Assembly: GCF_004296335.1 (NCBI RefSeq)
Contig: NZ_SGIU01000002.1
Span: 1,439,882 to 1,503,881, forward strand
Origin: Flagellimonas allohymeniacidonis
GTDB lineage: Bacteria > Bacteroidota > Bacteroidia > Flavobacteriales > Flavobacteriaceae
Direction of reading: 5' to 3'
DNA: 64,000 nt
A model generated the notes under the pieces. That model did not search any database and was not told the DNA's origin. It saw only the letters and a program-made list of their open reading frames with translations. Made by a program: the position numbers and the translations under genes. Shown here piece by piece: positions 1-64,000 of this stretch. Numbering within the stretch: position 1 is the first letter of the stretch; each line of letters opens with the position of its first letter.

Positions 1-79
1 GCCCAATGAAGACCAAACCTCTTCTAGGCCAAATTATGGTCTTGAACGCCTTTAAAATGCTTACCTTTTTGTCCGCCAT
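1..79 (-). CDS. ABC transporter ATP-binding/permease protein, N-terminal fragment (gene runs off the window)
   Basis: Reading the minus strand from an ATG at 79 gives an open frame to the window edge that starts MADKKVSILKAFKTIIWPRR, 26 codons in all. A lysine-rich start followed by a KTIIWPRR segment and a hydrophobic stretch resembles the beginning of flavobacterial ABC exporters of the fused membrane-ATPase type. Only the cytoplasmic N-terminus and the first residues of a membrane helix lie here, so the family call rests on a short remembered pattern. The spacer 80-208 to the divergent TPM gene holds both promoters; I saw no other gene in it. Confidence 0.5.
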   Translation of the reverse strand, partial: MADKKVSILKAFKTIIWPRRGLVFIG

Positions 80-208
80 TTGATTTTTTTGAAAGAAGAC
101 GCAAGTTAGTCCAAATTTAAACACCTAAAACCACATAAAGCACTCATCAATTAGTATGAAAGACAAACAAATTACATAGTACCTTTATTTGACTTTTTTG
201 ACCACCAA

Positions 209-1267
209 ATGCTAAAGAAGACCATTTTCTGTTTATTTCTGATATGGGTTGTATCGCTATCCGGGCAGGAAAAATACATCCAGTTCCGAGAGATTGTTAC
301 TGACAGCGCTCAAATTCTGACCGAGGAGCAGCTGACCCGCCTACGTGTAAAACTAACCGAATTTGAGAAAGCAACAACAAATCAGTTGGTGGTACTGACT
401 ATCGAGAAGCTTCCCGCTGAAACCATAGAGCAGTATGCCAATGGCACCTTTAATCAAAACAAACTGGGCCAGAAAGACAAAGACAATGGCATTTTGATTG
501 TTTTTTCAGAGGCTGATAGAGAGGTAAGAATTGAGGTGGGGTATGGATTGGAATCCTACATCACCGATGCTGTGGCTTCCCGAATAATTCGGAATACCAT
601 GATTCCCGAATTTAAGGAGGGACGCTATTACGTTGGACTGAATTTGGCCACGGACCTTATCATGAAGCTTTTAAATGATCCTGAGGCGCTTGAAGAGTTT
701 AAACAGGAAATGGAAGGAGAAAACCAAGGCTTATCAGGGGGATTAAAAATTTTTGTTCTGCTCTTTCTGTCTGTATTTATTGCAGCGGGAGGATTCATTT
801 TTTACAAGACCTATTCCAATATTGTTGAGGTGTTTCGGGGTATTTTTATTGGGAAACTTGGGGTGTTGCCTGGCCTGCTGATGGCTGTTTTCGCTTTACT
901 TCCCATACTTTTCTCTTCGGTGTTCATTGTAATGCCCTTGGTATTTGCGATTTTGTTTTTGGATGTTGGGATTGACCTTTCACAGTACGAATACTTGTTG
1001 GATGAACCTTCATGGTTACTCTATGCTCTTGCAGGTTTTATTGCATTGACCATCATTTTAGCACTTCTAAAGATTTCTATTAAAGGGAAGGAAGACTTCA
1101 AGCTCTCTTGGTTCAAAAGCGATAAAAAATATGTATCGAAAACCTTTTCTTCGGGAGGCACACATTCCTTCGGTTCAAGTTCTGGCTCTTCGTTTAGTAG
1201 TAGTTCGAGCAGTTTTTCAGGTGGTGGAGGCAGTTCTGGCGGAGGAGGCGCAAGCGGAAGTTGGTAA
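209..1267 (+). CDS. TPM-domain membrane protein with Gly/Ser-rich tail (YgcG family)
   Basis: A 352-residue envelope protein. Residues 1-19 form a signal peptide ending SLSGQ. About residues 25-155 match the TPM domain (named for TLP18.3, Psb32 and MOLO-1): the segments DSAQILTEEQ, TIEQYANGTFNQNKLGQKDKDNG and a glycine-containing VGYGLESYITD core are typical. Three hydrophobic segments follow (about 176-200, 215-252, 258-290), then a Ser/Gly-rich tail ending GGGASGSW, the usual C-terminus of YgcG-like proteins. The topology puts the TPM domain in the periplasm. Members have been linked to photosystem repair in plants and phosphatase activity in vitro; the bacterial role is unsettled. The gene stands alone, 78 bases before an acylase gene. 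Confidence 0.85.
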   Translation: MLKKTIFCLFLIWVVSLSGQEKYIQFREIVTDSAQILTEEQLTRLRVKLTEFEKATTNQLVVLTIEKLPAETIEQYANGTFNQNKLGQKDKDNGILIVFSEADREVRIEVGYGLESYITDAVASRIIRNTMIPEFKEGRYYVGLNLATDLIMKLLNDPEALEEFKQEMEGENQGLSGGLKIFVLLFLSVFIAAGGFIFYKTYSNIVEVFRGIFIGKLGVLPGLLMAVFALLPILFSSVFIVMPLVFAILFLDVGIDLSQYEYLLDEPSWLLYALAGFIALTIILALLKISIKGKEDFKLSWFKSDKKYVSKTFSSGGTHSFGSSSGSSFSSSSSSFSGGGGSSGGGGASGSW

Positions 1268-1345
1268 AGGGTAACCTGTGGTTTAAGCCACATCGCTTCA
1301 CCCATATTATTTTTATCTTCACGGCACATTCTTAAGACAAAGCAT

Positions 1346-3511
1346 ATGAAAAATTTGGCGCTGATTTTCTTGTTGGGCATGGCTTCCTGTGCAACAAAGG
1401 AAATAACCGAAGTTGAAAAGTGGCAGGCACAAGCCGAAAATATTACCATTATCCGAGATGATTTTGGGGTTCCTCATATTTACGGAAAAACCGATGCCGA
1501 TGCAGTTTTTGGATTGCTGTATGCGCAATGCGAGGATGATTTTAACCGGGTTGAGCAAAACTACATTTGGGCCATAGGCCGATTGGCCGAGGTGGAAGGC
1601 GAAGAGGCCCTTTACAGCGATTTGCGTGCCAGACTTTTCATGACCAAGGATGAAGCTATTGCCAACTATGAAAAAAGCCCAGATTGGCTAAAAGAACTTT
1701 GTGATGCCTTTGCTGATGGAATTAATTATTACCTGCATACCCATCCCGAAGTAAAACCCAAGCTATTGACCCGATTTGAACCTTGGATGCCCTTTTATTT
1801 TAGTGAGGGCAGTATTGGTGGCGACATCGAACGAATTTCAACCCGAGGTATTAGGTCGTTTTACGAAAGTGCTATGACGGTCCCAGAGATGGAGGCTTAT
1901 GAGCTCAAGAAAGAAAAGGAAATGGCAGAACCTCAAGGCTCCAATGGCATTGCGATATCTGGAAAACTGACCCAATCGGGCAACGCTATGCTATTGATCA
2001 ATCCCCATACCTCCTTTTACTTTCGAGGAGAGGTGCATGTGGTAAGCGAAGAAGGTCTCAATGCGTATGGGGCGGTAACCTGGGGTCAATTTTTTGTGTA
2101 CCAGGGATTCAATGAAAAAACAGGGTGGATGCATACGTCTACTTATACCGATGTTTTGGATGAATTCAAGGAAACCATCGTAAAGAATGAGGATGGACTG
2201 TTTTATCAGTATGGGGAAGAGCTAAGACCTGTTAAGGTAAGTGAGGTAACTCTTGAGTACAAAGATGGCAAGGATTTAAAAGAGAGAACCTTTCCCCTGT
2301 ACCATACACACCACGGACCAATAACCCATTTGGAAGGAGGCCAGTGGACAGCTTCGTCCATGATGTGGGAACCGGTTAAGGCGTTGGAGCAATCCTATAT
2401 TCGAACCAAACAGGAGGGATATGACGGATTTCGCAAGATGATGGATATCCGAACCAATTCCTCCAACAACACGGTTTATGCCGATGCCGAGGGGAATATT
2501 GCCTATTTCCACGGGAATTTTGTCCCCAAGCGGAATACCATTTTTGATTTTACCCAACCGGTAGATGGTAGTAATCCCAAAACAGATTGGCAGGGATTGC
2601 ATACGGTCGATGAAAACATCTTGATTTTAAACCCTCCCAATGGCTGGATTCAAAACTGCAATTCCACACCTTATACGGCTGCCTTGGAATTCAGTCCCAA
2701 GCGAGAAGATTATCCAAAGTATATGTCACGGGACCAAGAAAACTTTCGGGGGGTTCACGCCATTGAACTGCTCACAGGAAGAATCGGTTATACGCTCGAC
2801 AGTTTGATTGCCTTGGGTCATGACCCTTATTTGCCAGCTTTTGAAGCCTTGCTTCCAGACTTGGTCGATGCCTTTGATAATAACCCGTCCTCCGAATTGA
2901 GGGAGCCTATTGAGGTTTTAAGAAATTGGGATTACCGCACCTCAAAGTCTTCTGTGGCCATGACATTAGCCCATTATTATGGAACGCTGTGTTATCAAAA
3001 AGCGGCAAGACCTGAAGGGTTGTACGCGATGCAATTGGTAAAGTATTGGGGAAGTGATTCTCCGGATTCGGAAAAATTGCAATTGTTCAAGGAAGTGGTG
3101 GAAGGGCTAACCGAGGATTTTGGCACCTGGAAAATGCCTTGGGGTGAAGTTCACCGGTATCAGCGCCTCAATGGAGATATACGTCAGGCTTTTGACGATG
3201 ACAAGCCCAGTATCCCGATTGGTTTTGCCAGCGGACGTTGGGGGGCTTTGGCGGCTTATGGTGCTCGGTATGACAATAACACAAAAAAAATCTACGGAAC
3301 CCGGGGCAATAGTTTTGTTGCGGTTGTTGAGTTTGGAGAAAGGGTCAGTGCCAAAACGATATTGGCAGGAGGTCAAAGTGGGGATCCCAATTCCCCACAT
3401 TTTGATGACCAAACCCAACGATATGCTGACATGGAGTTTAAAGACGCTGCGTATTACAAAGAGGATGTACTAAAGCGTGCGAAAAGAACCTATAAACCTG
3501 GGGAGAACTAG
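1346..3511 (+). CDS. Penicillin acylase family lipoprotein (N-terminal nucleophile hydrolase)
   Basis: A 721-residue hydrolase. The start gives a lipoprotein signal with lipobox cysteine at residue 15 (GMASC). The N-terminal chain carries IIRDDFGVPHIYG, the classic opening of the penicillin amidase family. GSNGIAISG at about 198-206 marks the self-cleavage site: Ser199 would become the N-terminal nucleophile of the beta chain. The length suits the family (about 700-800). Known relatives cleave amide bonds in beta-lactams, cyclic lipopeptides or acyl-homoserine lactones; the substrate cannot be read from sequence. Being a lipoprotein, it probably acts in the periplasm or on the surface. It ends one base before the convergent gene at 3513. 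No partner genes suggest a pathway. Confidence 0.9.
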   Translation: MKNLALIFLLGMASCATKEITEVEKWQAQAENITIIRDDFGVPHIYGKTDADAVFGLLYAQCEDDFNRVEQNYIWAIGRLAEVEGEEALYSDLRARLFMTKDEAIANYEKSPDWLKELCDAFADGINYYLHTHPEVKPKLLTRFEPWMPFYFSEGSIGGDIERISTRGIRSFYESAMTVPEMEAYELKKEKEMAEPQGSNGIAISGKLTQSGNAMLLINPHTSFYFRGEVHVVSEEGLNAYGAVTWGQFFVYQGFNEKTGWMHTSTYTDVLDEFKETIVKNEDGLFYQYGEELRPVKVSEVTLEYKDGKDLKERTFPLYHTHHGPITHLEGGQWTASSMMWEPVKALEQSYIRTKQEGYDGFRKMMDIRTNSSNNTVYADAEGNIAYFHGNFVPKRNTIFDFTQPVDGSNPKTDWQGLHTVDENILILNPPNGWIQNCNSTPYTAALEFSPKREDYPKYMSRDQENFRGVHAIELLTGRIGYTLDSLIALGHDPYLPAFEALLPDLVDAFDNNPSSELREPIEVLRNWDYRTSKSSVAMTLAHYYGTLCYQKAARPEGLYAMQLVKYWGSDSPDSEKLQLFKEVVEGLTEDFGTWKMPWGEVHRYQRLNGDIRQAFDDDKPSIPIGFASGRWGALAAYGARYDNNTKKIYGTRGNSFVAVVEFGERVSAKTILAGGQSGDPNSPHFDDQTQRYADMEFKDAAYYKEDVLKRAKRTYKPGEN

Positions 3512-3512
3512 A

Positions 3513-4154
3513 TTATTCCTCTTCCTTTACGACGATAAGGCTCGCTTTGGAACCCGTAGAAAGGTTCCATCGATTGTTGTGGATCACTTGCCCCTGTTCA
3601 TCTGTAATAACCACTTGTGCAGTGTTGGGGCCAGAAGTACCTTGGTTCAAAGCTTCGAAATCGAGGCGGTTGAATCCTTGCACCAAATCAATATTTACTC
3701 CTTTAAAGCTACCTGTTAGCAAAATATTGGGTTCGATGACCACTCCGTTGAGATATATTTTAACCCGATCTCCGTCCACATACTCATGGTCACGGCATAC
3801 AATTCCCACAAACTTGGCATTGGTTTTTACATCTCCCAAATATTGGTCTCCAAAATGTTTTTTGGACCCTTTTTTCTCTTTTTCGCCAACTTTGGGGTCG
3901 ATGACGAGATCGTGTCCCGCTTGGAGCAACTCTCTATCCGGAAGCATTTTCACCCCAGGATTATTGCTATTTGAGGACAAATTTTCATCAATTACCGAGG
4001 GAATACGCAGTGAAGTTCCCTGATTACTGGTCTTAATGTCCAGATTGTTCCGCTCACCCACCTTTAGGGGACGGGTGGTAGGAAGATCACCTTGGGCTTG
4101 GATGGAAACCAGACCCAAAAGGAAAAAAGCTATTAGGGAAATACATTTTTGCAT
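3513..4154 (-). CDS. Secreted protein of unknown family
   Basis: A 213-residue protein with a signal peptide (residues 1-20, ending SIQAQG). The mature part begins with a polar region (about 20-95, many Asn, Ser, Lys) and ends in a beta-rich domain (about 100-208) with YLGDVKTNAKFVGIVCRDHEYVDGD and LVQGFNRLDFEALNQGTSGPN, which reads like an immunoglobulin-like or jelly-roll fold. I do not recognise the family. A likely location is the periplasm or cell surface. It lies downstream of a minus-strand metallophosphoesterase, 129 bases away with a possible weak terminator between, so co-transcription is doubtful. Confidence 0.75.
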   Translation of the reverse strand: MQKCISLIAFFLLGLVSIQAQGDLPTTRPLKVGERNNLDIKTSNQGTSLRIPSVIDENLSSNSNNPGVKMLPDRELLQAGHDLVIDPKVGEKEKKGSKKHFGDQYLGDVKTNAKFVGIVCRDHEYVDGDRVKIYLNGVVIEPNILLTGSFKGVNIDLVQGFNRLDFEALNQGTSGPNTAQVVITDEQGQVIHNNRWNLSTGSKASLIVVKEEE

Positions 4155-4210
4155 AGCAATTCGGTCGTTAGCCTATCCTAAAGTTAACAAATACCTTGCC
4201 ACTCAGTTAA

Positions 4211-4237
4211 TAAAAAGGCGTTAAATCGTTAAAACGC
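4211..4237 (-). terminator. Possible weak intrinsic terminator after the metallophosphoesterase gene
   Basis: On the minus strand GCGTT and AACGC form a 5-bp stem with a 10-nt loop, followed at once by C and five T residues. It sits 46 bases after the stop of the gene at 4284-5186. The stem is short, so termination may be partial. Confidence 0.35.
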
Positions 4238-4283
4238 TGTACTTAAATTCAGCTTTTTTCGACGAAAAGGATGCCCACTTTAC

Positions 4284-5186
4284 TTATTCCAAAATATAGT
4301 CAACCAACTTTTCAGGTCCTTCCAATAGCATCCTTACGATTTGAAGGGTACCATCGGTCTTGGTAGCGATTTGCCATTTGATCAATGAGATTTTGCCATT
4401 TTCGATTTCAATGCCCGTAATGCTGCGAGGATGCACGCAACTACCATCATTAAAAAAGGGGATTTGACCGGGTTCTGGAAATCTGGGGCGATGGGTATGG
4501 CCCGCAATGGTTATTCTGAGCTTGTTCTTTACAATCCAACGTTTGATTCTTCGTTCAATTCGTATGAGTTCCTTGTAGTTTTTGGCTGGGCTGGTAGGAT
4601 CTGCTATTCCTACCACTTGCAAAGGTTTCCAAAGGACTCGAACCAAGAATCTACCAATTCGCCAGCATACATAATTCCACCAATCGGCTTGGTGGCCATG
4701 GGTGCAAAATAGTTCTTGACCTGTTTCGGAATGTTTTAAAATTATGGCCTCGTGATATGTGATTCCGTCGAAAAGGGATTTATCCATTCCATCAATAGGC
4801 TCAAAATAGTGGGTAAGGTGTTTGTTGACATAATCTTGGTCTCGATACACCATATCATGATTGCCCCAAAGCATATGAAGCCTTTTATCCAAATGAAATT
4901 GTCGAAGCAGTTGAAAGACATTTTTGTGGGCATCAAAAATCGATTCAAAGGTCAGATTTTCCCAGAGCTCATCCCCATCTCCCAATTCGCAATATTGAAA
5001 GCCCTGGCGATAGTAGTGGTTGAGAGCATGAAAATAGATGTTTCGGTTATTGGCAAAATCATCTGCAAAACTGTTATCGCCCCTGTGACAATCGCTGAAA
5101 AGAATAAATTTGGACGAATCATCAAATGGAATAACCTTGGCACTTTGGTAGGCCCTATCAAGTCGTTTGTGCGATGACATTCTCAA
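4284..5186 (-). CDS. Calcineurin-like metallophosphoesterase
   Basis: A 300-residue soluble protein with the full metallophosphoesterase motif set in order: FSDCHRGDN (about 31-39, metal-binding Asp and His), GDGDELWENL, WGNHDMVY (the GNHD motif), THGHQADWWN and AGHTHRPRF near residue 225. The motif layout resembles the LpxH/UDP-diacylglucosamine hydrolase branch, but the first motif has the DCHRGDN form rather than the D-x-H of LpxH. No signal peptide, so cytoplasmic or peripherally membrane-bound. It diverges from the GAF-domain gene at 5297. The substrate is not identifiable; a lipid A precursor or another phospho-lipid would be a guess. Confidence 0.85.
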   Translation of the reverse strand: MRMSSHKRLDRAYQSAKVIPFDDSSKFILFSDCHRGDNSFADDFANNRNIYFHALNHYYRQGFQYCELGDGDELWENLTFESIFDAHKNVFQLLRQFHLDKRLHMLWGNHDMVYRDQDYVNKHLTHYFEPIDGMDKSLFDGITYHEAIILKHSETGQELFCTHGHQADWWNYVCWRIGRFLVRVLWKPLQVVGIADPTSPAKNYKELIRIERRIKRWIVKNKLRITIAGHTHRPRFPEPGQIPFFNDGSCVHPRSITGIEIENGKISLIKWQIATKTDGTLQIVRMLLEGPEKLVDYILE

Positions 5187-5296
5187 ATTTTCTTAAATAT
5201 CTAAAAAAAAGAGGGCAATAACATAAAGATTCCCTTAACAAAGGCACATTTTTACTTTTTGTAACTTTACGGGCTCAATCTCGTCTAACTCCTTGT

Positions 5297-7669
5297 ATGA
5301 TGCACGACTACAACCTAGAAAGTCCAATGATTCAGCTGGTGAGTTTCAATAAGTTATTGGAACACTATGATAACCAGTTGCATAACAAGGATAAACATCT
5401 TTCCGACCGTGCCAAGCACGTCTTGGAAGCACAGGCTCCTTATCCTGAACTAAGGGAAGGCTTTGACGATATACGGCTATTGGAGAAACACAAAGGCGTC
5501 ATTAGGACCATACTGGCGGACACCTTTTCACCTGTACTTACCAAAAATGAGATAAAAACGGCCTCCACTCCTTTTGAAAATTTGGTATTCAATTCTTCCG
5601 AGCGCTTTCAAAATATTTTGAAAGCGGCTGGCGATGGTTTTGAGTTGGAGATCAGGAATTTGCCCATGGAGATGAACTACATCATGAAGGCCACTGTTAT
5701 CCTGAATTTCTATTATGGTTTTAAAATGGACTTCAAGCGTCCGTTCTTTTACGATATACCAGATGCCAATGGCATAATGCGGCATTATCGCATCTTGTAC
5801 AATGCCGATTTCATGGAGATCATTCCGACTGAAAAGTCCAAAGAGCTTACACAAGATGATGTGGATGAGCTATTGGAGAATTTTGATGATATTGAACTTT
5901 GGAAGGAAAAGATTCCACCCAATAGTTTTATCTCCAAAGGATTTGTGATATGCAATATGTTCGATGTCACAGCTGAGCACTCCATTTCCGAAATAAAATC
6001 CACTTTGATTGGCAGCAACAAAAGGAGTAACGAAAACTTTATGGACAGTTTTCAAGATACCTTTCGATCACTGTTCAACCTTAGGAATATTAAGGTAGGG
6101 TTTGCTGGCTATGACTCCGGCACCAATCGTTTTTTGAAGATATACGGCAAGGGAATTGAAAGTTTTCTCTTGAAAGGTAAGGAAACCGAATCTTGTGATG
6201 CCATGCTTTGTCAAGGTTCATATAAAAGTCTATTGACCGAGAATACCTATTTCACCATATCCAATGTTGAAAAGTATTTCGAAAAATCTGGAGGAGCCCA
6301 ACCTTACAAAAACCTTCATGAACAAGGAATAAAAAGTGCCATCTTGGCGCCAATTGCAGATAACGGAACACTTTTGGGTGTACTCGAGCTGGTTTCAGAA
6401 ACTGTAAACGAACTCAATAGCGTCAATGCCAATAAGTTGGAGGATGTGATGCCCTATATCATATCCGCAGTGTTACGTTCCATTGAGGAAGAAGAAAACT
6501 TGGTGGATGCCATTATTCAGCACGAATGCACCACCGTACATTCTTCGGTATATTGGAAATTCCAGGAAGAAGCCAAAAAGTTTATGGCCGATGAACTTAT
6601 TGGAAATCAGCCTATTTTTAAGGAGATTGTTTTCAAGGAAGTATACCCGTTATATGGTCAGGTAGATATCAAGGAATCCTCCAAACAAAGGAATCTTTCC
6701 ATACAAAGAGATCTTATGATCCAACTTTCTGAAATTAAAGGGGTTCTTGAAAATACCGTTGAAAAATACCGACTGCCCATTTATGAAGAGTTAATATTTA
6801 GGGTGGACACCTATTTGGAGGAGGTAGGTGAAGCACTCTATACCCATACGGAACAGGCTATTTTTGATTTTGTAAAAGAAGAGGTCAATCCAGTCTTTGA
6901 ACATTTAAAGAAGATGGACAAAAACCTTGCAGGGTTTGTTGAGACCTATGAGGCTCAAATAGATGAAACCACCGAGTCCTATTACGATCACCGTCGCAAC
7001 TATGATGAGAGTGTAATGGAGGCAAATATGCAATTGGCGACTCTGTTGGACAAGAAGCAAATGGAAGCCCAGGAAATGTTTCCACATTATTTTGAGCGGT
7101 ACAAAACCGATGGCGTCGAACACAATATGTATATCGGTAGTTCCATTGCCCATAACCGAATTTTTGACGAGCTATATCTTAGCAACTTGCGATTGTGGCA
7201 ACTCCAGGTTATGTGTGACATGGAAAACAGATACTATGCGCTTAAACCGAAATTATCCGTAAAATTGGACGTCGCTTCCCTAATTTTGGTATATAGCACG
7301 CCCTTGGCGATTCGTTTCCGGATGGATGAAAAGCGTTTCGATGTGGACGGCACATACAATGCGCGATACGAGATTATCAAAAAGCGAATTGATAAATCAT
7401 ACATTAAAGGAACCAATGAGCGCTTGACCCAAAAAGGGAAATTGGCTATTGTTTATTCCCAGCGTAAAGATGAGAAGGAATATCTGCGATATATTAAATT
7501 CCTAAAGGCTAAAGGCTATTTTACGAACAATATTGAGGTAGTTGAGCTAGAAGGATTGCAAGGGGTTACAGGCCTTAAGGCCATAAGAGCGGAAATTTTG
7601 TACACCAAGGACAAAAAGTCTGAGCGCACCTATACCTATGATGATTTAATGGAAGAATTGAAAGCCTAG
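5297..7669 (+). CDS. Large GAF-domain protein, role unknown
   Basis: A 790-residue cytoplasmic protein without signal peptide or membrane segment. About residues 250-400 form a GAF domain (NIKVGFAGYDSG, then SAILAPIADNGTLLGVLELVS, the typical C-terminal strands). The flanks are mainly helical and charged; about 440-600 is rich in Glu/Lys and may be coiled coil. There is no histidine kinase, GGDEF, HD or DNA-binding domain, so the ligand signal, if any, is not passed on by a domain I can see. The start codon is doubled (ATGATG). It ends two bases before the convergent HD/Pycsar-like gene, and diverges from a metallophosphoesterase gene. Confidence 0.8.
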   Translation: MMHDYNLESPMIQLVSFNKLLEHYDNQLHNKDKHLSDRAKHVLEAQAPYPELREGFDDIRLLEKHKGVIRTILADTFSPVLTKNEIKTASTPFENLVFNSSERFQNILKAAGDGFELEIRNLPMEMNYIMKATVILNFYYGFKMDFKRPFFYDIPDANGIMRHYRILYNADFMEIIPTEKSKELTQDDVDELLENFDDIELWKEKIPPNSFISKGFVICNMFDVTAEHSISEIKSTLIGSNKRSNENFMDSFQDTFRSLFNLRNIKVGFAGYDSGTNRFLKIYGKGIESFLLKGKETESCDAMLCQGSYKSLLTENTYFTISNVEKYFEKSGGAQPYKNLHEQGIKSAILAPIADNGTLLGVLELVSETVNELNSVNANKLEDVMPYIISAVLRSIEEEENLVDAIIQHECTTVHSSVYWKFQEEAKKFMADELIGNQPIFKEIVFKEVYPLYGQVDIKESSKQRNLSIQRDLMIQLSEIKGVLENTVEKYRLPIYEELIFRVDTYLEEVGEALYTHTEQAIFDFVKEEVNPVFEHLKKMDKNLAGFVETYEAQIDETTESYYDHRRNYDESVMEANMQLATLLDKKQMEAQEMFPHYFERYKTDGVEHNMYIGSSIAHNRIFDELYLSNLRLWQLQVMCDMENRYYALKPKLSVKLDVASLILVYSTPLAIRFRMDEKRFDVDGTYNARYEIIKKRIDKSYIKGTNERLTQKGKLAIVYSQRKDEKEYLRYIKFLKAKGYFTNNIEVVELEGLQGVTGLKAIRAEILYTKDKKSERTYTYDDLMEELKA

Positions 7670-7670
7670 G

Positions 7671-8864
7671 CTAGAAGGTCATTCGGTCGGGTCCAAAAAA
7701 CCGGAAAGCAATTCCGAATGCGATTACAGATACAATCATACCTACCATAAAAATGTTGTAGGTAATCCTTAGAATTTTGTATTTCTTATTCAGTACTAGA
7801 CCCAGAAAGTAAAGATCTTTGGTCAATGAGGAATACACATAGTCTTTGTCTTTGACCAATTCTTGGAGCGCCCACTCGTAATCATCTAAATCCATTTTGT
7901 GAAAATTCCCAAAAAACAACAAGTTGACTTTCTTTTGTTCAACATCTTTTTTGGTGAATTTTCCACTGGTGACGTTTGGTCGGGTGGCCAATATGGACAA
8001 TACCATGGAAACCACGCTAAAAACAATGAATATCAAGGTCGGATAAATGAGATAGGTATTGGAAGGATTATCCAGCTTCGGGATTAAGTTTGCCAATACC
8101 AGGGAGATGATAATCGCATTTACCGATAAAAGAATGTTGGCTTTGGTGTCGGCAATGTCACTGAGCTTCAAGTGGTTTTTTAAGGTTGCGCGATATAAGG
8201 TTTGTACACTCCTATCGGGACTTTCACTTTTATATTTCGCTTTCAGGGCCTCTTTTTTGGCTATCTCCTTTTCAGCTTTTTTCTCCTTAATGAGCTGTTT
8301 TAGATTGCGTTCCTTGCCTTCTTGCCAGTTTTCAAGAGCATAGTCGGTGTAGAATCGGTGTTCATCCCGAAACATTTTGATGTTGGCATCACGCCATTCC
8401 TTATTGGAATATTGGGCAATGTCCAATTTGTCCAATTCCTCCTTTAAATAGTCTGTGGTCTCCCAATAGCTTTTTTGTGCAAAGTGGGAGGCATCGGCAT
8501 CCCTGATGATTTCTTCTTGAAGCTTGGTGGGTTGATGATAGCGTTCGGTTGCCATAATCCACGAAGAAACATCCTTGATTGATACTTCGTCATATCCGTT
8601 TTCCTTTAAAAAGGTCTCTGCAATCTCGCAACTGCCTTTTTCATGGTTATCAACTCCTTTGGAGTACCCCGTATCGTGGAACCATGCCGCTAACAATAGC
8701 TTTTCATCTTCAGAATCCCCAAGGCTGTGATTGTTGAGCAATTCTTTAGTACTTTTAACTACGCGTTGGGTATGTCGCAAATTGTGGTACAGGAATCTTG
8801 GGTCAAGTCGATTCTGCAAAAGATCAGATACAAAGCTTTCCGCTTTTTCAACAATTTCAGACAT
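7671..8864 (-). CDS. HD-domain phosphohydrolase fused to a Pycsar-effector-like membrane domain (PycTM, formerly DUF5706)
   Basis: A 397-residue two-part protein. Residues 1-190 are an HD domain: HNLRHTQRV at 27-35, the metal-binding pair H63-D64 (AAWFHDTGY), then HEKGSCE and RDADASHF supply the later ligands. A Lys/Glu-rich helix (about 190-215) leads to a PycTM-like region with LSDIADTKANILLSVNAIII and two adjacent membrane helices (about 245-267 and 272-296), a cytoplasmic part, and a last helix (about 370-393). PycTM domains are membrane effectors in Pycsar anti-phage systems that answer cyclic CMP/UMP. No nucleotide cyclase lies nearby, so this may be a stand-alone housekeeping version. 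It diverges from the gene at 8917 across 52 bases. Confidence 0.8.
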   Translation of the reverse strand: MSEIVEKAESFVSDLLQNRLDPRFLYHNLRHTQRVVKSTKELLNNHSLGDSEDEKLLLAAWFHDTGYSKGVDNHEKGSCEIAETFLKENGYDEVSIKDVSSWIMATERYHQPTKLQEEIIRDADASHFAQKSYWETTDYLKEELDKLDIAQYSNKEWRDANIKMFRDEHRFYTDYALENWQEGKERNLKQLIKEKKAEKEIAKKEALKAKYKSESPDRSVQTLYRATLKNHLKLSDIADTKANILLSVNAIIISLVLANLIPKLDNPSNTYLIYPTLIFIVFSVVSMVLSILATRPNVTSGKFTKKDVEQKKVNLLFFGNFHKMDLDDYEWALQELVKDKDYVYSSLTKDLYFLGLVLNKKYKILRITYNIFMVGMIVSVIAFGIAFRFFGPDRMTF

Positions 8865-8880
8865 AGCTCTAAATTAAAAA

Positions 8881-8901
8881 TCCAAAATACGAAATTTTGG
8901 A
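8881..8901. promoter_or_regulatory. 21-bp inverted repeat in a 52-base divergent spacer (possible operator)
   Basis: TCCAAAAT and ATTTTGGA are perfect inverted arms of 8 bp around the spacer ACGAA. The repeat lies between the divergent starts at 8864 and 8917, where both promoters must also lie. Its minus strand contains TATTTTGG, close to a -7 element. A shared operator is plausible, but no regulator gene is adjacent. Confidence 0.35.
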
Positions 8902-8916
8902 ATCAACCTCAGAATT

Positions 8917-11900
8917 ATGAAAAGACAAGGCTTCATCCTTTTTCTGCTTCTCTTGCTATCGGCCTGTGCAACCTACAAAGCAAAATACAGCGAACCAATC
9001 CAAACCAATATCGCAGATACGAAGAAAGAGATTGCCCATACCTTCTACCTCATAGGAGATGCGGGTAAATCGCCCATGGGAACATTGAATCCAACTCTTA
9101 AGCTTTTCAAGGAAAAATTAGATCAGGCCAGTGACCAAAGCACGGCTATTTTTTTGGGTGACAATATTTATCCTGCCGGCTTGCCTGACAAAAAGAAGGA
9201 TGCGGAGGGGTACAATACCGCCAAAAATCATTTGGATGCCCAACTGGCAACTCTGGAAAACTTTAAGGGGCAACCGATTTTTATCCCGGGAAACCACGAT
9301 TGGTATGCAAATGGTCTAAAGGGATTGGAACGACAAGAGGACTACATAAAAAAAGCTTTAAAAGATAAAGATGCCTTCCAACCCAAGAATGGATGCCCCA
9401 TTGAGAAAATCGAAATCAGTGATGAAATTATTATAATAGCCATAGACACCGAATGGTACCTGACCAATTGGGACAAGCACCCTACCATCAATGACGACTG
9501 CGAGATAAAGAGTAGGGGAAGGTTTTTTGAGGAATTGGAGAGCCTGATCAAAAAGAATGTTGACAAGACGACCATTATTGCCATGCATCACCCCTTGTTT
9601 ACCTATGGTTCGCACGGAGGATATTTTTCGTTCAAACAAAATTTGTATCCCAGTAATGGCAAAGTACCTTTACCTGGGATTGGATCATTGGTCAATTTGC
9701 TTAGAAAGACTTCAGGGGCTTCCACTACCGACCAGCAGAACAAAATGTACACCTTTCTTAAAAATAGGATTGCTACGCTTGCCCAATTTTCTGATAAGGT
9801 GGTTGTTGTATCCGGCCACGAGCATACATTACAGTATATAGTTGAAAAGAACATCCCACAGATTGTCAGTGGCTCAGGAGCCAAGACCGGTGCGACACGT
9901 CTTTTAAATGGCAGTAAGTTTTCAACCGGAAAAACGGGTTACGCTGTTTTAAAGGTCTTTACCGATGGTTCTTCCCATGTAAGTTTTTATGGGGCCGATG
10001 CAACTGAGGAACTGTTGTTTCAGTCCGAAGTGCTCCCTCCGAATAAAACAGGAAAGAAAGCGGCTTATGATGATGAGTTCCCTGCTTTTAAAACGGCATC
10101 CATATATCCCGAAGAGCTAATGGATAAAAGCGGATTTCACAAATGGCTTTGGGGAGAACGGTATCGAAATTATTATGGGATCAAGGTAAAAGCTCCCACA
10201 GTGCGTTTGGATACCCTTTATGGAGGACTCACCGTGGTACGAAAGGGAGGAGGCAACCAATCTAGCTCCTTGCGATTGAAGGACAAGGATGGGAGGCAGT
10301 ATGTAATGCGTGCTCTCCTAAAAAGCGCAGAGCGTTATTTACAAGCGATAGCTTTCCAAGAACGGTACATTATCGGTAAGTTTGAGGACACCTCTATAGA
10401 AAGACTACTTCTGGATCTGTATACTGGTGCACACCCCTATGCCCCCTTCACCGTAGGCACCCTTTCAGATGCCGTGGGCCTATATCATACCAATCCAAAA
10501 CTATTTTATATACCCAAGCAGTCTACCTTAGGGGATTTTAATGGTGAATTTGGGGACGGTTTATATATGATTGAAGAGCACGTGTCCGATGGACATTCTG
10601 ATCTAGAGAGTTTTGGCAAGACCAAAAAAATTGAGAGTACATATGATCTTATTACTAAACTCCGAAAAGATGAAAAGTACGAACTGGATGGGACTACCTA
10701 TGCGAGGGCCAGACTTTTTGATATGCTCATCGGGGATTGGGACCGCCACGTGGATCAATGGCGCTGGGCTGAATTTGATGGAGAAAATGGTAAAAAGATT
10801 TATCGACCAATTCCAAGGGACCGAGATCAGGCCTATTCGCAATGGGGTGATGGATTCGTTATAGGATTTGGTTCAAGAGCAGTGCCGGGCCTCAAGATTT
10901 TTGAAGGTTTTGGTGAAGAAATCAGGAGTGTGAAGGGGTTTGCCTCTTCACCACGGACCTTCGCTCTGGATATGGCCTTATTGTCCAAGACGGATAGGGA
11001 CACATGGGTAGAGCAGGCCAAGTTTATTCAAGAAAACGTAACGGAGGAGGTAATTGATAAGGCACTTTTAGAGTTTCCGGAAGAAGTGAGGGATGAAACT
11101 GTTGACAAAATCAAGAAAACGCTGCTCTCTAGAAAAAGAAACCTTGTGGAAACTGCCAAGGAATACTTTGGCGTAATCAATAAGTACAGTGTGGTAACTG
11201 GGACTGATAAAGATGATTATTTCGACATCACTTCTTTAAAAGATGGGAGTCTTGAGATAAGGGGATATCGCATCAAGGGCGGAGAAAAGAAAGATCTGTT
11301 TTTTGAGAAAATCTATCACCCAGAGTTCACCAAGGAGGTTTGGGTATATGGTTTGGATGACGATGACGTTTTCGATGTGAACACCGCAACTTCCAAAATA
11401 AAGATTAGGATTGTTGGAGGACAGAACAACGATGTCTACAAAATTGATGGAAAAGCCAAAAAGGCGCACATTTATGACTTCAAGGCCAAAAACAATACCT
11501 ACGATGAGGCTTTCGGTGGTTCGGTACATCGCCTGAACGATTATGATACCAATACCTATGAATTCTTGAAAATAAAGGCTAGCAACAACATGTTGTTACC
11601 GTTATTGGGCTTTAATCCCGATGATGGTTTTAGTATTGGTGTTACCGATACCTACACCTTTAATGGTTTTCGGCAGAATCCATTTACCCAACAGCATACC
11701 TTTAATGCAGGATTTTATTTTGCCACCAGCGGTTTTGATTTGGGTTACAATGGAGAGTTCGCGCATATTTTTGAGAATGTAAACTTGGAACTAAATGCTA
11801 GGTTCACAAGTCCGAATTTTGCCATCAACTTCTTTGGATTTGGTAACGAAACCGAAAATAATGATGACGAAGAAGAACTGGAACTCGATTTTAACAGGGT

Positions 11901-12627
11901 AAAAATTCGAACTATAAAATTTGCACCTTCCCTCGTTTGGAGGGGACGACTTGGATCAAAAGTGAGAGTAGGGGCCTCCTATGAAAACTTTGATGTGGAA
12001 GAAACAGGGGATCGTTTTATTGAAGGCTTTTTTACAGATGCCGGACGTGACACCCAGCAAGACTTTTTTGGTGTTGACGCGGAATATGGATATTCCAATG
12101 CAGATAGTGAAGCCTTCCCTACCCTGGGAATGAGTTTTTCCTTGCATGGAGGGTACAAAACCAATCTAAGTGATTCCGGAAGGGCCTTTGGGTTCATTAT
12201 ACCCAGTTTGTCCATAGATCATAAGTTGTGTTCGAATGGTAGACTGGTGTTGGCCACTAAGGTTAAGGGGCACTTTAATATTGGAGATGATTTCGAGTTT
12301 TATCAAGGGGCCAGTATCGGAGCCAACAACGGCTTGCGTGGATTCCGTTTTCAACGATTTACGGGAAAAACGGCCTTTTACCAAAATACGGATCTTCGAT
12401 TGAGCTTCAGGAGTAGGAAGGCAGGATTTTTACCGGTTACCCCTGGTGTTTTTGGTGGCTTCGATTATGGAAGGGTTTGGTTTCCCGGGGATTCTTCGGA
12501 TAAATGGCACAATTCCGTTGGTGGTGGTTTCTTTGTGAATGGCGCTGATATATTATCCGCGAACATTGGTCTTTTTAACAGTGCCGATGGACTGCGGTTT
12601 GCCTTTGGGTTGGGCTTTGGCTTCTAA
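8917..12627 (+). CDS. Surface lipoprotein: metallophosphoesterase + kinase-like middle region + outer-membrane beta-barrel
   Basis: A 1236-residue fusion with a lipobox cysteine at residue 17 (LLSAC). About 45-340 are a metallophosphoesterase: LIGDAGKS, FLGDNIYP, IPGNHDWY, MHHPLF and SGHEHTLQY appear in the correct order. About 430-760 contain YVMRALLKS, LIGDWDRHVDQW (D609-R610-H611) and PIPRDRDQAY (D635, D637), a pattern like the catalytic and metal-binding loops of HipA/FAM20-type atypical kinases; this reading is inference. About 870-1236 are alternating beta strands ending in FGLGFGF, a BamA/surface-antigen-like barrel with a terminal aromatic residue. The protein is therefore likely anchored in the outer membrane. 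Its last four bases overlap the convergent gene at 12624. Confidence 0.8.
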   Translation: MKRQGFILFLLLLLSACATYKAKYSEPIQTNIADTKKEIAHTFYLIGDAGKSPMGTLNPTLKLFKEKLDQASDQSTAIFLGDNIYPAGLPDKKKDAEGYNTAKNHLDAQLATLENFKGQPIFIPGNHDWYANGLKGLERQEDYIKKALKDKDAFQPKNGCPIEKIEISDEIIIIAIDTEWYLTNWDKHPTINDDCEIKSRGRFFEELESLIKKNVDKTTIIAMHHPLFTYGSHGGYFSFKQNLYPSNGKVPLPGIGSLVNLLRKTSGASTTDQQNKMYTFLKNRIATLAQFSDKVVVVSGHEHTLQYIVEKNIPQIVSGSGAKTGATRLLNGSKFSTGKTGYAVLKVFTDGSSHVSFYGADATEELLFQSEVLPPNKTGKKAAYDDEFPAFKTASIYPEELMDKSGFHKWLWGERYRNYYGIKVKAPTVRLDTLYGGLTVVRKGGGNQSSSLRLKDKDGRQYVMRALLKSAERYLQAIAFQERYIIGKFEDTSIERLLLDLYTGAHPYAPFTVGTLSDAVGLYHTNPKLFYIPKQSTLGDFNGEFGDGLYMIEEHVSDGHSDLESFGKTKKIESTYDLITKLRKDEKYELDGTTYARARLFDMLIGDWDRHVDQWRWAEFDGENGKKIYRPIPRDRDQAYSQWGDGFVIGFGSRAVPGLKIFEGFGEEIRSVKGFASSPRTFALDMALLSKTDRDTWVEQAKFIQENVTEEVIDKALLEFPEEVRDETVDKIKKTLLSRKRNLVETAKEYFGVINKYSVVTGTDKDDYFDITSLKDGSLEIRGYRIKGGEKKDLFFEKIYHPEFTKEVWVYGLDDDDVFDVNTATSKIKIRIVGGQNNDVYKIDGKAKKAHIYDFKAKNNTYDEAFGGSVHRLNDYDTNTYEFLKIKASNNMLLPLLGFNPDDGFSIGVTDTYTFNGFRQNPFTQQHTFNAGFYFATSGFDLGYNGEFAHIFENVNLELNARFTSPNFAINFFGFGNETENNDDEEELELDFNRVKIRTIKFAPSLVWRGRLGSKVRVGASYENFDVEETGDRFIEGFFTDAGRDTQQDFFGVDAEYGYSNADSEAFPTLGMSFSLHGGYKTNLSDSGRAFGFIIPSLSIDHKLCSNGRLVLATKVKGHFNIGDDFEFYQGASIGANNGLRGFRFQRFTGKTAFYQNTDLRLSFRSRKAGFLPVTPGVFGGFDYGRVWFPGDSSDKWHNSVGGGFFVNGADILSANIGLFNSADGLRFAFGLGFGF

Positions 12628-13490
12628 TCTTTTTTTAGGGTATACGAGTATAGATTTCTTCCTTTGGTTTTTGATTGTTCGTCAGCAATTAGGAGGGTAC
12701 TGTCATTCACAAAACAAATAGACTCTTGTTGGGTACGGTGGAGCACATCTATGGTCTCCAGTTTACCTTGGGAGAAATCGTCCATAGAAAAATCGGTATA
12801 CAACCAGATAAATCCTGAGCCAAGCAACACAATTTTAGTGCCATCAGGAGAGATATCCGCTGCGGTGACCGAACAAAATTGACTGTCCGTGCATGTGACC
12901 AGTTCGCCAACACGCTGTGCAGCATATTTTCCTGGAGTATCCGGAACCTTGTAAATATAGGCCCTGCCGTTATAAGGCCTTGCTCTGTTTTTGGTAATGA
13001 GGTACAACGAGCTTCCATGATGAAAAAAAGCCTCACAATCGTAGTATAAACCTGCTTTTTTGGGTGGAAATTGGTTTTGCTCGGGATAGCGGAATTCTAT
13101 TTTTTCTGCATCTATTTTATCCCCTTTTTCTGTATCGGGATTGGGTACTTTGTAAATTACCAGGTCCTTTCGGTAGTTTCCATTATTTCCAAAGTCGCCG
13201 ATAAAGACATCACCATTTTGGGCTCTGGCCAAATCCTCCCAATCTTCGTTACCTGCATCCTTTACCTTAAGTTCCTGAATCAATTTACCTTTCAGGTTTA
13301 TCCGGTAAAGCCGGTCTTTATTCCCATTGTCTTCAATAATCCAAGCCGTATTGTTCTTTCCTGGGATAATTCCGGAAACTTCACTCAACTTGGAAGGTAA
13401 TTTTCCTAAATATTCCAAATCTCCATACCATGGGTTTTGGGCACATGCCTGAAATACAACAAGCCCAATAAGTGGCAGGATTTTATTCAT
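12624..13490 (-). CDS. Beta-propeller-like lipoprotein, function unknown
   Basis: A 288-residue lipoprotein with lipobox cysteine at 16 (FQAC). The mature part repeats short beta-strand units with turn motifs: KLSEVSGII, IIEDNGNKDRLYRINLKG, EDWEDLARAQNGDVFIGDFGNN, YDCEAFFHHGSSLYLITKNR, and SPDGTKIVLLG near the end. This looks like a five- or six-bladed propeller of the SdiA-regulated/esterase-like type, often proposed to bind or cleave extracellular ligands. The last gene of a six-gene minus-strand run; its start overlaps the previous gene by 8 bases, which argues for translational coupling. The enzyme activity, if any, is unknown. Confidence 0.7.
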   Translation of the reverse strand: MNKILPLIGLVVFQACAQNPWYGDLEYLGKLPSKLSEVSGIIPGKNNTAWIIEDNGNKDRLYRINLKGKLIQELKVKDAGNEDWEDLARAQNGDVFIGDFGNNGNYRKDLVIYKVPNPDTEKGDKIDAEKIEFRYPEQNQFPPKKAGLYYDCEAFFHHGSSLYLITKNRARPYNGRAYIYKVPDTPGKYAAQRVGELVTCTDSQFCSVTAADISPDGTKIVLLGSGFIWLYTDFSMDDFSQGKLETIDVLHRTQQESICFVNDSTLLIADEQSKTKGRNLYSYTLKKD

Positions 13491-14385
13491 TTTCTGGTTT
13501 GATGGGCATATAAATTTCTGCTTTCCACTTTAGTTCGTCACCTCCGTTATGGGGACTGTTGTAGAAAACCTCAACTGGGGTGTTTTCCACCGTAATGTTG
13601 TTTCTTTTGGCATAGTCCAACAGAGCATACCACGCGCGGTCGGAGGTAATATAATTGCCATTGTATTCTGCCTTAAGCGCTTTCTTTTTAAACATCCTCT
13701 TGTACTTGATGTCGCTTCCAATGGGCAATTTTTCAGAACGAATGATGGGTTGGGCAAAATTGTAGTAGATGCTATCCTTCTCTTGATCCCAGTGAGTGAC
13801 CTCAATCATCGGAAGCCCATCAAATTCTGCACCATTTGCAATAAGCTCGCCTGTGAGGTAATTAAAGTTTTTCATCATACCGCCAGCTTTTTGAAACTGA
13901 CTGACCTTCAAGGGTATATAGGCCAAGTATTTTGTGGGAACCTCATCTTCGCCTAGTATTTTCACTTTGAATTTTTTGGTATGATCTTGCAGGTTTTCGA
14001 TAAAATCCCTGACCGTTTTTCTACCTCTTTTCTCAAAATCGGTATCTGAAAAAGGCACATTCAATTTATTGGATAAACTATGGTTCAAGTCCTTAATGTC
14101 CACAGTAACCTTGGAAGTGGAATCGTTAATAGGTTTAATGTGCCATTGGTAACTGTGGATGGAGTCTCCAAACTTCACTTTTTGTGTCAAATGATAAATG
14201 TCTCCATCTTGCTGTATTTTGGCCTCGGTGTCCAAAGTCTTGTCCCAGAGTTTCAAAGTTTGATTTATGGCCCCCGGGAAGGTCTTTGCGGTAAATCGAA
14301 TGGTATAATCTGAAGGTTTAATGAACAAATACCATACAAGTGCCCCAATTACAACAAAAAGAGCACCATACACTATTTTCTTCAT
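13483..14385 (-). CDS. Membrane-anchored protein with a GyrI-like effector-binding domain
   Basis: A 300-residue protein with one N-terminal membrane helix (residues 4-22, GALFVVIGALVWYLFI). About 28-135 look like a lipid-binding START/SRPBCC-type fold (FTAKTFPGAINQTLKLW, HSYQWHIKPIN). About 150-297 match GyrI-like small-molecule binding domains (VPTKYLAYIPLKVS, GLPMIEVTHWDQ, then KAEYNGNYITSDRAWYALLDY and the final KAEIYMPIK strand). GyrI-like domains bind varied small molecules in regulators, and some act as hydrolases. There is no DNA-binding part. It is seven bases downstream of the haloperoxidase-like gene, in the same probable operon. Confidence 0.75.
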   Translation of the reverse strand: MKKIVYGALFVVIGALVWYLFIKPSDYTIRFTAKTFPGAINQTLKLWDKTLDTEAKIQQDGDIYHLTQKVKFGDSIHSYQWHIKPINDSTSKVTVDIKDLNHSLSNKLNVPFSDTDFEKRGRKTVRDFIENLQDHTKKFKVKILGEDEVPTKYLAYIPLKVSQFQKAGGMMKNFNYLTGELIANGAEFDGLPMIEVTHWDQEKDSIYYNFAQPIIRSEKLPIGSDIKYKRMFKKKALKAEYNGNYITSDRAWYALLDYAKRNNITVENTPVEVFYNSPHNGGDELKWKAEIYMPIKPENE

Positions 14386-14392
14386 AGAAAGT

Positions 14393-15748
14393 TTAGTTTG
14401 AAGCGAGTCCGGACTCGTTGTACATATTTAAGTTATCCACTACAAATTTTCCAAGGTCCCTACCTTGTTTTACCCCAATTTCTACCGCTGCCCTATAATG
14501 AATGCCACCATACATTCGGCTTATAGCCGCCTCGTCCGCAGCTTCGTAGAAAGAGTTAAAAGACCGCACAGGAAGTCCATAGGCAACCTCGGTATCATCG
14601 TCAAAAGCAAAGGTATCCCCATAAATACTTGTGAGGGCCACGGAAGCCGCTCCCGAAACCACACTATGGCCACTGGTATATTCTGGGAACGGAGGTGTTT
14701 GAAGCACTGGCTCCCAGCTATCATCAATATGCTCGTTGATAAGGGTTTCTGGTCTTATAAGACTACTGCGGTATTTTTCATCCCAACAGCTAATAAATGC
14801 ATCAGCTATAGCGATGGATGTTTTGGTATAGGTATAAACTGTTTTGGCCAAATCGGCATCCGTATTTCGAGATGCAATTTTGGCAATACCAATCCAGTGA
14901 GCACCTGGGGTAATCTTTTTGGTAGCAAACATCAAGTGTCCTCGGGTCACAGAAACATAGGGGTTGCAGTCCCAGAACTGGGCAATGGCCACTTCTTCAG
15001 AATCATCTCCCTTGGCAGTGATTTCATTGCTGATATCGTATACCTCCTTTACTTCCTTAAAAAAATCGGAACCTTCTTCCATAGAAAAGGGAGGAGGAGG
15101 TGTCGGTTTGAACTGTGGCGCAGAATCAATTACAAAAGGTCTTATTTTGTTCCAATGGGGTTCAATGCCATCCATATATGAAGGAGGCGTCGGCTGCCAT
15201 CTTGAAGGTTCATCGGAGTTAACGGTGAATTTCGGCATGGTACGCGTTTGCTTGTAATTGTCCTTGTCCATCCATTGGGCCACATGCTCTGCTACCTTAA
15301 GTCCGTAGTCCTTTGAGATGTTGAATTCCTTCTCATTGATTTCCTCCCAAATGGAATAAAGGCTATCTCTATAGGCAATAATGCGATCTTCAGAGAATAT
15401 CAGCCTGCGGTTCAAATCCATATGGGCAATCAAGGCGGCAAGATCATAGTTTAAGTTTTCGGTGGACTCAGGTTCCGGTACTGCCCCAAAATCATGGAGT
15501 TGGCCCGAGAGCGAATTATAATCCTCATTCTTCCGAGTCAAAATTTCATATGCAGCTATGTTAGGATAGGCATAAATTCTACTGGCAACAGGAGGGGAGA
15601 AGATATCATGAATCATTACCCCGGTCACCTTATCAACAGAGGCGTGATAATCTTCAGCGGTAATTACAATAGGTTCATTTTTTTTCTGACAGGAGGTGAC
15701 CATCAACATCACCAACAACGATAGTGCTCCAATTTTTTTCATCATCAT
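14393..15748 (-). CDS. Vanadium-dependent haloperoxidase-type lipoprotein (PAP2 superfamily)
   Basis: A 451-residue lipoprotein (cysteine 20, MVTSC). The C-terminal half has the complete vanadate/phosphate site of the PAP2/haloperoxidase superfamily: K325 and R332 in KYRSSLIRP, S359-G360-H361 in EYTSGHS, and R411 with H417 in RMYGGIH. The N-terminal part (about 40-200) is helical, with the DIFSPPVASRIYAYPNIAAYE opening seen in bacteroidete members. Vanadium haloperoxidases oxidise halides with hydrogen peroxide; related proteins of this group may instead be acid phosphatases, and sequence alone does not settle it. It follows three VCBS/UnbV lipoprotein genes with a five-base gap, so co-expression is likely. 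Confidence 0.85.
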   Translation of the reverse strand: MMMKKIGALSLLVMLMVTSCQKKNEPIVITAEDYHASVDKVTGVMIHDIFSPPVASRIYAYPNIAAYEILTRKNEDYNSLSGQLHDFGAVPEPESTENLNYDLAALIAHMDLNRRLIFSEDRIIAYRDSLYSIWEEINEKEFNISKDYGLKVAEHVAQWMDKDNYKQTRTMPKFTVNSDEPSRWQPTPPSYMDGIEPHWNKIRPFVIDSAPQFKPTPPPPFSMEEGSDFFKEVKEVYDISNEITAKGDDSEEVAIAQFWDCNPYVSVTRGHLMFATKKITPGAHWIGIAKIASRNTDADLAKTVYTYTKTSIAIADAFISCWDEKYRSSLIRPETLINEHIDDSWEPVLQTPPFPEYTSGHSVVSGAASVALTSIYGDTFAFDDDTEVAYGLPVRSFNSFYEAADEAAISRMYGGIHYRAAVEIGVKQGRDLGKFVVDNLNMYNESGLASN

Positions 15749-15753
15749 CCTTT

Positions 15754-18700
15754 TTATTTGTTTAATATTTGGTAGGTTTCTGCTTCAGCATTATTAAAAA
15801 CAGCCAACAGATAAGGCTCATTATTGATTTCCAATACATGAAGGTGCCTTAGGGATTTTTGGGTGAAATCCAAACCAAGTCGGCTCCCCAAAATTATATC
15901 ATTTTCATTGTTTATCAATGCTCCTGGGAAAGAATCAAAACGACCGTGATACGGTTTTACCCCAAAGTAATTGCCTCCGACCAGAACCTCCATAGCCCCA
16001 TCCCCGTCAAAATCATAAGAGATAAAGTCCATTATCGGTGCAATTTGAAGTTCATTTTCAAAGGGAACAAAGGAGAAACTCCCTTGCTCATTCTTTAGAT
16101 ACCCAGAGGCCAAAAGGGTTGTCTCTAATACCTTTGCTTTTGATAAAGTAGCTTCATCAAAAATTTCTTCTATCGACTTCCCGGCAAAAGAAGTGTACGA
16201 GGTAAAGGATTTTCTCAAAAATTCCATTTGCCCAGAAAGCCCATCCAATCCTTCAATGGGATAGTATTTTCCATTTTTGGGTATGGCCGTAACTGTTTCT
16301 GTTTGACCATTTCCATCAAAATCATAAAAATACATCCGTAGAGGCATTTCCTGTGAGGCTTTGAACTTGTTGTTCGTGCCCCAATTGCCCAGTAGGTAAT
16401 CTCGATCACCGTCTCCGTCTATATCGAACGAATGAATGGATTGCCAAAGGCCATTGAGTCTTAAATCGGAGACTTTTTCGAAACGGCCATTTTGATTTTT
16501 TAAAAAAACGGGCGACATCCACTCCCCGATGACAATCAGGTCTTTTTGGCCATCATTGTCAAAGTCATCCCAAAGAGCATCGGTAACCATTCCTTGTATG
16601 GCGTTGAAAGTATTGTCAATGATAAAGGAACCATTTTCATTTTTCAATAAATGGGAAGGCACCGGTTTTCCGAAGCTTCCAGTTTCGGCATGGCCACCAA
16701 TAAAGATATCCAAATCTCCATCACCATCGTAATCGCAAGTTTTCACAACCGAGGTATTCTGAAAGATTTCTGGAACAGTACCTTCGGTAAAAATAGAGTC
16801 TGTTTGTATGAGAAAGGTTTCGGTGAGGGGTTTGGATTTACCATAAAAGTCGCCTCCCCCGGCACCAAGGATAATGTCGTTTTTAAGGTCTCCGTTGAAA
16901 TCAGCGATTACCGCGGATATCTGTTCCTTGACGGAGTCTTTTTTGATTTCTTCGAGATCTTGAAACACAAAAGTGCTGTCTTGTTGCACAAAAACACGTG
17001 CTGGGTAAAATTTAGAGCCTCCAAAAAGAATATCTTCCTTTCCATCTTGGTTCAAGTCGCCGACTGCCATTGCTGGGCCTCGGTCTGATAGTTTGTAGGG
17101 AATTAATTTCTCTCGATTGAAATCCACATAATTATCTTCCTTATGTAGGTAGTCAATCCCCAAATTCCCCTCAACTTTTTTGAACAGTGGTGAATTATTT
17201 GTTTTCCGATAGATGTAGGGTTTGGAATTTTCGGGTGCAAGGATCAACTGCTGATTCGCTTGGACATTCCTCAAAACCTGAAAGGTTTGGTTAGGCCAGA
17301 TGACCTTGAGCGAATCCACCTTTTCTGATTTTCCTAAACCAAAATGGACTATGGGTTCAGAAGAAGCTTGGAATCCTCGAGAAGGAAACAATTCTTTAAA
17401 TTGAACTTGCCCATCGGTGTAGGCATATGCTTTGGTTCCAATACCAAAAGTGTTTTTGCCCCGATATTTGATTTTTGCCTTTAGAAAATTAGCTTCGTCA
17501 TTGGTTTTGTTCAAATAAATCGTAGCTGGGGCATTCAAATTATTGACCACCAAATCAAGGTCCCCATCATTATCCAAATCCCCATAAGCCGTGGCTCCCG
17601 AAATCTGGGCATCACCCACAATCCACGATTCGGATTTATCCTCAAAAGCGAGCCCTTTTTTCCCTTTAAAAATATAGTTATGATGCACGCCGGACGGCAT
17701 CATTTCCAAGGCTTGCTGATCCACCAATTTGGTGTTGCTTATCTTATTTTGAATCTGGTCGCTAGAGACAAATTTGATGAAGTCAAGATCATTGGGCCGT
17801 TTCGGGATTCCATTGGCAACGAAAAGGTCTTGCTCGCCATCTTGGTCGTAATCCGCAAAAAGAGGTGCCCAACTCCAGTCTGTAGCTGCGATTCCACTTA
17901 AAAGTGCGGTTTCCATGAATTTGCCATCGGGCTGATTTACATAAAGCATATTTCGGGTGAACTGGTAGTGGTACCCATATTGTTGAACCCGAAGTTTTTG
18001 GGTCTGGATGTTGTCATCCCCTTCCGAAGCTTTTAGGGGGATTTCTTCTGCAGGAAGCATGTCCAGTGAGATAAGATCGGGAAGGCCATCATGATTGATA
18101 TCAGCTACATCGCTACCCATCGAAAATCGGGAGGTGTGCCCAAAGTAGGTCCGAAGACTTTCAGTAAAGGTGCCATCACCGTTGTTCAAATAGAAATAAT
18201 CATCTTCATGGAAGTCGTTGCCGACGTAGATATCGGGGTAGCCATCCATATTGAAGTCGGAAACTGCGACTCCGAGACCGTACCCATTGATGCCTCCAAA
18301 AATTCCAGCTTCCTCACTAACATCAACAAATTTGCCATTATCGTTTCTAAGGAGCTTGTCCCCGGTTTCATAATTACGTTGAAGACGAAGACTGGCTTTT
18401 CCGAATGATTCTGAGGTATGAACTGCATGATTGAGCAGGTAAAGATCTAAGTCACCATCCAAATCATAATCCAAAAAAGTCGCAGATGAGCTATAGGAAT
18501 CGAAATCCAAACCATAGCTTGCAGCACTCTCGGTAAATGTGCCATCTTGGTTATTGATAAAGAGTTCGTTATAGCCATTAAAACCATTGATGCCCACGAC
18601 TGCGCAGACGTAAATATCCAGCCAACCATCCCCATTGATATCGGCCATTGTAGAGCCCGTGTTCCAAGAACTGTTCCCTGCTACCCCAGCGCTATCCGTA

Positions 18701-18987
18701 GCATCCTCAAATTGAAGATCTCCTTTGTTGATGAAAAGCTTGTTCTTTACCTGATTTCCAGAAAAATAGATGTCAGGTAGGCCATCATTGTTGATGTCCC
18801 CTACGGCCACACCACCTCCATTGTAGAAGTAGAGGTAATCCAAAATATTTAGATCATCAGTTTCGGTAATGGTATTGATGAAGTTGACTCCTGTCTTCTT
18901 TGGTGCTGGCGTTGAAAAGAGTTCACCTTCCTTTTTGCACCCCACAAACAGCAGACTGGCAAAAAGAGCTACAAAAAGCCTATTCAT
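15754..18987 (-). CDS. VCBS/FG-GAP repeat lipoprotein with ASPIC/UnbV domain (CRTAC1-like), third of three tandem copies
   Basis: I start this 1077-residue protein at the ATG at 18987, not the in-frame one at 19017, because it gives a compact lipoprotein signal (MNRLFVALFASLLFVGC, cysteine 17) and an 8-base overlap with the preceding gene. The mature protein has many DxDxDG calcium-binding FG-GAP/VCBS units (DINNDGLPDIYFSGN is typical), an ASPIC/UnbV domain at about 490-570 (PSRGFQASS, FGLGKSEKVDSLKVIWP) and a second propeller-like set to about 1000. These proteins are abundant surface or exported proteins in marine Bacteroidetes; the ligand is unknown. It follows two paralogues and precedes the haloperoxidase-type gene by five bases. 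Confidence 0.85.
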   Translation of the reverse strand: MNRLFVALFASLLFVGCKKEGELFSTPAPKKTGVNFINTITETDDLNILDYLYFYNGGGVAVGDINNDGLPDIYFSGNQVKNKLFINKGDLQFEDATDSAGVAGNSSWNTGSTMADINGDGWLDIYVCAVVGINGFNGYNELFINNQDGTFTESAASYGLDFDSYSSSATFLDYDLDGDLDLYLLNHAVHTSESFGKASLRLQRNYETGDKLLRNDNGKFVDVSEEAGIFGGINGYGLGVAVSDFNMDGYPDIYVGNDFHEDDYFYLNNGDGTFTESLRTYFGHTSRFSMGSDVADINHDGLPDLISLDMLPAEEIPLKASEGDDNIQTQKLRVQQYGYHYQFTRNMLYVNQPDGKFMETALLSGIAATDWSWAPLFADYDQDGEQDLFVANGIPKRPNDLDFIKFVSSDQIQNKISNTKLVDQQALEMMPSGVHHNYIFKGKKGLAFEDKSESWIVGDAQISGATAYGDLDNDGDLDLVVNNLNAPATIYLNKTNDEANFLKAKIKYRGKNTFGIGTKAYAYTDGQVQFKELFPSRGFQASSEPIVHFGLGKSEKVDSLKVIWPNQTFQVLRNVQANQQLILAPENSKPYIYRKTNNSPLFKKVEGNLGIDYLHKEDNYVDFNREKLIPYKLSDRGPAMAVGDLNQDGKEDILFGGSKFYPARVFVQQDSTFVFQDLEEIKKDSVKEQISAVIADFNGDLKNDIILGAGGGDFYGKSKPLTETFLIQTDSIFTEGTVPEIFQNTSVVKTCDYDGDGDLDIFIGGHAETGSFGKPVPSHLLKNENGSFIIDNTFNAIQGMVTDALWDDFDNDGQKDLIVIGEWMSPVFLKNQNGRFEKVSDLRLNGLWQSIHSFDIDGDGDRDYLLGNWGTNNKFKASQEMPLRMYFYDFDGNGQTETVTAIPKNGKYYPIEGLDGLSGQMEFLRKSFTSYTSFAGKSIEEIFDEATLSKAKVLETTLLASGYLKNEQGSFSFVPFENELQIAPIMDFISYDFDGDGAMEVLVGGNYFGVKPYHGRFDSFPGALINNENDIILGSRLGLDFTQKSLRHLHVLEINNEPYLLAVFNNAEAETYQILNK

Positions 18988-21900
18988 CAAGTGCAAAGAT
19001 TTTGGGTTTTCCATCATTTATCGCTGCTACCACGAATCTCTTGTTGTTTTTATCCTTTACCACCCCAAGATGCTTAACTTCTTCGCGGATGAAGAAGCCA
19101 CTTTCATCGTAGTTTTTCCATTCGAAATTAAGATTTCCATCGCCCAAAAGAACATTTCCATAGTTGGCGTCCAGTCGTGAAAATTGAGGCTTGAATTCGA
19201 AGTTATTTCCAGCCATGATCAAATCCAGATGACCATCATTGTTTACATCTGTGCAAGTAATTCCACAGATACAGGACAATTGGGCACGACTGGGCAGTTT
19301 TTTAATCGAGAATTTACCGTTTCCATCATTTATGGCAATCACAGAAGCCGAGATTGCACTTTGTTTTACGATGGACTGTTCTAAGACTTCCTTGGGGAAA
19401 AGCTCGTGAATGGTTCTACGGGCATAGTCTGAAGCCTTGAGATTTTGCTTTTTTAAGGATACGAGCTGTCCGGTGAGTTCCTTCTTTTGATGTATGGGGT
19501 AATCCCCTCCATTCTCGTTGATGGTAACGATTTGTTCAATGGTCCCATTGTTGTCAAAATCGTTGATCCACATTTTCATGGGCTGGCCCTCGGTCGGTTT
19601 GTAGTGAAGATTTTCACCTTGATTACCCAATACCAAATCCAAATCCCCATCTTTATCCAAATCAACAGCTTCAACCGTATTCCACCAACCCGCTAGACTA
19701 TCCAAGGTAGAATCCATTTTTGAAATCCTTCTTCCAGAATTCGTATAAATTTTTGGCGTGTCCCACTCGGATACTGTGATAAGATCTTGTTTTTGATCGC
19801 CGTTTATGTCGGCCCAAACCGCGTGGGTGACCATTCCTTCATTTTTAAGGTCATAGGCTCGTCGTTCGGTAACATCCACAAATTCCCCATCCCTGTTCTC
19901 TAGGAACAAATGGTTAGGACTAGGACCATATACACCAACAACGCTGCGTGAACCTATAAATACATCCACATCTCCATCACCATCAAAATCGCTTGGTGCA
20001 ATGGTTGCAATATTCTTAAATACCGAAGGTAGCACTTGATCGGATTTGGAAAAATTTCCTTTTCCGTCATTTAAGTATAGTCGTGGACGATATTGACGCT
20101 CTTGGGTAAATTCGTTTCCTCCAGACCCCACCATGAGGTCTAAGTCGCCGTCCCCATCTGCATCCAAAAAGGCTGCGGCAGTATCCTCTAAATTTTCATC
20201 GCTGTTGAAAGAAGTCTGTCTTGATACAGAAAAGGAACCGTTCCCTTGATGTTTATAAATGAATCCGGTTTCTCCTTTGGCTCCGCCCACAAAAATATCC
20301 TCGTTGCCATCACCATCCACATCACCAATCGCTAAAGAAGGACCCTCTTGGGAAAGTTTCTTATAGATCAAACCTTCATAGTCAAAATCATTGTAATTGT
20401 TTTCCTGATGTGCCATCAACTTCGAATTGTCCAGCTCTCTAAGTAGGGATTTGGTTTCACGCTTCAGATGGGGCACGTATACGTCTGTTGCATCGGATTG
20501 GTTCAAAGTCAGTTGCTTATTGGATGTAACGTTCGTCATCAAAATGGTCTTGTCGTTAGGCCAAATCACTCGAATGGAATCCAGGGTTTTGTGTTTGCCC
20601 AATCCTAAGGTCATTATATAATCTACAGAAGATTGAAAGCCACGAGAAGGAATTAACTCTTGGTTAATAATGTTGTCACCAAAATAAAATTGAACAAGAG
20701 ATCCTAAGGCAAATTTGTTTTGCCCTTCCCCCACCAATTTCAATTGGATATAGTTGTTTTCCTTGATCGAATTGGTATTGTTTTTATAAATAAAAGTTTC
20801 GGTATTGACATTGTTGATGACCAGATCCAAGTCCCCATCGTTGTCCAAATCACCATAAGCAGCACCGTTGGAACGGGTGGGTAAATCAAAGCCCCATTCC
20901 TTGTTGGCGTTGTCAAAGGTAATGTCACCATTGTTTTTATAGGCATAATTGGGTTGTGGCTTAATCGGCATTTTATTGATGATGGAGTCTATGGATTCCT
21001 TTCTTCCGGTAAGTGCCATTTTTTGAATGATCTCATTCGCGAAGAAATCCACAAAATCAAGATCGGTCAAATCATGGTTAATACCATTGGTGACGAAAAT
21101 ATCCTTTAGGCCGTCATTATCCATGTCGAATATGAGTCCGGCCCAACTCCAATCCGTAGCATCGATACCGCTATAATAGGCTACTTCGGAAAAAGATCCA
21201 TTACCGTTGTTCAGCTGAAGGGTATTTTGAATGTATTGCTGATAGAAGTCTTTGCTCTTTTTGAGGTCAAAAATGTTGTAGCCCTCAAACTCCATCACCG
21301 ATTTCACCCGAACTTCGGGTTCGGGAAGCATATCAGTAATAAAGATGTCGTTATGGCCATCGTTATTGATGTCGGCTATATCGATTCCCATGGCCGAAAG
21401 ACTCAAATGGGAAGTATATTCCTTGATTTCTTCCGTGAAGGTGCCATCTTTTTGGTTGATGTACAGATAATCTCGTTCATAGAAATCATTGGAAACATAA
21501 ATATCGGGATAGGTATCTTGATTGATATCGGTGACCAAAACGCCAAGACCGAAGCCTATTAGGCTTCCGTAAATACCAGCCTCCTCACTAACATCAACAA
21601 ATTTTCCATTATCATTTCGAAGTAGCATATCGCCCACACCCCGAAAAATATGGGGAACTCCTTCCCAATCTTGAGCTCTTACTTCACGCTGTTCGGCATA
21701 TCCAAGACTACTCACAGGGATGTTACTGTTATTTAAAATATAGGCATCGAGGTCGCCATCCTTATCGTAATCGAAGAAGGAAGCATGTGTGGAGAATCCA
21801 GTTTTGGCGAGGTTGTATTCTTCCGCCTTTTCTGTAAAAGTTAGGTCGCCATTATTGATGTACAGATCATTGTCGTGGTTATTTCCTTCCAAATTTCCGG

Positions 21901-22333
21901 CATTACTAACATAAATGTCGAGCAGTCCATCGGCATTGATATCAACCATAACCACGCCAGTGGACCAAGGTTTGCTACCGGTGACTCCTGCTTGTTCAGA
22001 GATATCTTCAAATTGCAGATTGCCTTTGTTCAAATAGAGTTTGTTCTTTTCCATGTTACCGGTAAGGTAAATATCGGAAAGGCCATCGTTATTGATATCG
22101 CCAATGGCTACTCCACCACCATTGTAGAAGTTACGGTACTTAAAAATATTGAAGTCCTTTTGGTTTTCTACGCTGTTTACAAAGGTGACCCCAGTTTCCT
22201 CCGGGGAAAGCAAGGTGAAAAGTGTCTTTGAGGTTTCGCTGGTTTCTTCCTTCTTTTCCTTGTCCGAACAAGAGGTGAAAATCAACAGAAGACTAAAAAA
22301 CAATAGTGCATATTCCTTCATTTCCATTTTCAT
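18980..22333 (-). CDS. VCBS/FG-GAP repeat lipoprotein with ASPIC/UnbV domain, second of three tandem copies
   Basis: A 1117-residue lipoprotein, lipobox cysteine 22 (IFTSC) followed by SDKEKKEE, a charged stretch that fits surface export in Bacteroidetes. FG-GAP/VCBS units with DINNDGLSDIYLTGN-type loops fill about 60-500; ASPIC/UnbV lies at about 520-595 (PSRGFQSSVDYIMTLGLG, IRVIWPN); a second repeat set (DVDGDGNEDIFVGG, DFDGDGDVDVFIGS) runs to about 1060. It starts within the stop of the first copy (ATGA, 4 bases). Overall layout is the same as its two neighbours, but identity is spread unevenly, so the copies are old duplicates. A sugar- or protein-binding role is a family-level guess. Confidence 0.85.
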   Translation of the reverse strand: MKMEMKEYALLFFSLLLIFTSCSDKEKKEETSETSKTLFTLLSPEETGVTFVNSVENQKDFNIFKYRNFYNGGGVAIGDINNDGLSDIYLTGNMEKNKLYLNKGNLQFEDISEQAGVTGSKPWSTGVVMVDINADGLLDIYVSNAGNLEGNNHDNDLYINNGDLTFTEKAEEYNLAKTGFSTHASFFDYDKDGDLDAYILNNSNIPVSSLGYAEQREVRAQDWEGVPHIFRGVGDMLLRNDNGKFVDVSEEAGIYGSLIGFGLGVLVTDINQDTYPDIYVSNDFYERDYLYINQKDGTFTEEIKEYTSHLSLSAMGIDIADINNDGHNDIFITDMLPEPEVRVKSVMEFEGYNIFDLKKSKDFYQQYIQNTLQLNNGNGSFSEVAYYSGIDATDWSWAGLIFDMDNDGLKDIFVTNGINHDLTDLDFVDFFANEIIQKMALTGRKESIDSIINKMPIKPQPNYAYKNNGDITFDNANKEWGFDLPTRSNGAAYGDLDNDGDLDLVINNVNTETFIYKNNTNSIKENNYIQLKLVGEGQNKFALGSLVQFYFGDNIINQELIPSRGFQSSVDYIMTLGLGKHKTLDSIRVIWPNDKTILMTNVTSNKQLTLNQSDATDVYVPHLKRETKSLLRELDNSKLMAHQENNYNDFDYEGLIYKKLSQEGPSLAIGDVDGDGNEDIFVGGAKGETGFIYKHQGNGSFSVSRQTSFNSDENLEDTAAAFLDADGDGDLDLMVGSGGNEFTQERQYRPRLYLNDGKGNFSKSDQVLPSVFKNIATIAPSDFDGDGDVDVFIGSRSVVGVYGPSPNHLFLENRDGEFVDVTERRAYDLKNEGMVTHAVWADINGDQKQDLITVSEWDTPKIYTNSGRRISKMDSTLDSLAGWWNTVEAVDLDKDGDLDLVLGNQGENLHYKPTEGQPMKMWINDFDNNGTIEQIVTINENGGDYPIHQKKELTGQLVSLKKQNLKASDYARRTIHELFPKEVLEQSIVKQSAISASVIAINDGNGKFSIKKLPSRAQLSCICGITCTDVNNDGHLDLIMAGNNFEFKPQFSRLDANYGNVLLGDGNLNFEWKNYDESGFFIREEVKHLGVVKDKNNKRFVVAAINDGKPKIFALDE

Positions 22334-25300
22334 TTTTTCTGCAGTACAACTGTGGCTTGGTCATTTCGACCTACCACAAAACTTGTTTTATCGTTAATCT
22401 TAATTTCTCGTATTGTTTTTACAACGCCATTCAGCTGTAGATGCTGGTTTTGGTCCCAAAAGAAGTTCCCTTTGGTGTCATTCCGTAAAATTAGCCCATG
22501 AAAAGCATCTAACCTACCCAATTGGGTGCTAATATGGTGATTGTTACCCACAATTAACAAATCAAGATACCCATCATTGTTGAAATCATTGATGGCAATA
22601 TCGTTAATTTGTGAGGCCTGTGCTATTTGGGGCAATGGTCGACTAGTGAAATTACCTTGGCCGTTATTTTCAAAATAAGCAGATTGGAGCGTGTATACGT
22701 ATTTCTTTTCTGATTCTGAGAGCGAATTTTTTCCAAAAAGGTCAGTTAAAGAGGCTTGTGCAAACTTCTTATAGGAAAGATACTCTTTGTTTAAAAAAGG
22801 CATCTGTTTTGTCAAATCATCTTTGGAAGCAAAAGGAGTTTCAATGCCTTGGTGATAATAGGTCACCAATGGTTCAACCGAACCATTTTTATCAAAATCA
22901 TTTCGATACAAGCTTACTGGTTCATTGTTTGATGCTTTGAACTTGGAATTCAACCCCCAATTACCACAAATGAAATCCAAATCACCATCATTGTCAAAAT
23001 CTCCCAGAGTAAGTGAGTTCCACAGGCCTTCCGTGTTTTCCAACCCATTTCCTTCCTGAAGGGTGAATCCATCTTTTTGGTTGATAAAAACGGAGACGGG
23101 CATCCAATGCCCAACTACGACAATATCTGGCAGTCCATCTTGATTAATATCAACTATCTCAACATCCTTAATATTTCCCAAATACTCAAGTTGGGGTATA
23201 AGTTTTTGCGTTTGGTCTTCGAATTTACCAGTGCCATCGTTAACCAGTAAGAACTGCCTCGGTGTTTTTCCGAAACTTGCAGGGACCCTATCGGACACGA
23301 GAAAGATATCCAAATCCCCGTCAGCGTCGATATCCCCAACAGCAATATCCGATGCGTTGATTTCCACACCCTTGAACGTATCGACTTGCTCAATAAGGGT
23401 TCCTTGTTGATTTAAATGTAAGGTAGGCTGCAGAGGTTTTCCCGATTTAAATTCGTTGCCTCCGTAAGCAATCAGCAAATCCTCTTGGCCATCACCATTG
23501 GCATCAAAGAAAATGCTGGCAGTCGCTTCATTAATGCTGTTTTGGTCCAAAAAAGTGGTATCGGCTTCGAAGCCGCCATTTTCCCCTTGAATAAACAAGG
23601 CGTTCTGTTGTCCTTTGGCGCCACCGAAAAATACATCCTGTTTGCCGTCGTTGTTTACGTCACCAATCGCTATACTTGGCCCGTTATTGGAATCGGCAAA
23701 GGGAATTAGGGGCTCCCGGTCGAAATCCAATGAGGCCTGTTCTTTATGGATGAATTTTACCAAACTGTCATTAGCTTCTAAAAGGGTGTTCTCCGGCTGG
23801 GTTTTATTTTCTGTTGATGAGGTGGCCTTTTTAAAGGAGACTTTGATTGAAGAATTCGTTGGAATGGCTTCAAGCACCTCAGACTTTCCGCCAGGCCAAA
23901 CTACTTTGAGGGAATCAAGGGTAGCCACATTTCCTAAACCCATATGAATGTAAGCTGGTACCGAGGATAAATAGCTGCGATTGGGATAATTTTCATTGAC
24001 GACTTGTTCTTGTCCCATGTAAGCGACAACACGGGCACCTATACCAAAACGATTGTGTTCGGGTCCTTCAAATGAAATTTTTAAATAAGAGCCTGTTTGT
24101 GAGGTGTTTTCCAGTATGCTCGCTACCTGTTCGTGGTTGTTCACCACAACATCCAAATCTCCATCGTTGTCCAAGTCCGCATAGATACAACCGTGGCTGT
24201 ATGTGGCCTGCTTGCCATACCAGTTTTCGGACACATTTTGGAAGGTTAGATCTCCGTTGTTTTTAAAAAAATAGTTGGGAACCTTCTTTTCGGGAATTTC
24301 ATCAACAATGGGCAGATCGTTTTCGTTCATACCTGAGCCGATTCGTTTTTGAATATCATCGTTGGCTATGAAATTCATGTAATCCATGTCATTTGTCGCC
24401 CCTTTTATTCCATTGGAGATAAAAAGGTCCTTATATCCATCATTGTCAAAATCGGCTGCGAGAGCACCCCAGGACCATTCGGTGGCAGCAATTCCACTTA
24501 GAAATCCAATTTCTGAAAAATTGGAGCCTCCAAGGTTGAGGTGCAAAGTGTTTCGCATGTATTGGGGAGCATATCCATTTCTTAAATATTGTTGGTAGAT
24601 GGGATAGCCATATTCCTGTCCAGAGGTTTTGTACGTTTCGAGGTCCTCAGGGAGCATATCCAATGAAATGATATCCAAAAGACCATCATTGTTAAGGTCC
24701 GCTATCTCATTTCCCATGGAATAATGGGTGGTATGTCCTAAATGTGCATTGTTATCGGATATGATTTCTTTAAAGGTGCCATCTTTTTGGTTGAGATAGA
24801 GGTAGTCGTTCTCAAAAAAGTCATTTCCCAAATAGATGTCAGGGTAACCGTCGTTATTGACATCACCAATGGACAGTCCCAGTCCATATCCCGACTTTCC
24901 TTGAAAAATGCCAGCTTCCTTGCTGACTTCTTCAAAGTATCCGTCTTGATTCTGAAATAAGACATCTCCAGCCAGGGCATCAAACCCTTTTCTTTGGGCA
25001 CCTTTTCCATAAGTACGGTTGGGATGTTCGGAGTGGTTCATCAAATACATATCCAAATCTCCATCCAAATCATAGTCGAAAAAAGCGGCTTTGGTACTTA
25101 ATCCTGCGAAATCCAATCCATATTCAGCAGCCATTTCTTCGAATAGCGGGGTGCCATCTTTATTGACCCCTTGGTTCACATACAAGAGGTTTTGCCCTTT
25201 TAGGTTTTTGTGATTGGAAGCTTTACAAATGTAAATGTCGAGAAGACCATCATTGTTGATGTCTACATGGCTAACCCCGGTGGACCAGCTTCCCGAGGTT

Positions 25301-25611
25301 TCAATTCCAGATTCCTTGGTAATTTTTTCAAATGTCAGATTTCCTTTGTTCAGGTATAGTTCATCTTGAACTTGATTCCCCGTAAAAAAGAGGTCTATCC
25401 ATCCATCGTTATTGAAATCTGCAGCAGCCACACCGCCCCCATTATAATAATACAAATAGGAAAGTATGTTGAGTTCTGGGGTGTCCGTTAGCTCATTTAC
25501 AAAGTTAACCCCAGATTTAGAAGCATCAACTTCGGTAAATAGTTTAGGCTGTTTTGTACATGATACCAACAGTAAAATCAAGAAAAACCAATATGGCAAC
25601 CCACTTCGCAT
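22330..25611 (-). CDS. VCBS/FG-GAP repeat lipoprotein with ASPIC/UnbV domain, first of three tandem copies
   Basis: A 1093-residue lipoprotein (cysteine 18, LLLVSC), the first gene of the minus-strand run. FG-GAP loops such as DFNNDGWIDLFFTGN begin at about residue 65; the ASPIC/UnbV domain (YPNRSYLSS, MGLGNVATLDSLKVVWPGG) lies at about 500-585; more repeats follow (DINQDGLPDIVVVG, DFNNDGYLDLLIVGN). The promoter must lie in the 213-base spacer 25612-25824, which also serves the divergent symporter gene; the minus strand holds two GATAACTTT copies there, but no element good enough to name. I see no other gene in the spacer. Confidence 0.85.
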   Translation of the reverse strand: MRSGLPYWFFLILLLVSCTKQPKLFTEVDASKSGVNFVNELTDTPELNILSYLYYYNGGGVAAADFNNDGWIDLFFTGNQVQDELYLNKGNLTFEKITKESGIETSGSWSTGVSHVDINNDGLLDIYICKASNHKNLKGQNLLYVNQGVNKDGTPLFEEMAAEYGLDFAGLSTKAAFFDYDLDGDLDMYLMNHSEHPNRTYGKGAQRKGFDALAGDVLFQNQDGYFEEVSKEAGIFQGKSGYGLGLSIGDVNNDGYPDIYLGNDFFENDYLYLNQKDGTFKEIISDNNAHLGHTTHYSMGNEIADLNNDGLLDIISLDMLPEDLETYKTSGQEYGYPIYQQYLRNGYAPQYMRNTLHLNLGGSNFSEIGFLSGIAATEWSWGALAADFDNDGYKDLFISNGIKGATNDMDYMNFIANDDIQKRIGSGMNENDLPIVDEIPEKKVPNYFFKNNGDLTFQNVSENWYGKQATYSHGCIYADLDNDGDLDVVVNNHEQVASILENTSQTGSYLKISFEGPEHNRFGIGARVVAYMGQEQVVNENYPNRSYLSSVPAYIHMGLGNVATLDSLKVVWPGGKSEVLEAIPTNSSIKVSFKKATSSTENKTQPENTLLEANDSLVKFIHKEQASLDFDREPLIPFADSNNGPSIAIGDVNNDGKQDVFFGGAKGQQNALFIQGENGGFEADTTFLDQNSINEATASIFFDANGDGQEDLLIAYGGNEFKSGKPLQPTLHLNQQGTLIEQVDTFKGVEINASDIAVGDIDADGDLDIFLVSDRVPASFGKTPRQFLLVNDGTGKFEDQTQKLIPQLEYLGNIKDVEIVDINQDGLPDIVVVGHWMPVSVFINQKDGFTLQEGNGLENTEGLWNSLTLGDFDNDGDLDFICGNWGLNSKFKASNNEPVSLYRNDFDKNGSVEPLVTYYHQGIETPFASKDDLTKQMPFLNKEYLSYKKFAQASLTDLFGKNSLSESEKKYVYTLQSAYFENNGQGNFTSRPLPQIAQASQINDIAINDFNNDGYLDLLIVGNNHHISTQLGRLDAFHGLILRNDTKGNFFWDQNQHLQLNGVVKTIREIKINDKTSFVVGRNDQATVVLQKK

Positions 25612-25824
25612 ACGCTATCCGCAAAAAGAAAGGCAATTTAAGTAAACTCAGAAAAAAAGTTATCACAAATGGGTCACCAAATGTTATCTTATTCAAGAAG
25701 GACGGCACAAAAAAAACAAGAGTTGTTGAAAGTTATCAAAGAGGGCGTTCAAAATGGGAAACTTGCGGTCGCACTAATAAAAAATAATTAAATTGCGATA
25801 CATCAACCTGCCAAACTTTTACAA

Positions 25825-27498
25825 ATGGGAAATTTGAATATCCTCGATTTTATAGTAATTGCTCTTTATTTTTTATTGGTTTTTGGAATTGCATGGTTCG
25901 TTACCGTCAAAGAAAAAAGCGGAGCGAGCTCCAAAGACTACTTTTTAGGGGGTCGAAACCTGGGTTGGTTCGCGATAGGCGCTTCATTATTTGCCAGTAA
26001 TATTGGTTCGGAACATTTGATTGGGTTATCGGGTTCCGGTGCTCGAGGTGCTTTTCCAGAAGCTCAGTTTGAAATTCTAGCTGCTCTTATTTTGCTGTTG
26101 TTAGGATGGGTCTTTGTTCCATTTTATATTAAGAGCGGAGTATTCACAATGCCTGAATTCTTAGAAAAGCGTTATAATAAAGGGTCTAGGGTATATCTGT
26201 CCTTAATTTCCATTATTTCCTATGTTCTAACCAAAATATCCTTTACCATATTTGCCGGAGCCCTTGTGTTTGAGGTGCTGTTGGGTATTCCTTTTTGGAC
26301 CGGTGCCATTGTAACCGTTATTGCAACCGGAATTTACACCGTATTTGGTGGATTGAAAGCGGTTATCTATACGGATATGGTACAGTCCATAATTTTTATT
26401 CTTGGTGGAGCCGCCGCCACTTATTTTGGCCTGCAGGCCATTGGGGGGTGGGAAAACGTTATGCTGGCGATTCAGGATAATGCCCCAGAGCCTGACACGT
26501 TCATGAGTCTTTGGAGAAATAAGGAATATCCATGGACGGGAGTTTTACTTGGAGCTCCGATTCTAGGAATCTGGTATTGGTGTACGGATCAGTTTATTGT
26601 GCAGCGTGTGCTTTCTGCAAAAAATATTAAGGTGGCTAAACAGGGGACCATTTTTGGCGCTTTTTTAAAGTTGCTTCCTTTGTTCATATTTGTTATACCT
26701 GGAATTGTGGCTTATGCACTTTCGGTTACCGAGTTTCCGGATATGTTCACGGTTACCAATCCGATTACCGGTGAAACAAAGACCACAACGGATGCTGCTC
26801 TACCGGCATTGATTCTTAGGGTACTTCCCGTTGGATTCAAGGGATTGGTGGTGGCTGGATTTTTAGCAGCATTGATGAGTTCATTATCCAGTGTTTTCAA
26901 TAGTACGTCAACCTTGTTCACTTTCGACTTCTATAAACAGTGGAGACCCAATGCTTCTGAAAAACAGCTGGTGATGGTGGGTAGAATAGCTACAATTCTA
27001 TTGGTGATTGTGGGCTTGGCTTGGATTCCATTTATGCGGAAGTTGACCGAAGGCGGGGGTATTTATAAGTACCTTCAAAGTGTACAGGCCTATATTTCAC
27101 CACCGATTGCCGCTGCTTTTTTACTGGGGATATTCTATAAAAAAATCAATGGGCGAGGGGCTTTGGCCGCATTGTGGACAGGCTTTGTTTTAGGTATTGG
27201 TAGGTTAGTGTTGGAGTTTATGAGCCAAGAGGGCGGGCTTACCATCTCTGAGACCTCACTCTTGGGTACTATGGTTCATATGAACTTTCTTCACTATGCA
27301 ATTTTCTTGTTTGTTACTAGCATCGTCATTATGGTGGTAGTTAGTTTAAGTACGCAGAAAACGTCAAAAGAACTAGACCCTACCTTGACCTACAAGTATG
27401 GAGACAAGGACAAAGAGAGTATTTTCAAGGGCAAGGAAATCTGGATGACACTTGGAATTATTGGTGTAGTGTTGGTACTTTGGTACGTCTTCAGATAG
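25825..27498 (+). CDS. Sodium:solute symporter, SSS/SGLT family
   Basis: A 557-residue inner-membrane transporter with 13-14 predicted helices. The start, YFLLVFGIAWFVTVKEKSG then SKDYFLGGRNLGWFAIGASLFASNIGSEHLIGLSG, is the SGLT signature for helix 1-2. SSLSSVFNSTSTLFTFDFY at about 352-370 is the helix with the conserved sodium-site serines. The length fits the sugar-transporting branch (sodium/glucose or sodium/galactose). The substrate is probably a sugar or polyol, by family resemblance. It diverges from the VCBS/UnbV operon and lies 489 bases before the 3' end of susD, so it could bring into the cytoplasm what either locus gathers. Confidence 0.88.
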   Translation: MGNLNILDFIVIALYFLLVFGIAWFVTVKEKSGASSKDYFLGGRNLGWFAIGASLFASNIGSEHLIGLSGSGARGAFPEAQFEILAALILLLLGWVFVPFYIKSGVFTMPEFLEKRYNKGSRVYLSLISIISYVLTKISFTIFAGALVFEVLLGIPFWTGAIVTVIATGIYTVFGGLKAVIYTDMVQSIIFILGGAAATYFGLQAIGGWENVMLAIQDNAPEPDTFMSLWRNKEYPWTGVLLGAPILGIWYWCTDQFIVQRVLSAKNIKVAKQGTIFGAFLKLLPLFIFVIPGIVAYALSVTEFPDMFTVTNPITGETKTTTDAALPALILRVLPVGFKGLVVAGFLAALMSSLSSVFNSTSTLFTFDFYKQWRPNASEKQLVMVGRIATILLVIVGLAWIPFMRKLTEGGGIYKYLQSVQAYISPPIAAAFLLGIFYKKINGRGALAALWTGFVLGIGRLVLEFMSQEGGLTISETSLLGTMVHMNFLHYAIFLFVTSIVIMVVVSLSTQKTSKELDPTLTYKYGDKDKESIFKGKEIWMTLGIIGVVLVLWYVFR

Positions 27499-27551
27499 GG
27501 GATAAAATTACGATATTCACCAAACCACATCTATACCGGTTGTCTACTCGA

Positions 27552-27659
27552 TTAAACAGGTTTTCCGGTTGAATAGTCAGGATCGTCCCATTTGCCCTGG
27601 AATGTAGGGCTTGGCTTCTTAAAAAGATAAGGGATAGAGTCTCGCTTATCTTGTTCCAT
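27552..27659 (-). CDS. Possible 35-residue small protein
   Basis: ATG at 27659 opens a frame of 35 codons, starting MEQDKRDSIPYLFKKPSP and ending DDPDYSTGKPV before TAA. It is charged and soluble, with protein-like composition and none of the low-complexity look of chance frames. It could be a real small protein or the relic of a larger one; I know no family. It reads in the same direction as susD, beyond a strong terminator, so it would need its own promoter, which I did not identify. Confidence 0.3.
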   Translation of the reverse strand: MEQDKRDSIPYLFKKPSPTFQGKWDDPDYSTGKPV

Positions 27660-27936
27660 AATCGTATTATTCAATTGAGTATAGAGTTAGCTTATGGATA
27701 GTTGAATTAACTGTTTATTGAGAGGGTGGATAGATGTCTTGGTAAACCGTCTCCACTATCTTTAAGGTTGCTACGGAAAGATCATTGGGTGCAAAAGAAG
27801 TAGATTAAGCATCCAGATGAGCTGAATACCTTTAAGAATTGCAACCTTATTTTGCCAAGAGGTGAAGGACAGATTATGGTAGTTGAATAAACTTCTGAGG
27901 TTCAATGGTCATCAAAAGAAAAAACCTATAACAATA

Positions 27937-27962
27937 AAAAACCCGCCAATTGGCGGGTTTTT
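27937..27962 (-). terminator. Strong intrinsic terminator downstream of susCD
   Basis: A perfect palindrome: CCCGCC and GGCGGG form a 6-bp GC stem around AATT, flanked by five A on one side and five T on the other, so it can work in both directions. It starts 26 bases beyond the susD stop and closes the susC-susD transcript. Confidence 0.9.
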
Positions 27963-27987
27963 ATTTTCTATATAAAACCTAGTAGTA

Positions 27988-29610
27988 TTAGTAACCAGGA
28001 TTCTGCTGCAAATTCGGGTTTGAAAGTAGTGCTGTAGCAGGAATTGGATACAGCTCGAATTTCTGGTCACCTACAGATGATGCGTCTTTAAACTCCCAGT
28101 CTCTGGTAAACTGTCCAAAACGAATCATATCAGGCCTTCTTACGAACTCTACATAAAGCTCACGGCCTCTTTCTTCAAGAAGGTCAGCTTCAGAAACAGC
28201 TCCGATAGGAGTAGCTCCACGAATTGTGCGCAACTCATTTACCAAGGCTGTAGCATCACCTCCACCTGCACCACGCAAGATAGCTTCTGCCTTCATTAGG
28301 TGGGCATCAGCGTACCGGAAAATGATTTGGTGGTTGTTGAAAGCACCATAGCGAGCCGCATATTTTTGCACGCGGATACCGGTTCTTTCATTGTTACCAA
28401 CCAATCCAGGGAAATCCCTGGTAAATGCCAAGTCATTACCTGGTCTATCTGTAATTTTACTACCATCTCCGTTGTACTGCTGTCCAACCAAGAAACCTAA
28501 TCCAACATTGGATCCATCTTCAAATCCATCGCTGTTTTCATCTTGGGTTCCTTCAGCACTTGTAAATGGAATACCTGCACTTGGTACAAAACCTCTTCTT
28601 TCCTCTTGGCCGTCTAAACCAGGTCCGCCTGCAGATCCCCTGTTGCTATTCGCATCACCTTCAAACATGTCATAAAATTCAGCGAGTGTACTGAAACCAT
28701 TCCAACCGCCACCACCTAACTCGGTAGAGTTGTAGTGTAGCCCATTGAAAATTCGGTTACCAACAGAAGTTTCCAACCACCAGATTGTTTCAGTGTCAGG
28801 AGTGTCTCTAAAGATATCAAAGTAACCTGCTTGCAAGGCGTAGCCTTCAGCAGCAATCTCATCAACCAAAGTAACTACACGATTCATATCAGCAGTATCA
28901 GGTGAGCCACCGTTGTAAATATGACGATTCAAAAGTACTCTGGCCAATAGGAAACGGGCAGCTGCCTTTGAAGCTACCTTATTGGCATCGCTACTTGGCG
29001 CAACGGCCGAAGGCAATGCGGTGATAGCCGCTTCCAAATCGGCAATTACCAGAGCAACCGCTTCTGTTCTTGATAAGACGGATGGGTTGATTTCAGGACC
29101 TTCATCAACACCCCTGAAAGGGACATTTCCAAATAAGTCTAAAAGCACCCAAGTAGCATAGGCCCTTACAAATTGAGCCTGACCAACCTGTTCTGCAGTA
29201 CCATTACTTCTTGAATCAATAACCTCAGAAGCTCTAAAAGCACTTTGGTTAAAGTTGTTCCACACATTGAGTAAATATTGGTGGGAAGGGTCCCAGGTAT
29301 GGTTGTGCAACACCCTCCAAATACCATTATCACCCCAGTCAGTTCCTCTGGTCGGTACTAAGTGTTCATCCGTAGAAACTTCTTGCAGGGCGAAGAAATT
29401 ATCCTGATCATCATGCCAGTTGTTCATGTCGGCAAACAAACCATCTACCGCACTGGCCGGGTCACTAACCCCTGTAAATTCACTTCCTGTGTCTTGACGA
29501 ATAATGGAATCTGATTCATCAACTTCAAGATTGGTACAGGAAACTGCCACCGTCAAACTCAGAGCGAGTGGCGCAATTAATTTTAATCGATTTCTTTTCA
29601 TTGTTTTCAA
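27988..29610 (-). CDS. susD: SusD-like outer-membrane glycan-binding lipoprotein
   Basis: A 540-residue lipoprotein (cysteine 25, AVSC) of the RagB/SusD family. The helical repeat core is visible at about 60-330 (QFVRAYATWVLLDLFGNVPF, the hallmark segment, and AARFLLARVLLNRHIYNG), and the C-terminal part has the family ending IRGATPI, ERGRELYVEFVRRPDMIRFGQF and YPIPATALLSNPNLQQNPGY. It forms the lid over the SusC pore and binds oligosaccharide outside the cell. It follows susC by eight bases and ends just before a strong terminator, so no SusE/SusF-type gene belongs to the transcript. By locus context the ligand is probably an alpha-glucan. Confidence 0.92.
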   Translation of the reverse strand: MKTMKRNRLKLIAPLALSLTVAVSCTNLEVDESDSIIRQDTGSEFTGVSDPASAVDGLFADMNNWHDDQDNFFALQEVSTDEHLVPTRGTDWGDNGIWRVLHNHTWDPSHQYLLNVWNNFNQSAFRASEVIDSRSNGTAEQVGQAQFVRAYATWVLLDLFGNVPFRGVDEGPEINPSVLSRTEAVALVIADLEAAITALPSAVAPSSDANKVASKAAARFLLARVLLNRHIYNGGSPDTADMNRVVTLVDEIAAEGYALQAGYFDIFRDTPDTETIWWLETSVGNRIFNGLHYNSTELGGGGWNGFSTLAEFYDMFEGDANSNRGSAGGPGLDGQEERRGFVPSAGIPFTSAEGTQDENSDGFEDGSNVGLGFLVGQQYNGDGSKITDRPGNDLAFTRDFPGLVGNNERTGIRVQKYAARYGAFNNHQIIFRYADAHLMKAEAILRGAGGGDATALVNELRTIRGATPIGAVSEADLLEERGRELYVEFVRRPDMIRFGQFTRDWEFKDASSVGDQKFELYPIPATALLSNPNLQQNPGY

Positions 29611-29618
29611 TTTTTTTG

Positions 29619-32600
29619 TTAGAAAGTAGCATTTAAGCCAAAGGTCACAGTTCTTGGTCTTGGGAAGGATGTATAATCGATACCCGCAGTTGGAAGACCA
29701 TTCAATAAGTCACCAGCAGGGTTTCCGTTTGAAGCACCAGGTTGAACACTAATTTCGGGGTCTAAACCACTATAGTCAGTGATCAAAAACAAGTTCTGTC
29801 CGGTAACTGATAACCTTAAACTTTTCAAAGCTCCTTCTCCACTTAGAGGCACAGTGTACCCAAGGGTTGCGTTTTGTAACCTAACAAAATCACCATCTTC
29901 CAAGAATCTAGTAGAAACTGGAGCCGCAGCGGCAGCACTTTCACCACTGGTCAATACATCTGTAGTAACGTTACGTGCATTACCAATAGAACCAGCTGTG
30001 AAAAAGGCGTTGGCCGTATTGTTATAGACTGAGAAACCAAACTGACCTGTGAGATAAGTGGCTACATCCCAATTTTTGTACCGGAAGTTCAAGGAAAGAC
30101 CGGCATTGATGTCTGGTAAAGCATCTTCACCAACAAAATCCTGAACATCACCGATTGGAAGGCCATCTGCATCAAATCCACCAAAATCCCTTAGGAAGTA
30201 TGAAAATAAAGGGAGATCACCTGCCAAACGTTGGGCAAATGCTTGGGAAAGTCCCTGACCTCTAATGGTACCCGCATTCAAAACACCATCGAAATCTTGG
30301 AGTTCGTTGTCGTTGTAGGCTATGTTAAAAGCACTGCTAAAGCTTACATCTTCCGTTTGAACCCACTCTACATTGATATCAAATTCAACCCCTTGGTTAA
30401 TCAAGGTAGCGTCAATATTTTCAAAGAAGAAAGGTTGTGGAGAAGGCTGGGCAGCCAACCTGTTCAAAAGAAGGTCAGTAGTTTCTTTACGGTAGAAGTT
30501 AATACTACCAGAAACCCTGTCATCATTAAAACCATAATCAACACCAATGTTGTAATCCAAAGTTTCCTCCCATTTCAACTCGGGGTTTGCAAAGGTCACA
30601 GGTGATGTTCCCGGTGGAATAAATTCTCCATCATCATTTATCGAAGGTGCCCCAAATCGGTCACGCTGAATAAACTGCGCAAAGGTCAAACCTTCTTGGT
30701 TACCGGTAATACCAGCCCCTACGCGAAGTTTAAGGGTAGAGAAGGTGTCTCCCATGAAATCTTCTTCATGAATTTTCCAAGCAAAAGCTCCGGAAGGGAA
30801 ATAACCATATTGGTTGTCACCACCAAAACGAGAAGAACCGTCGGCCCTGAAAGTCGCAGTAAAGAGATATTTATCTGCAAGTGTGTAGTTCACCCTTGCA
30901 AAGAAAGATTGCAATTCGTCGGTATTATCAAACGTATCTGCGGCAATAGCTTCAACAGATCGAGTAGTACTCGTAGAAATACGATCGGTAGTAACCGTAG
31001 GGAACAACCTATTAACAACAAGATCAGAAGATCGGGCGTCATATCCAAACTGTTGGAACCCACCATCAATTTCAGATTGTACGCCTTCGGTGGAATTGAT
31101 AAGGTCGGTTTCCATCTGATTCAAATCTGATGTGCCAAATCCGAAACCTTCAACATTTCTTCCTGTGTTTCCAAAATCTTGGAAGGAATAACCAACCAAA
31201 GCATCCAAATAGGAATTATCGAATTCTTTACGATAGTTCAAAGTAGCTTCCACAAGTCTATTCTCCAATTCCAAAGTATTGAAGTTACCACGACCATTAC
31301 CCTGAACATTCCTACCTACATTGATAGCATCTCTTGATGATACATTTAAGGTAGTACCCTCGGACTTGTCATAACCTATATTAATCTTACCGGTTAGTTC
31401 GGGCGTAAATTTATACTCAACAGAACCATTGATAAGCAAACGATCAACATTACTCAGCGTACGTGTACGTTGAAGAAGTGTTGCAGGGCTTAACAATCCA
31501 CCAACGGCGGCGAAATCTGGACTAGTAGGCCATGTAGGGTTGGCAGAATAAGCTGCACCCAACAAGTCACCGTTGAAACCTGCACTACCACTTAAAGGAG
31601 CTCGTTGCTCGTTTACTCTTGAAATGGACCCTTGAAAATTCAAGGTTAGTTTGTCATCCAAAAATCTGTGGGTAGCATTGATTCTACCAGTAATTCTTTC
31701 AAGGTCTGAATTTTCTACTACACCAAACTGCTTTCCATATCCGAAAGTAGCGCGAACATTACCTTTTCCATAGTTGTGAGAGTAGGATAGGTTTTGATTT
31801 TGTGAAGCTACGGTACGCGTCACAAAGTCTTGCCAATTTACATCGTTCCCAAAATCTTGGTCACTTGCACTACCTCCAAATTGCTCAACACCTGCGAGGA
31901 ATTGCTCTCTGTTCAACAGGTCATATTCGTCGGCCGGAGTCGAAATACTCAAATTTGAGGTGAACTCAAATCTTCCTCCTGAACTTCCACGCCCACTTTT
32001 AGTTGTAATGATGACGACACCATTAGCACCCCTGGACCCGTAAATCGCGGTAGCAGAAGCATCTTTCAAAACACTTATGCTTTCAATATCACTAGGGTTT
32101 AGGAAAGTAAGAGGGTTAGAGCCTGAAGAAGTACCAAGTCCGGTGTCTCCACTTCCAGGAGAGGTATTTGCACCTGATAATGGCACCCCATCCACAACGA
32201 ACAACGGATTATTGTTCGAACGAATAGAGTTCGTACCCCGAATTCTGATGGCGACCCCGTCTCCGGGCGCACCACTAGCCTCTGTAATCTGCACACCGGC
32301 AGTTTTACCCTGAATCAACTGTTCTGGGGATGCAATCACACCAGCGTTAAAATCTTCGGATGTTACGGCGGCAACAGAACCTGTTGCATCCTTAACGGTC
32401 GTTTGACCATAACCAATAATTACTACTTCATCTAGCGCCTGCGCATCTTCCTGAAGCACTACGTCAATGGATGCTTGCCCACTGTAAGCTAACTCTTGGG
32501 TAGCATAACCAATGTAGCTAAACACCAAAACGGAACCATCGGCTACATTATTAAGGGTGTAGTTACCATCAAAATCTGTTTGGGTACCATTGGTGGTTCC

Positions 32601-32735
32601 CTTGATGACAACACTAGCTCCTGGCAAGGGTCCGGTTGCATCGGAAACAGTACCAGATACTGTCTGAGCTTTTGCTAAACCAAAGCATAAAAATGCCCCC
32701 AATAACATAAAGCTTTTAAGTAGCGTAATCTTCAT
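29619..32735 (-). CDS. susC: SusC-like TonB-dependent outer-membrane transporter
   Basis: A 1038-residue TonB-dependent receptor. Signal peptide 1-23 (ending GLAKAQ); carboxypeptidase-like domain 25-100 (VSGTVSDATGPLPGASVVIKG, DFDGNYTL); TonB box region DEVVIIGYG at about 102-110; plug at about 115-235 with SVLKDASATAIYGSRGANGVV; then a 22-strand barrel ending FPRPRTVTFGLNATF with terminal Phe. The length suits SusC. It imports oligosaccharides into the periplasm, powered by TonB/ExbBD that are not in this window. A -7/-33 promoter and a LacI-type operator lie upstream (32777-32845), and the regulator gene diverges at 33097. Confidence 0.93.
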   Translation of the reverse strand: MKITLLKSFMLLGAFLCFGLAKAQTVSGTVSDATGPLPGASVVIKGTTNGTQTDFDGNYTLNNVADGSVLVFSYIGYATQELAYSGQASIDVVLQEDAQALDEVVIIGYGQTTVKDATGSVAAVTSEDFNAGVIASPEQLIQGKTAGVQITEASGAPGDGVAIRIRGTNSIRSNNNPLFVVDGVPLSGANTSPGSGDTGLGTSSGSNPLTFLNPSDIESISVLKDASATAIYGSRGANGVVIITTKSGRGSSGGRFEFTSNLSISTPADEYDLLNREQFLAGVEQFGGSASDQDFGNDVNWQDFVTRTVASQNQNLSYSHNYGKGNVRATFGYGKQFGVVENSDLERITGRINATHRFLDDKLTLNFQGSISRVNEQRAPLSGSAGFNGDLLGAAYSANPTWPTSPDFAAVGGLLSPATLLQRTRTLSNVDRLLINGSVEYKFTPELTGKINIGYDKSEGTTLNVSSRDAINVGRNVQGNGRGNFNTLELENRLVEATLNYRKEFDNSYLDALVGYSFQDFGNTGRNVEGFGFGTSDLNQMETDLINSTEGVQSEIDGGFQQFGYDARSSDLVVNRLFPTVTTDRISTSTTRSVEAIAADTFDNTDELQSFFARVNYTLADKYLFTATFRADGSSRFGGDNQYGYFPSGAFAWKIHEEDFMGDTFSTLKLRVGAGITGNQEGLTFAQFIQRDRFGAPSINDDGEFIPPGTSPVTFANPELKWEETLDYNIGVDYGFNDDRVSGSINFYRKETTDLLLNRLAAQPSPQPFFFENIDATLINQGVEFDINVEWVQTEDVSFSSAFNIAYNDNELQDFDGVLNAGTIRGQGLSQAFAQRLAGDLPLFSYFLRDFGGFDADGLPIGDVQDFVGEDALPDINAGLSLNFRYKNWDVATYLTGQFGFSVYNNTANAFFTAGSIGNARNVTTDVLTSGESAAAAAPVSTRFLEDGDFVRLQNATLGYTVPLSGEGALKSLRLSVTGQNLFLITDYSGLDPEISVQPGASNGNPAGDLLNGLPTAGIDYTSFPRPRTVTFGLNATF

Positions 32736-32776
32736 AAATAATTAATTTTAAGTTTAGTTAATTTCAATTCAAGTGT

Positions 32777-32805
32777 TAAACATATATAAAAAAAATGTTA
32801 ATCAA
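32777..32805 (-). promoter_or_regulatory. Bacteroidetes-type promoter of susC
   Basis: On the minus strand TTG (32805-32803), an 18-base spacer, then TATGTTTA (32784-32777), one base from the TAnnTTTG consensus. Transcription would begin near 32770, about 35 bases before the susC start. Confidence 0.5.
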
Positions 32806-32829
32806 AATTTAAGCATTATTCAGTATATT

Positions 32830-32845
32830 ACGAAAACGGTTTCGT
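32830..32845. promoter_or_regulatory. LacI-family operator
   Basis: ACGAAAACGGTTTCGT is a 16-bp near-palindrome around a central CG, with ACGAAA and TTTCGT arms; this is the general shape of LacI/GalR operators. It lies 25 bases upstream of the susC -33 element and just before a plus-strand -7 motif, so one bound dimer could affect both directions. The regulator encoded at 33097 is the obvious ligand-responsive protein. Confidence 0.65.
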
Positions 32846-33096
32846 GTTGATAAGTTTGGGACAGTGCTAGTTTGATAAAACCGAAAGGATTTAATTATCC
32901 ATATTACAATAATACTCAAAGTAAATCAATAAAATCATAACATGAAGGCTAATATACTATTTTATTTTAAGGAGTCATTAACTTAAATAAAGCCTTTTTG
33001 TAAGTTTTACACTCAGTTGTGTTAAAAAGAGAATATTCGGAAGTATACATTTTCAGAATGATTATTTTCCATCATTTTTAGAAGGAAATACCAAGC

Positions 33097-34125
33097 ATGC
33101 CAAACTTAAAATCAAAGATCACACTTAAGGATATTGCCCGCGAATTGGAGGTCTCCATTTCCACAGTTTCCAAGGCCTTAAAAAATAGTGAGGAAATAAG
33201 TCGCGACACTAAGGAAAAAATCCAAGCTTTTGCACGATTATACAACTACAAACCCAATAACATAGCCATTAGCTTAAAAAACAAAAGAACCAAAAATATT
33301 GGGGTTGTAATTCCAGATATTGTCCATCATTTTTTTACAACAGTAATCCGAGGCATTGAAAAGTATGCCAATGCCAAAGGTTATAACGTAATTGTATGCC
33401 TTTCTGAGGAATCTTTTGACAAGGAAGTTATCAATATGGAAATGTTGGCAAATGGTAGTATTGATGGATTTATAATGTCTTTGTCCTCCGAGACCCAGGC
33501 CAAAGGAGATTACAACCACCTTCGCGAAGTTACAGAACAAGGTATTCCTGTGGTCCTTTTTGATCGCATCACCAACGAGGTGGAATGCGACAAGGTTGTC
33601 ATCGATGATCAACTAGGGGGCTATTTGGCAACCAAGAAGTTGGTTGGTCAAGGAAAGAAAAAAATTGCCCTCATCACCACCGATGACTATCTAAGTGTGA
33701 GCAAGGCCAGAACAGAAGGATATAAAAAAGCATTGTTGGAAAGCAATTTGCCGGTAGATGAATCTAGAATCCTAAAATTGCCCACCATGGACATGGATGA
33801 AAACAAAATACGCAAGTTTTTCAATTCACAGGAAATAGATGCTGTCATGTGCGTGAACGAAATATTTGCAGTTTTTAGCATGAGGGTCGCTTTGGAGCAG
33901 GGGTTTAAGATTCCAGAGGAAATTTCATTCATTGGTTTTACAAACGGACTTCTTTCCAAATACGCGAATCCGAGTCTTACTGTAGTTGCGCAGCATGGAG
34001 AACGCATGGGGGAAATTTCGGCCCAGATGCTGATTGACAAGGTTGAAAGTGAGAATGAGGAAGAAACCTTTCAGACCAAAATTTTAGAACCTACTTTAGT
34101 GGTTAGGGATTCCACAATTAATTAA
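33097..34125 (+). CDS. LacI/GalR-family transcriptional regulator
   Basis: A 342-residue regulator. Residues 7-55 form the LacI helix-turn-helix and hinge (ITLKDIARELEVSISTVSKAL, then YNYKPNNIAISL). The rest is a periplasmic-binding-protein-like sensor (IGVVIPDIVHHFFTTVIRGIE, GSIDGFIMSLS, PVVLFDRI, DDQLGGYLATKKL, DAVMCVNEIFAVF, ISFIGFTNG). It is the first gene of a plus-strand run with the phosphorylase and the GH13 gene, and diverges from susC. The likely inducer is a maltose- or glucose-type sugar, by context. In related loci such regulators may act as activators or repressors; the upstream operator position does not decide. Confidence 0.92.
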   Translation: MPNLKSKITLKDIARELEVSISTVSKALKNSEEISRDTKEKIQAFARLYNYKPNNIAISLKNKRTKNIGVVIPDIVHHFFTTVIRGIEKYANAKGYNVIVCLSEESFDKEVINMEMLANGSIDGFIMSLSSETQAKGDYNHLREVTEQGIPVVLFDRITNEVECDKVVIDDQLGGYLATKKLVGQGKKKIALITTDDYLSVSKARTEGYKKALLESNLPVDESRILKLPTMDMDENKIRKFFNSQEIDAVMCVNEIFAVFSMRVALEQGFKIPEEISFIGFTNGLLSKYANPSLTVVAQHGERMGEISAQMLIDKVESENEEETFQTKILEPTLVVRDSTIN

Positions 34126-34181
34126 GTTTGTGAAAACTAAACGAATTCTACAACCATTACTTCTACCATTAAACAGTACAC

Positions 34182-36485
34182 ATGAATCAAGATTATATTC
34201 AAGCACACCCTTGGTCAATTATTGAGCAAGGATTCGATAAAGAACAGGTTAAGTCTTCGGAAAGTCTTTTTAGTATAGGAAATGGTGCCATGGGGCAGCG
34301 TGCCAATTTTGAGGAACACTATTCTGGTGAGACTTTTCAAGGAAGCTATATCGCTGGAGTGTATTATCCCGATAAGACCAGAGTGGGCTGGTGGAAAAAT
34401 GGATACCCCGAATATTTTGCCAAGGTGTTGAACGCCCCCAATTGGATTGGAATCAATGTGTTTGTCGATGGTATGCCTCTGGATTTAAATACCTGTAAAA
34501 CCGTCAACGATTTCAAACGCGAACTGAACATGAAAGAAGGTTGGTATCAACGGAGCTTTTCAGCAGTTTTACCCAATGAGGTTGAAATCAAAGCTAAAAT
34601 TACACGGTTTTTAAGTTTGGACATTGACGAAGTGGGAGCCATTCGAATGGAACTATCTCCAGTGAACCAAGATGCAGAGATAACATTTGAGCCTTACTTG
34701 GATAGTGGCATCACCAATGAAGACACCAATTGGGACGATAAATTTTGGAACACCACAGGTGTACAAGTCAAAAACAATCGGGCCTTTATCGAAGCCCATA
34801 CCATGAAGACCAATTTTGCGACTTGTACCTTCATGCAAGCACAAGCCGGTTATAATGGAAAAGAACTGGATGCCCATCCCGATAAAAAAACCGATACACG
34901 GGTTAGCCTTCAATTCAAGCAGAATGTTGCCAAAGGCGAACATGTAAGTTTGACCAAATATGGCGGATACACTGTATCAAGAAATCACGACCCATCAGAA
35001 CTGGTCAAAGTAGCCAATACATCTTTGGACAAAGCAAGTGAACTTGGGTTCGATGCGCTTCTAAAAATGCAAAAAGAGGCCTGGGCCAAAATTTGGGAAA
35101 TGAGCGACATTACCATTACCGGGGATGTGAAGGCCCAACAAGGTATCCGATTTAACATATTTCAATTGAACCAAACCTATTTGGGAAGGGACTCTAGGCT
35201 CAATATTGGTCCAAAGGGTTTCACAGGTGAAAAGTATGGAGGAAGTACCTATTGGGATACGGAGGCATACTGCCTCCCATTTTATATGGCGACCAAAGGC
35301 CCGGAAGTAGCTTGGAGTCTATTGGAGTACCGCTACAATCATCTACAAAAGGCAATTGAAAATGCTCAGAAACTTGGGTTTACCAACGGAGCTGCCTTGT
35401 ACCCCATGGTCACCATGAACGGAGAGGAGTGTCACAATGAATGGGAGATTACCTTTGAGGAAATCCATCGAAATGGTGCCATTGCATTTGCCATTTACAA
35501 CTATGTCCGTTTCACAGGAGATTATAGTTACGTTCCCGAGATGGGGTTAGAGGTTTTAATTGGTATTGCCAGATTCTGGAATCAGCGGGTAAACTTTTCC
35601 GAAGCCAAACAAAAATATGTTATGCTCGGGGTTACGGGTCCCAATGAATACGAAAACAACGTCAACAACAATTGGTACAGTAATTACATGGCCAAATGGT
35701 GCATAGAATATGCTCTTGAGAACATAGAAAAAATCAACAACGAATATCCCGAGGATTATAAAAGGATAATGGGTAAAACCAACTTGTCCGCTTCTGAAAC
35801 GGAGGCTTGGAAAAAAGTTGTTGACCAAATGTACTTTCCATATTCAGAAGAGCATCAAGTCTTTCTCCAGCAAGATGGATTTCTGGACAAAGAGCTTATC
35901 AAAGTGGATGCCCTTGCCAAATCCGAAAGACCTATCAATCAAAAATGGAGCTGGGACCGTATTTTGCGTTCACCGTACATAAAACAGGCTGATGTATTAC
36001 AGGGGTTTTATTTCTTCGAGGACCATTTCACAGAGGAAGAATTGGAGAAGCATTTTGATTTTTATGAACCCTTTACCGTTCACGAGTCGTCACTTTCACC
36101 CTGCGTTCACAGTATCCAGGCTGCCAAATTGGGTCGAATGGAACAAGCCTATACTTTCTACTTAAGAACATCACGTCTAGACCTAGATGACTACAATAAG
36201 GAAGTCGAAGAGGGATTGCATATTACCTCTATGGCCGGAACTTGGTTGAGCATCGTTGAAGGTTTTGGCGGCCTACGGGTCAAGGATGGGGAGCTCCAGT
36301 ATTCCCCACAAATTCCACAAGAATGGGAGTCCTATTCCTTTAAGATCAATTTCAGAAATCAGATAGTAACCATTACGGTAGAGGAAGGAAAATCGAGTTT
36401 TGAGATAACAGGGTCCAACGAATTGGGAATAAAAGTAGATGGGAAATCCATCACTTTGGTTCCCGGTAAAGTGGTCACCGCATGA
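34182..36485 (+). CDS. Glycoside hydrolase family 65 phosphorylase (probably maltose phosphorylase)
   Basis: A 767-residue cytoplasmic enzyme without signal peptide. The N-terminal super-sandwich domain opens with SLFSIGNGAMGQRANFEE and SYIAGVYYPDKTRVGWWKNG. In the (alpha/alpha)6 core, HNEWEITFEEIHRNGA begins at residue 418, and GPNEYENNVNNNWY places the general acid at Glu489. HESSLSPCVHS near 640 is the phosphate-binding loop of the inverting phosphorylases. Family 65 enzymes split alpha-glucosides with phosphate to give beta-glucose 1-phosphate and a sugar; the pattern is closest to maltose phosphorylases, though kojibiose, nigerose and trehalose enzymes share it. It overlaps the GH13 start by 4 bases. 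Confidence 0.88.
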   Translation: MNQDYIQAHPWSIIEQGFDKEQVKSSESLFSIGNGAMGQRANFEEHYSGETFQGSYIAGVYYPDKTRVGWWKNGYPEYFAKVLNAPNWIGINVFVDGMPLDLNTCKTVNDFKRELNMKEGWYQRSFSAVLPNEVEIKAKITRFLSLDIDEVGAIRMELSPVNQDAEITFEPYLDSGITNEDTNWDDKFWNTTGVQVKNNRAFIEAHTMKTNFATCTFMQAQAGYNGKELDAHPDKKTDTRVSLQFKQNVAKGEHVSLTKYGGYTVSRNHDPSELVKVANTSLDKASELGFDALLKMQKEAWAKIWEMSDITITGDVKAQQGIRFNIFQLNQTYLGRDSRLNIGPKGFTGEKYGGSTYWDTEAYCLPFYMATKGPEVAWSLLEYRYNHLQKAIENAQKLGFTNGAALYPMVTMNGEECHNEWEITFEEIHRNGAIAFAIYNYVRFTGDYSYVPEMGLEVLIGIARFWNQRVNFSEAKQKYVMLGVTGPNEYENNVNNNWYSNYMAKWCIEYALENIEKINNEYPEDYKRIMGKTNLSASETEAWKKVVDQMYFPYSEEHQVFLQQDGFLDKELIKVDALAKSERPINQKWSWDRILRSPYIKQADVLQGFYFFEDHFTEEELEKHFDFYEPFTVHESSLSPCVHSIQAAKLGRMEQAYTFYLRTSRLDLDDYNKEVEEGLHITSMAGTWLSIVEGFGGLRVKDGELQYSPQIPQEWESYSFKINFRNQIVTITVEEGKSSFEITGSNELGIKVDGKSITLVPGKVVTA

Positions 36486-38350
36486 AACGGCCGCTCTTCC
36501 TTAGTGCAATTATTCTAATTGGGATAATCATCTCATGTCAACCTAAAGCAAAATCCGAGGAAATGCAATCCACTGTGAAAAGAAAGGCAGTAGTATACCA
36601 AGTTTTTACCAGACTTTTTGGCAATACCAATACAAACAACAAACCTTGGGGCACTCTTGAAGAAAACGGCGTCGGGAAATTTGCTGATTTTACAGATAAA
36701 GCCCTTTTGGAAATAAAGGCTTTGGGTGTCACCCATATTTGGTACACCGGAGTACCGCATCACGCGGTTATTGGAGATTATACGGCTTACGGTATTTCCA
36801 ATGATGATCCCGATGTGGTGAAAGGTAGGGCAGGGTCTCCCTATGCGGTTAAGGATTATTATAATGTGAATCCAGATTTGGCCATAGACCCCAACAACCG
36901 ATTACAAGAGTTTAAGGACTTGATCGAAAGAAGCCATAAAGCAGGATTAAAGGTGCTTATCGATATTGTGCCCAATCATGTTGCTCGTGATTATAAGGGG
37001 CTCACCAATCCTAAAGGTGTTTCTGATTTTGGGGCAGAGGACGACACCACTTTGGTCTATCATGTAAACAATAATTTTTACTACTTACCGGGAGAACGCT
37101 TTGAAGTACCTGATTGGGAAGGTGGGTATTTACCCCTCGGAGGGGAGAACACTTTGCTTTCCAATGGCAAGTTCGAAGAAAATCCAGCCAAATGGACGGG
37201 CAATGGATCTCGATTGGCCAAACCCAACTTTAATGATTGGTACGAGACGGTGAAGGTGAATTACGGAGTTAGACCAGATGGCACAAAGGATTTTGCCGAG
37301 CTGCCCGAAGCCTATGCCAAGGAAGATTACGAAGCCCATCATGCATTTTGGAAGGACAAAAAATTACCTGACTCTTGGGTAAAGTTCAGGGATATTGCCC
37401 TGTACTGGCTTGATTTGGGTGTTGATGGCTTCCGGTTCGATATGGCAGAAATGGTGCCGGTCGAGTTTTGGAGTTATATGAATTCAAGCATTAAGATGAA
37501 AAATCCGGATGCTTTTCTGCTAGCTGAGGTATATAATCCAAGTCTTTATCGGGAATATATCCATAAGGGGAAAATGGATTATCTCTACGATAAAGTGGAA
37601 CTGTATGATAGCATAAAACATATTATGAAAGGATATGGGTGGACCGATCACATTCCGGTGGTACAAAAAGGGATGGCCGATATTGAGCACCATATGCTTC
37701 ACTTTCTGGAGAATCATGATGAGCAACGAATAGCTAGTCCAGACTTTGCAGGGAACCCTCAACTGGCCAAGCCAGCAATGGTGGTTTCAGCTACGATCAG
37801 TACCTCACCCACTATGATCTACTTCGGACAGGAAGTGGGAGAACCAGGTGCTGATGACGCTGGTTTTGGTAAACCCACCCGCACCTCAATTTTTGATTAC
37901 GTTGGGGTTCCCCACCATCAACGTTGGGTCAACAACAAAAAGTTCGATGGGGGACAACTTTCGGAGGAAGAAAAAGAACTAAGGGATTTCTACAAAAGGC
38001 TTTTGAACTTTACCATAAACAGCGAGGCCCTCATGGGCGAGTATCAAGAAATTCACTTTTTTAATAAGGAACACACCCAAAATTATGACCATCGCGTGCT
38101 TTCCTATGTACGATGGAGTGCCAATGAAAAGTTGATCATTGTTTCCAATTGGGAAGGTGCGAGGAATTATTCCATTGAATTAAAAGTTCCTGGAGATATC
38201 ATTGAAAAATGGAATTTGAAGGATGGTATTTACACCTTGGAAGATCAACTCTACAACAAAACCCAGACAGAACTCAAAGTAGAAAATGGCTTAGGAACTG
38301 TTACATTGCATTTGGAGCCTTTGGAGTCCCTTGTACTTCAGCTAAAATAA
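36482..38350 (+). CDS. Alpha-amylase family (GH13) lipoprotein
   Basis: A 622-residue lipoprotein (cysteine 19, IIISC). All GH13 regions are present: IDIVPNHVARDY (region I), GVDGFRFDMAEM with nucleophile Asp320, FLLAEVYNP with acid/base Glu349, and FLENHDEQR with Asp413. An insert at about 195-280 (NNFYYLPGERFEVPDWEGG and following) separates region I from region II. About 510-622 are the C-terminal beta domain. It should cut alpha-1,4-glucans to maltose-size products in the periplasm or at the surface, feeding the phosphorylase encoded just upstream (ATGA overlap). Exact specificity is open. Confidence 0.9.
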   Translation: MKRPLFLSAIILIGIIISCQPKAKSEEMQSTVKRKAVVYQVFTRLFGNTNTNNKPWGTLEENGVGKFADFTDKALLEIKALGVTHIWYTGVPHHAVIGDYTAYGISNDDPDVVKGRAGSPYAVKDYYNVNPDLAIDPNNRLQEFKDLIERSHKAGLKVLIDIVPNHVARDYKGLTNPKGVSDFGAEDDTTLVYHVNNNFYYLPGERFEVPDWEGGYLPLGGENTLLSNGKFEENPAKWTGNGSRLAKPNFNDWYETVKVNYGVRPDGTKDFAELPEAYAKEDYEAHHAFWKDKKLPDSWVKFRDIALYWLDLGVDGFRFDMAEMVPVEFWSYMNSSIKMKNPDAFLLAEVYNPSLYREYIHKGKMDYLYDKVELYDSIKHIMKGYGWTDHIPVVQKGMADIEHHMLHFLENHDEQRIASPDFAGNPQLAKPAMVVSATISTSPTMIYFGQEVGEPGADDAGFGKPTRTSIFDYVGVPHHQRWVNNKKFDGGQLSEEEKELRDFYKRLLNFTINSEALMGEYQEIHFFNKEHTQNYDHRVLSYVRWSANEKLIIVSNWEGARNYSIELKVPGDIIEKWNLKDGIYTLEDQLYNKTQTELKVENGLGTVTLHLEPLESLVLQLK

Positions 38351-38352
38351 AA

Positions 38353-38378
38353 GAGCGAATCACCTCGGTGACTCGCTC
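38353..38378. terminator. Bidirectional terminator between convergent genes
   Basis: GAGCGAATCACC and GGTGACTCGCTC pair over 12 positions with one mismatch (a G-U pair on the minus-strand RNA) and a TC loop. TTTTATTTT follows on the minus strand and CCAGTTTT on the plus strand. It ends both the GH13 transcript and that of the gene at 38404-38823. Confidence 0.85.
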
Positions 38379-38403
38379 CCAGTTTTAAGGTCGGTTAGTT
38401 AAT

Positions 38404-38823
38404 TCACTCCTTGGCAGCCGTTTTTTGATAAATAAAGGCTATAACGGCTCCAATAATACCATAATAGGCAATATCGATTACGGCTTCGACCACATGTCCG
38501 GTCAAATCCATCCATTCAGCGGTGGCATACCAGATTAGTCCCATGGATATTCCGACAAAAACGCCGATCCAGGCCCCAAATTGAAATCCCTGTCCAATGG
38601 AATGGTGTCCTCTGGCCCATTTGCTGTAAAGTGTGCTGAGAACAAAAGCTCCAACAAGATTGCCCAATGCAATCAATCCTAAATTGGGTTCAGCTTTCAT
38701 TGCATTCACTATGGAATGCTCTTCAAAAAAATCTGCGGTAGCAATACCCCAAATCAGAAAACCCAAAAAAAACATGACCACCCCTGCAATTAGGGTTGCC
38801 AACAAATTTGATTTTGAAAACAT
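38404..38823 (-). CDS. Small four-helix membrane protein, possibly DUF1761-like
   Basis: A 139-residue protein with four predicted membrane helices (about 9-28, 48-66, 78-100, 112-133). LATLIAGVVMFFLGFLIWGI at the start and the SKWARGHHSIGQGFQFGAWIGVFVGISMGL segment recall small DUF1761-type membrane proteins, but I am not certain of the family. It is a single gene, with its own promoter (38852-38886) and terminator (38353-38378). No function can be given. Confidence 0.75.
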   Translation of the reverse strand: MFSKSNLLATLIAGVVMFFLGFLIWGIATADFFEEHSIVNAMKAEPNLGLIALGNLVGAFVLSTLYSKWARGHHSIGQGFQFGAWIGVFVGISMGLIWYATAEWMDLTGHVVEAVIDIAYYGIIGAVIAFIYQKTAAKE

Positions 38824-38851
38824 GTTGGTTATATATTGGTTAGTAATGTCT

Positions 38852-38886
38852 CAAAAATATTAAATATTTTATGACAATATGACAAA
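38852..38886 (-). promoter_or_regulatory. Bacteroidetes-type promoter of the small membrane protein gene
   Basis: Minus strand: TTTG (38886-38883), a 23-base spacer, TATTTTTG (38859-38852), a full match to TAnnTTTG. It lies 29 bases before the start at 38823. Confidence 0.45.
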
Positions 38887-38957
38887 AATTTATATTTATT
38901 AATGAAGAATCAATGATTTAAGGTGTTTTCAAGTATTCTTTTTAAGGTGAAAAATTC

Positions 38958-38991
38958 TTTGTTTTTATTTACCTGGCAAGTTGTATTTTTA
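38958..38991 (+). promoter_or_regulatory. Probable promoter of the glycerophosphodiesterase gene
   Basis: TTTG (38958-38961), a 22-base spacer and TATTTTTA (38984-38991), one base off the -7 consensus; the start codon is at 39010. Confidence 0.35.
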
Positions 38992-39009
38992 GTCCTAAAA
39001 TCAAATTGA

Positions 39010-39759
39010 ATGAGAAATAAATTAGCCCTTATTGGAATTCTAATCCTTACTACTGCATGCAATATGAACAATAGCAAACCATTGGTTATAGGTCACAGGG
39101 GAGCTATGGGCCATGAGACCGAAAACACGCTGGCATCCGTACAAAAGGCATTGGACTTGGGTGTGGACATGATTGAGATTGATGTATTTCAAATTCAGAG
39201 TGGTGAAATAGTAGTTTTTCATGATGAACGCGTGGAGCGTTTGGCAAATGGCGGTGGTCGAATTGAAGAATACAACATCTTCGACCTTAATCAGCTAACA
39301 CTTGATGGTAACCACAAAATACCGATGTTGCAAGATGTGTTGGGACTCATAAACAACAAAGTGGCCCTCAATATCGAGTTGAAAGGTGCAAATACGGCCG
39401 AAAGGGTCAATTTCATTATGGATTACTATATCCGTCAGAAAGGGTGGAGTGCAGAAAATTTTATTATTTCCAGCTTTAAGTGGGATGAACTAAAAAAGAT
39501 GAGAGCGTTTAATACGGAGGTTCGCATTGCCGTACTTACAGAAAAGGATCCTCTCACCGCTCTTGATATGGCCAAGGAATTGGGTGCAGTTGCCATCAAT
39601 CCGAATTACGCTATGCTTACGGCCGAAAATACATCAAAAATTCAGCAAGAGGGTTTCAAAGTCTACACTTGGACGGTAAACGAACCTAAGGACATTGAGA
39701 ATATGAAAGCTTTCGGTGTGGATGGAATCATAACCAATTTTCCAGAACGGGTCAATTAA
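39010..39759 (+). CDS. Glycerophosphodiester phosphodiesterase lipoprotein
   Basis: A 249-residue lipoprotein (cysteine 17, TTAC). The GDPD signature is complete: GHRGAMGHETENTLAS at about 27-42 (catalytic His, Arg), MIEIDVFQ with the metal-binding Glu and Asp, and VVFHDERVERLANGGG with the second catalytic His. NIELKGANT and the final TWTVNEPKDIENMKAFGVDGIITNFP complete the TIM barrel. It releases glycerol 3-phosphate from deacylated phospholipids, here outside the inner membrane. The next gene starts on the same TAATG. The glycerol facilitator and kinase genes close by point to a shared glycerol supply theme. Confidence 0.9.
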   Translation: MRNKLALIGILILTTACNMNNSKPLVIGHRGAMGHETENTLASVQKALDLGVDMIEIDVFQIQSGEIVVFHDERVERLANGGGRIEEYNIFDLNQLTLDGNHKIPMLQDVLGLINNKVALNIELKGANTAERVNFIMDYYIRQKGWSAENFIISSFKWDELKKMRAFNTEVRIAVLTEKDPLTALDMAKELGAVAINPNYAMLTAENTSKIQQEGFKVYTWTVNEPKDIENMKAFGVDGIITNFPERVN

Positions 39760-41036
39760 TGTTCGATGTAATTATTGCAGGGGGTGGAGCTGCGGGATTC
39801 TATGGGGCCATTCAAATGGCCGAACATAATCCTCACCTGTCGATCGCAATACTCGAACGGGGTAAAACCGTACTTACGAAAGTAAAAATTTCGGGAGGGG
39901 GAAGGTGTAATGTGACCCAGGGCGAGTTTTCGGCGAGAGAGCTTGTTTCTGGATACCCGAGGGGTGAGAAAGAGCTCTTGGGACCTTTTCATCGACATGG
40001 CCCAGCCGATGTAGTCTCCTTTTTTGAGGAAAAGGGTGTTCCACTCAAAATTGAATCGGATGGCAGGGTATTTCCGAAGAGCAATTCCTCTCAAACAATT
40101 ATCGATTGTTTTCTTTCTGAGACCGACCGTTTGGGGATTCAGGTGATTTGCAATAGTTCTGTGCAAAACTTCAGAAAAAATAGGGAAAGTGATAGCTGGG
40201 AACTAAACACGGTGAACAAGAAGTACGCCGCGAAAAACTTGCTGTTGTGCACTGGCAGTAATTCGAGAATCTGGAAAATCCTGAAGGAAATGGGACATAC
40301 CATTGTACCTCCAGTTCCTTCTCTTTTCACTTTTAATATTAAGGATGACAGAATTGATGGGATTCAGGGGATAAGCGTAAATGCTAAGGTTGAAGTGTTG
40401 CCCAAGAAAATATTTGCGTCAGAAATCAATGTAAAATTGAAAAGCGCCAAAAATCGAGCAACAGTTTTGGAAGCCGAAGGTCCAATTTTGATTACCCATT
40501 GGGGACTTAGTGGTCCGGCCATTTTAAAGCTATCTGCCTGGGGTGCCCGAGTGTTGAATGCCTATAAATACCAATTCCGCATTAAGGTCAATTGGGTGCC
40601 CGAATATTCTACGGAATCCTTTGAAGGATTACTTCGAAAGGTAAAGGAGGTCGAACCGAAGAAAACCGTATCCAGGTCACATGTGGTGGATATCCCTCAA
40701 AGACTTTGGGGCAAATTGATTTTGGCTGCTGGAATCAATAAGGCATCAAGATGGGCGGAGATAACGAATGCCCAATTGCAACATTTATCCAAAGAGCTGA
40801 CCCAATGTGTTTTTCGGGTAGATGGTAAAAGCACTTTTAAAGAAGAGTTTGTTACCGCGGGTGGGGTAGACTTATCTGAGATCAACTTCAAGACCTTTGA
40901 AAGCAAACTACATCCAGGACTCTTTTTTGCCGGGGAAATCATTAATGTAGATGGAATAACCGGAGGCTACAATTTTCAGAACGCATGGACCGGTGCCTTT
41001 TTTGCAGCCAAGGCCATTGCAGAAAGGGAGAGCTAA
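39759..41036 (+). CDS. YhiN/HI0933-family FAD-dependent oxidoreductase
   Basis: A 425-residue flavoprotein of the HI0933/YhiN group. The FAD-binding GGGAAGFYGAIQMAE lies at residues 7-21, ERGKTVLTKVKISGGGRCNVT (about 30-50) is the group signature, CTGSNSRIW follows mid-protein, and VDGITGGYNFQNAWTGAFFAA near the end is the second FAD contact. A related gut enzyme (BaiN) has been tied to bile-acid reduction, but the usual bacterial role is unknown. It shares a one-base stop/start overlap with the phosphodiesterase gene, so the two are translated together. It ends one base before the convergent glpF. Confidence 0.9.
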   Translation: MFDVIIAGGGAAGFYGAIQMAEHNPHLSIAILERGKTVLTKVKISGGGRCNVTQGEFSARELVSGYPRGEKELLGPFHRHGPADVVSFFEEKGVPLKIESDGRVFPKSNSSQTIIDCFLSETDRLGIQVICNSSVQNFRKNRESDSWELNTVNKKYAAKNLLLCTGSNSRIWKILKEMGHTIVPPVPSLFTFNIKDDRIDGIQGISVNAKVEVLPKKIFASEINVKLKSAKNRATVLEAEGPILITHWGLSGPAILKLSAWGARVLNAYKYQFRIKVNWVPEYSTESFEGLLRKVKEVEPKKTVSRSHVVDIPQRLWGKLILAAGINKASRWAEITNAQLQHLSKELTQCVFRVDGKSTFKEEFVTAGGVDLSEINFKTFESKLHPGLFFAGEIINVDGITGGYNFQNAWTGAFFAAKAIAERES

Positions 41037-41037
41037 A

Positions 41038-41766
41038 TTATTGCAGCCAAAGTGAGAGATACGCGGCAATGGCAGCACCTAAAGTGGGCCCTAAAATAGG
41101 AACCCAAGAATAACTCCAACCATTACTCCCTTTATTCTTCAAAGGTACCAGCGTGTGAACAATTCGAGGCCCTAAATCACGAGCAGGATTAATGGCATAA
41201 CCTGTTGTTCCTCCCAAACTTAATCCAATGCCCCAAACAATAAGTGCAACAGGAAGAGCTCCCAAGGAGCCTAGCCCAATTATGCTGTTATCATTCCCAT
41301 TTGTGGCATCGGTAAAATAAAGTACCGCAAACACGAGAACAAAAGTGCCGAGCAGTTCTCCCAAAATGTTGAGAAACCGGTTGGGTATTGCTGGGGCAGT
41401 GCAAAAAACGGCCCTTTTGCTATCACCATCCTCGGTGGCATCAAAGTGTTTTTTATGCATGAGCCACACGAAGAACGCCCCAAGCATAGCGCCCAACATT
41501 TGTGCGATGAGGTATTGGGGCACATCGTAAATGGAAAACTCTCCTGCAAGGGCCAAACCTATGGTGACGGCAGGGTTGAGATGCGCACCACTGTAAGGAC
41601 CCGCCACGACGACTGCCGTATAGACCGCCAAGCCCCATCCCGTGGTGATTACAATCCAGCCGGAACTGTTGCCATAGGTCTTTTGTAAAACAACATTGGC
41701 ATTTACACCACATCCCATGAGAATCAATAAGAAGGTGCCAATAATTTCGGAAACAAAGGGAGTCAT
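41038..41766 (-). CDS. glpF: Glycerol facilitator (aquaglyceroporin)
   Basis: A 242-residue MIP channel with six membrane helices and both pore motifs: NPA at 64-66 (GAHLNPAV) and NPARD at 193-197 (YAINPARDLGPR). Asp after the second NPA-Arg marks glycerol facilitators rather than water-only aquaporins, and the extra loop at about 115-130 is also of the GlpF kind. It conducts glycerol across the inner membrane. The gene follows glpK by 13 bases on the minus strand, and the kinase would trap the glycerol that enters. Confidence 0.93.
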   Translation of the reverse strand: MTPFVSEIIGTFLLILMGCGVNANVVLQKTYGNSSGWIVITTGWGLAVYTAVVVAGPYSGAHLNPAVTIGLALAGEFSIYDVPQYLIAQMLGAMLGAFFVWLMHKKHFDATEDGDSKRAVFCTAPAIPNRFLNILGELLGTFVLVFAVLYFTDATNGNDNSIIGLGSLGALPVALIVWGIGLSLGGTTGYAINPARDLGPRIVHTLVPLKNKGSNGWSYSWVPILGPTLGAAIAAYLSLWLQ

Positions 41767-41779
41767 AAGGTTCTTTGGT

Positions 41780-43276
41780 TTAGTTGGATTTTGTCCAGTG
41801 TTCTAAGGCGTCAATAGCTCTATACCATCCTTTAATTCCTTCCTCTACAGCTTCTCTTTCGGCGGTAGGATTAAAACGAACGTCGGTCTGCCAGATATCT
41901 TGAATTTCTTCAGGGCTCTTCCAGAAACCGACAGCCAAACCTGCAAGATATGCTGCGCCCATCACCGTGGTTTCCACAATCTTGGGACGAATGGTAACCG
42001 TGTTCAATACATCAGCCTGAAACTTCATAAGCATGTCGTTTACCGTAGCGCCTCCATCCACCCGAAGTTCTTGAATGGAAATTCCCGAATCGGCTTCCAT
42101 CGCCTTCAAAATATCCATGGTCTGATATGCAATGGATTCCAAGGCGGCACGTGCGATATGCGCATCGGTGCTTCCTCGGGTAAGGCCAAATATGGTCCCC
42201 TGTGCATATTGATTCCAATGTGGGGCACCCAATCCTGCAAAAGCTGGAACGAAGTAGACTCCATCAGAACTGTCGACCGAACTGGCCAATGGTTCAACGT
42301 CCGAAGACTTTTGGATGATCTTTAAGCTATCACGAAGCCATTGCACAACGGCGCCTGCAATAAAGATACTGCCCTCCAAAGCGTATTGCGTTTTTCCATT
42401 GATTTTCCAAGCAACGGTGGTCAACAAATTATTTTCGGAGACGATAGGTTTTTCGCCAATGTTCATAAGCATAAAACAACCTGTGCCATAGGTGTTTTTT
42501 ACCATCCCTTCCTGGGTGCACATTTGACCAAAAAGGGCCGCCTGTTGGTCACCTGCAATCCCTGCAATCGGAATTTTGGCTGCAAAAAAATTGGGTCCGG
42601 TATGCCCATAAACCTCGCTGGATTGCTTCACTTCTGGAAGCATACTTTTTGGGATGGTAAGAAGTTCCAACAGCTCATCATCCCATTCCATGGTATTGAT
42701 ATTAAATAGTAAAGATCGACATGCATTGGTAACATCGGTGACGTGTAAGGCCCCTTGCGTCATTTTCCAAATAAGCCAGGTGTCAATGGTCCCTAAAATC
42801 AAATCACCTGCCTCAGCTTTTTCACGTGCCCCTTCTACGTTATCGAGGATCCACTTAACCTTTGTCCCCGAAAAGTAGGAATCAATCACAAGCCCTGTTT
42901 TCTGTCTGACCATTTCAGATTTGCCTTGCTGTTTAAGCTTATCACAGTAGGCCGAGGTACGCTTGTCTTGCCAAACAATGGCGTTGTAGACAGGTTCGCC
43001 AGAGTTTTTATCCCACACCACTACGGTTTCCCGCTGGTTAGTGATGCCGATAGCGGCTATTTCCTCTCCCTTTATTCCCTTTTTACTAACAGCTTCGGCC
43101 GCCATGCCTGCTTGGGTGGCCCAAATTTCGGTAGCATCGTGCTCTACCCATCCCGGCTTGGGGAAGATTTGTGTAAATTCTTTTTGTGCTACGGAAACAA
43201 TGCTTCCCTTTTTATCTACCACAACAGCTCTTGAGCTGGTTGTACCTTGATCTAGGGCAAGGATGTATTGACTCAT
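41780..43276 (-). CDS. glpK: Glycerol kinase
   Basis: A 498-residue FGGY-family kinase of standard length. [16 protein letters not shown] at 9-24 is the phosphate-binding start; [54 protein letters not shown] and [20 protein letters not shown] are all glycerol-kinase segments in the right order. It makes glycerol 3-phosphate from glycerol and ATP in the cytoplasm. First gene of the glpK-glpF pair, with its promoter in the 74-base spacer shared with the divergent gene at 43351; a short GAGCGCTC palindrome lies in that spacer (43318-43325). Confidence 0.95.
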
Positions 43277-43350
43277 TTTGGTTATTTTAATGCGTCTGAA
43301 TTTACTAAAATAAATTGGAGCGCTCGCTCGACCTGATAAAAATCAAAAAA

Positions 43351-43890
43351 ATGAAAACGTACATCGCTTTATTAAGGGGAATTAATGTTGGAGGCCAGAA
43401 AAAAATAAAAATGGCCGAGCTAAGGAAAGCCTTATCCACCAGAACTCTTCAAAATGTGCAAACCTATATTCAAAGCGGAAATATTGTTTTACAAAGTGAA
43501 CAGGAAATCCCACATTCGATTTCTGACGAAATCCATACGATCATTTACAAAAGTTTTGGTTTTGAAGTGCCTGTTTTGGTGGTTACCAGTGAAGAGATTC
43601 AACAAATTTTGAAAAATAATCCTTTCGCAGACCAAGAAGAAGATAACCGACTTTATTTCGTACTGTTGAAACAAGAACCTCTGGAGCAATTAGTGGAAGA
43701 GTTCAACCAATTAAGTTTTGAAAACGAAGATTTTCATATTGCCCCGAACTGTGTATATCTCAGATGTAAAATAGGATATGGCAATGCCAAACTAAGTACG
43801 AACCTTATCGAAAAGAAACTTGCCGTGGAAGCCACCGCCAGAAATTTAAGGACTCTGCAAAAGTTGTTGGCTTTGTCAGAAATTCAATGA
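43351..43890 (+). CDS. DUF1697 family protein
   Basis: A 179-residue protein read from the ATG at 43351; a TTG 36 bases upstream extends the frame but adds an unconserved segment. The opening MKTYIALLRGINVGGQKKIKM followed by a Leu-rich helix and NVQTYIQSGNIVLQ is the DUF1697 hallmark. Such proteins are small, soluble, widespread and uncharacterised. It ends four bases before the convergent tspO-type gene. No function can be inferred from neighbours. Confidence 0.88.
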   Translation: MKTYIALLRGINVGGQKKIKMAELRKALSTRTLQNVQTYIQSGNIVLQSEQEIPHSISDEIHTIIYKSFGFEVPVLVVTSEEIQQILKNNPFADQEEDNRLYFVLLKQEPLEQLVEEFNQLSFENEDFHIAPNCVYLRCKIGYGNAKLSTNLIEKKLAVEATARNLRTLQKLLALSEIQ

Positions 43891-43894
43891 ATCT

Positions 43895-44371
43895 TCAATT
43901 CAACATCCAAATCTTATAGTTCAGGGCCGTAGCGAAACCTACCCAAAGGAGGTAAGGAATCAGTAGTATAGCAGCTACCTTGCTAACCACTCTAAACCAT
44001 CTAATGGTCAATATGATAAGAGTCAACAAAACCAAAATGACCAGTAGGGCCCAAAAGGGGCTTTGGAATCCAAAAAAGACAATGCTCCAAAGTGCATTGA
44101 AAAGTAACTGAAAACCGAAATGATAGAGTGCTGTTTTTACCCAGATATGGTGAAACCCTTTTGACCAAACAATTCCGGCAGCAACACCCATCAAAACATA
44201 CAAAACAGTCCAAACTGGTGCGAAAACCTCATTGGGTGGGTTAAAACTTGGTTTATTCAAGGTGGTATACCATGTGTTCACGGAACTTTGCGTCGCAAAA
44301 CTAGAAAGAAAGCCAATCAACAGGCATATCACTACTGTAATAAAGATGTACGTAATTCTCTTTCGGTTCAT
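43895..44371 (-). CDS. TspO/MBR family tryptophan-rich membrane protein
   Basis: I start at the ATG at 44371 (158 residues, the usual TspO size); an open frame continues upstream to 44545 but would overlap the divergent mvaD promoter and start. Five membrane helices are visible. The conserved WYTTLNKPSFNPPNEVFAPVWTVLYVLMGVAAGIVW and the FNALWSIVFFGFQSPFWALLVIL block are typical. Family members bind tetrapyrroles and cholesterol-like ligands and affect stress regulation; the role here is unknown. Confidence 0.9.
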   Translation of the reverse strand: MNRKRITYIFITVVICLLIGFLSSFATQSSVNTWYTTLNKPSFNPPNEVFAPVWTVLYVLMGVAAGIVWSKGFHHIWVKTALYHFGFQLLFNALWSIVFFGFQSPFWALLVILVLLTLIILTIRWFRVVSKVAAILLIPYLLWVGFATALNYKIWMLN

Positions 44372-44418
44372 GATTGGCGTATCTCCCCTAAAATAGTAAT
44401 TTATTTGAATCCTGACGC

Positions 44419-44447
44419 TTTGGTGAAAAGGCCATGCGCTATATTTG
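44419..44447 (+). promoter_or_regulatory. Promoter of mvaD, full consensus
   Basis: TTTG (44419-44422), a 17-base spacer, TATATTTG (44440-44447). Both elements match the Bacteroidetes consensus. Transcription would start near 44453, ten bases before the ATG at 44463, which rules out the upstream TTG at 44445 as start. Confidence 0.7.
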
Positions 44448-44462
44448 CCCAAACTGTTTTCA

Positions 44463-45545
44463 ATGACCGAAAAAGACTTTGTTCCCAACTCGTACAAAGT
44501 ACTTCCTGAAGAGGGTAGAGTGACTTGGAAAGCACCAAGTAACATTGCTTTAGTAAAATATTGGGGAAAAAAGCCAGATCAAATACCCGCAAATCCTTCC
44601 ATAAGTTTTACGTTAGATACATCAGCTACCACTACCACGCTTGCTTTTAGGCGAAAAAGACGGGCTGATTCAAAAATTTCATTCGACCTCTTTTTTGAAG
44701 GAGAACCCAAGGAGAGTTTTAACCCTAAGATTCAAACTTTTTTGGAGCGGATTGAAAACTATGTCCCCTTCGTCAAGGATTATCACTTAACCATTGAAAC
44801 CTCAAATTCTTTTCCCCATAGCAGTGGAATAGCATCTTCTGCTAGTGGCATGGCTGCGCTCGCCCTATGTTTAATGAGCATGGAAAAGCAGATTCTAGGT
44901 GACATAACTGCTGATTTTTTTAATAGAAAGGCTTCCTTTTTGGCTCGATTGGGCTCTGGAAGCGCTTGCAGAAGTATTGAGGGAGGTCTGATACAATGGG
45001 GGGGTACTGACTCCATTTCGGGGAGTTCCGACTTATTTGGAATTCAATATCCGTTTGAAGTCCATCCGGTTTTTCAAGATTTTCAAGATACTATTTTGCT
45101 TGTTCATAAAGGTCAAAAACAGGTCAGTAGCACGGTAGGGCATAATTTGATGCACGATCACCCCTATGCTGAAGGGCGTTTTTCACAGGCCCATGAAAAT
45201 TTGAAAAACTTAAAACCCATTTTGGCCCAGGGCGATTTGGAAGCTTTTATTAAGATTGTGGAAAGTGAGGCGCTGACCCTTCATGCGATGATGCTCACAA
45301 GCCTACCTTATTTCATTTTAATGAAGCCTGACACACTCGAAATCATCAACAAGATTTGGCAATATCGTGAAAAGACAAATCACTCGGTTTGTTTCACGTT
45401 GGATGCAGGAGCCAACGTACACATGCTGTATCCGAAATCCATAAAAGACGTGGTGTCACAATTCATTCAGAATGAATTGGTTGCACATTGCGAGAATGGA
45501 CAATGGATTGATGATCAATTAGGAAAAGGAGCAGTTTTGTTGTAA
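44463..45545 (+). CDS. mvaD: Diphosphomevalonate decarboxylase
   Basis: A 360-residue GHMP-family enzyme. VTWKAPSNIALVKYWGK near residues 20-36 is the family opening, FPHSSGIASSASGMAALA at about 118-135 the phosphate-binding GHMP loop, and GSGSACRSIEGGLIQW and FTLDAGANVHMLY complete the active site. It converts mevalonate diphosphate to isopentenyl diphosphate with ATP, the last step of the mevalonate pathway in the cytoplasm. The mevalonate kinase-like gene follows at 46639, separated by a minus-strand membrane gene. The start was set by the promoter position. Confidence 0.93.
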   Translation: MTEKDFVPNSYKVLPEEGRVTWKAPSNIALVKYWGKKPDQIPANPSISFTLDTSATTTTLAFRRKRRADSKISFDLFFEGEPKESFNPKIQTFLERIENYVPFVKDYHLTIETSNSFPHSSGIASSASGMAALALCLMSMEKQILGDITADFFNRKASFLARLGSGSACRSIEGGLIQWGGTDSISGSSDLFGIQYPFEVHPVFQDFQDTILLVHKGQKQVSSTVGHNLMHDHPYAEGRFSQAHENLKNLKPILAQGDLEAFIKIVESEALTLHAMMLTSLPYFILMKPDTLEIINKIWQYREKTNHSVCFTLDAGANVHMLYPKSIKDVVSQFIQNELVAHCENGQWIDDQLGKGAVLL

Positions 45546-45577
45546 GATCAAGCGCTTTCTGAAGTAGCAATACCAAC

Positions 45578-46288
45578 CTAGGGAAGGCCTGTTTGTTTGG
45601 CCCTTATTTTGATTGTTAAGGAACTCTTTTTCGAATAAGACGAGATATAAATAAGCAAACTGTAAATAAATAGCGCTATTCCAAGCATTTCCAAAACTTC
45701 TTCGATAGTGTAAAAAACCGCAAATCGAAAATCCTCTCCATTGACTTCGTAGTGTTTTCCCTCAAACAATTCTATACCAAGAGCTCCAAAAACAAAGATG
45801 AGCCCGGATAGAACAAAAAGCAAGCGAATTTTTTTGGGGAGATTCAATAAGAAAGGAAGATAGAGTACACCCAGTACAATTACCGCTATGCCATATGGAA
45901 TCACCCATGCAAAGTAAAGATATCCTCCTACTTCAAAGTGGCTCCTTATCAATTCCATCAAAACCTCATGAAATGAGAACATCTCATCAAAACCTAGAAA
46001 GATGAATATGAAGCAAAGTAATAACCATAAATTCTTCTTGGATTTAGGATTGCTTGAACTTTGAGCTATGTAAAAGAGAAGAAAAGCAGATAAAAAAAGA
46101 GAAAGCGTAGCGTATAGTGTGGGGAGGTTATCTTCACTGTTTAAATCAAATAAGGATGCTGCTTTTTTAATTAGTGAGTCATCAGTGTTAAGGCTAACCG
46201 CCAAACTTATAACATTAAAAACTAACAAGATTCCAATAATAACAAGTAGTGTCCTGAGTACTGCCCAAGGCGTTATTACCCACTTCAT
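45578..46288 (-). CDS. Polytopic membrane protein with intramembrane acidic/His motif, family unknown
   Basis: A 236-residue protein with six predicted membrane helices (about 9-31, 57-75, 87-103, 122-147, 154-173, 193-214). Conserved-looking polar residues sit inside or next to helices: D101-E102, H107-E108 (FLGFDEMFSFHEVL), E173, and E196, E197, E200 (YTIEEVLEMLG). Such Glu/His sets often bind metal, but this is inference; I do not recognise the family. The C-terminal tail is Lys/Ser-rich. The gene is AT-richer than its neighbours and breaks the plus-strand mevalonate run, so it may be a later insertion. Confidence 0.7.
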   Translation of the reverse strand: MKWVITPWAVLRTLLVIIGILLVFNVISLAVSLNTDDSLIKKAASLFDLNSEDNLPTLYATLSLFLSAFLLFYIAQSSSNPKSKKNLWLLLCFIFIFLGFDEMFSFHEVLMELIRSHFEVGGYLYFAWVIPYGIAVIVLGVLYLPFLLNLPKKIRLLFVLSGLIFVFGALGIELFEGKHYEVNGEDFRFAVFYTIEEVLEMLGIALFIYSLLIYISSYSKKSSLTIKIRAKQTGLP

Positions 46289-46638
46289 TTAATACGGTTA
46301 ACATTTTCTTTAAATAAAAGTAATGATTTCCTGACATATGCTTCATCTGATTTAACGGAAGGATAGCCAAGTGCCCCAACCATAATCTACTAGAATGTGG
46401 CTATATCGGAACAAGGTCTGGCCAAGTTTGTTGTGCTTTGCCGTAATCGAAGTATATTTGCCATTGAATTGGAATAAAGGCAGGTAGAATAAATACCGGT
46501 AACAGAGATTCAAGGTGAATTTTTACTGTTAGTATTCATCAAAAGCCAAAGAATTCCTAAAAATGAAATACCATTGCATTTTTGTTTATCTTTAAACAGT
46601 AAAAGGTTGAACAAAAATAATTTTTGAAGCAATCGACT
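46289..46638. other. 350-base spacer before the mevalonate kinase-like gene
   Basis: No convincing gene. On the minus strand a stretch ending at TAA 46352-46354 is open for about 55 codons and reads protein-like near its end (GQTLFRYSHILVDYGWGTW) but has no suitable start, so it could be a relic. TATCTTTA at 46587-46594 is a possible -7 element for the plus-strand kinase gene. Confidence 0.5.
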
Positions 46639-47577
46639 ATGAAAGGACCGCTTTTTTATTCTAAAATTCTACTCTTCGGGGAGTACGGAATCATTAAGGA
46701 TTCCAAAGGACTTTCCATTCCCTATAACTTTTTTAAGGGAGCTTTGAAGACCGATGAGAACCCTTCAGAGTCTGCAAAAAATTCGAATCAAAGTTTACAC
46801 CTATTTGCCGAATACCTTGAAAATTTGGAAATGGAGGATAGCCAATGGGTCTCTTTTGATTTGAAATCCTTGAAGGAAGATGTTGAAAAGGGAATGTATT
46901 TCGACAGTTCCATACCCCAAGGCTACGGAATTGGAAGTAGTGGTGCCTTGGTAGCGGCCATTTATGACAAATATTCCAATGATAAAATCACGGTTCTTGA
47001 AAACTTGACCCGTGAAAAGCTTCTGAAATTGAAGGCGATTTTCTCAAAAATGGAATCGTTTTTTCATGGAAAGTCTTCAGGTTTAGATCCTTTGAACAGC
47101 TATTTGAGTTTGCCTATCTTAATCAATTCCAAAGACAATATTGAGTCCACCAGCATTCCTTCCCAAAATAAGAAAGGAAAAGGTGCAGTATTTTTGTTGG
47201 ACAGTGGCATGACCGGCGAAACCGCGCCCATGGTTCAAATTTTCATGGAAAAGATGAAGCAGGAAGGCTTCCGAAGCATGATCAAAAACCAGTTCATCAA
47301 ACATACCGATGCTTGTGTGGAGGATTTCTTGAATGGTAACGTCAAATCCCTTTTTGGAAACCTAAAGCAGCTTTCCCATGTGGTTTTGGATAATTTTAAG
47401 CCAATGATTCCTTCCAAGTTCCATGATCTATGGCAAAAGGGAATCGAAACCAACGACTATTACCTTAAACTATGTGGTTCTGGTGGTGGAGGCTACATTT
47501 TAGGGTTTACCCAAGACTTCGAAAAAGCCAAAGAATCCCTTGTCGGACACAAATTGGAAGTGGTCTACAACTTCTAA
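46639..47577 (+). CDS. Mevalonate kinase-like GHMP kinase
   Basis: A 312-residue protein from the ATG at 46639; a TTG 15 bases upstream is less likely. SKILLFGEYGIIKDSKGLSIPY is the mevalonate kinase opening, PQGYGIGSSGALVAAIYDKY at about 93-112 the GHMP phosphate-binding loop, and LKLCGSGGGGYILGF near the end the third GHMP motif. The length and the first motif fit mevalonate kinase, which makes 5-phosphomevalonate; phosphomevalonate kinase is the main alternative. Phosphorylation in the cytoplasm would lead to the mvaD substrate. The prenyltransferase gene begins nine bases downstream. Confidence 0.85.
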   Translation: MKGPLFYSKILLFGEYGIIKDSKGLSIPYNFFKGALKTDENPSESAKNSNQSLHLFAEYLENLEMEDSQWVSFDLKSLKEDVEKGMYFDSSIPQGYGIGSSGALVAAIYDKYSNDKITVLENLTREKLLKLKAIFSKMESFFHGKSSGLDPLNSYLSLPILINSKDNIESTSIPSQNKKGKGAVFLLDSGMTGETAPMVQIFMEKMKQEGFRSMIKNQFIKHTDACVEDFLNGNVKSLFGNLKQLSHVVLDNFKPMIPSKFHDLWQKGIETNDYYLKLCGSGGGGYILGFTQDFEKAKESLVGHKLEVVYNF

Positions 47578-47586
47578 ATCCTAAAA

Positions 47587-48492
47587 ATGCTTAGTCGAAA
47601 AAACAAACTCTTGCTTTTTAAGCTGTTGAGTCTGTTTTCCGTGGTGAGGGGCTACAACATCTTGGTGATTACCCTTGCCCAGTACTTGGCATCCATCTAT
47701 ATTCTTTCTCCCGACCTTCCCCTTCGAGATGTTATTCTCGACATTAATCTTTTTTTGATTGTGACCGCTTCAGCTTTGGTGATTGCCAGTGGCTATATTA
47801 TCAACAACTTTTATGATGCCGAAAAGGATTTGATCAATAAACCCACCAAAAGTATGCTGGACCGTTTGGTGAGCCAACGCTTTAAATTGACCACCTATTT
47901 CATCCTTAATTTTCTGGCGGTAATTGCGGCAAGTTATATTTCCTTCAGGGCTGTTTTCTTTTTCTCTGCCTACATTTTTGGTATTTGGTTGTATTCGCAT
48001 AAACTAAAACGGATTCCCTTCTTGGGAAACTTGGTTTCGGCTACTTTGGCGATTGCTCCGTTTTTTGTGGTCTTTGTTTACTATAAAAATTTTGAGACCG
48101 TCATTTTTGTCCATGCCCTCTTTCTGTTCCTTTTGATTTTGGCACGTGAAATGATCAAGGATCTGGAAAATATGGCTGGTGATCTCGCTCAAAATTATCG
48201 AACCATACCCATTCTATATGGAGCAAAGATTTCCAAAGGATTGATTGCCTTATTGATTCTTCTCACTTGGATACCCGCCCTACTGCTGATCAAAATCTTT
48301 GATGTGGGTTATATGTATCTGTACTTTTGGTTATGCATCGTTCTGTTGGGGCTTTTTCTGGTGCTGCTTTGGAAGGCCGCTGGGAAAAAGCATTATGTTT
48401 GGCTGCACAATATCCTAAAGTTTATCATAGTCGCGGGAGTTTTCAGTATTTTGCTGATTGATGTGGACTTGGTCCTAAATCGAATTTTATAA
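47587..48492 (+). CDS. UbiA-family prenyltransferase (geranylgeranylglycerol-phosphate transferase-like)
   Basis: A 301-residue membrane enzyme with eight to nine helices. The two Asp-rich motifs of the UbiA superfamily are present: NNFYDAEKDLINKP at about 77-90 and DLENMAGDLAQNYRTIP at about 195-211. The second motif form, and the linkage to mevalonate genes, resemble the archaeal-type (digeranylgeranyl)glyceryl phosphate synthase group found in Bacteroidetes. It would transfer a prenyl chain from a diphosphate to an acceptor in the inner membrane; menaquinone or another acceptor is possible. The downstream hydrolase starts on its last bases (TAATG). Confidence 0.85.
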   Translation: MLSRKNKLLLFKLLSLFSVVRGYNILVITLAQYLASIYILSPDLPLRDVILDINLFLIVTASALVIASGYIINNFYDAEKDLINKPTKSMLDRLVSQRFKLTTYFILNFLAVIAASYISFRAVFFFSAYIFGIWLYSHKLKRIPFLGNLVSATLAIAPFFVVFVYYKNFETVIFVHALFLFLLILAREMIKDLENMAGDLAQNYRTIPILYGAKISKGLIALLILLTWIPALLLIKIFDVGYMYLYFWLCIVLLGLFLVLLWKAAGKKHYVWLHNILKFIIVAGVFSILLIDVDLVLNRIL

Positions 48493-49442
48493 TGGAAAAT
48501 CATCTTAAAGTGGCTATGGCCCAAATTGCTCCGGTTTGGCTGAATAAAAAAGCTACCCTCGACAAAGTAAAAAGTACCATTCTGGAAGCTTCTAACGAAG
48601 AAGCTGAATTAATTGTTTTTGGCGAAGCCTTTCTGCCCGGTTACCCGTTTTGGTTGGCCTATACCGAAGGGGCAGCTTGGGATTTGAAGATCAACAAAGA
48701 GTTGCATGCCCACTACACCCGAAATTCCATTCAGATTGAAGCCGGGGAACTGGACGATTTGTGCAAGCTCGCAAAAGAGAAGAACATGGCCGTGTATTTA
48801 GGCATGATGGAACGCGCCAAAGACCGGGGAGGCCATAGTTTGTATTGCTCTTTGGTATACATTGACCAACAAGGGGAAATCAAATCCGTGCACCGAAAGT
48901 TGCAACCCACCTACGATGAACGCCTGACCTGGGCTCCTGGTGATGGAAACGGGTTACGAGTGCATGCACTGAAGCAATTCACGGTCGGTGGACTCAACTG
49001 TTGGGAAAACTGGATGCCCCTGCCACGAACTGCCCTTTATGGGCAAGGGGAGAATTTACATGTAGCCATATGGCCCGGAAACCTCAATAACACTCAAGAT
49101 ATTACCCGTTTTATCGCCAGGGAATCCCGAAGCTATGTGATTTCGGTTTCCTCCATGATGCGAACTTCCGATTTTCCAGATGATACACCTCACTTGGATA
49201 AAATCTTGCAAAAAGCACCAAAAGTTTTAGCCAATGGAGGGTCTTGTATAGCTGGACCTGATGGCGAGTGGTTGGTTGAACCCGTGATCAATAAAGAGGG
49301 ATTGATTTACCACACTTTAGACGTAAACCGAGTCTATGAAGAACGACAAAACTTTGACCCAGTAGGGCACTATTCCCGCCCTGATGTCACCAAATTAACA
49401 GTCAACCGCGAACGACAATCCACTGTGGATTTTAAAGAATAG
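48492..49442 (+). CDS. Nitrilase-superfamily carbon-nitrogen hydrolase
   Basis: A 316-residue cytoplasmic hydrolase with the full catalytic set: Glu45 (VFGEAFLPGYPFW), Lys136 (HRKLQPTYDERLTW) and Cys170 (GLNCWENWMPL). The motifs HRKLxPTxxERxxW and CWENxMPLxR belong to the true nitrilase branch, where aliphatic or aromatic nitriles are turned into acids; the amidase branches look different. Substrate unknown. It is translated with the prenyltransferase gene (TAATG), an odd pairing; it may be simple transcription sharing or a link to isoprenoid or cyanide-type waste metabolism. Confidence 0.88.
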   Translation: MENHLKVAMAQIAPVWLNKKATLDKVKSTILEASNEEAELIVFGEAFLPGYPFWLAYTEGAAWDLKINKELHAHYTRNSIQIEAGELDDLCKLAKEKNMAVYLGMMERAKDRGGHSLYCSLVYIDQQGEIKSVHRKLQPTYDERLTWAPGDGNGLRVHALKQFTVGGLNCWENWMPLPRTALYGQGENLHVAIWPGNLNNTQDITRFIARESRSYVISVSSMMRTSDFPDDTPHLDKILQKAPKVLANGGSCIAGPDGEWLVEPVINKEGLIYHTLDVNRVYEERQNFDPVGHYSRPDVTKLTVNRERQSTVDFKE

Positions 49443-49495
49443 TTTTCTTTTCATATTGAGCCCTGTCCAAAGGTGCTCAGGCAGAAAGGATTACC

Positions 49496-49503
49496 TACCT
49501 TTG
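49496..49503 (+). promoter_or_regulatory. -7 element of the pseudouridine synthase gene
   Basis: TACCTTTG matches TAnnTTTG exactly and lies 18 bases before the start codon at 49522. I see no clear -33 element at the usual spacing. Confidence 0.5.
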
Positions 49504-49521
49504 CAAAAAATTTAATGACTG

Positions 49522-50364
49522 ATGGCGAAATCAGACTATAATCGAGGGCGAAAACCTTCGAAGCATTCTTCCAAGGGACCACAGAAAAAGCAATTTGCCC
49601 GAAAGCCCAAATCACAGGACAGACCCCAAAGACCGGCACCAAAATCAAACCCCGATGAGATTCGGTTGAACCGGTATATTGCCAATGCGGGTATTTGTTC
49701 CCGTAGGGAGGCGGACACTTATATTGCCGCTGGAAATGTTACCGTGAATGGCAAGGTCATTACCGAAATGGGATTTAAGGTAAAACGTTCCGATGATGTT
49801 CGTTTTGATGGGCGGAAGCTCAGCTTGGAAAAGAAGGAATATGTGCTCTTGAACAAACCCAAGAATTTCATTACAACCACCAGTGATGAAAAAGGTCGCC
49901 GCACGGTAATGGAATTGGTTTCTAGTGCCTCTAAGGCACGTTTGTTGCCCGTGGGTCGACTGGACCGCAATACCACTGGACTTTTATTGTTCACCAATGA
50001 CGGGGATATCACCAAAAAACTGACCCATCCCAAACATGGGGTTCGAAAGATTTACCAGGTCACTTTGGATAAAAATCTTGCGCTAACCGACCTCCGAAAA
50101 ATTGAAGCGGGATTGGAATTGGAGGATGGCACCATTGAGGTGGACCAAGTGAGTTATATTCAAGGCCAACCCAAAAAAGAGGTGGGTATAGAGATTCACA
50201 GTGGTCGAAACCGCATTGTCCGAAGAATTTTTGAACATCTGGACTATAATGTCATCAAGTTGGATCGTGTGATTTTTGCCGGGCTTACCAAAAAAGACCT
50301 ACCACGAGGGCATTGGAGGCATTTAACGGAGCAAGAGGTGATTAATCTGAGGATGATAAGGTAG
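49522..50364 (+). CDS. rRNA pseudouridine synthase, RluB/RsuA family
   Basis: A 280-residue RNA-modifying enzyme. Residues 1-45 are a Lys/Arg-rich tail common in Bacteroidetes members. An S4 RNA-binding domain follows (IRLNRYIANAGICSRREADTYIAAGNVTVNG, about 46-80), then the synthase domain with GRLDRNTTGLLLFTNDGD, catalytic Asp148, and KIYQVTLD. The C-terminal IEIHSGRNRIVRRIFEHL is the RluB/RsuA ending. It turns a uridine in rRNA, probably 23S, to pseudouridine. It has its own promoter element and is the last plus-strand gene of the region. Confidence 0.92.
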   Translation: MAKSDYNRGRKPSKHSSKGPQKKQFARKPKSQDRPQRPAPKSNPDEIRLNRYIANAGICSRREADTYIAAGNVTVNGKVITEMGFKVKRSDDVRFDGRKLSLEKKEYVLLNKPKNFITTTSDEKGRRTVMELVSSASKARLLPVGRLDRNTTGLLLFTNDGDITKKLTHPKHGVRKIYQVTLDKNLALTDLRKIEAGLELEDGTIEVDQVSYIQGQPKKEVGIEIHSGRNRIVRRIFEHLDYNVIKLDRVIFAGLTKKDLPRGHWRHLTEQEVINLRMIR

Positions 50365-50450
50365 TACCGAGCAAACTAGGGTCAATTCAATTTCTGCAAA
50401 AGGCTTTTTTTGGAAGCTCACTTATTGCCATTGTGTGTGTAGGGTTTTCA

Positions 50451-50864
50451 TTATACCCATGGATTGTATGAGCCAAAATTCCATATGTACCCTTCTGGAT
50501 CTTGACAACTGTATCCGCGACCACCATAGTCCTCGTCTTTAATATCTAATACTATTCTTGCTCCAGCTGCAACTGTGCTACGATAATGATCATCGATTTC
50601 TTCAACAATGATATATGGGACTTGTGTATTAATTCCATTTAGGTCTTTAGGGGTCTTGATGAATTGACCAAATTCATTATGGTTTTCAGATCCTAACATT
50701 ATCATAGAATTACCAAATTTTAGCTGCGCATGAGCGATAGTTTCATTTTCACTTGGGACAATCAAATGCTTTTCAAAACCGAAAGTACTACATAGCCACT
50801 CAATTGCTGCTTGAGCATCCTTGTATCTCATTGTTAGAATTATAACTGATCCGTTTCGTTCCAT
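50451..50864 (-). CDS. VOC-superfamily (glyoxalase/bleomycin-resistance-like) protein
   Basis: A 137-residue protein of two beta-alpha-beta-beta-beta units. MRYKDAQAAIEWLCSTFGFEKHLI and HAQLKFGNSMIMLGSE form the first, DHYRSTVAAGARIVLDIKDEDYGGRGYSCQDPEGYIWNFGSY the second. GRGYSCQDPEGYIWNFGSY resembles the PhnB-like/3-dmu subgroup end. Members bind a metal and small molecules or act as antibiotic-binding proteins; no substrate is evident. It is an isolated minus-strand gene, AT-richer than the arginine genes, with noncoding DNA on both sides, which fits a recent arrival. Confidence 0.85.
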   Translation of the reverse strand: MERNGSVIILTMRYKDAQAAIEWLCSTFGFEKHLIVPSENETIAHAQLKFGNSMIMLGSENHNEFGQFIKTPKDLNGINTQVPYIIVEEIDDHYRSTVAAGARIVLDIKDEDYGGRGYSCQDPEGYIWNFGSYNPWV

Positions 50865-51158
50865 AATTGTATAGTTTATTGGTTTATATTGTTAAGACGT
50901 TTGCTAAAAAGAAAAATGGACAAGTTTTTCATAAAAATCTATTGAAAGCACTTCAATAGGTCGACAGAATTGGATGATAATAAAAAAGGAAGAAAGATTT
51001 TAAAAGGGATATCGTCAATAAATATTACACACAACAATTGAGCTAAGGACTGTTTCAATGATCTTTAGCACCAGATAAGTGAAGTTCGGGAAATTCGGCT
51101 CGCATTGCAAAAGGGAAATTGACGGATTTCCAATATTAGTTTACGATTTTTAGAGACC
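50865..51158. other. Spacer between argH and the VOC gene, nothing supported
   Basis: 294 bases, AT-rich. The minus strand has a 16-codon frame (MRAEFPELHLSGAKDH) at about 51055-51105 that looks like the end of a protein but has no open frame in front of it; perhaps a gene relic. I see no terminator after argH that I would name. Confidence 0.4.
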
Positions 51159-52445
51159 CTAAAGAATAATGGCCTTTTCCATTTTTGCCCGTATCTCCTG
51201 CAAACACAAATTTCCTAAACTCCCATCATGGGTGTGCTCTATGTCCCGTTTCGGTTGAAAGGTGCCCGCTTCAATTTCGGCTCCCATTTTTTTATAGGCA
51301 TCCCGAAACGGCATTCCATTTTTTACGAGTTCATTCAAGGTATCAACACTAAATAGATAATCATACTTGGGGTCGTCGAGAATCTCAGCATTGACTTGAA
51401 CTTCCTTTAAACTGAAATGCATCATTTCCAAACAAGCCTTCATGTCTTGTAGCGCTGGAACTATGATTTCCTTTACCAATTGTAGATCACGGTGGTACCC
51501 GCTGGGCAGATTATTGATAATCACGGTCAATTGGTTCGGCACCGCTTGGATTTTGTTGCATTTGGCCCGGATCAGCTCAAAAACATCGGGGTTTTTCTTG
51601 TGGGGCATAATGCTACTCCCCGTGGTCAATTCGTTGGGGAAAGAGATAAAGTTGAAGTTTTGGCTCATGTACAGGCAAATGTCCATCGCTAATTTCGAGA
51701 GCGTTGAAGCCACGCTTGAAATGCCAAAGGCCGTGGCCCGCTCCGCCTTTCCCCGGCCCATTTGGGCGGCAACAACATTGTATTTTAAAGTTTCAAAATT
51801 CATTTCTTCCGTGGTGAAAGTACGGTCAATAGGAAAGGAACTCCCATAACCTGCTGCACTTCCCAAAGGGTTTTGGTCAGCAGCTTTAAAGGCGGCATTC
51901 AAAAAATGAACATCATCCACCAAACTTTCGGCGAAGGCAGAAAACCAAAGCCCAAAGGAGGAAGGCATGGCAATCTGGAGGTGTGTATACCCAGGAAGCA
52001 GCACTTTTCGATGCTTTTCGGCCAACTCCAACAGCAAATCAAACAAAGTTTTGACCAAACTCTTTACCTCTGCGAGTTCATCTTTAAGATATAATTGCAT
52101 GGCTACGAGCACTTGGTCGTTTCGTGATCGCGCGGTATGGATTTTCTTCCCGGTATCCCCCAATTTTTGGATCAACAAATACTCAATTTTTGAATGCATG
52201 TCCTCAAACTCCTCCTCGATGGTGAAATCTCCAGCTTTAATGGCTTCGTCAATAATGTCCAACTCTCGTGTTAGGCCTTTGGCTTCCTCAGCAGTAATTA
52301 ACCCAACATGACCCAACATTTTGGCATGGGCCTTTGAGGCCATTACATCGTACTTCGCCAAAACGAGGTCCAATTCACGGTCGTTGCCAACCGTAAAATG
52401 GTCAATTTTTTTATCTGTACTAAAGCCTTTGTCCCAGAGTTTCAT
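51159..52445 (-). CDS. argH: Argininosuccinate lyase
   Basis: A 428-residue member of the fumarase/aspartase superfamily, a little shorter than the usual 455-465 residues. LWDKGFSTD opens it; HSKIEYLLI, KIHTARSRNDQVLVAMQLYLKDE, GYTHLQIAMPSSFGLWFSAFAESL and the signature GSSIMPHKKNPDVFELIRAK are all in place. It splits argininosuccinate into arginine and fumarate, the last step of the pathway, in the cytoplasm. It is the final gene of the arginine operon, separated by 47 bases from argE, the largest gap in the run. Confidence 0.95.
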   Translation of the reverse strand: MKLWDKGFSTDKKIDHFTVGNDRELDLVLAKYDVMASKAHAKMLGHVGLITAEEAKGLTRELDIIDEAIKAGDFTIEEEFEDMHSKIEYLLIQKLGDTGKKIHTARSRNDQVLVAMQLYLKDELAEVKSLVKTLFDLLLELAEKHRKVLLPGYTHLQIAMPSSFGLWFSAFAESLVDDVHFLNAAFKAADQNPLGSAAGYGSSFPIDRTFTTEEMNFETLKYNVVAAQMGRGKAERATAFGISSVASTLSKLAMDICLYMSQNFNFISFPNELTTGSSIMPHKKNPDVFELIRAKCNKIQAVPNQLTVIINNLPSGYHRDLQLVKEIIVPALQDMKACLEMMHFSLKEVQVNAEILDDPKYDYLFSVDTLNELVKNGMPFRDAYKKMGAEIEAGTFQPKRDIEHTHDGSLGNLCLQEIRAKMEKAIIL

Positions 52446-52492
52446 TTAGGTGGATGTTAGTTGTTTGATGTCTGATGCTTGCTGTTTGCTTT

Positions 52493-53569
52493 TTAGTTCT
52501 CGGAAAGAAATCCTTCCAAAATTTTAATATACAAATCAATACCTTCTTCAATCTCATGTAGGTGGATAAATTCATTCGCCGAATGTGAACGAGTGCTATC
52601 CCCAGGCCCCAATTTTACGGATTGACAGCTCAAGGCCGCTTGATCGGAAAGGGTAGGCGAACCATAGGTTTTTCGCCCAAGGCCAATACCACTTTTGACC
52701 AAACCGTGTTCAGGGTCTATGGCTGACGAGTTCAATCGCAACGATCTCGGGGTCAACTTACATGGAGCTTCTTGTTCCAAATACTTGGCAATTTCCTGAT
52801 TGGTGTAACGGTCGTTTACACGTACGTCGACTACCAAATTAACATGGGCTGGCACTACGTTGTGTTGATGACCAGCACTTATTTGGGTCACTGTCATTTT
52901 TACTTCTCCCAACGTATCGGATACTTTATCGAAGGAATAATTTTTGAACCAATTCAACACCTCAATGCTATTGTAAATGGAGTTGTTGTTGTTGGGATGG
53001 GCCGCGTGTGAAGGTGTACCTTCCACAACCCCGTCAAAAACAATGAGGCCCTTTTCTGCAATGGCCAGATCCATTAGAGTGGGCTCTCCCACAATGGCCA
53101 CATCAATCTCTGGAAGAATCGGCAACAGGGCCCTTAGGCTTTTTTCTCCGGCATCTTCTTCCTCAGCCGTGGCAGCCATAATGATATTATGGTTCAAGTT
53201 TTCCCGCTCATAAAAATGTACAAAAGTGGCCAATAAGGAAACCAAGCACCCTCCAGCGTCATTGCTCCCCAAACCATATAATTTTCCATCTTCCACATGG
53301 GCATCAAAGGGATCTTTGGTGTATGCCGTATTGGGTTTTACGGTATCATGATGTGAATTCAGCAACAGAGTAGGTTTGCCTTCATCATAATGTTTGTTGA
53401 ATGCATAGATGTTGTTAAACTGTCTTTGTGTTTTAACGCCAAACCCATGCAACCAGACCTCAATTGCATCTCCGGTTTCGTCTTCCTCACCCGAAAATGA
53501 AGGAGTAGCGATCAACTTCTTCAGAAGTGCAATGGCTTTGTTCGTGAGTTGTTCTTGTTCGACCTTCAT
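52493..53569 (-). CDS. argE: M20-family N-acyl-citrulline/N-acyl-ornithine deacylase
   Basis: A 358-residue zinc peptidase-family enzyme. NSHHDTVKP at 71-79 carries the first zinc His and Asp, GSNDAGGC holds the bridging Asp, ATAEEEDAGE the catalytic Glu pair, and VGEPT the next ligand. The final His ligand is in the SRSHSANEFIHLHEIEE segment. In Bacteroidetes pathways with an N-acylornithine carbamoyltransferase, this enzyme removes acetyl or succinyl from N-acylcitrulline, not from N-acylornithine, before argG. It overlaps argB by 4 bases. I retain the symbol argE for the family; the acyl group is not resolved. Confidence 0.85.
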   Translation of the reverse strand: MKVEQEQLTNKAIALLKKLIATPSFSGEEDETGDAIEVWLHGFGVKTQRQFNNIYAFNKHYDEGKPTLLLNSHHDTVKPNTAYTKDPFDAHVEDGKLYGLGSNDAGGCLVSLLATFVHFYERENLNHNIIMAATAEEEDAGEKSLRALLPILPEIDVAIVGEPTLMDLAIAEKGLIVFDGVVEGTPSHAAHPNNNNSIYNSIEVLNWFKNYSFDKVSDTLGEVKMTVTQISAGHQHNVVPAHVNLVVDVRVNDRYTNQEIAKYLEQEAPCKLTPRSLRLNSSAIDPEHGLVKSGIGLGRKTYGSPTLSDQAALSCQSVKLGPGDSTRSHSANEFIHLHEIEEGIDLYIKILEGFLSEN

Positions 53570-54345
53570 AATGTGAGTGTAGTAAAAGTTGTTGACTCAT
53601 TCCTAATCATACTGCTATCGCCAATGCACACTTTTTTCACCTTGTTTTGCAAGGCATAAAAACAATTGTGGAGTTTCGGTAGCATCCCATCCGAAATAAT
53701 ACCTTCCTCCAAAAGGGTTTTATAGGAGTGGGAATCAATATGCGTAATTACGGAGTTTTCATCAGAAACATTGCGCAGAACCCCCTTCTTTTCAAAACAA
53801 TAATAAAGCGTGGTTTCAAAGTGGGACGTCAAGCCAACAGCAAGCTCTGAGGCTATGGTATCGGCATTGGTATTCAATAATTGACCTTTACCATCATGCG
53901 TAAGCGCACAAAAAACAGGAGTAAAACCGGTTTGAAGCAGACTAAAAACGCCTTGGGCGTTGACGGCTTCAATATCGCCAACAAAACCAAAATCCACCTC
54001 TTGGACAGCCCTTTTATGCGCCCTGATGGAACCGCCGTCCGCTCCGCTCATTCCAATGGAGTTGGTGCCCAAACCTTGCAATTTGGCAACGATATTTTTG
54101 TTGACCAAGCCACCATAGACCATTACAGCTACATCCAAGCTCTGTGCATCGGTGATTCGTCTACCGTTTGTCATTTTGGCCTCAATACCCAGTTTATTTC
54201 CCATTTCCGTAGCCTTTTTGCCTCCACCGTGGACCAATATTTTGGCACCTTTCATATGGGAAAAAGATTGTAGTAATTGGAAAAGTCCATCGTTATCTTC
54301 GATGATATTTCCTCCTATTTTTACTATGGACAGGGTCTCCTTCAT
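53566..54345 (-). CDS. argB: N-acylglutamate kinase
   Basis: A 259-residue amino-acid kinase. SIVKIGGNIIED (7-18, phosphate-binding Lys-Gly-Gly), KILVHGGGKKATEMGNKLG, and TNGRRITDAQSLDVAVMVYGGL are acetylglutamate kinase signatures; GMSGADGGSIRAHKR follows. It phosphorylates N-acetyl- or N-succinylglutamate at the gamma carboxyl. I see no N-terminal extension of the arginine-inhibited type, so arginine feedback at this enzyme is not evident from the sequence. Four-base overlaps with argF' and argE show tight translational coupling. Confidence 0.93.
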   Translation of the reverse strand: MKETLSIVKIGGNIIEDNDGLFQLLQSFSHMKGAKILVHGGGKKATEMGNKLGIEAKMTNGRRITDAQSLDVAVMVYGGLVNKNIVAKLQGLGTNSIGMSGADGGSIRAHKRAVQEVDFGFVGDIEAVNAQGVFSLLQTGFTPVFCALTHDGKGQLLNTNADTIASELAVGLTSHFETTLYYCFEKKGVLRNVSDENSVITHIDSHSYKTLLEEGIISDGMLPKLHNCFYALQNKVKKVCIGDSSMIRNESTTFTTLTL

Positions 54346-55280
54346 AGACTTTCCAAGATTTTTTTCAATACAATCTGTACCGAAAAGGTTCGATTGTTAG
54401 CTTGTTCGGTGGTCAGGCTCTGAGGGCCATCCAATACTGCATCTTCAACCACCACATTTCTTCGTACAGGAAGGCAATGCATGAATTTTGCTTTTCCCAA
54501 TTTTTCTTGGGTCATCATCCAATTGGAATCCTGATGCAATACTTTTCCATAATTGGAATAGCTGCTCCAGTTTTTCACATAGACAAAATCGGCCTGTTCC
54601 AATGCTTTTGCTTGATCATATTCGATTTGGCATCCATGGGTAATTTCTGGATTGAGCTCATAGCCCTTGGGATGCGTGATTACAAATTCAGCATGTTGCA
54701 TCTTTATCATGGAGACGAACGAATTTGCCACCGCATGTGGAAGTGCTTTGGGATGTGGAGCCCAAGAAAGGACAATCTTTGGCTTTGCTTTAGTTTTGTT
54801 CTCCTCCATGGTTATGGCATCTGCCAGGGCTTGAAGCGGGTGGGCTGTGGAACTTTCCATATTGACCACTGGAACCGAGGCATATTTTCGAAATCCCCGA
54901 AGAACTTCTTCGGCTTCGTCTGTTTTCTTGTTCTGCAATCCTGCAAATGCACGGATAGCAAGGATATCACAGTATTGTGAAACCACGCGGGCAGCTTCTT
55001 TGATGTGTTCCGAAGTGCTATGGTTCATAACAGTGCCATCACCAAATTCCAAAGTCCAGCCTTCTTTTCCAAAGTTCATGATCAAAACCTGCATGCCCAA
55101 ATGCAAGGCAGCTTTTTGAGTGCTCAATCGGGTGCGTAGGCTGTTATTAAAAAACAGGAGGCAAATGGTCTTGTTCTTCCCCAATGCATCAAACTGGTAG
55201 GGACTTTTTTTCAAGGCAATAGCGTCTTCCACCAAATTGGGCAGTGAGTCAATATCATTCAAAGAGAGAAAATGCTTCAT
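54342..55280 (-). CDS. argF': N-succinyl/acetylornithine carbamoyltransferase
   Basis: A 312-residue carbamoyltransferase. FFNNSLRTRLSTQKAAL at 43-59 holds the carbamoyl-phosphate loop in the SLRTR form (instead of STRTR) typical of the N-acylornithine enzymes of Bacteroidetes. ATHPLQ-like SSTAHPLQALADAIT, LSWAPHPKALPHAVANSF, FVITHPKGYELNP and FMHCLPVRRNVVV are diagnostic too. It carbamoylates N-succinyl- or N-acetylornithine to the N-acylcitrulline. In the loop that sets acyl preference the residue is Ser90 (TSEHI), neither the Pro nor the Glu I recall for the two characterised types. Overlaps argD and argB by 4 bases each. Confidence 0.88.
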   Translation of the reverse strand: MKHFLSLNDIDSLPNLVEDAIALKKSPYQFDALGKNKTICLLFFNNSLRTRLSTQKAALHLGMQVLIMNFGKEGWTLEFGDGTVMNHSTSEHIKEAARVVSQYCDILAIRAFAGLQNKKTDEAEEVLRGFRKYASVPVVNMESSTAHPLQALADAITMEENKTKAKPKIVLSWAPHPKALPHAVANSFVSMIKMQHAEFVITHPKGYELNPEITHGCQIEYDQAKALEQADFVYVKNWSSYSNYGKVLHQDSNWMMTQEKLGKAKFMHCLPVRRNVVVEDAVLDGPQSLTTEQANNRTFSVQIVLKKILESL

Positions 55281-56404
55281 ACCAATTCTTGTTTTAGTGC
55301 ATCAAAAAACAAATCAATATGTGACTTGGTAATGTTTAGAGCCGGGAGAATCCGGAGTAACTTTTTGTTTTTTGACCCACCTGCAAATAGGTGTTGCTTA
55401 TGGATCAATCGTTTTCTGAGGTCGGCTACTTCAAAATCAAATTCAAGTCCGAGCATGAGCCCTCTTCCCTTTATCTTTTTCACATGAGGTAGCTCTGTCG
55501 CCTTTTCCATAAAATATTCTCCAAGCTTTCGAGAATTCTTAATCAAATTTTCGTCTTCCAAAACTTCTAGAACAGCTAAAGTGGCCGCACAGGCAAGATG
55601 ATTTCCACCAAAGGTGGTGCCCAAAAGCCCATAGGACGCCTTAATGGATTCATGGATGAGAATTCCTCCCACGGGGAAACCGTTGCCCATACCTTTTGCT
55701 ATGGAAATGATATCGGGCTGAATATCGTGATGTTGAAAGGCAAAAAATTTTCCACTTCGCCCAAATCCGGATTGCACTTCGTCTGCAATGAGCACAATCC
55801 CATTGGCTTTGCACGTTTCGGCAATATGTTGAAAGAACTCCGTGGTAGGTTCGTCCAATCCGCCGACCCCTTGAATGGCCTCTAAAATTACCGCACAATA
55901 GTCGTTGGTTTGAATTGCCTTTTCGAAAGCTTCGAAATCATTCAAAGGCAGGAATGTGACCTGTTGCTGTTTGTTGATGGGGGCGTTGATGGCGGGATTG
56001 TCCGTGGTCGCTACCGCTGCGGAGGTCCTTCCGTGAAAGCTGTTCCCAAAAGCAATTACTTTTGATCTTCCAGTGTGGAAAGAAGCCAATTTCAAGGCAT
56101 TTTCATTGGCCTCAGCACCCGAATTGCAAAGAAACAAGTTGTAGTCCTTGCAATTTGAGAGCTTTTCCAACTTTTCTACCAATTCCAATTGCAGAGGATT
56201 TTGGATGGAATTGCTGTAAAAACCAATTTTATCCAATTGGGACTTTATCCGATTTACATAATGCGGGTGCGAATGCCCAATGGAAATAACTGCATGGCCT
56301 CCATAAAAATCGAGATAGGTGTCACCTTTTTCATCAACCACTTCAATTCCTTTGGCGGATACTGGGGAGACGTCGTAAAGGGGATATACATCAAAAAGCT
56401 TCAT
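55277..56404 (-). CDS. argD: N-acylornithine aminotransferase
   Basis: A 375-residue class-III PLP aminotransferase of usual length. GDTYLDFYGGHAVISIGHSHP opens the fold, FLCNSGAEANENALKLA and FGNSFHGRTSAA are substrate and PLP contacts, IADEVQSGFGRSGKFFAFQ holds the PLP-binding Asp, and IISIAKGMGNGFPVGG the Schiff-base Lys237. It makes N-acylornithine from N-acylglutamate semialdehyde with glutamate as amino donor. Its start lies one base after the proC stop, and its last four bases overlap argF'. Confidence 0.94.
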   Translation of the reverse strand: MKLFDVYPLYDVSPVSAKGIEVVDEKGDTYLDFYGGHAVISIGHSHPHYVNRIKSQLDKIGFYSNSIQNPLQLELVEKLEKLSNCKDYNLFLCNSGAEANENALKLASFHTGRSKVIAFGNSFHGRTSAAVATTDNPAINAPINKQQQVTFLPLNDFEAFEKAIQTNDYCAVILEAIQGVGGLDEPTTEFFQHIAETCKANGIVLIADEVQSGFGRSGKFFAFQHHDIQPDIISIAKGMGNGFPVGGILIHESIKASYGLLGTTFGGNHLACAATLAVLEVLEDENLIKNSRKLGEYFMEKATELPHVKKIKGRGLMLGLEFDFEVADLRKRLIHKQHLFAGGSKNKKLLRILPALNITKSHIDLFFDALKQELV

Positions 56405-56405
56405 C

Positions 56406-57200
56406 TTACCCTTTTCTTATTTGATTAATCTTTTCAAATGAGGTCACAATTCCTTTGATCAAGGAAGAGCTGAGACCTTGATGTTCCATTTCATTCAAAC
56501 CTTCAATGGTACAACCTTTCGGCGTGGTCACCCTATCGATTTCTTCTTCCGGATGGGTGCCCGAATCAATGAGCAGATTGGCTGCCCCATTGCAAGTGTG
56601 CATGGCAAGTTCTTGGGCTTCCTTAGCATCAAAACCTAGCTGGATGGCACCTTGCGTGGTGGCCCGTATCAAGCGCATCCAAAACGCGATACCGCTAGCA
56701 CATATGACTGTAGCCGCCTGCATTTGTTCCTCCGGAATTTCTAATGAATGTCCCATGCGGTTGAATATCGCCTTCGCGAGGTCAATGCGTTTTTTGCCCA
56801 ATTCATTGGTGCAAATGCAAGTCATGGAATTACCTACAGAAATGGCCGTATTTGGCATACTTCGAATAATGTATTGGTCCGATCCTATGATGGCTTCCAT
56901 TTTGGAAATTCTGAAACCAGTAATGGTGCTGATGATGACATGATTTTCGTTGAGCAAGTCCTTGATCTCTTCCAAAATGGCCGCAAAATGACCAGGCTGT
57001 ACGGCAAAAATGAGTACATCCGAATTTTTTACTGCTTCTCGGTTATTTGAAGTGACCGTGACATTGCCATATTTCTCGAAATTTTGAATTTCCACTGTGT
57101 TTCGCTTGGTCAAATACATGGTGGTTGCACCGTTGCTGTGCAAAACTCCTTTGGCAATGGCCAATCCTAAATTTCCGGCTCCTATAATCGCTATTTTCAT
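56406..57200 (-). CDS. proC: Pyrroline-5-carboxylate reductase
   Basis: A 264-residue NAD(P)H-dependent reductase. IAIIGAGNLGLAIAKGVL at 3-20 is the nucleotide fold; SDVLIFAVQPGHF, ISTITGFRI, IIRSMPNTAISVGNSMTCIC and VTTPKGCTIEGLNEMEHQGL are the ProC signature segments. It makes proline from pyrroline-5-carboxylate. Its place inside an arginine operon, between argC and argD, is known in Bacteroidetes and suggests a link to glutamate semialdehyde. The gap to argC is 11 bases, to argD one base. Confidence 0.93.
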   Translation of the reverse strand: MKIAIIGAGNLGLAIAKGVLHSNGATTMYLTKRNTVEIQNFEKYGNVTVTSNNREAVKNSDVLIFAVQPGHFAAILEEIKDLLNENHVIISTITGFRISKMEAIIGSDQYIIRSMPNTAISVGNSMTCICTNELGKKRIDLAKAIFNRMGHSLEIPEEQMQAATVICASGIAFWMRLIRATTQGAIQLGFDAKEAQELAMHTCNGAANLLIDSGTHPEEEIDRVTTPKGCTIEGLNEMEHQGLSSSLIKGIVTSFEKINQIRKG

Positions 57201-57211
57201 GATATTCTTTT

Positions 57212-58186
57212 TTAAAAAACCCCTGCTTTAAGTTGCAAACCTTCTTTTTCGTCAAAACCAAAAATCAGGTTCATATTCTGAATGGCTTGTCCCGAGGCAC
57301 CTTTCAGAAGGTTATCGATTGCTGAAGTAATCAGCAAAACATCTTCGTGCTTGTGCAGGTGTATATGGCAGTTATTGGTGTTTACTACTTGTTTTAGATG
57401 AATAGGATCCCCTGAAACATGGGTAAATACAGCATTGGAATAGAAATCGCCATATAGGCTTTGTGCCTCCTCCAAGGCGCCCTCAAATTTTGTATAGGCT
57501 GTTGCAAAAATTCCTCTGGTGAAGTTTCCACGATTGGGGAGAAAGTTTAGGGTTCCCACAGGATTTCCAAAGGAGGCAACACTTTCTCCAATTTCGCCCA
57601 AATGTTGATGGGTGAAAGGTTTGTACCATGAAACATTGTTATTTCTCCAGCTAAAGTGAGAGGTTGCGGATAGTCCAACACCAGCACCTGTACTTCCGGT
57701 CACGGCATTAATATGGACTTCATTTGACAACCGACCTGCTTTCGCCAAAGGCAGCAGGGCCAATTGAACGGCGGTCGCAAAACATCCAGGGTTGGCGATA
57801 TAGGACGCAGGTATTATCTGCTCTTTATGCAACTCTGGAAGACCGTAAACAAATGTTTTTCCTTGATAAACCGCATCTTCCTGTAGCCTGAAGTCATTGC
57901 TTAGGTCAATGATTTTTGTCTCTGGGCTAAACGTGTTCTCTTCCAAGAACTTCTTTGAATTTCCATGACCGAGACATAAAAAAACCACATCTATATTGGG
58001 ATTGATTTCCCCTGAAAATTTCATATCGGTTAGCCCCAAAATATCCGGATGAGCCGAACTAAGGGCTTTTCCAGCTCGTGTGGTACTGAACACAAAATCT
58101 ATCTTCGCTTCTGCATGGTTCAGAAGCAAGCGAATTAATTCACCACCCGTATATCCAGACCCTCCTATTATTCCAACTTTAATCAT
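57212..58186 (-). CDS. argC: N-acyl-gamma-glutamyl-phosphate reductase
   Basis: A 324-residue reductase. VGIIGGSGYTGGELIRLLLNH at 4-24 binds NADPH; VVFLCLGHGNSKKFLE, IDLSNDFRLQ and VYGLPELHKEQI follow; IANPGCFATAVQLALLPL holds the catalytic Cys135. It reduces N-acylglutamyl phosphate to the semialdehyde used by argD. Length is standard. Its start codon lies within argG (8-base overlap), so the two are co-translated. Confidence 0.94.
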   Translation of the reverse strand: MIKVGIIGGSGYTGGELIRLLLNHAEAKIDFVFSTTRAGKALSSAHPDILGLTDMKFSGEINPNIDVVFLCLGHGNSKKFLEENTFSPETKIIDLSNDFRLQEDAVYQGKTFVYGLPELHKEQIIPASYIANPGCFATAVQLALLPLAKAGRLSNEVHINAVTGSTGAGVGLSATSHFSWRNNNVSWYKPFTHQHLGEIGESVASFGNPVGTLNFLPNRGNFTRGIFATAYTKFEGALEEAQSLYGDFYSNAVFTHVSGDPIHLKQVVNTNNCHIHLHKHEDVLLITSAIDNLLKGASGQAIQNMNLIFGFDEKEGLQLKAGVF

Positions 58187-59369
58187 CGCTCAGGTTTGAA
58201 TGTGTTGCAATTTTTCCTGGGTTGGACAGGATTTTAATGAATCCCTTGGCATCGTCGGCAGTCCATCCCTTGTTCATTTCACCATAACTTCCGAAGGAAG
58301 CATTCATCAAGTCGTGATTGGATTTCACACCGTTCAGCTCAAAACGATAGGGATGAAGCGTGACAAATACATTTCCCGATACATTTTTTTGAGTGTCGGT
58401 CAAAAAGATCTCTATGTTTCGCATCACCTCGTCCAAATAGTTGCCTTCATGCAGCAGCATTCCATAAAAGTTCCCCAGCTGTTCTTTTTGGTATTGTTGC
58501 CACTTGCTCAAAGTGTGTTTTTCCAGCAAATGGTGCGCTTTTATGATAATCAAAGGTGCGGCGGCCTCGAATCCTACGCGACCTTTGATCCCAATAATGG
58601 TGTCCCCCACATGAATGTCCCTACCAATGGCATATTTGGAAGCGATTTCAGAGAGCTTTTCAATATTCTCAACAGGGGTGGCGATTTCTCCATCTATTGC
58701 TACCAATTCCCCTTTTTGAAAGGTCAATTTTAACTCTTTTGGGATTTCTTTTTCGAGCTGGCTTGGATAGGCGGTACCAGGTAAAGGCAGATGGGAAGTC
58801 AAAGTTTCATCCCCTCCTACCGAAGTACCCCATAGGCCTCGGTTGATGGAGTATTTTGCCTTTTCCCAAGAATATTCGATTCCGTTTTTCTGTAGATATT
58901 CGATTTCTTCCTCTCGAGACAGTTTGTTATCCCTAATTGGGGTAATAATCTTGATATCAGGAGCCATGATTTGAAAGATCATATCGAACCGAACTTGGTC
59001 GTTGCCGGCTCCTGTACTGCCATGAGCGATGTATTCTGCGCCCATTTTCTTGGCGTAATTCACAATTTCAAGGGCTTGGACGATTCGCTCGGCACTTACA
59101 GAAAGTGGATAAGTGTTATTACGCAACACGTTCCCAAAAATCAGATATTTCACCACTTTTTCGTAGAAATGGGAAACCGCATCGATGGAAGTATAGGTGG
59201 TTGCCCCCAACTCAAGGGCTTTTTGCTCGATTTCTGAAATTTCCTGTTTGGAAAATCCTCCTGTGTTCACGCTTACCGCATGAACTTCAAAGCCTTCCTC
59301 TTGGGAAAGGTATTTGGCACAATACGATGTGTCCAATCCGCCGCTGTAAGCCAGTACTAGTTTTTTCAT
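58179..59369 (-). CDS. argG: Argininosuccinate synthase
   Basis: A 396-residue enzyme of standard length. LAYSGGLDTSYCAKYL at 5-20 is the ATP PP-loop; YIAHGSTGAGNDQVRFD is the citrulline/aspartate site; SREEEIEYLQKNGIE, SINRGLWGTSVGGDETLTS follow, as expected. It joins citrulline and aspartate with ATP to argininosuccinate in the cytoplasm. Being second in the operon, it is made with the early enzymes although it works late in the pathway. It starts in the GNAT gene stop (ATGA) and overlaps argC by 8 bases. Confidence 0.95.
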   Translation of the reverse strand: MKKLVLAYSGGLDTSYCAKYLSQEEGFEVHAVSVNTGGFSKQEISEIEQKALELGATTYTSIDAVSHFYEKVVKYLIFGNVLRNNTYPLSVSAERIVQALEIVNYAKKMGAEYIAHGSTGAGNDQVRFDMIFQIMAPDIKIITPIRDNKLSREEEIEYLQKNGIEYSWEKAKYSINRGLWGTSVGGDETLTSHLPLPGTAYPSQLEKEIPKELKLTFQKGELVAIDGEIATPVENIEKLSEIASKYAIGRDIHVGDTIIGIKGRVGFEAAAPLIIIKAHHLLEKHTLSKWQQYQKEQLGNFYGMLLHEGNYLDEVMRNIEIFLTDTQKNVSGNVFVTLHPYRFELNGVKSNHDLMNASFGSYGEMNKGWTADDAKGFIKILSNPGKIATHSNLSDD

Positions 59370-59980
59370 TTTGTTTTCTTTTTTAGGAAAAGGTTCTGTT
59401 TCATTTCCTTTAATCGTTGAAAGGCCTTTCCATTAAGCTTTCTCGATTTATATTTTTGTGCGTTGGAGTCGTACAACATTCCCGTACAAAGGCACATTTT
59501 GCGTTCGGTTCTAGTAAGAATATCAAAGTTCTTGCAGGTCTGGCAGCCTTTCCAGAAGTCCGGATCATCGGTGAGCTCTGAAAAAGTCACAGGCTTGTAC
59601 CCGAGTTCATAATTCATTTTCATCACGGCAAGCCCAGTGGTAATCCCAAAGATTTTGGCATTGGGAAATTTTTTCCTCGATAGTTCAAAAACGGCTTTTT
59701 TAATTTTTTTTGCCAAACCTTGGTTTCGATAATCGGGATGCACAATCAAGCCCGAGTTGGCCACGAAGTTTTTATTGCCCCAAACTTCGATATAGCAAAA
59801 GCCCGCAAAGTTATCCCCATCAAGGGCAATCACGGCATTGCCATTTTGCAATCTTTTGATGATGTATTCAGGTGTTCTTTGCGCAATACCGGTACCTCTG
59901 ACCTTTGCAGAGTCGGTAATGGTATCACTTATGATCTGTGCGTACTTAAAATGTGATTCGTTAGCAACTAAAATTTCCAT
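59366..59980 (-). CDS. GNAT acetyltransferase with Cys-rich tail, candidate N-acylglutamate synthase
   Basis: A 204-residue GNAT protein, first gene of the arginine operon. The acetyl-CoA loop lies in VHPDYRNQGLAKKIKKAV (about 81-98), preceded by FAGFCYIEVWG and ANSGLIV strands. After the domain come four cysteines, C146-x2-C149 (KGCQTCKNF) and C163-x-C165 (KMCLCTG), arranged like a small zinc site, then a Lys/Arg-rich tail. No argA or argJ is present in the operon, so this enzyme is the natural candidate to acylate glutamate in the first step. The role is by context; the zinc site is inference. Leader peptide and hairpin lie just upstream. Confidence 0.8.
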   Translation of the reverse strand: MEILVANESHFKYAQIISDTITDSAKVRGTGIAQRTPEYIIKRLQNGNAVIALDGDNFAGFCYIEVWGNKNFVANSGLIVHPDYRNQGLAKKIKKAVFELSRKKFPNAKIFGITTGLAVMKMNYELGYKPVTFSELTDDPDFWKGCQTCKNFDILTRTERKMCLCTGMLYDSNAQKYKSRKLNGKAFQRLKEMKQNLFLKKKTK

Positions 59981-60031
59981 TGCTACTTTGATTTAAACTG
60001 AAAAATGAACTAAAAATCTTGGAGTTTTTGC

Positions 60032-60053
60032 GGAAATGGACTCACCTATTTCC
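60032..60053 (-). promoter_or_regulatory. Hairpin in the arginine-operon leader
   Basis: On the minus strand GGAAAT+GG pairs with CC+ATTTCC (8 bp with a single bulged A) around the loop TGAGT. It lies 18-39 bases after the stop of the leader reading frame and 52 bases before the GNAT start. No T-run follows directly (the nearest five T begin about 15 bases on), so it is not a classic terminator; it may act in pausing or in access to a downstream signal. Confidence 0.45.
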
Positions 60054-60070
60054 ATAACTGATGTGCACCC

Positions 60071-60151
60071 TTACGGGCGACGGCGGGAAGCGAAAGGACG
60101 TACGGGAGCTGTGATGCCCAAAGAAAAGAATATGTCTTTTTGTTCTTTCAT
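60071..60151 (-). CDS. Candidate 26-residue arginine-rich leader peptide of the arginine operon
   Basis: ATG at 60151 opens 26 codons ending TAA at 60071. The peptide starts MKEQKDIFFSLG and ends VRPFASRRRP; four of the last nine sense codons are arginine (CGT, CGC, CGT, CGC), three in a row close to the stop. That is the pattern of amino-acid-sensing attenuator leaders, where ribosome stalling at scarce charged tRNA alters downstream structure. It sits 91 bases before the first arginine gene, on the same strand, with a hairpin between. TTG (60200-60198), 23 bases, TTAATTTG (60174-60167) could be its promoter, with one mismatch at -7. Not a known family member to me; role is inference. Confidence 0.55.
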   Translation of the reverse strand: MKEQKDIFFSLGITAPVRPFASRRRP

Positions 60152-60185
60152 TATGGGTTAAAAGTACAAATTAATTCCAATTGGC

Positions 60186-61550
60186 CTAGTTTGCACCCAA
60201 TTTTTTAAAGAAATCTAACTTTTTTCCTTCTTTAGCGGTCAATTCATAAATCATAACGCCGAACACTGCTAAATATTCGATGAGCAAGAGCCATAGATTT
60301 TCGGTATAATCCGGATTGGAATAGGCCCAATAACTCAACATAACAGTAATTGACCATACCAAAGGAAATCGGTACTTGGTAAAAATACCCAACACCAAAA
60401 GAAAGACAATATACCAGGGATGTACCGTGCTGGAGAGAAAAAGATAGCAAGCCAATACCCATAACATGGATTTTAGCAAAGTATTGAAATGCTCATTTTT
60501 CCGAAAGAAGGCCAGCACCAAGGTGATGCCAATTACGGCCAGCACCATGACCTTGCCATAACTTTTTATGAGTTCCCAAGGCTTGGCATCAAAGTATGTT
60601 GTTCCGATATGTTTTACCAGGTTGTAAAGGCCTGCATTAAATTCAAAATTGGAGAACCACAATCCCACAGTTTCAGAGTAATTGTCGACAAAAACGGATG
60701 AATAAAAGGGGAGAAGCAGTAAAAGACATGCCGTGCCCGTAAAGAAGTAAAAACCTATACTTTTTTTTATCCCAAAGTATCTTAGAAACAAGGGCAGAAA
60801 CAATATGGGAACCAATTTCGTCATAATGGACAGCGCGTAAACGGGAGCGGCGACCCTCCACTTTCCTTTAGAAACCAGATAAAGTGCCCAAACAAAGAAA
60901 AACAGCATTACCCCTTCAAAATGGAGATTACCCGTTAGTTCGATAATGACCAATGGGTTGAGAAAGTACCAGAATGCAAAGTCTGGGGACAGGTTAAGAT
61001 GTTTAAGTAGCTTTCCTGCAAAAAGTAGAACTCCGATATCGGCCATGATGATTAGGAGCCGCATGGCGATGACAGAGCCTGGAATACTTCCGCCTCCAAA
61101 GAACGCTGCAATAGTAAAAATAATCTGGTTCAACGGAGGATAATTACTGAAGTGCTTTGCGCTGAGCTCTCCCATGCCCGCAAAAAGTTGATCGGCGTTT
61201 GAGATAGGGAGGTTGTTTTGAAGGATAAGGTCCTTGGGAAGATGAATGTATGGATTGATTCCATTTTTAATCAATTCCCCGTCCCAGATAAAACGGTAAA
61301 AATCTTGGGAAAGATTGGGTTCCATCCAAAGGAACACAAGTCGAAACAGTAAGCCAGAAATCAAAAGGAATTTGAAATTCCGCTTTTCAAACTGAATCAG
61401 TTTGAGGCATAAAAAGGACATTCCCGCATAGAGCGTGATCAGTTTGACAAAGTCAGTTCGATTTAAGTCGTAGGCGAAGCTGACATAAAAGAGAAGGCTT
61501 CCCAGTACAAAAAGTATGGGATATTTGTGAAGTCTCCAATAAGACCACAT
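60186..61550 (-). CDS. Polytopic GT-C glycosyltransferase (mannosyltransferase-like)
   Basis: A 454-residue inner-membrane protein with about twelve helices. The first large loop holds PNLSQDFYRFIWDGELIKNGINPY at about 93-116, the acidic DFYR/WDG motif followed by GxNPY that marks polyprenol-phosphate-sugar-dependent GT-C enzymes of the GT87/mannosyltransferase kind. A second outer loop has NYPPLNQIIF. Such enzymes add a sugar from a lipid-linked donor outside the inner membrane. It follows two GT2 genes with three bases between, so all three likely work on one glycan. The ending K-L-G-A-N-stop overlaps the proposed arginine-operon promoter region. Confidence 0.82.
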   Translation of the reverse strand: MWSYWRLHKYPILFVLGSLLFYVSFAYDLNRTDFVKLITLYAGMSFLCLKLIQFEKRNFKFLLISGLLFRLVFLWMEPNLSQDFYRFIWDGELIKNGINPYIHLPKDLILQNNLPISNADQLFAGMGELSAKHFSNYPPLNQIIFTIAAFFGGGSIPGSVIAMRLLIIMADIGVLLFAGKLLKHLNLSPDFAFWYFLNPLVIIELTGNLHFEGVMLFFFVWALYLVSKGKWRVAAPVYALSIMTKLVPILFLPLFLRYFGIKKSIGFYFFTGTACLLLLLPFYSSVFVDNYSETVGLWFSNFEFNAGLYNLVKHIGTTYFDAKPWELIKSYGKVMVLAVIGITLVLAFFRKNEHFNTLLKSMLWVLACYLFLSSTVHPWYIVFLLVLGIFTKYRFPLVWSITVMLSYWAYSNPDYTENLWLLLIEYLAVFGVMIYELTAKEGKKLDFFKKLGAN

Positions 61551-61553
61551 GGA

Positions 61554-63038
61554 TTATGCCTTGGAGGTCAGGGACTTGAAAAACACAAACCCGAATCCTA
61601 GGAACAACATCAAGTGAAAGGGAAACAAACCGAAGTCATTCAATGGAATGGCACTGTACATACCAAAAAGGAAGTAAACCATTAAGGCAAACTCCAAAAT
61701 CATGTTGGGAGATAGTTTCTTGGCCAGATACTTATTGCCTTTCCAGCTATCGGTCAAACTGTTGATGTTGAATTTTGGTGTTCTTACAAATTCACTTCGC
61801 TTGCCCATGTGTCCTTCCAATACGGCCACTGTATTATGTAGCGAAAAGCCCAAGGCCACTGAAAAGAAGGTGAAAAACAGCTTAATGTAATCCACAAAAT
61901 TGTCGAAACTGCTGCCCTGTATGCTCTTGTAGGTAAACCAATAGCAAATGAACAAAATAATAGTACTGATGATAAAGAAGCTGGTTACTTCAAAGACCCA
62001 GCCCAGGTGTCCATACGTATTTTTAATGTAGAGCATTGGAATGCTCAAAAGAGCTACGATAAACACGCAAAGGAACATGGAACTGTTCAACAAGTGCATT
62101 ACCCCATGAAATTTCGTTTTAAACGGAATATTCTTGGCCATTATTACACTCCAAACGGTTTTTCTGAAGTTCTCTGCACCACCCTTGTTCCAACGGAACT
62201 GTTGTGAGCGGGCCGCACTGATTACCACAGGAAGTTCGGCTGGAGTCTCAACATCTTCCAAATATTTAAACTTCCAATTCTTCAATTGTGCTCGATAGCT
62301 CAAATCCAAATCTTCGGTCAAGGTATCCCCTTCCCAGTTACCCGCGTCAAGGATGCACTCTTTTCTCCAGATTCCGGCAGTACCGTTGAAGTTAATGAAA
62401 TGACCTTTGGAATTTCTTCCAACTTGCTCCAAGGTAAAGTGGGCATCCAGCGCAAAGGCCTGAATTTTTGTAAGGGTGGAATAATCCCGGTTGATATGAC
62501 CCCAACGGGTTTGCACAACACCTATTTCTTCATCTTTGAAATAGGGAACGGTCTTTTTCAACCAATCGCTTTCAGGAAGGAAATCCGCATCAAAGATGGC
62601 AACAAATTCGCCTTTGGCGATTTCCAGACCTTCTTTTAAGGCACCTGCTTTGAAGCCTTGTCGGTTTTCCCTTCGAATGTGCACTATGTCAAGCCCTGTT
62701 TTCTTAAGCCCTTCAATTCGCTTGGCTGTTTCAATAACAGTGTCATCCGTGGAATCGTCAAGGACCTGTATCTCCAATTTGCTTTTGGGATATTCAATTT
62801 TGGAAATGTTTTCCAAAAGGCGCTCCATCACATACTCTTCGTTGTAGATGGGCAATTGAATGGTGACAAAAGGAATTTCTTTGGGATCTAATAGATTGAA
62901 TTTGGGCGCTTCATCATTTCGTTTTTTATAGCCTAAGTAGTTGACCAGTAGGTTGAGCTGCGCCAGACTATAGAAAAAAATCAGAATTAAGGCCGTACTA
63001 TAAATAGCGATGATGATTAAAGCGATAGTTAGTCCCAT
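61554..63038 (-). CDS. Membrane GT2 glycosyltransferase, cellulose-synthase-like
   Basis: A 494-residue enzyme with one N-terminal helix, a cytoplasmic GT-A domain and four C-terminal helices. VTIQLPIYNEEYVMERLLENI opens the GT domain; LDDSTDDT, FVAIFDADFLP (DxD motif), VQTRWGHINRDYS, TEDLDLSYRAQ and the QQFRWNKGGAENFRKT motif (Q-x-x-R-W) are those of processive GT2 enzymes such as cellulose and glucomannan synthases. There is no PilZ domain. Bacteroidete proteins of this group are near glucomannan synthase-like enzymes; the sugar is unknown. It ends three bases before the GT-C gene start. Confidence 0.88.
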   Translation of the reverse strand: MGLTIALIIIAIYSTALILIFFYSLAQLNLLVNYLGYKKRNDEAPKFNLLDPKEIPFVTIQLPIYNEEYVMERLLENISKIEYPKSKLEIQVLDDSTDDTVIETAKRIEGLKKTGLDIVHIRRENRQGFKAGALKEGLEIAKGEFVAIFDADFLPESDWLKKTVPYFKDEEIGVVQTRWGHINRDYSTLTKIQAFALDAHFTLEQVGRNSKGHFINFNGTAGIWRKECILDAGNWEGDTLTEDLDLSYRAQLKNWKFKYLEDVETPAELPVVISAARSQQFRWNKGGAENFRKTVWSVIMAKNIPFKTKFHGVMHLLNSSMFLCVFIVALLSIPMLYIKNTYGHLGWVFEVTSFFIISTIILFICYWFTYKSIQGSSFDNFVDYIKLFFTFFSVALGFSLHNTVAVLEGHMGKRSEFVRTPKFNINSLTDSWKGNKYLAKKLSPNMILEFALMVYFLFGMYSAIPLNDFGLFPFHLMLFLGFGFVFFKSLTSKA

Positions 63039-63039
63039 A

Positions 63040-63729
63040 TTACTTTATACTGTATTTAAAAATCCAACCCAAAATTTTTATGCCTGCAAATATAGTACCT
63101 TTTACCGTACCTGACACTTTAGAAATCCCAATTCTTCTTTTATAACGTACTGGTACTTCGATATATGCCATTTTTTTTCGCAAAACTTTAAGCTGCATTT
63201 CCACGGTCCAACCATAAGTTTTGTCCTCCATTTCCAATTCCTTGAGCTTTTCGTATTTAATCGCCCTAAAAGGTCCTAAATCCGTAAATTTTGCTCCGAA
63301 AAACAGGCGCATCAAAAAAGTGGCCAATTGGTTCCCAAAAACTTGTTGTGGAGTCATAGAACCTGGTTCGCGAAGTGATTTTTTTCGCGCTCCAACCACA
63401 AAATCAACATCTTTTTCCAAAATTGGAGCTACCACCTTATCCATTTCTTCTGGATAGTCTGAATAATCTCCGTCAATAAATACGACAATATCGGGTGCTT
63501 TGGATTGTTTATCGATGTAATCCATGCCTTTTAAACAGGCATAACCATAACCTGGGCGGTCTTCGGTGAGAACGGTAGCACCAGCTTTTTGGGCATTTTC
63601 GACCGTGTCATCGGTAGATCCGTTGTTAACCACAATAATTTCGGAGACAATTTTTGGGATGTCAGCGATGACCGAGGCAATGGAATCTCCCTCATTCATC
63701 GCAGGGATGATAACTTTGATATCTGGCAT
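63040..63729 (-). CDS. GT2 glycosyltransferase, dolichyl-phosphate-mannose-synthase-like
   Basis: A 229-residue soluble GT-A enzyme. VIIPAMNEGDSIASVIADIP at 6-25, EIIVVNNGSTDDTVENAQKAGATVLTE and VVFIDGDYSDYPEEM (the metal-binding DGD) mark the DPM1/UDP-glucose:polyprenol-phosphate group; GARKKSLREPGSM and VPVRYKRRIGISKVSGT are the conserved acceptor-side segments. No C-terminal membrane helix, so it works peripherally. It probably charges a polyprenol phosphate for the GT-C enzyme encoded two genes on. Its ATG overlaps the MORN gene stop by one base (TAATG). Confidence 0.88.
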   Translation of the reverse strand: MPDIKVIIPAMNEGDSIASVIADIPKIVSEIIVVNNGSTDDTVENAQKAGATVLTEDRPGYGYACLKGMDYIDKQSKAPDIVVFIDGDYSDYPEEMDKVVAPILEKDVDFVVGARKKSLREPGSMTPQQVFGNQLATFLMRLFFGAKFTDLGPFRAIKYEKLKELEMEDKTYGWTVEMQLKVLRKKMAYIEVPVRYKRRIGISKVSGTVKGTIFAGIKILGWIFKYSIK

Positions 63730-64000
63730 TACCTTAGATCGGAAAGTTTGTTTTCTTTTTTGAAACTACTGAAATCATACCATTCCTTAACTTTTTTTCC
63801 ATTACTATATTTTTCTGCAGACTTCAATTTTTCATTCTTGTATTTAAGACAGTAGCCATTTTTCACTCCTTTTTGTAGTTGGCATTTATGGTTCACCTTC
63901 CCTTGCGTGTCATAAAATAGCCACCATTTCACCATTTTGCCATGGGCATAGTGACCTTCCATTTCGAGAAGTCCCTCCTCGGAATAGAAATACCAATATC
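63729..64000 (-). CDS. MORN-repeat (YwqK-like) protein, 3' part only
   Basis: The frame stays open to the window edge. From the edge it reads YWYFYSEEGLLEMEGHYAHGKM, then VKWWLFYDTQGKV, KNGYCLKYKNEKLKSAEKYSNGKKVKEW: repeated tyrosine/tryptophan-glycine-lysine units of the MORN-variant type seen in YwqK-family proteins. An internal Met lies at 63962, but the repeat unit before it shows that the gene begins outside the window. In Bacteroidetes these are often lipoproteins or secreted proteins of unknown role. It is co-translated with the GT2 gene downstream. Confidence 0.7.
   Translation of the reverse strand, partial: YWYFYSEEGLLEMEGHYAHGKMVKWWLFYDTQGKVNHKCQLQKGVKNGYCLKYKNEKLKSAEKYSNGKKVKEWYDFSSFKKENKLSDLR

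Follow-up and report, generated by a model that had tools for sequence, protein, structure and literature searches.

A predicted arginine-sensing leader with two hairpins upstream of the arginine operon of Flavobacteriaceae

A short ORF with clustered Arg codons, followed by two hairpins (here termed H1 and H2), precedes the arginine operon of Flagellimonas allohymeniacidonis, and this leader element is, as judged by sequence comparison, conserved beyond chance in most of the arginine-making flavobacteria examined. In the common layout, a short ORF whose last 12 codons include about four CGY codons is succeeded by H1, a spacer of 10-14 nt, H2, and the arginine operon itself. We consider it quite probable that this arrangement constitutes a cis-acting attenuator that senses the charging of the tRNA-Arg reading CGU and CGC, whatever the output of the switch may be. 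The arginine repressor ArgR (PF01316) had no match in the genome under study nor in any other of the 100 family genomes searched (100/100 negative, own included), and the control search matched 9 of 14 control genomes, Bacteroides among them. Hence, the matching of arginine synthesis to need lacks its usual repressor in these bacteria, and the leader is a strong candidate answer to how it is achieved. If confirmed, it would be an instance of ribosome-mediated attenuation in arginine biosynthesis in which any terminator is weak, and it would provide, in H2, a sharply defined RNA hairpin whose partner could be fished for directly.

The window, i.e., the whole stretch of 64,000 nucleotides that was analyzed, contains an arginine gene cluster whose order, as assigned with Pfam and NCBIfam, is GNAT-argG-argC-proC-argD-argF'-argB-argE-argH (Table 1). 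The first gene encodes a GNAT acetyltransferase that is probably the N-acyl-glutamate synthase of the arginine pathway. A conserved block just before the leader ATG, present in the same-genus alignment and, by eye, also in many loci of other genera, corresponds to the box TACTTTTA, which fits the Bacteroidota -7 consensus, TAnnTTTG. Since this box lies just before the leader ATG, transcription is predicted to start upstream of position 60071, probably near 60154, a few bases ahead of the leader. By eye, the synonymous sites of the early GNAT codons (GCTAACGAATCACAT, window positions 59965-59951) are unusually constant within the genus.

Table 1. Features of the leader region and of the arginine gene cluster (window coordinates)
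Feature	Position	Strand	Description
Promoter box, -7-like, TACTTTTA	60159..60166	-	TACATTTG in many relatives; conserved block just before leader ATG
Leader ORF	60071..60151	-	26 codons plus stop, MKEQKDIFFSLGITAPVRPFASRRRP-stop; C-terminus VRPFASRRRP-stop
Control-codon stretch	60074..60100	-	CGT..CGC CGT CGC CCG; four Arg codons, all CGY
Hairpin H1	60066..60079	-	CGCCC-GUAA-GGGUG; 5′ arm formed by Arg and Pro codons, loop holds stop codon
Hairpin H2	60032..60053	-	GGAAAU-(A)-GG-UGAGU-CC-AUUUCC; 6-bp stem, bulged A, GG/CC; family loop UGNGU
GNAT acetyltransferase, first gene	59366..59980	-	PF00583 and PF13508 above cut-off
argG, argininosuccinate synthase	58179..59369	-	TIGR00032 above cut-off
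argC	57212..58186	-	TIGR01850 above cut-off
proC	56406..57200	-	TIGR00112 above cut-off
argD-like class III aminotransferase	55277..56404	-	PF00202; TIGR00707 best match, below cut-off
argF', N-acyl-ornithine carbamoyltransferase	54342..55280	-	PF02729, PF00185; NF003384 best match, 282.6 bits (cut-off 288)
argB	53566..54345	-	TIGR00761 above cut-off
ArgE/DapE-type deacylase	52493..53569	-	PF01546; TIGR01910 best match, below cut-off
argH	51159..52445	-	TIGR00838 above cut-off

The initial annotation of this DNA had pointed out an Arg-rich frame of 26 codons and, after it, a bulged 8-bp hairpin, and both are indeed present, the hairpin being H2. The frame ends 90 nt upstream of the GNAT ATG (59980). 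Arg accounts for four of the nine final codons, every time as CGY. The comparison with relatives that had been proposed as a test was favourable, in that relatives within the genus and in other genera retain the short frame with its Arg codons and the peptide body drifts. An ORF of 24-27 codons ending in RRP-stop, located 87-93 nt before GNAT, was found in 30 of the 30 same-genus loci read, own included (GNAT was present in 34 genomes of the genus, again with own included; three of 33 full-length matches and one split match were left out). In the same-genus alignment the drifting body lies between fixed blocks, namely the promoter box, CGYCGYCGCCCGTAAGGGTG and GGAAATAGGTGAGTCCATTTCC, with a single R-to-G change in the CGYCGYCGCCCGTAAGGGTG block of one locus (L020). 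In addition, the ORF with its Arg-rich end was observed in 28 of 28 loci from other genera. Within the family as a whole, GNAT was matched in 139 of 199 genomes (two matches being weak), and argG was also missing from 19 of the 20 GNAT-less genomes tested, which are the 20 listed out of 60. The complete collection comprises 173 loci, 165 from the family and 8 from other families, and includes the genus set, the 28 other-genus loci and 107 further places.

The Arg codons of the leaders are strongly biased. Among those within the last 12 codons, 567 of 594 were CGY (142 of the 151 loci in which H2 was found by script, the other nine being lost to a script filter), compared with 27% CGY in 42 ORFs of the window; in this count the frame was picked as the one with most CGN codons, which biases it towards CGN. 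When the last three codons, which form the arm of H1, were left out, 308 of 334 Arg codons were CGY, so that the overall figure is 92-95%. A tRNA-Arg with anticodon ICG decodes CGY, and the bias is as expected if a single tRNA-Arg isoacceptor were sensed. Selection on the peptide itself appears weak, with a pN/pS of 0.70 for 13 distinct leaders of 26 codons and of 0.46 for 14 of 27 codons; the shifted frame of the 26-codon set gave a similar value (0.72), and therefore the ratio alone is no proof that the leader is translated. Ultra-short leaders of 8-9 codons (MRRFPRRP-stop) are uncertain, because in-frame GTG or TTG starts lengthen several of them to about 30 codons of similar sequence. At three loci (L090, L105 and L108) an extra short ORF (M..LKNKIR..., ending in RRSF, RRRF or RRRY) lies upstream of the arginine leader, 221-226 nt before GNAT.

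The element was also searched for independently of the gene, by scanning a collection of genome contigs with the pattern CGCCCGTARGGGTRN{14,24}AGGTGNGTCC, which itself demands CGC CCG TAR. At least 118 places were found, and in 114 of the 118 listed the arginine GNAT gene begins no more than 120 nt downstream; two others (L208 and L216) run off their contig. The 80 listed places whose titles were read belong to genera of Flavobacteriaceae or are labelled only as Flavobacteriaceae, Flavobacteriales, Bacteroidia or Bacteroidetes. With the frame set by the pattern and the last two codons excluded, 324 of 346 Arg codons in the 118 listed loci were CGY. At L211 and L280, argG lies 727 and 790 nt downstream, behind a different GNAT, and the leader, H1 and H2 are kept, which indicates that the element is tied to the arginine operon and not to one particular first gene. 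The GNAT of L211 is a distant relative (25% identity, E 2e-6), and by eye the first-gene GNATs of L280 and of genome G073 (L198) are like it; in G073, where argG also lies behind the other GNAT, neither leader nor H2 was seen in the DNA read.

H2 was detected by script in 151 of the 165 family loci, and in 154 after reading further upstream, which added L133, L093 and L165, where the leader lies 189-270 nt upstream. It is absent from 11 of the 165 (L090, L105, L108, L153, L159, L168, L169, L170, L172, L174 and L175), several of which still have a short ORF ending in Arg codons, and the script detected no H2 at the 8 loci outside the family. In genus g131, H2 was not seen at the arginine locus of G169, G256, G282, G353, G413, G443, G409, G275, G343, G417 and G387; two loci of this genus (L322 and L324) carry Arg-rich short ORFs upstream without H2. 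We then counted pairs anchored on the loop in a set of 122 loci that contains a single locus of the window genus and otherwise one per genus. The mean stem was 6.18 bp in this set, whose members had been preselected to have stems of 3 bp or more, as against 3.43 ± 0.20 when the 3′ flanks were exchanged between loci. Of the 122 loci, 115 have a bulge that is A or has A as its last base. The loop is closed on the inside by GC in 119 loci and by AU in the other 3; its sequence is UGAGU in 85, UGUGU in 26, UGCGU in 9 and UGCGC in 2. RNAalifold recovered only 2 pairs from alignment A1, since the length of the bulge shifts the register; the anchored counting and a register-true set, A2, made of 32 distinct H2 sequences with a one-base bulge, were used instead. 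In A2, 98.0% of the H2 cells were paired, both sides had changed in six of eight pairs, and the covariation score was 0.455 versus 0.168 for shuffled sequences, with 0 of 500 shuffles as high. By these measures H2, which the initial annotation had drawn from one sequence, is a conserved and covarying RNA element.

In a search of 16 genomes with the H2 model R1, the arginine locus ranked first in 15, four of which gave weak E values (0.08-0.7), and only three second matches were found in the 16 genomes among the best 150 of 611-1999 candidates per genome, all of them inside long open frames. A role of H2 as a general part of attenuators was thus discarded, because within that range no second copy lay outside long open frames. 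The second TAGGTGAGTCCA in the genome under study is antisense within a long open frame that resembles a surface protein.

H1 is an additional hairpin that the initial annotation had not described, and it comprises the final Arg and Pro codons of the leader, its stop and the bases that follow. Its 5′ arm consists of the final Arg codons of the leader, usually together with the Pro codon, and the stop usually lies in its loop. Using a score of pairs plus G-C pairs with a threshold of at least 8 for a hairpin near the last Arg codon, the 5-bp G+C-rich form or an equivalent was found in 91 of the 122 loci (a count that includes a few hairpins other than H1, at L112, L135 and L151), and the shuffles gave a mean of 31 and a maximum of 44. 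A four-pair form, GCCC/GGGT, was present in 29 of the remaining 31 loci. In L075 (GCGCAC/GTGCGC), L083 (CGCAC/GTGCG) and L163 (CGCGC/GCGCG) the stem was wholly replaced, and the leaders of these loci end in RRTFVRA-stop, RRTSVRV-stop or RPRLCA-stop, so that neither the Pro codon nor a stop in the H1 loop can be essential; in leaders of the RRPLGA-stop type the stop falls just beyond H1. As H1 is nearly invariant, its covariation rests on few lineages. The spacer 3′ of H1, whose composition was taken from 96 of the 122 loci, is 55% T and 22% A in the other genera and 32% T and 40% A in the window genus. H1 plus a T-rich spacer passed a loose terminator test in 52 of the 122 loci, nearly all of them in other genera, and within the window genus H1 passed it in 2 of 30 loci. 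When the spacer was swapped for other DNA of the same leader (114 of the 122 loci used), the number of loci passing averaged 28 and never exceeded 35, compared with 48 of 114 for the real spacers.

Taken as a sequence pattern, clustered cognate codons in a short ORF ahead of the cognate operon, with a hairpin lying over these codons, are what an attenuator is expected to have. In the mechanism that we propose, when arginine is plentiful the ribosome would pass the Arg codons, reach the stop and depart, and H1 would fold behind RNA polymerase; folded H1 would then cause the transcript to be shortened, by acting as a weak terminator or pause, possibly aided by Rho or a similar factor, or to be destabilised. 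When arginine is short, a ribosome stalled at a CGY codon would cover the 5′ arm of H1, so that H1 would not form and the operon would be expressed. H2 would probably be a recognition or pausing element that reads out the state of the leader. As to the output, transcription is somewhat favoured, and a smaller but sizeable share goes to mRNA stability or translation; we had held the two to be closer to even, and the finding that in other genera H1 is terminator-like more often than expected moved the balance towards transcription. A fuller version is a two-part switch, in which the position of the ribosome on the CGY codons sets H1 and a trans-acting protein or ligand recognizes H2, with no need of a strong terminator, and which would stand in for ArgR across Flavobacteriaceae; we put this forward tentatively and rate it as rather unlikely to hold in all its parts.

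Of the other elements of a classical attenuator, a conserved antiterminator was not found, and signs of a terminator were seen mainly in other genera. No terminator-like site was found in window positions 59900-60400; at least six T among the nine bases after H2 occurred in only 2 of the 122 loci, and in only 2 was H2 followed by a terminator-like hairpin ahead of the gene. Between 75 nt before the H2 loop and the gene start, terminator-like hairpins were present in 60 of the 122, and 52 of these consist of H1 and the T-rich spacer behind it, so that a terminator role of H1 was kept in consideration. The predicted fold of the complete leader did not surpass those of its shuffled versions (z -0.01). 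Furthermore, among the 84 of 122 loci that have a canonical H1 and the usual spacing, no mutually exclusive antiterminator pairing was conserved. Pairing of the 3′ arm of H1 with the start of GNAT, which had at first scored 3.17 pairs, was rejected as an antiterminator because it was near the codon-shuffled control (3.23 pairs in the stalled state, 2.94 with codons shuffled and 2.21 with the arm letters shuffled), and base pairing between the loop of H2 and the gene start was rejected because, by eye, the variable loop base does not track the gene start. The lack of a conserved partner of H1, together with the data on H1 and its T-rich spacer, favours direct occlusion of the 5′ arm of H1. In the case of the ribosome-mediated attenuation suggested by the initial annotation, the ORF, the Arg codons and the hairpin over them support the proposal in part, but neither a conserved antiterminator nor a strong terminator was found. 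Its reservation that the mechanism might depart from the textbook is also supported, given that the window region searched has no terminator-like site, that no conserved antiterminator was found and that the H2 loop is near-invariant, with the caveat that H1 is weakly terminator-like in other genera.

The trp, his and leu operons of Proteobacteria are controlled by ribosome-mediated transcription attenuation. The flavobacterial leader shares with them a short ORF with cognate codons, an overlapping hairpin and the cognate operon downstream, but it is an arginine leader, has neither a conserved antiterminator nor a strong terminator (H1 being weakly terminator-like in other genera), and carries an extra hairpin with a near-invariant loop. 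The fungal arginine attenuator peptide is encoded by an arginine-responsive upstream ORF and senses arginine through the nascent peptide; the arginine-responsive upstream ORF would be the shared trait, but the flavobacterial peptide is not conserved. A closer parallel is orf34 ahead of Salmonella speF, in which, according to the part of the report drawn on here, the hairpins formed, and with them decay by RNase G, depend on whether the ribosome pauses at two Arg codons or at the stop codon, with Rho termination as a further layer (PMC6386406). Two consecutive Arg codons sense arginine in orf34, as Arg codons would in the flavobacterial leader, and in both leaders hairpins lie around and after the leader stop; the speF leader, however, controls polyamine synthesis and uses rare Arg codons, whereas the flavobacterial codons are CGY, and Rho and RNase G have been shown to act on speF (PMC6386406, same part). 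The conserved peptide domain of orf34, DUF2618 (PMC6386406, same part), gave no Pfam match at E values up to 10, a weak test given that the window's 26-residue peptide was the only query. For Flavobacterium psychrophilum, strong indications that leader peptides control amino-acid operons by attenuation have been reported, and structured 5′ elements of pheA and hisG are named (PMC9723704); these elements come from the same family as the arginine leader, and no arginine leader was found in the text consulted. The uORFC-8-2 cysS motif of Rhodobacterales likewise has tandem cognate codons inside a conserved hairpin, but it concerns cysteine, alphaproteobacteria and an aminoacyl-tRNA synthetase gene (PMC8632094, in the portion used here). 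In the literature searched, no arginine leader was found described in Bacteroidota, and the Rfam 15 covariance models returned a single nematode snoRNA (E 1.2) for window positions 59900-60300 and nothing for eight loci.

Several other readings were weighed against tRNA-Arg sensing by the ribosome on the leader. The one that we take most seriously, although we would still not expect it to be correct, keeps the same sensor and thus overlaps with our explanation, differing only in the output, which would be mRNA decay or the translation of the first gene. The absence of a terminator-like site from the window region searched is in keeping with it, as is the somewhat raised pairing between the 20 nt that precede the gene start and the first 40 nt of the gene (4.38 versus 3.34 pairs with codons shuffled), and the Salmonella speF leader, with its hairpin switch and RNase G decay, would be a precedent (PMC6386406, part of the report as above). 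However, no conserved helix linking H1 or H2 to the gene start was found, the loop of H2 lies 53-78 nt upstream of that start in 115 of the 122 loci, and the combination of H1 and a T-rich spacer in other genera speaks for transcription. A different division of labour, in which H2 would be the primary sensor, with a protein or a small ligand (arginine itself, for instance) bound by its bulge and loop, and in which the leader ORF would do no more than tune the response, appears improbable. The GG/CC pairs and the UGNGU loop hardly vary and the stem is free to change, and the dearth of second R1 matches described above would also suit such a sensor, but the CGY codons are conserved just as well as H2, Arg-rich leaders in other families occur without this H2 (L062, L063, L068, L327 and L328), and the core is very small for an aptamer and has no match in Rfam.

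That the leader peptide arrests the ribosome when arginine or ornithine binds to the nascent chain, in the manner of TnaC or SpeFL, is more improbable still. The RRP-stop end occurs in 109 of the 118 listed pattern-found leaders, a count biased by a pattern that demands CGC CCG TAR, and the RP-stop end is shared with TnaC. An arrest peptide should nevertheless keep its C-terminal residues up to the stop, and this was not observed, as Pro and the stop position are replaced (RRTFVRA-stop, RRTSVRV-stop, RRLVRV-stop and RRPLGA-stop; loci L075, L080, L083, L134, L145 and L149) and what persists is the RR pair and the hairpin that overlies it. The choice of CGY codons is constrained, moreover, which a peptide would not need; with Pro and the stop varying and the CGY codons staying, arrest was rejected as the main reading. 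Finally, as an inverted repeat ahead of biosynthetic genes, H2 could be taken for the DNA operator of a repressor, the ORF being incidental. We give this next to no credence, because the arms change with compensation and with G-U pairs around a fixed centre, a behaviour that is not expected of a protein-bound DNA operator, and because H2 lies downstream of the predicted promoter and the ORF and its CGY codons are conserved. Sensing of tRNA-Arg charging by a ribosome on the CGY codons is the reading that we favour.

Arg-rich leaders recur in other families of the order, with different second hairpins. In family f2 they end in RRRPVRV-stop or RRRRPVRR-stop and are accompanied by GGUUACGUACC and its kin, in f7 they end in ERRLRA-stop or RRRLRA-stop, with GGUUCCGUACC and GCUUACGUAGC, in f15 they end in PNR or PNRQ and use AGR codons, and f3 has a leader ending in RRPLWVLN-stop. 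No Arg-rich leader was seen in f5 (6 loci) or f16 (3 loci), and the three loci of f9 gave an ambiguous picture. At four loci of f2 and f7 (L062, L063, L327 and L328) the hairpin loop is UACGU or UCCGU closed by a U-A pair and thus resembles the UGNGU of H2, and at L062 a T-rich tail follows this hairpin. In the reduced genomes of about 600 kb of genus g218, which belongs to family f16, the open frames that hold the GNAT matches are about 589-650 aa long, a length suggestive of a fusion of GNAT to ArgG.
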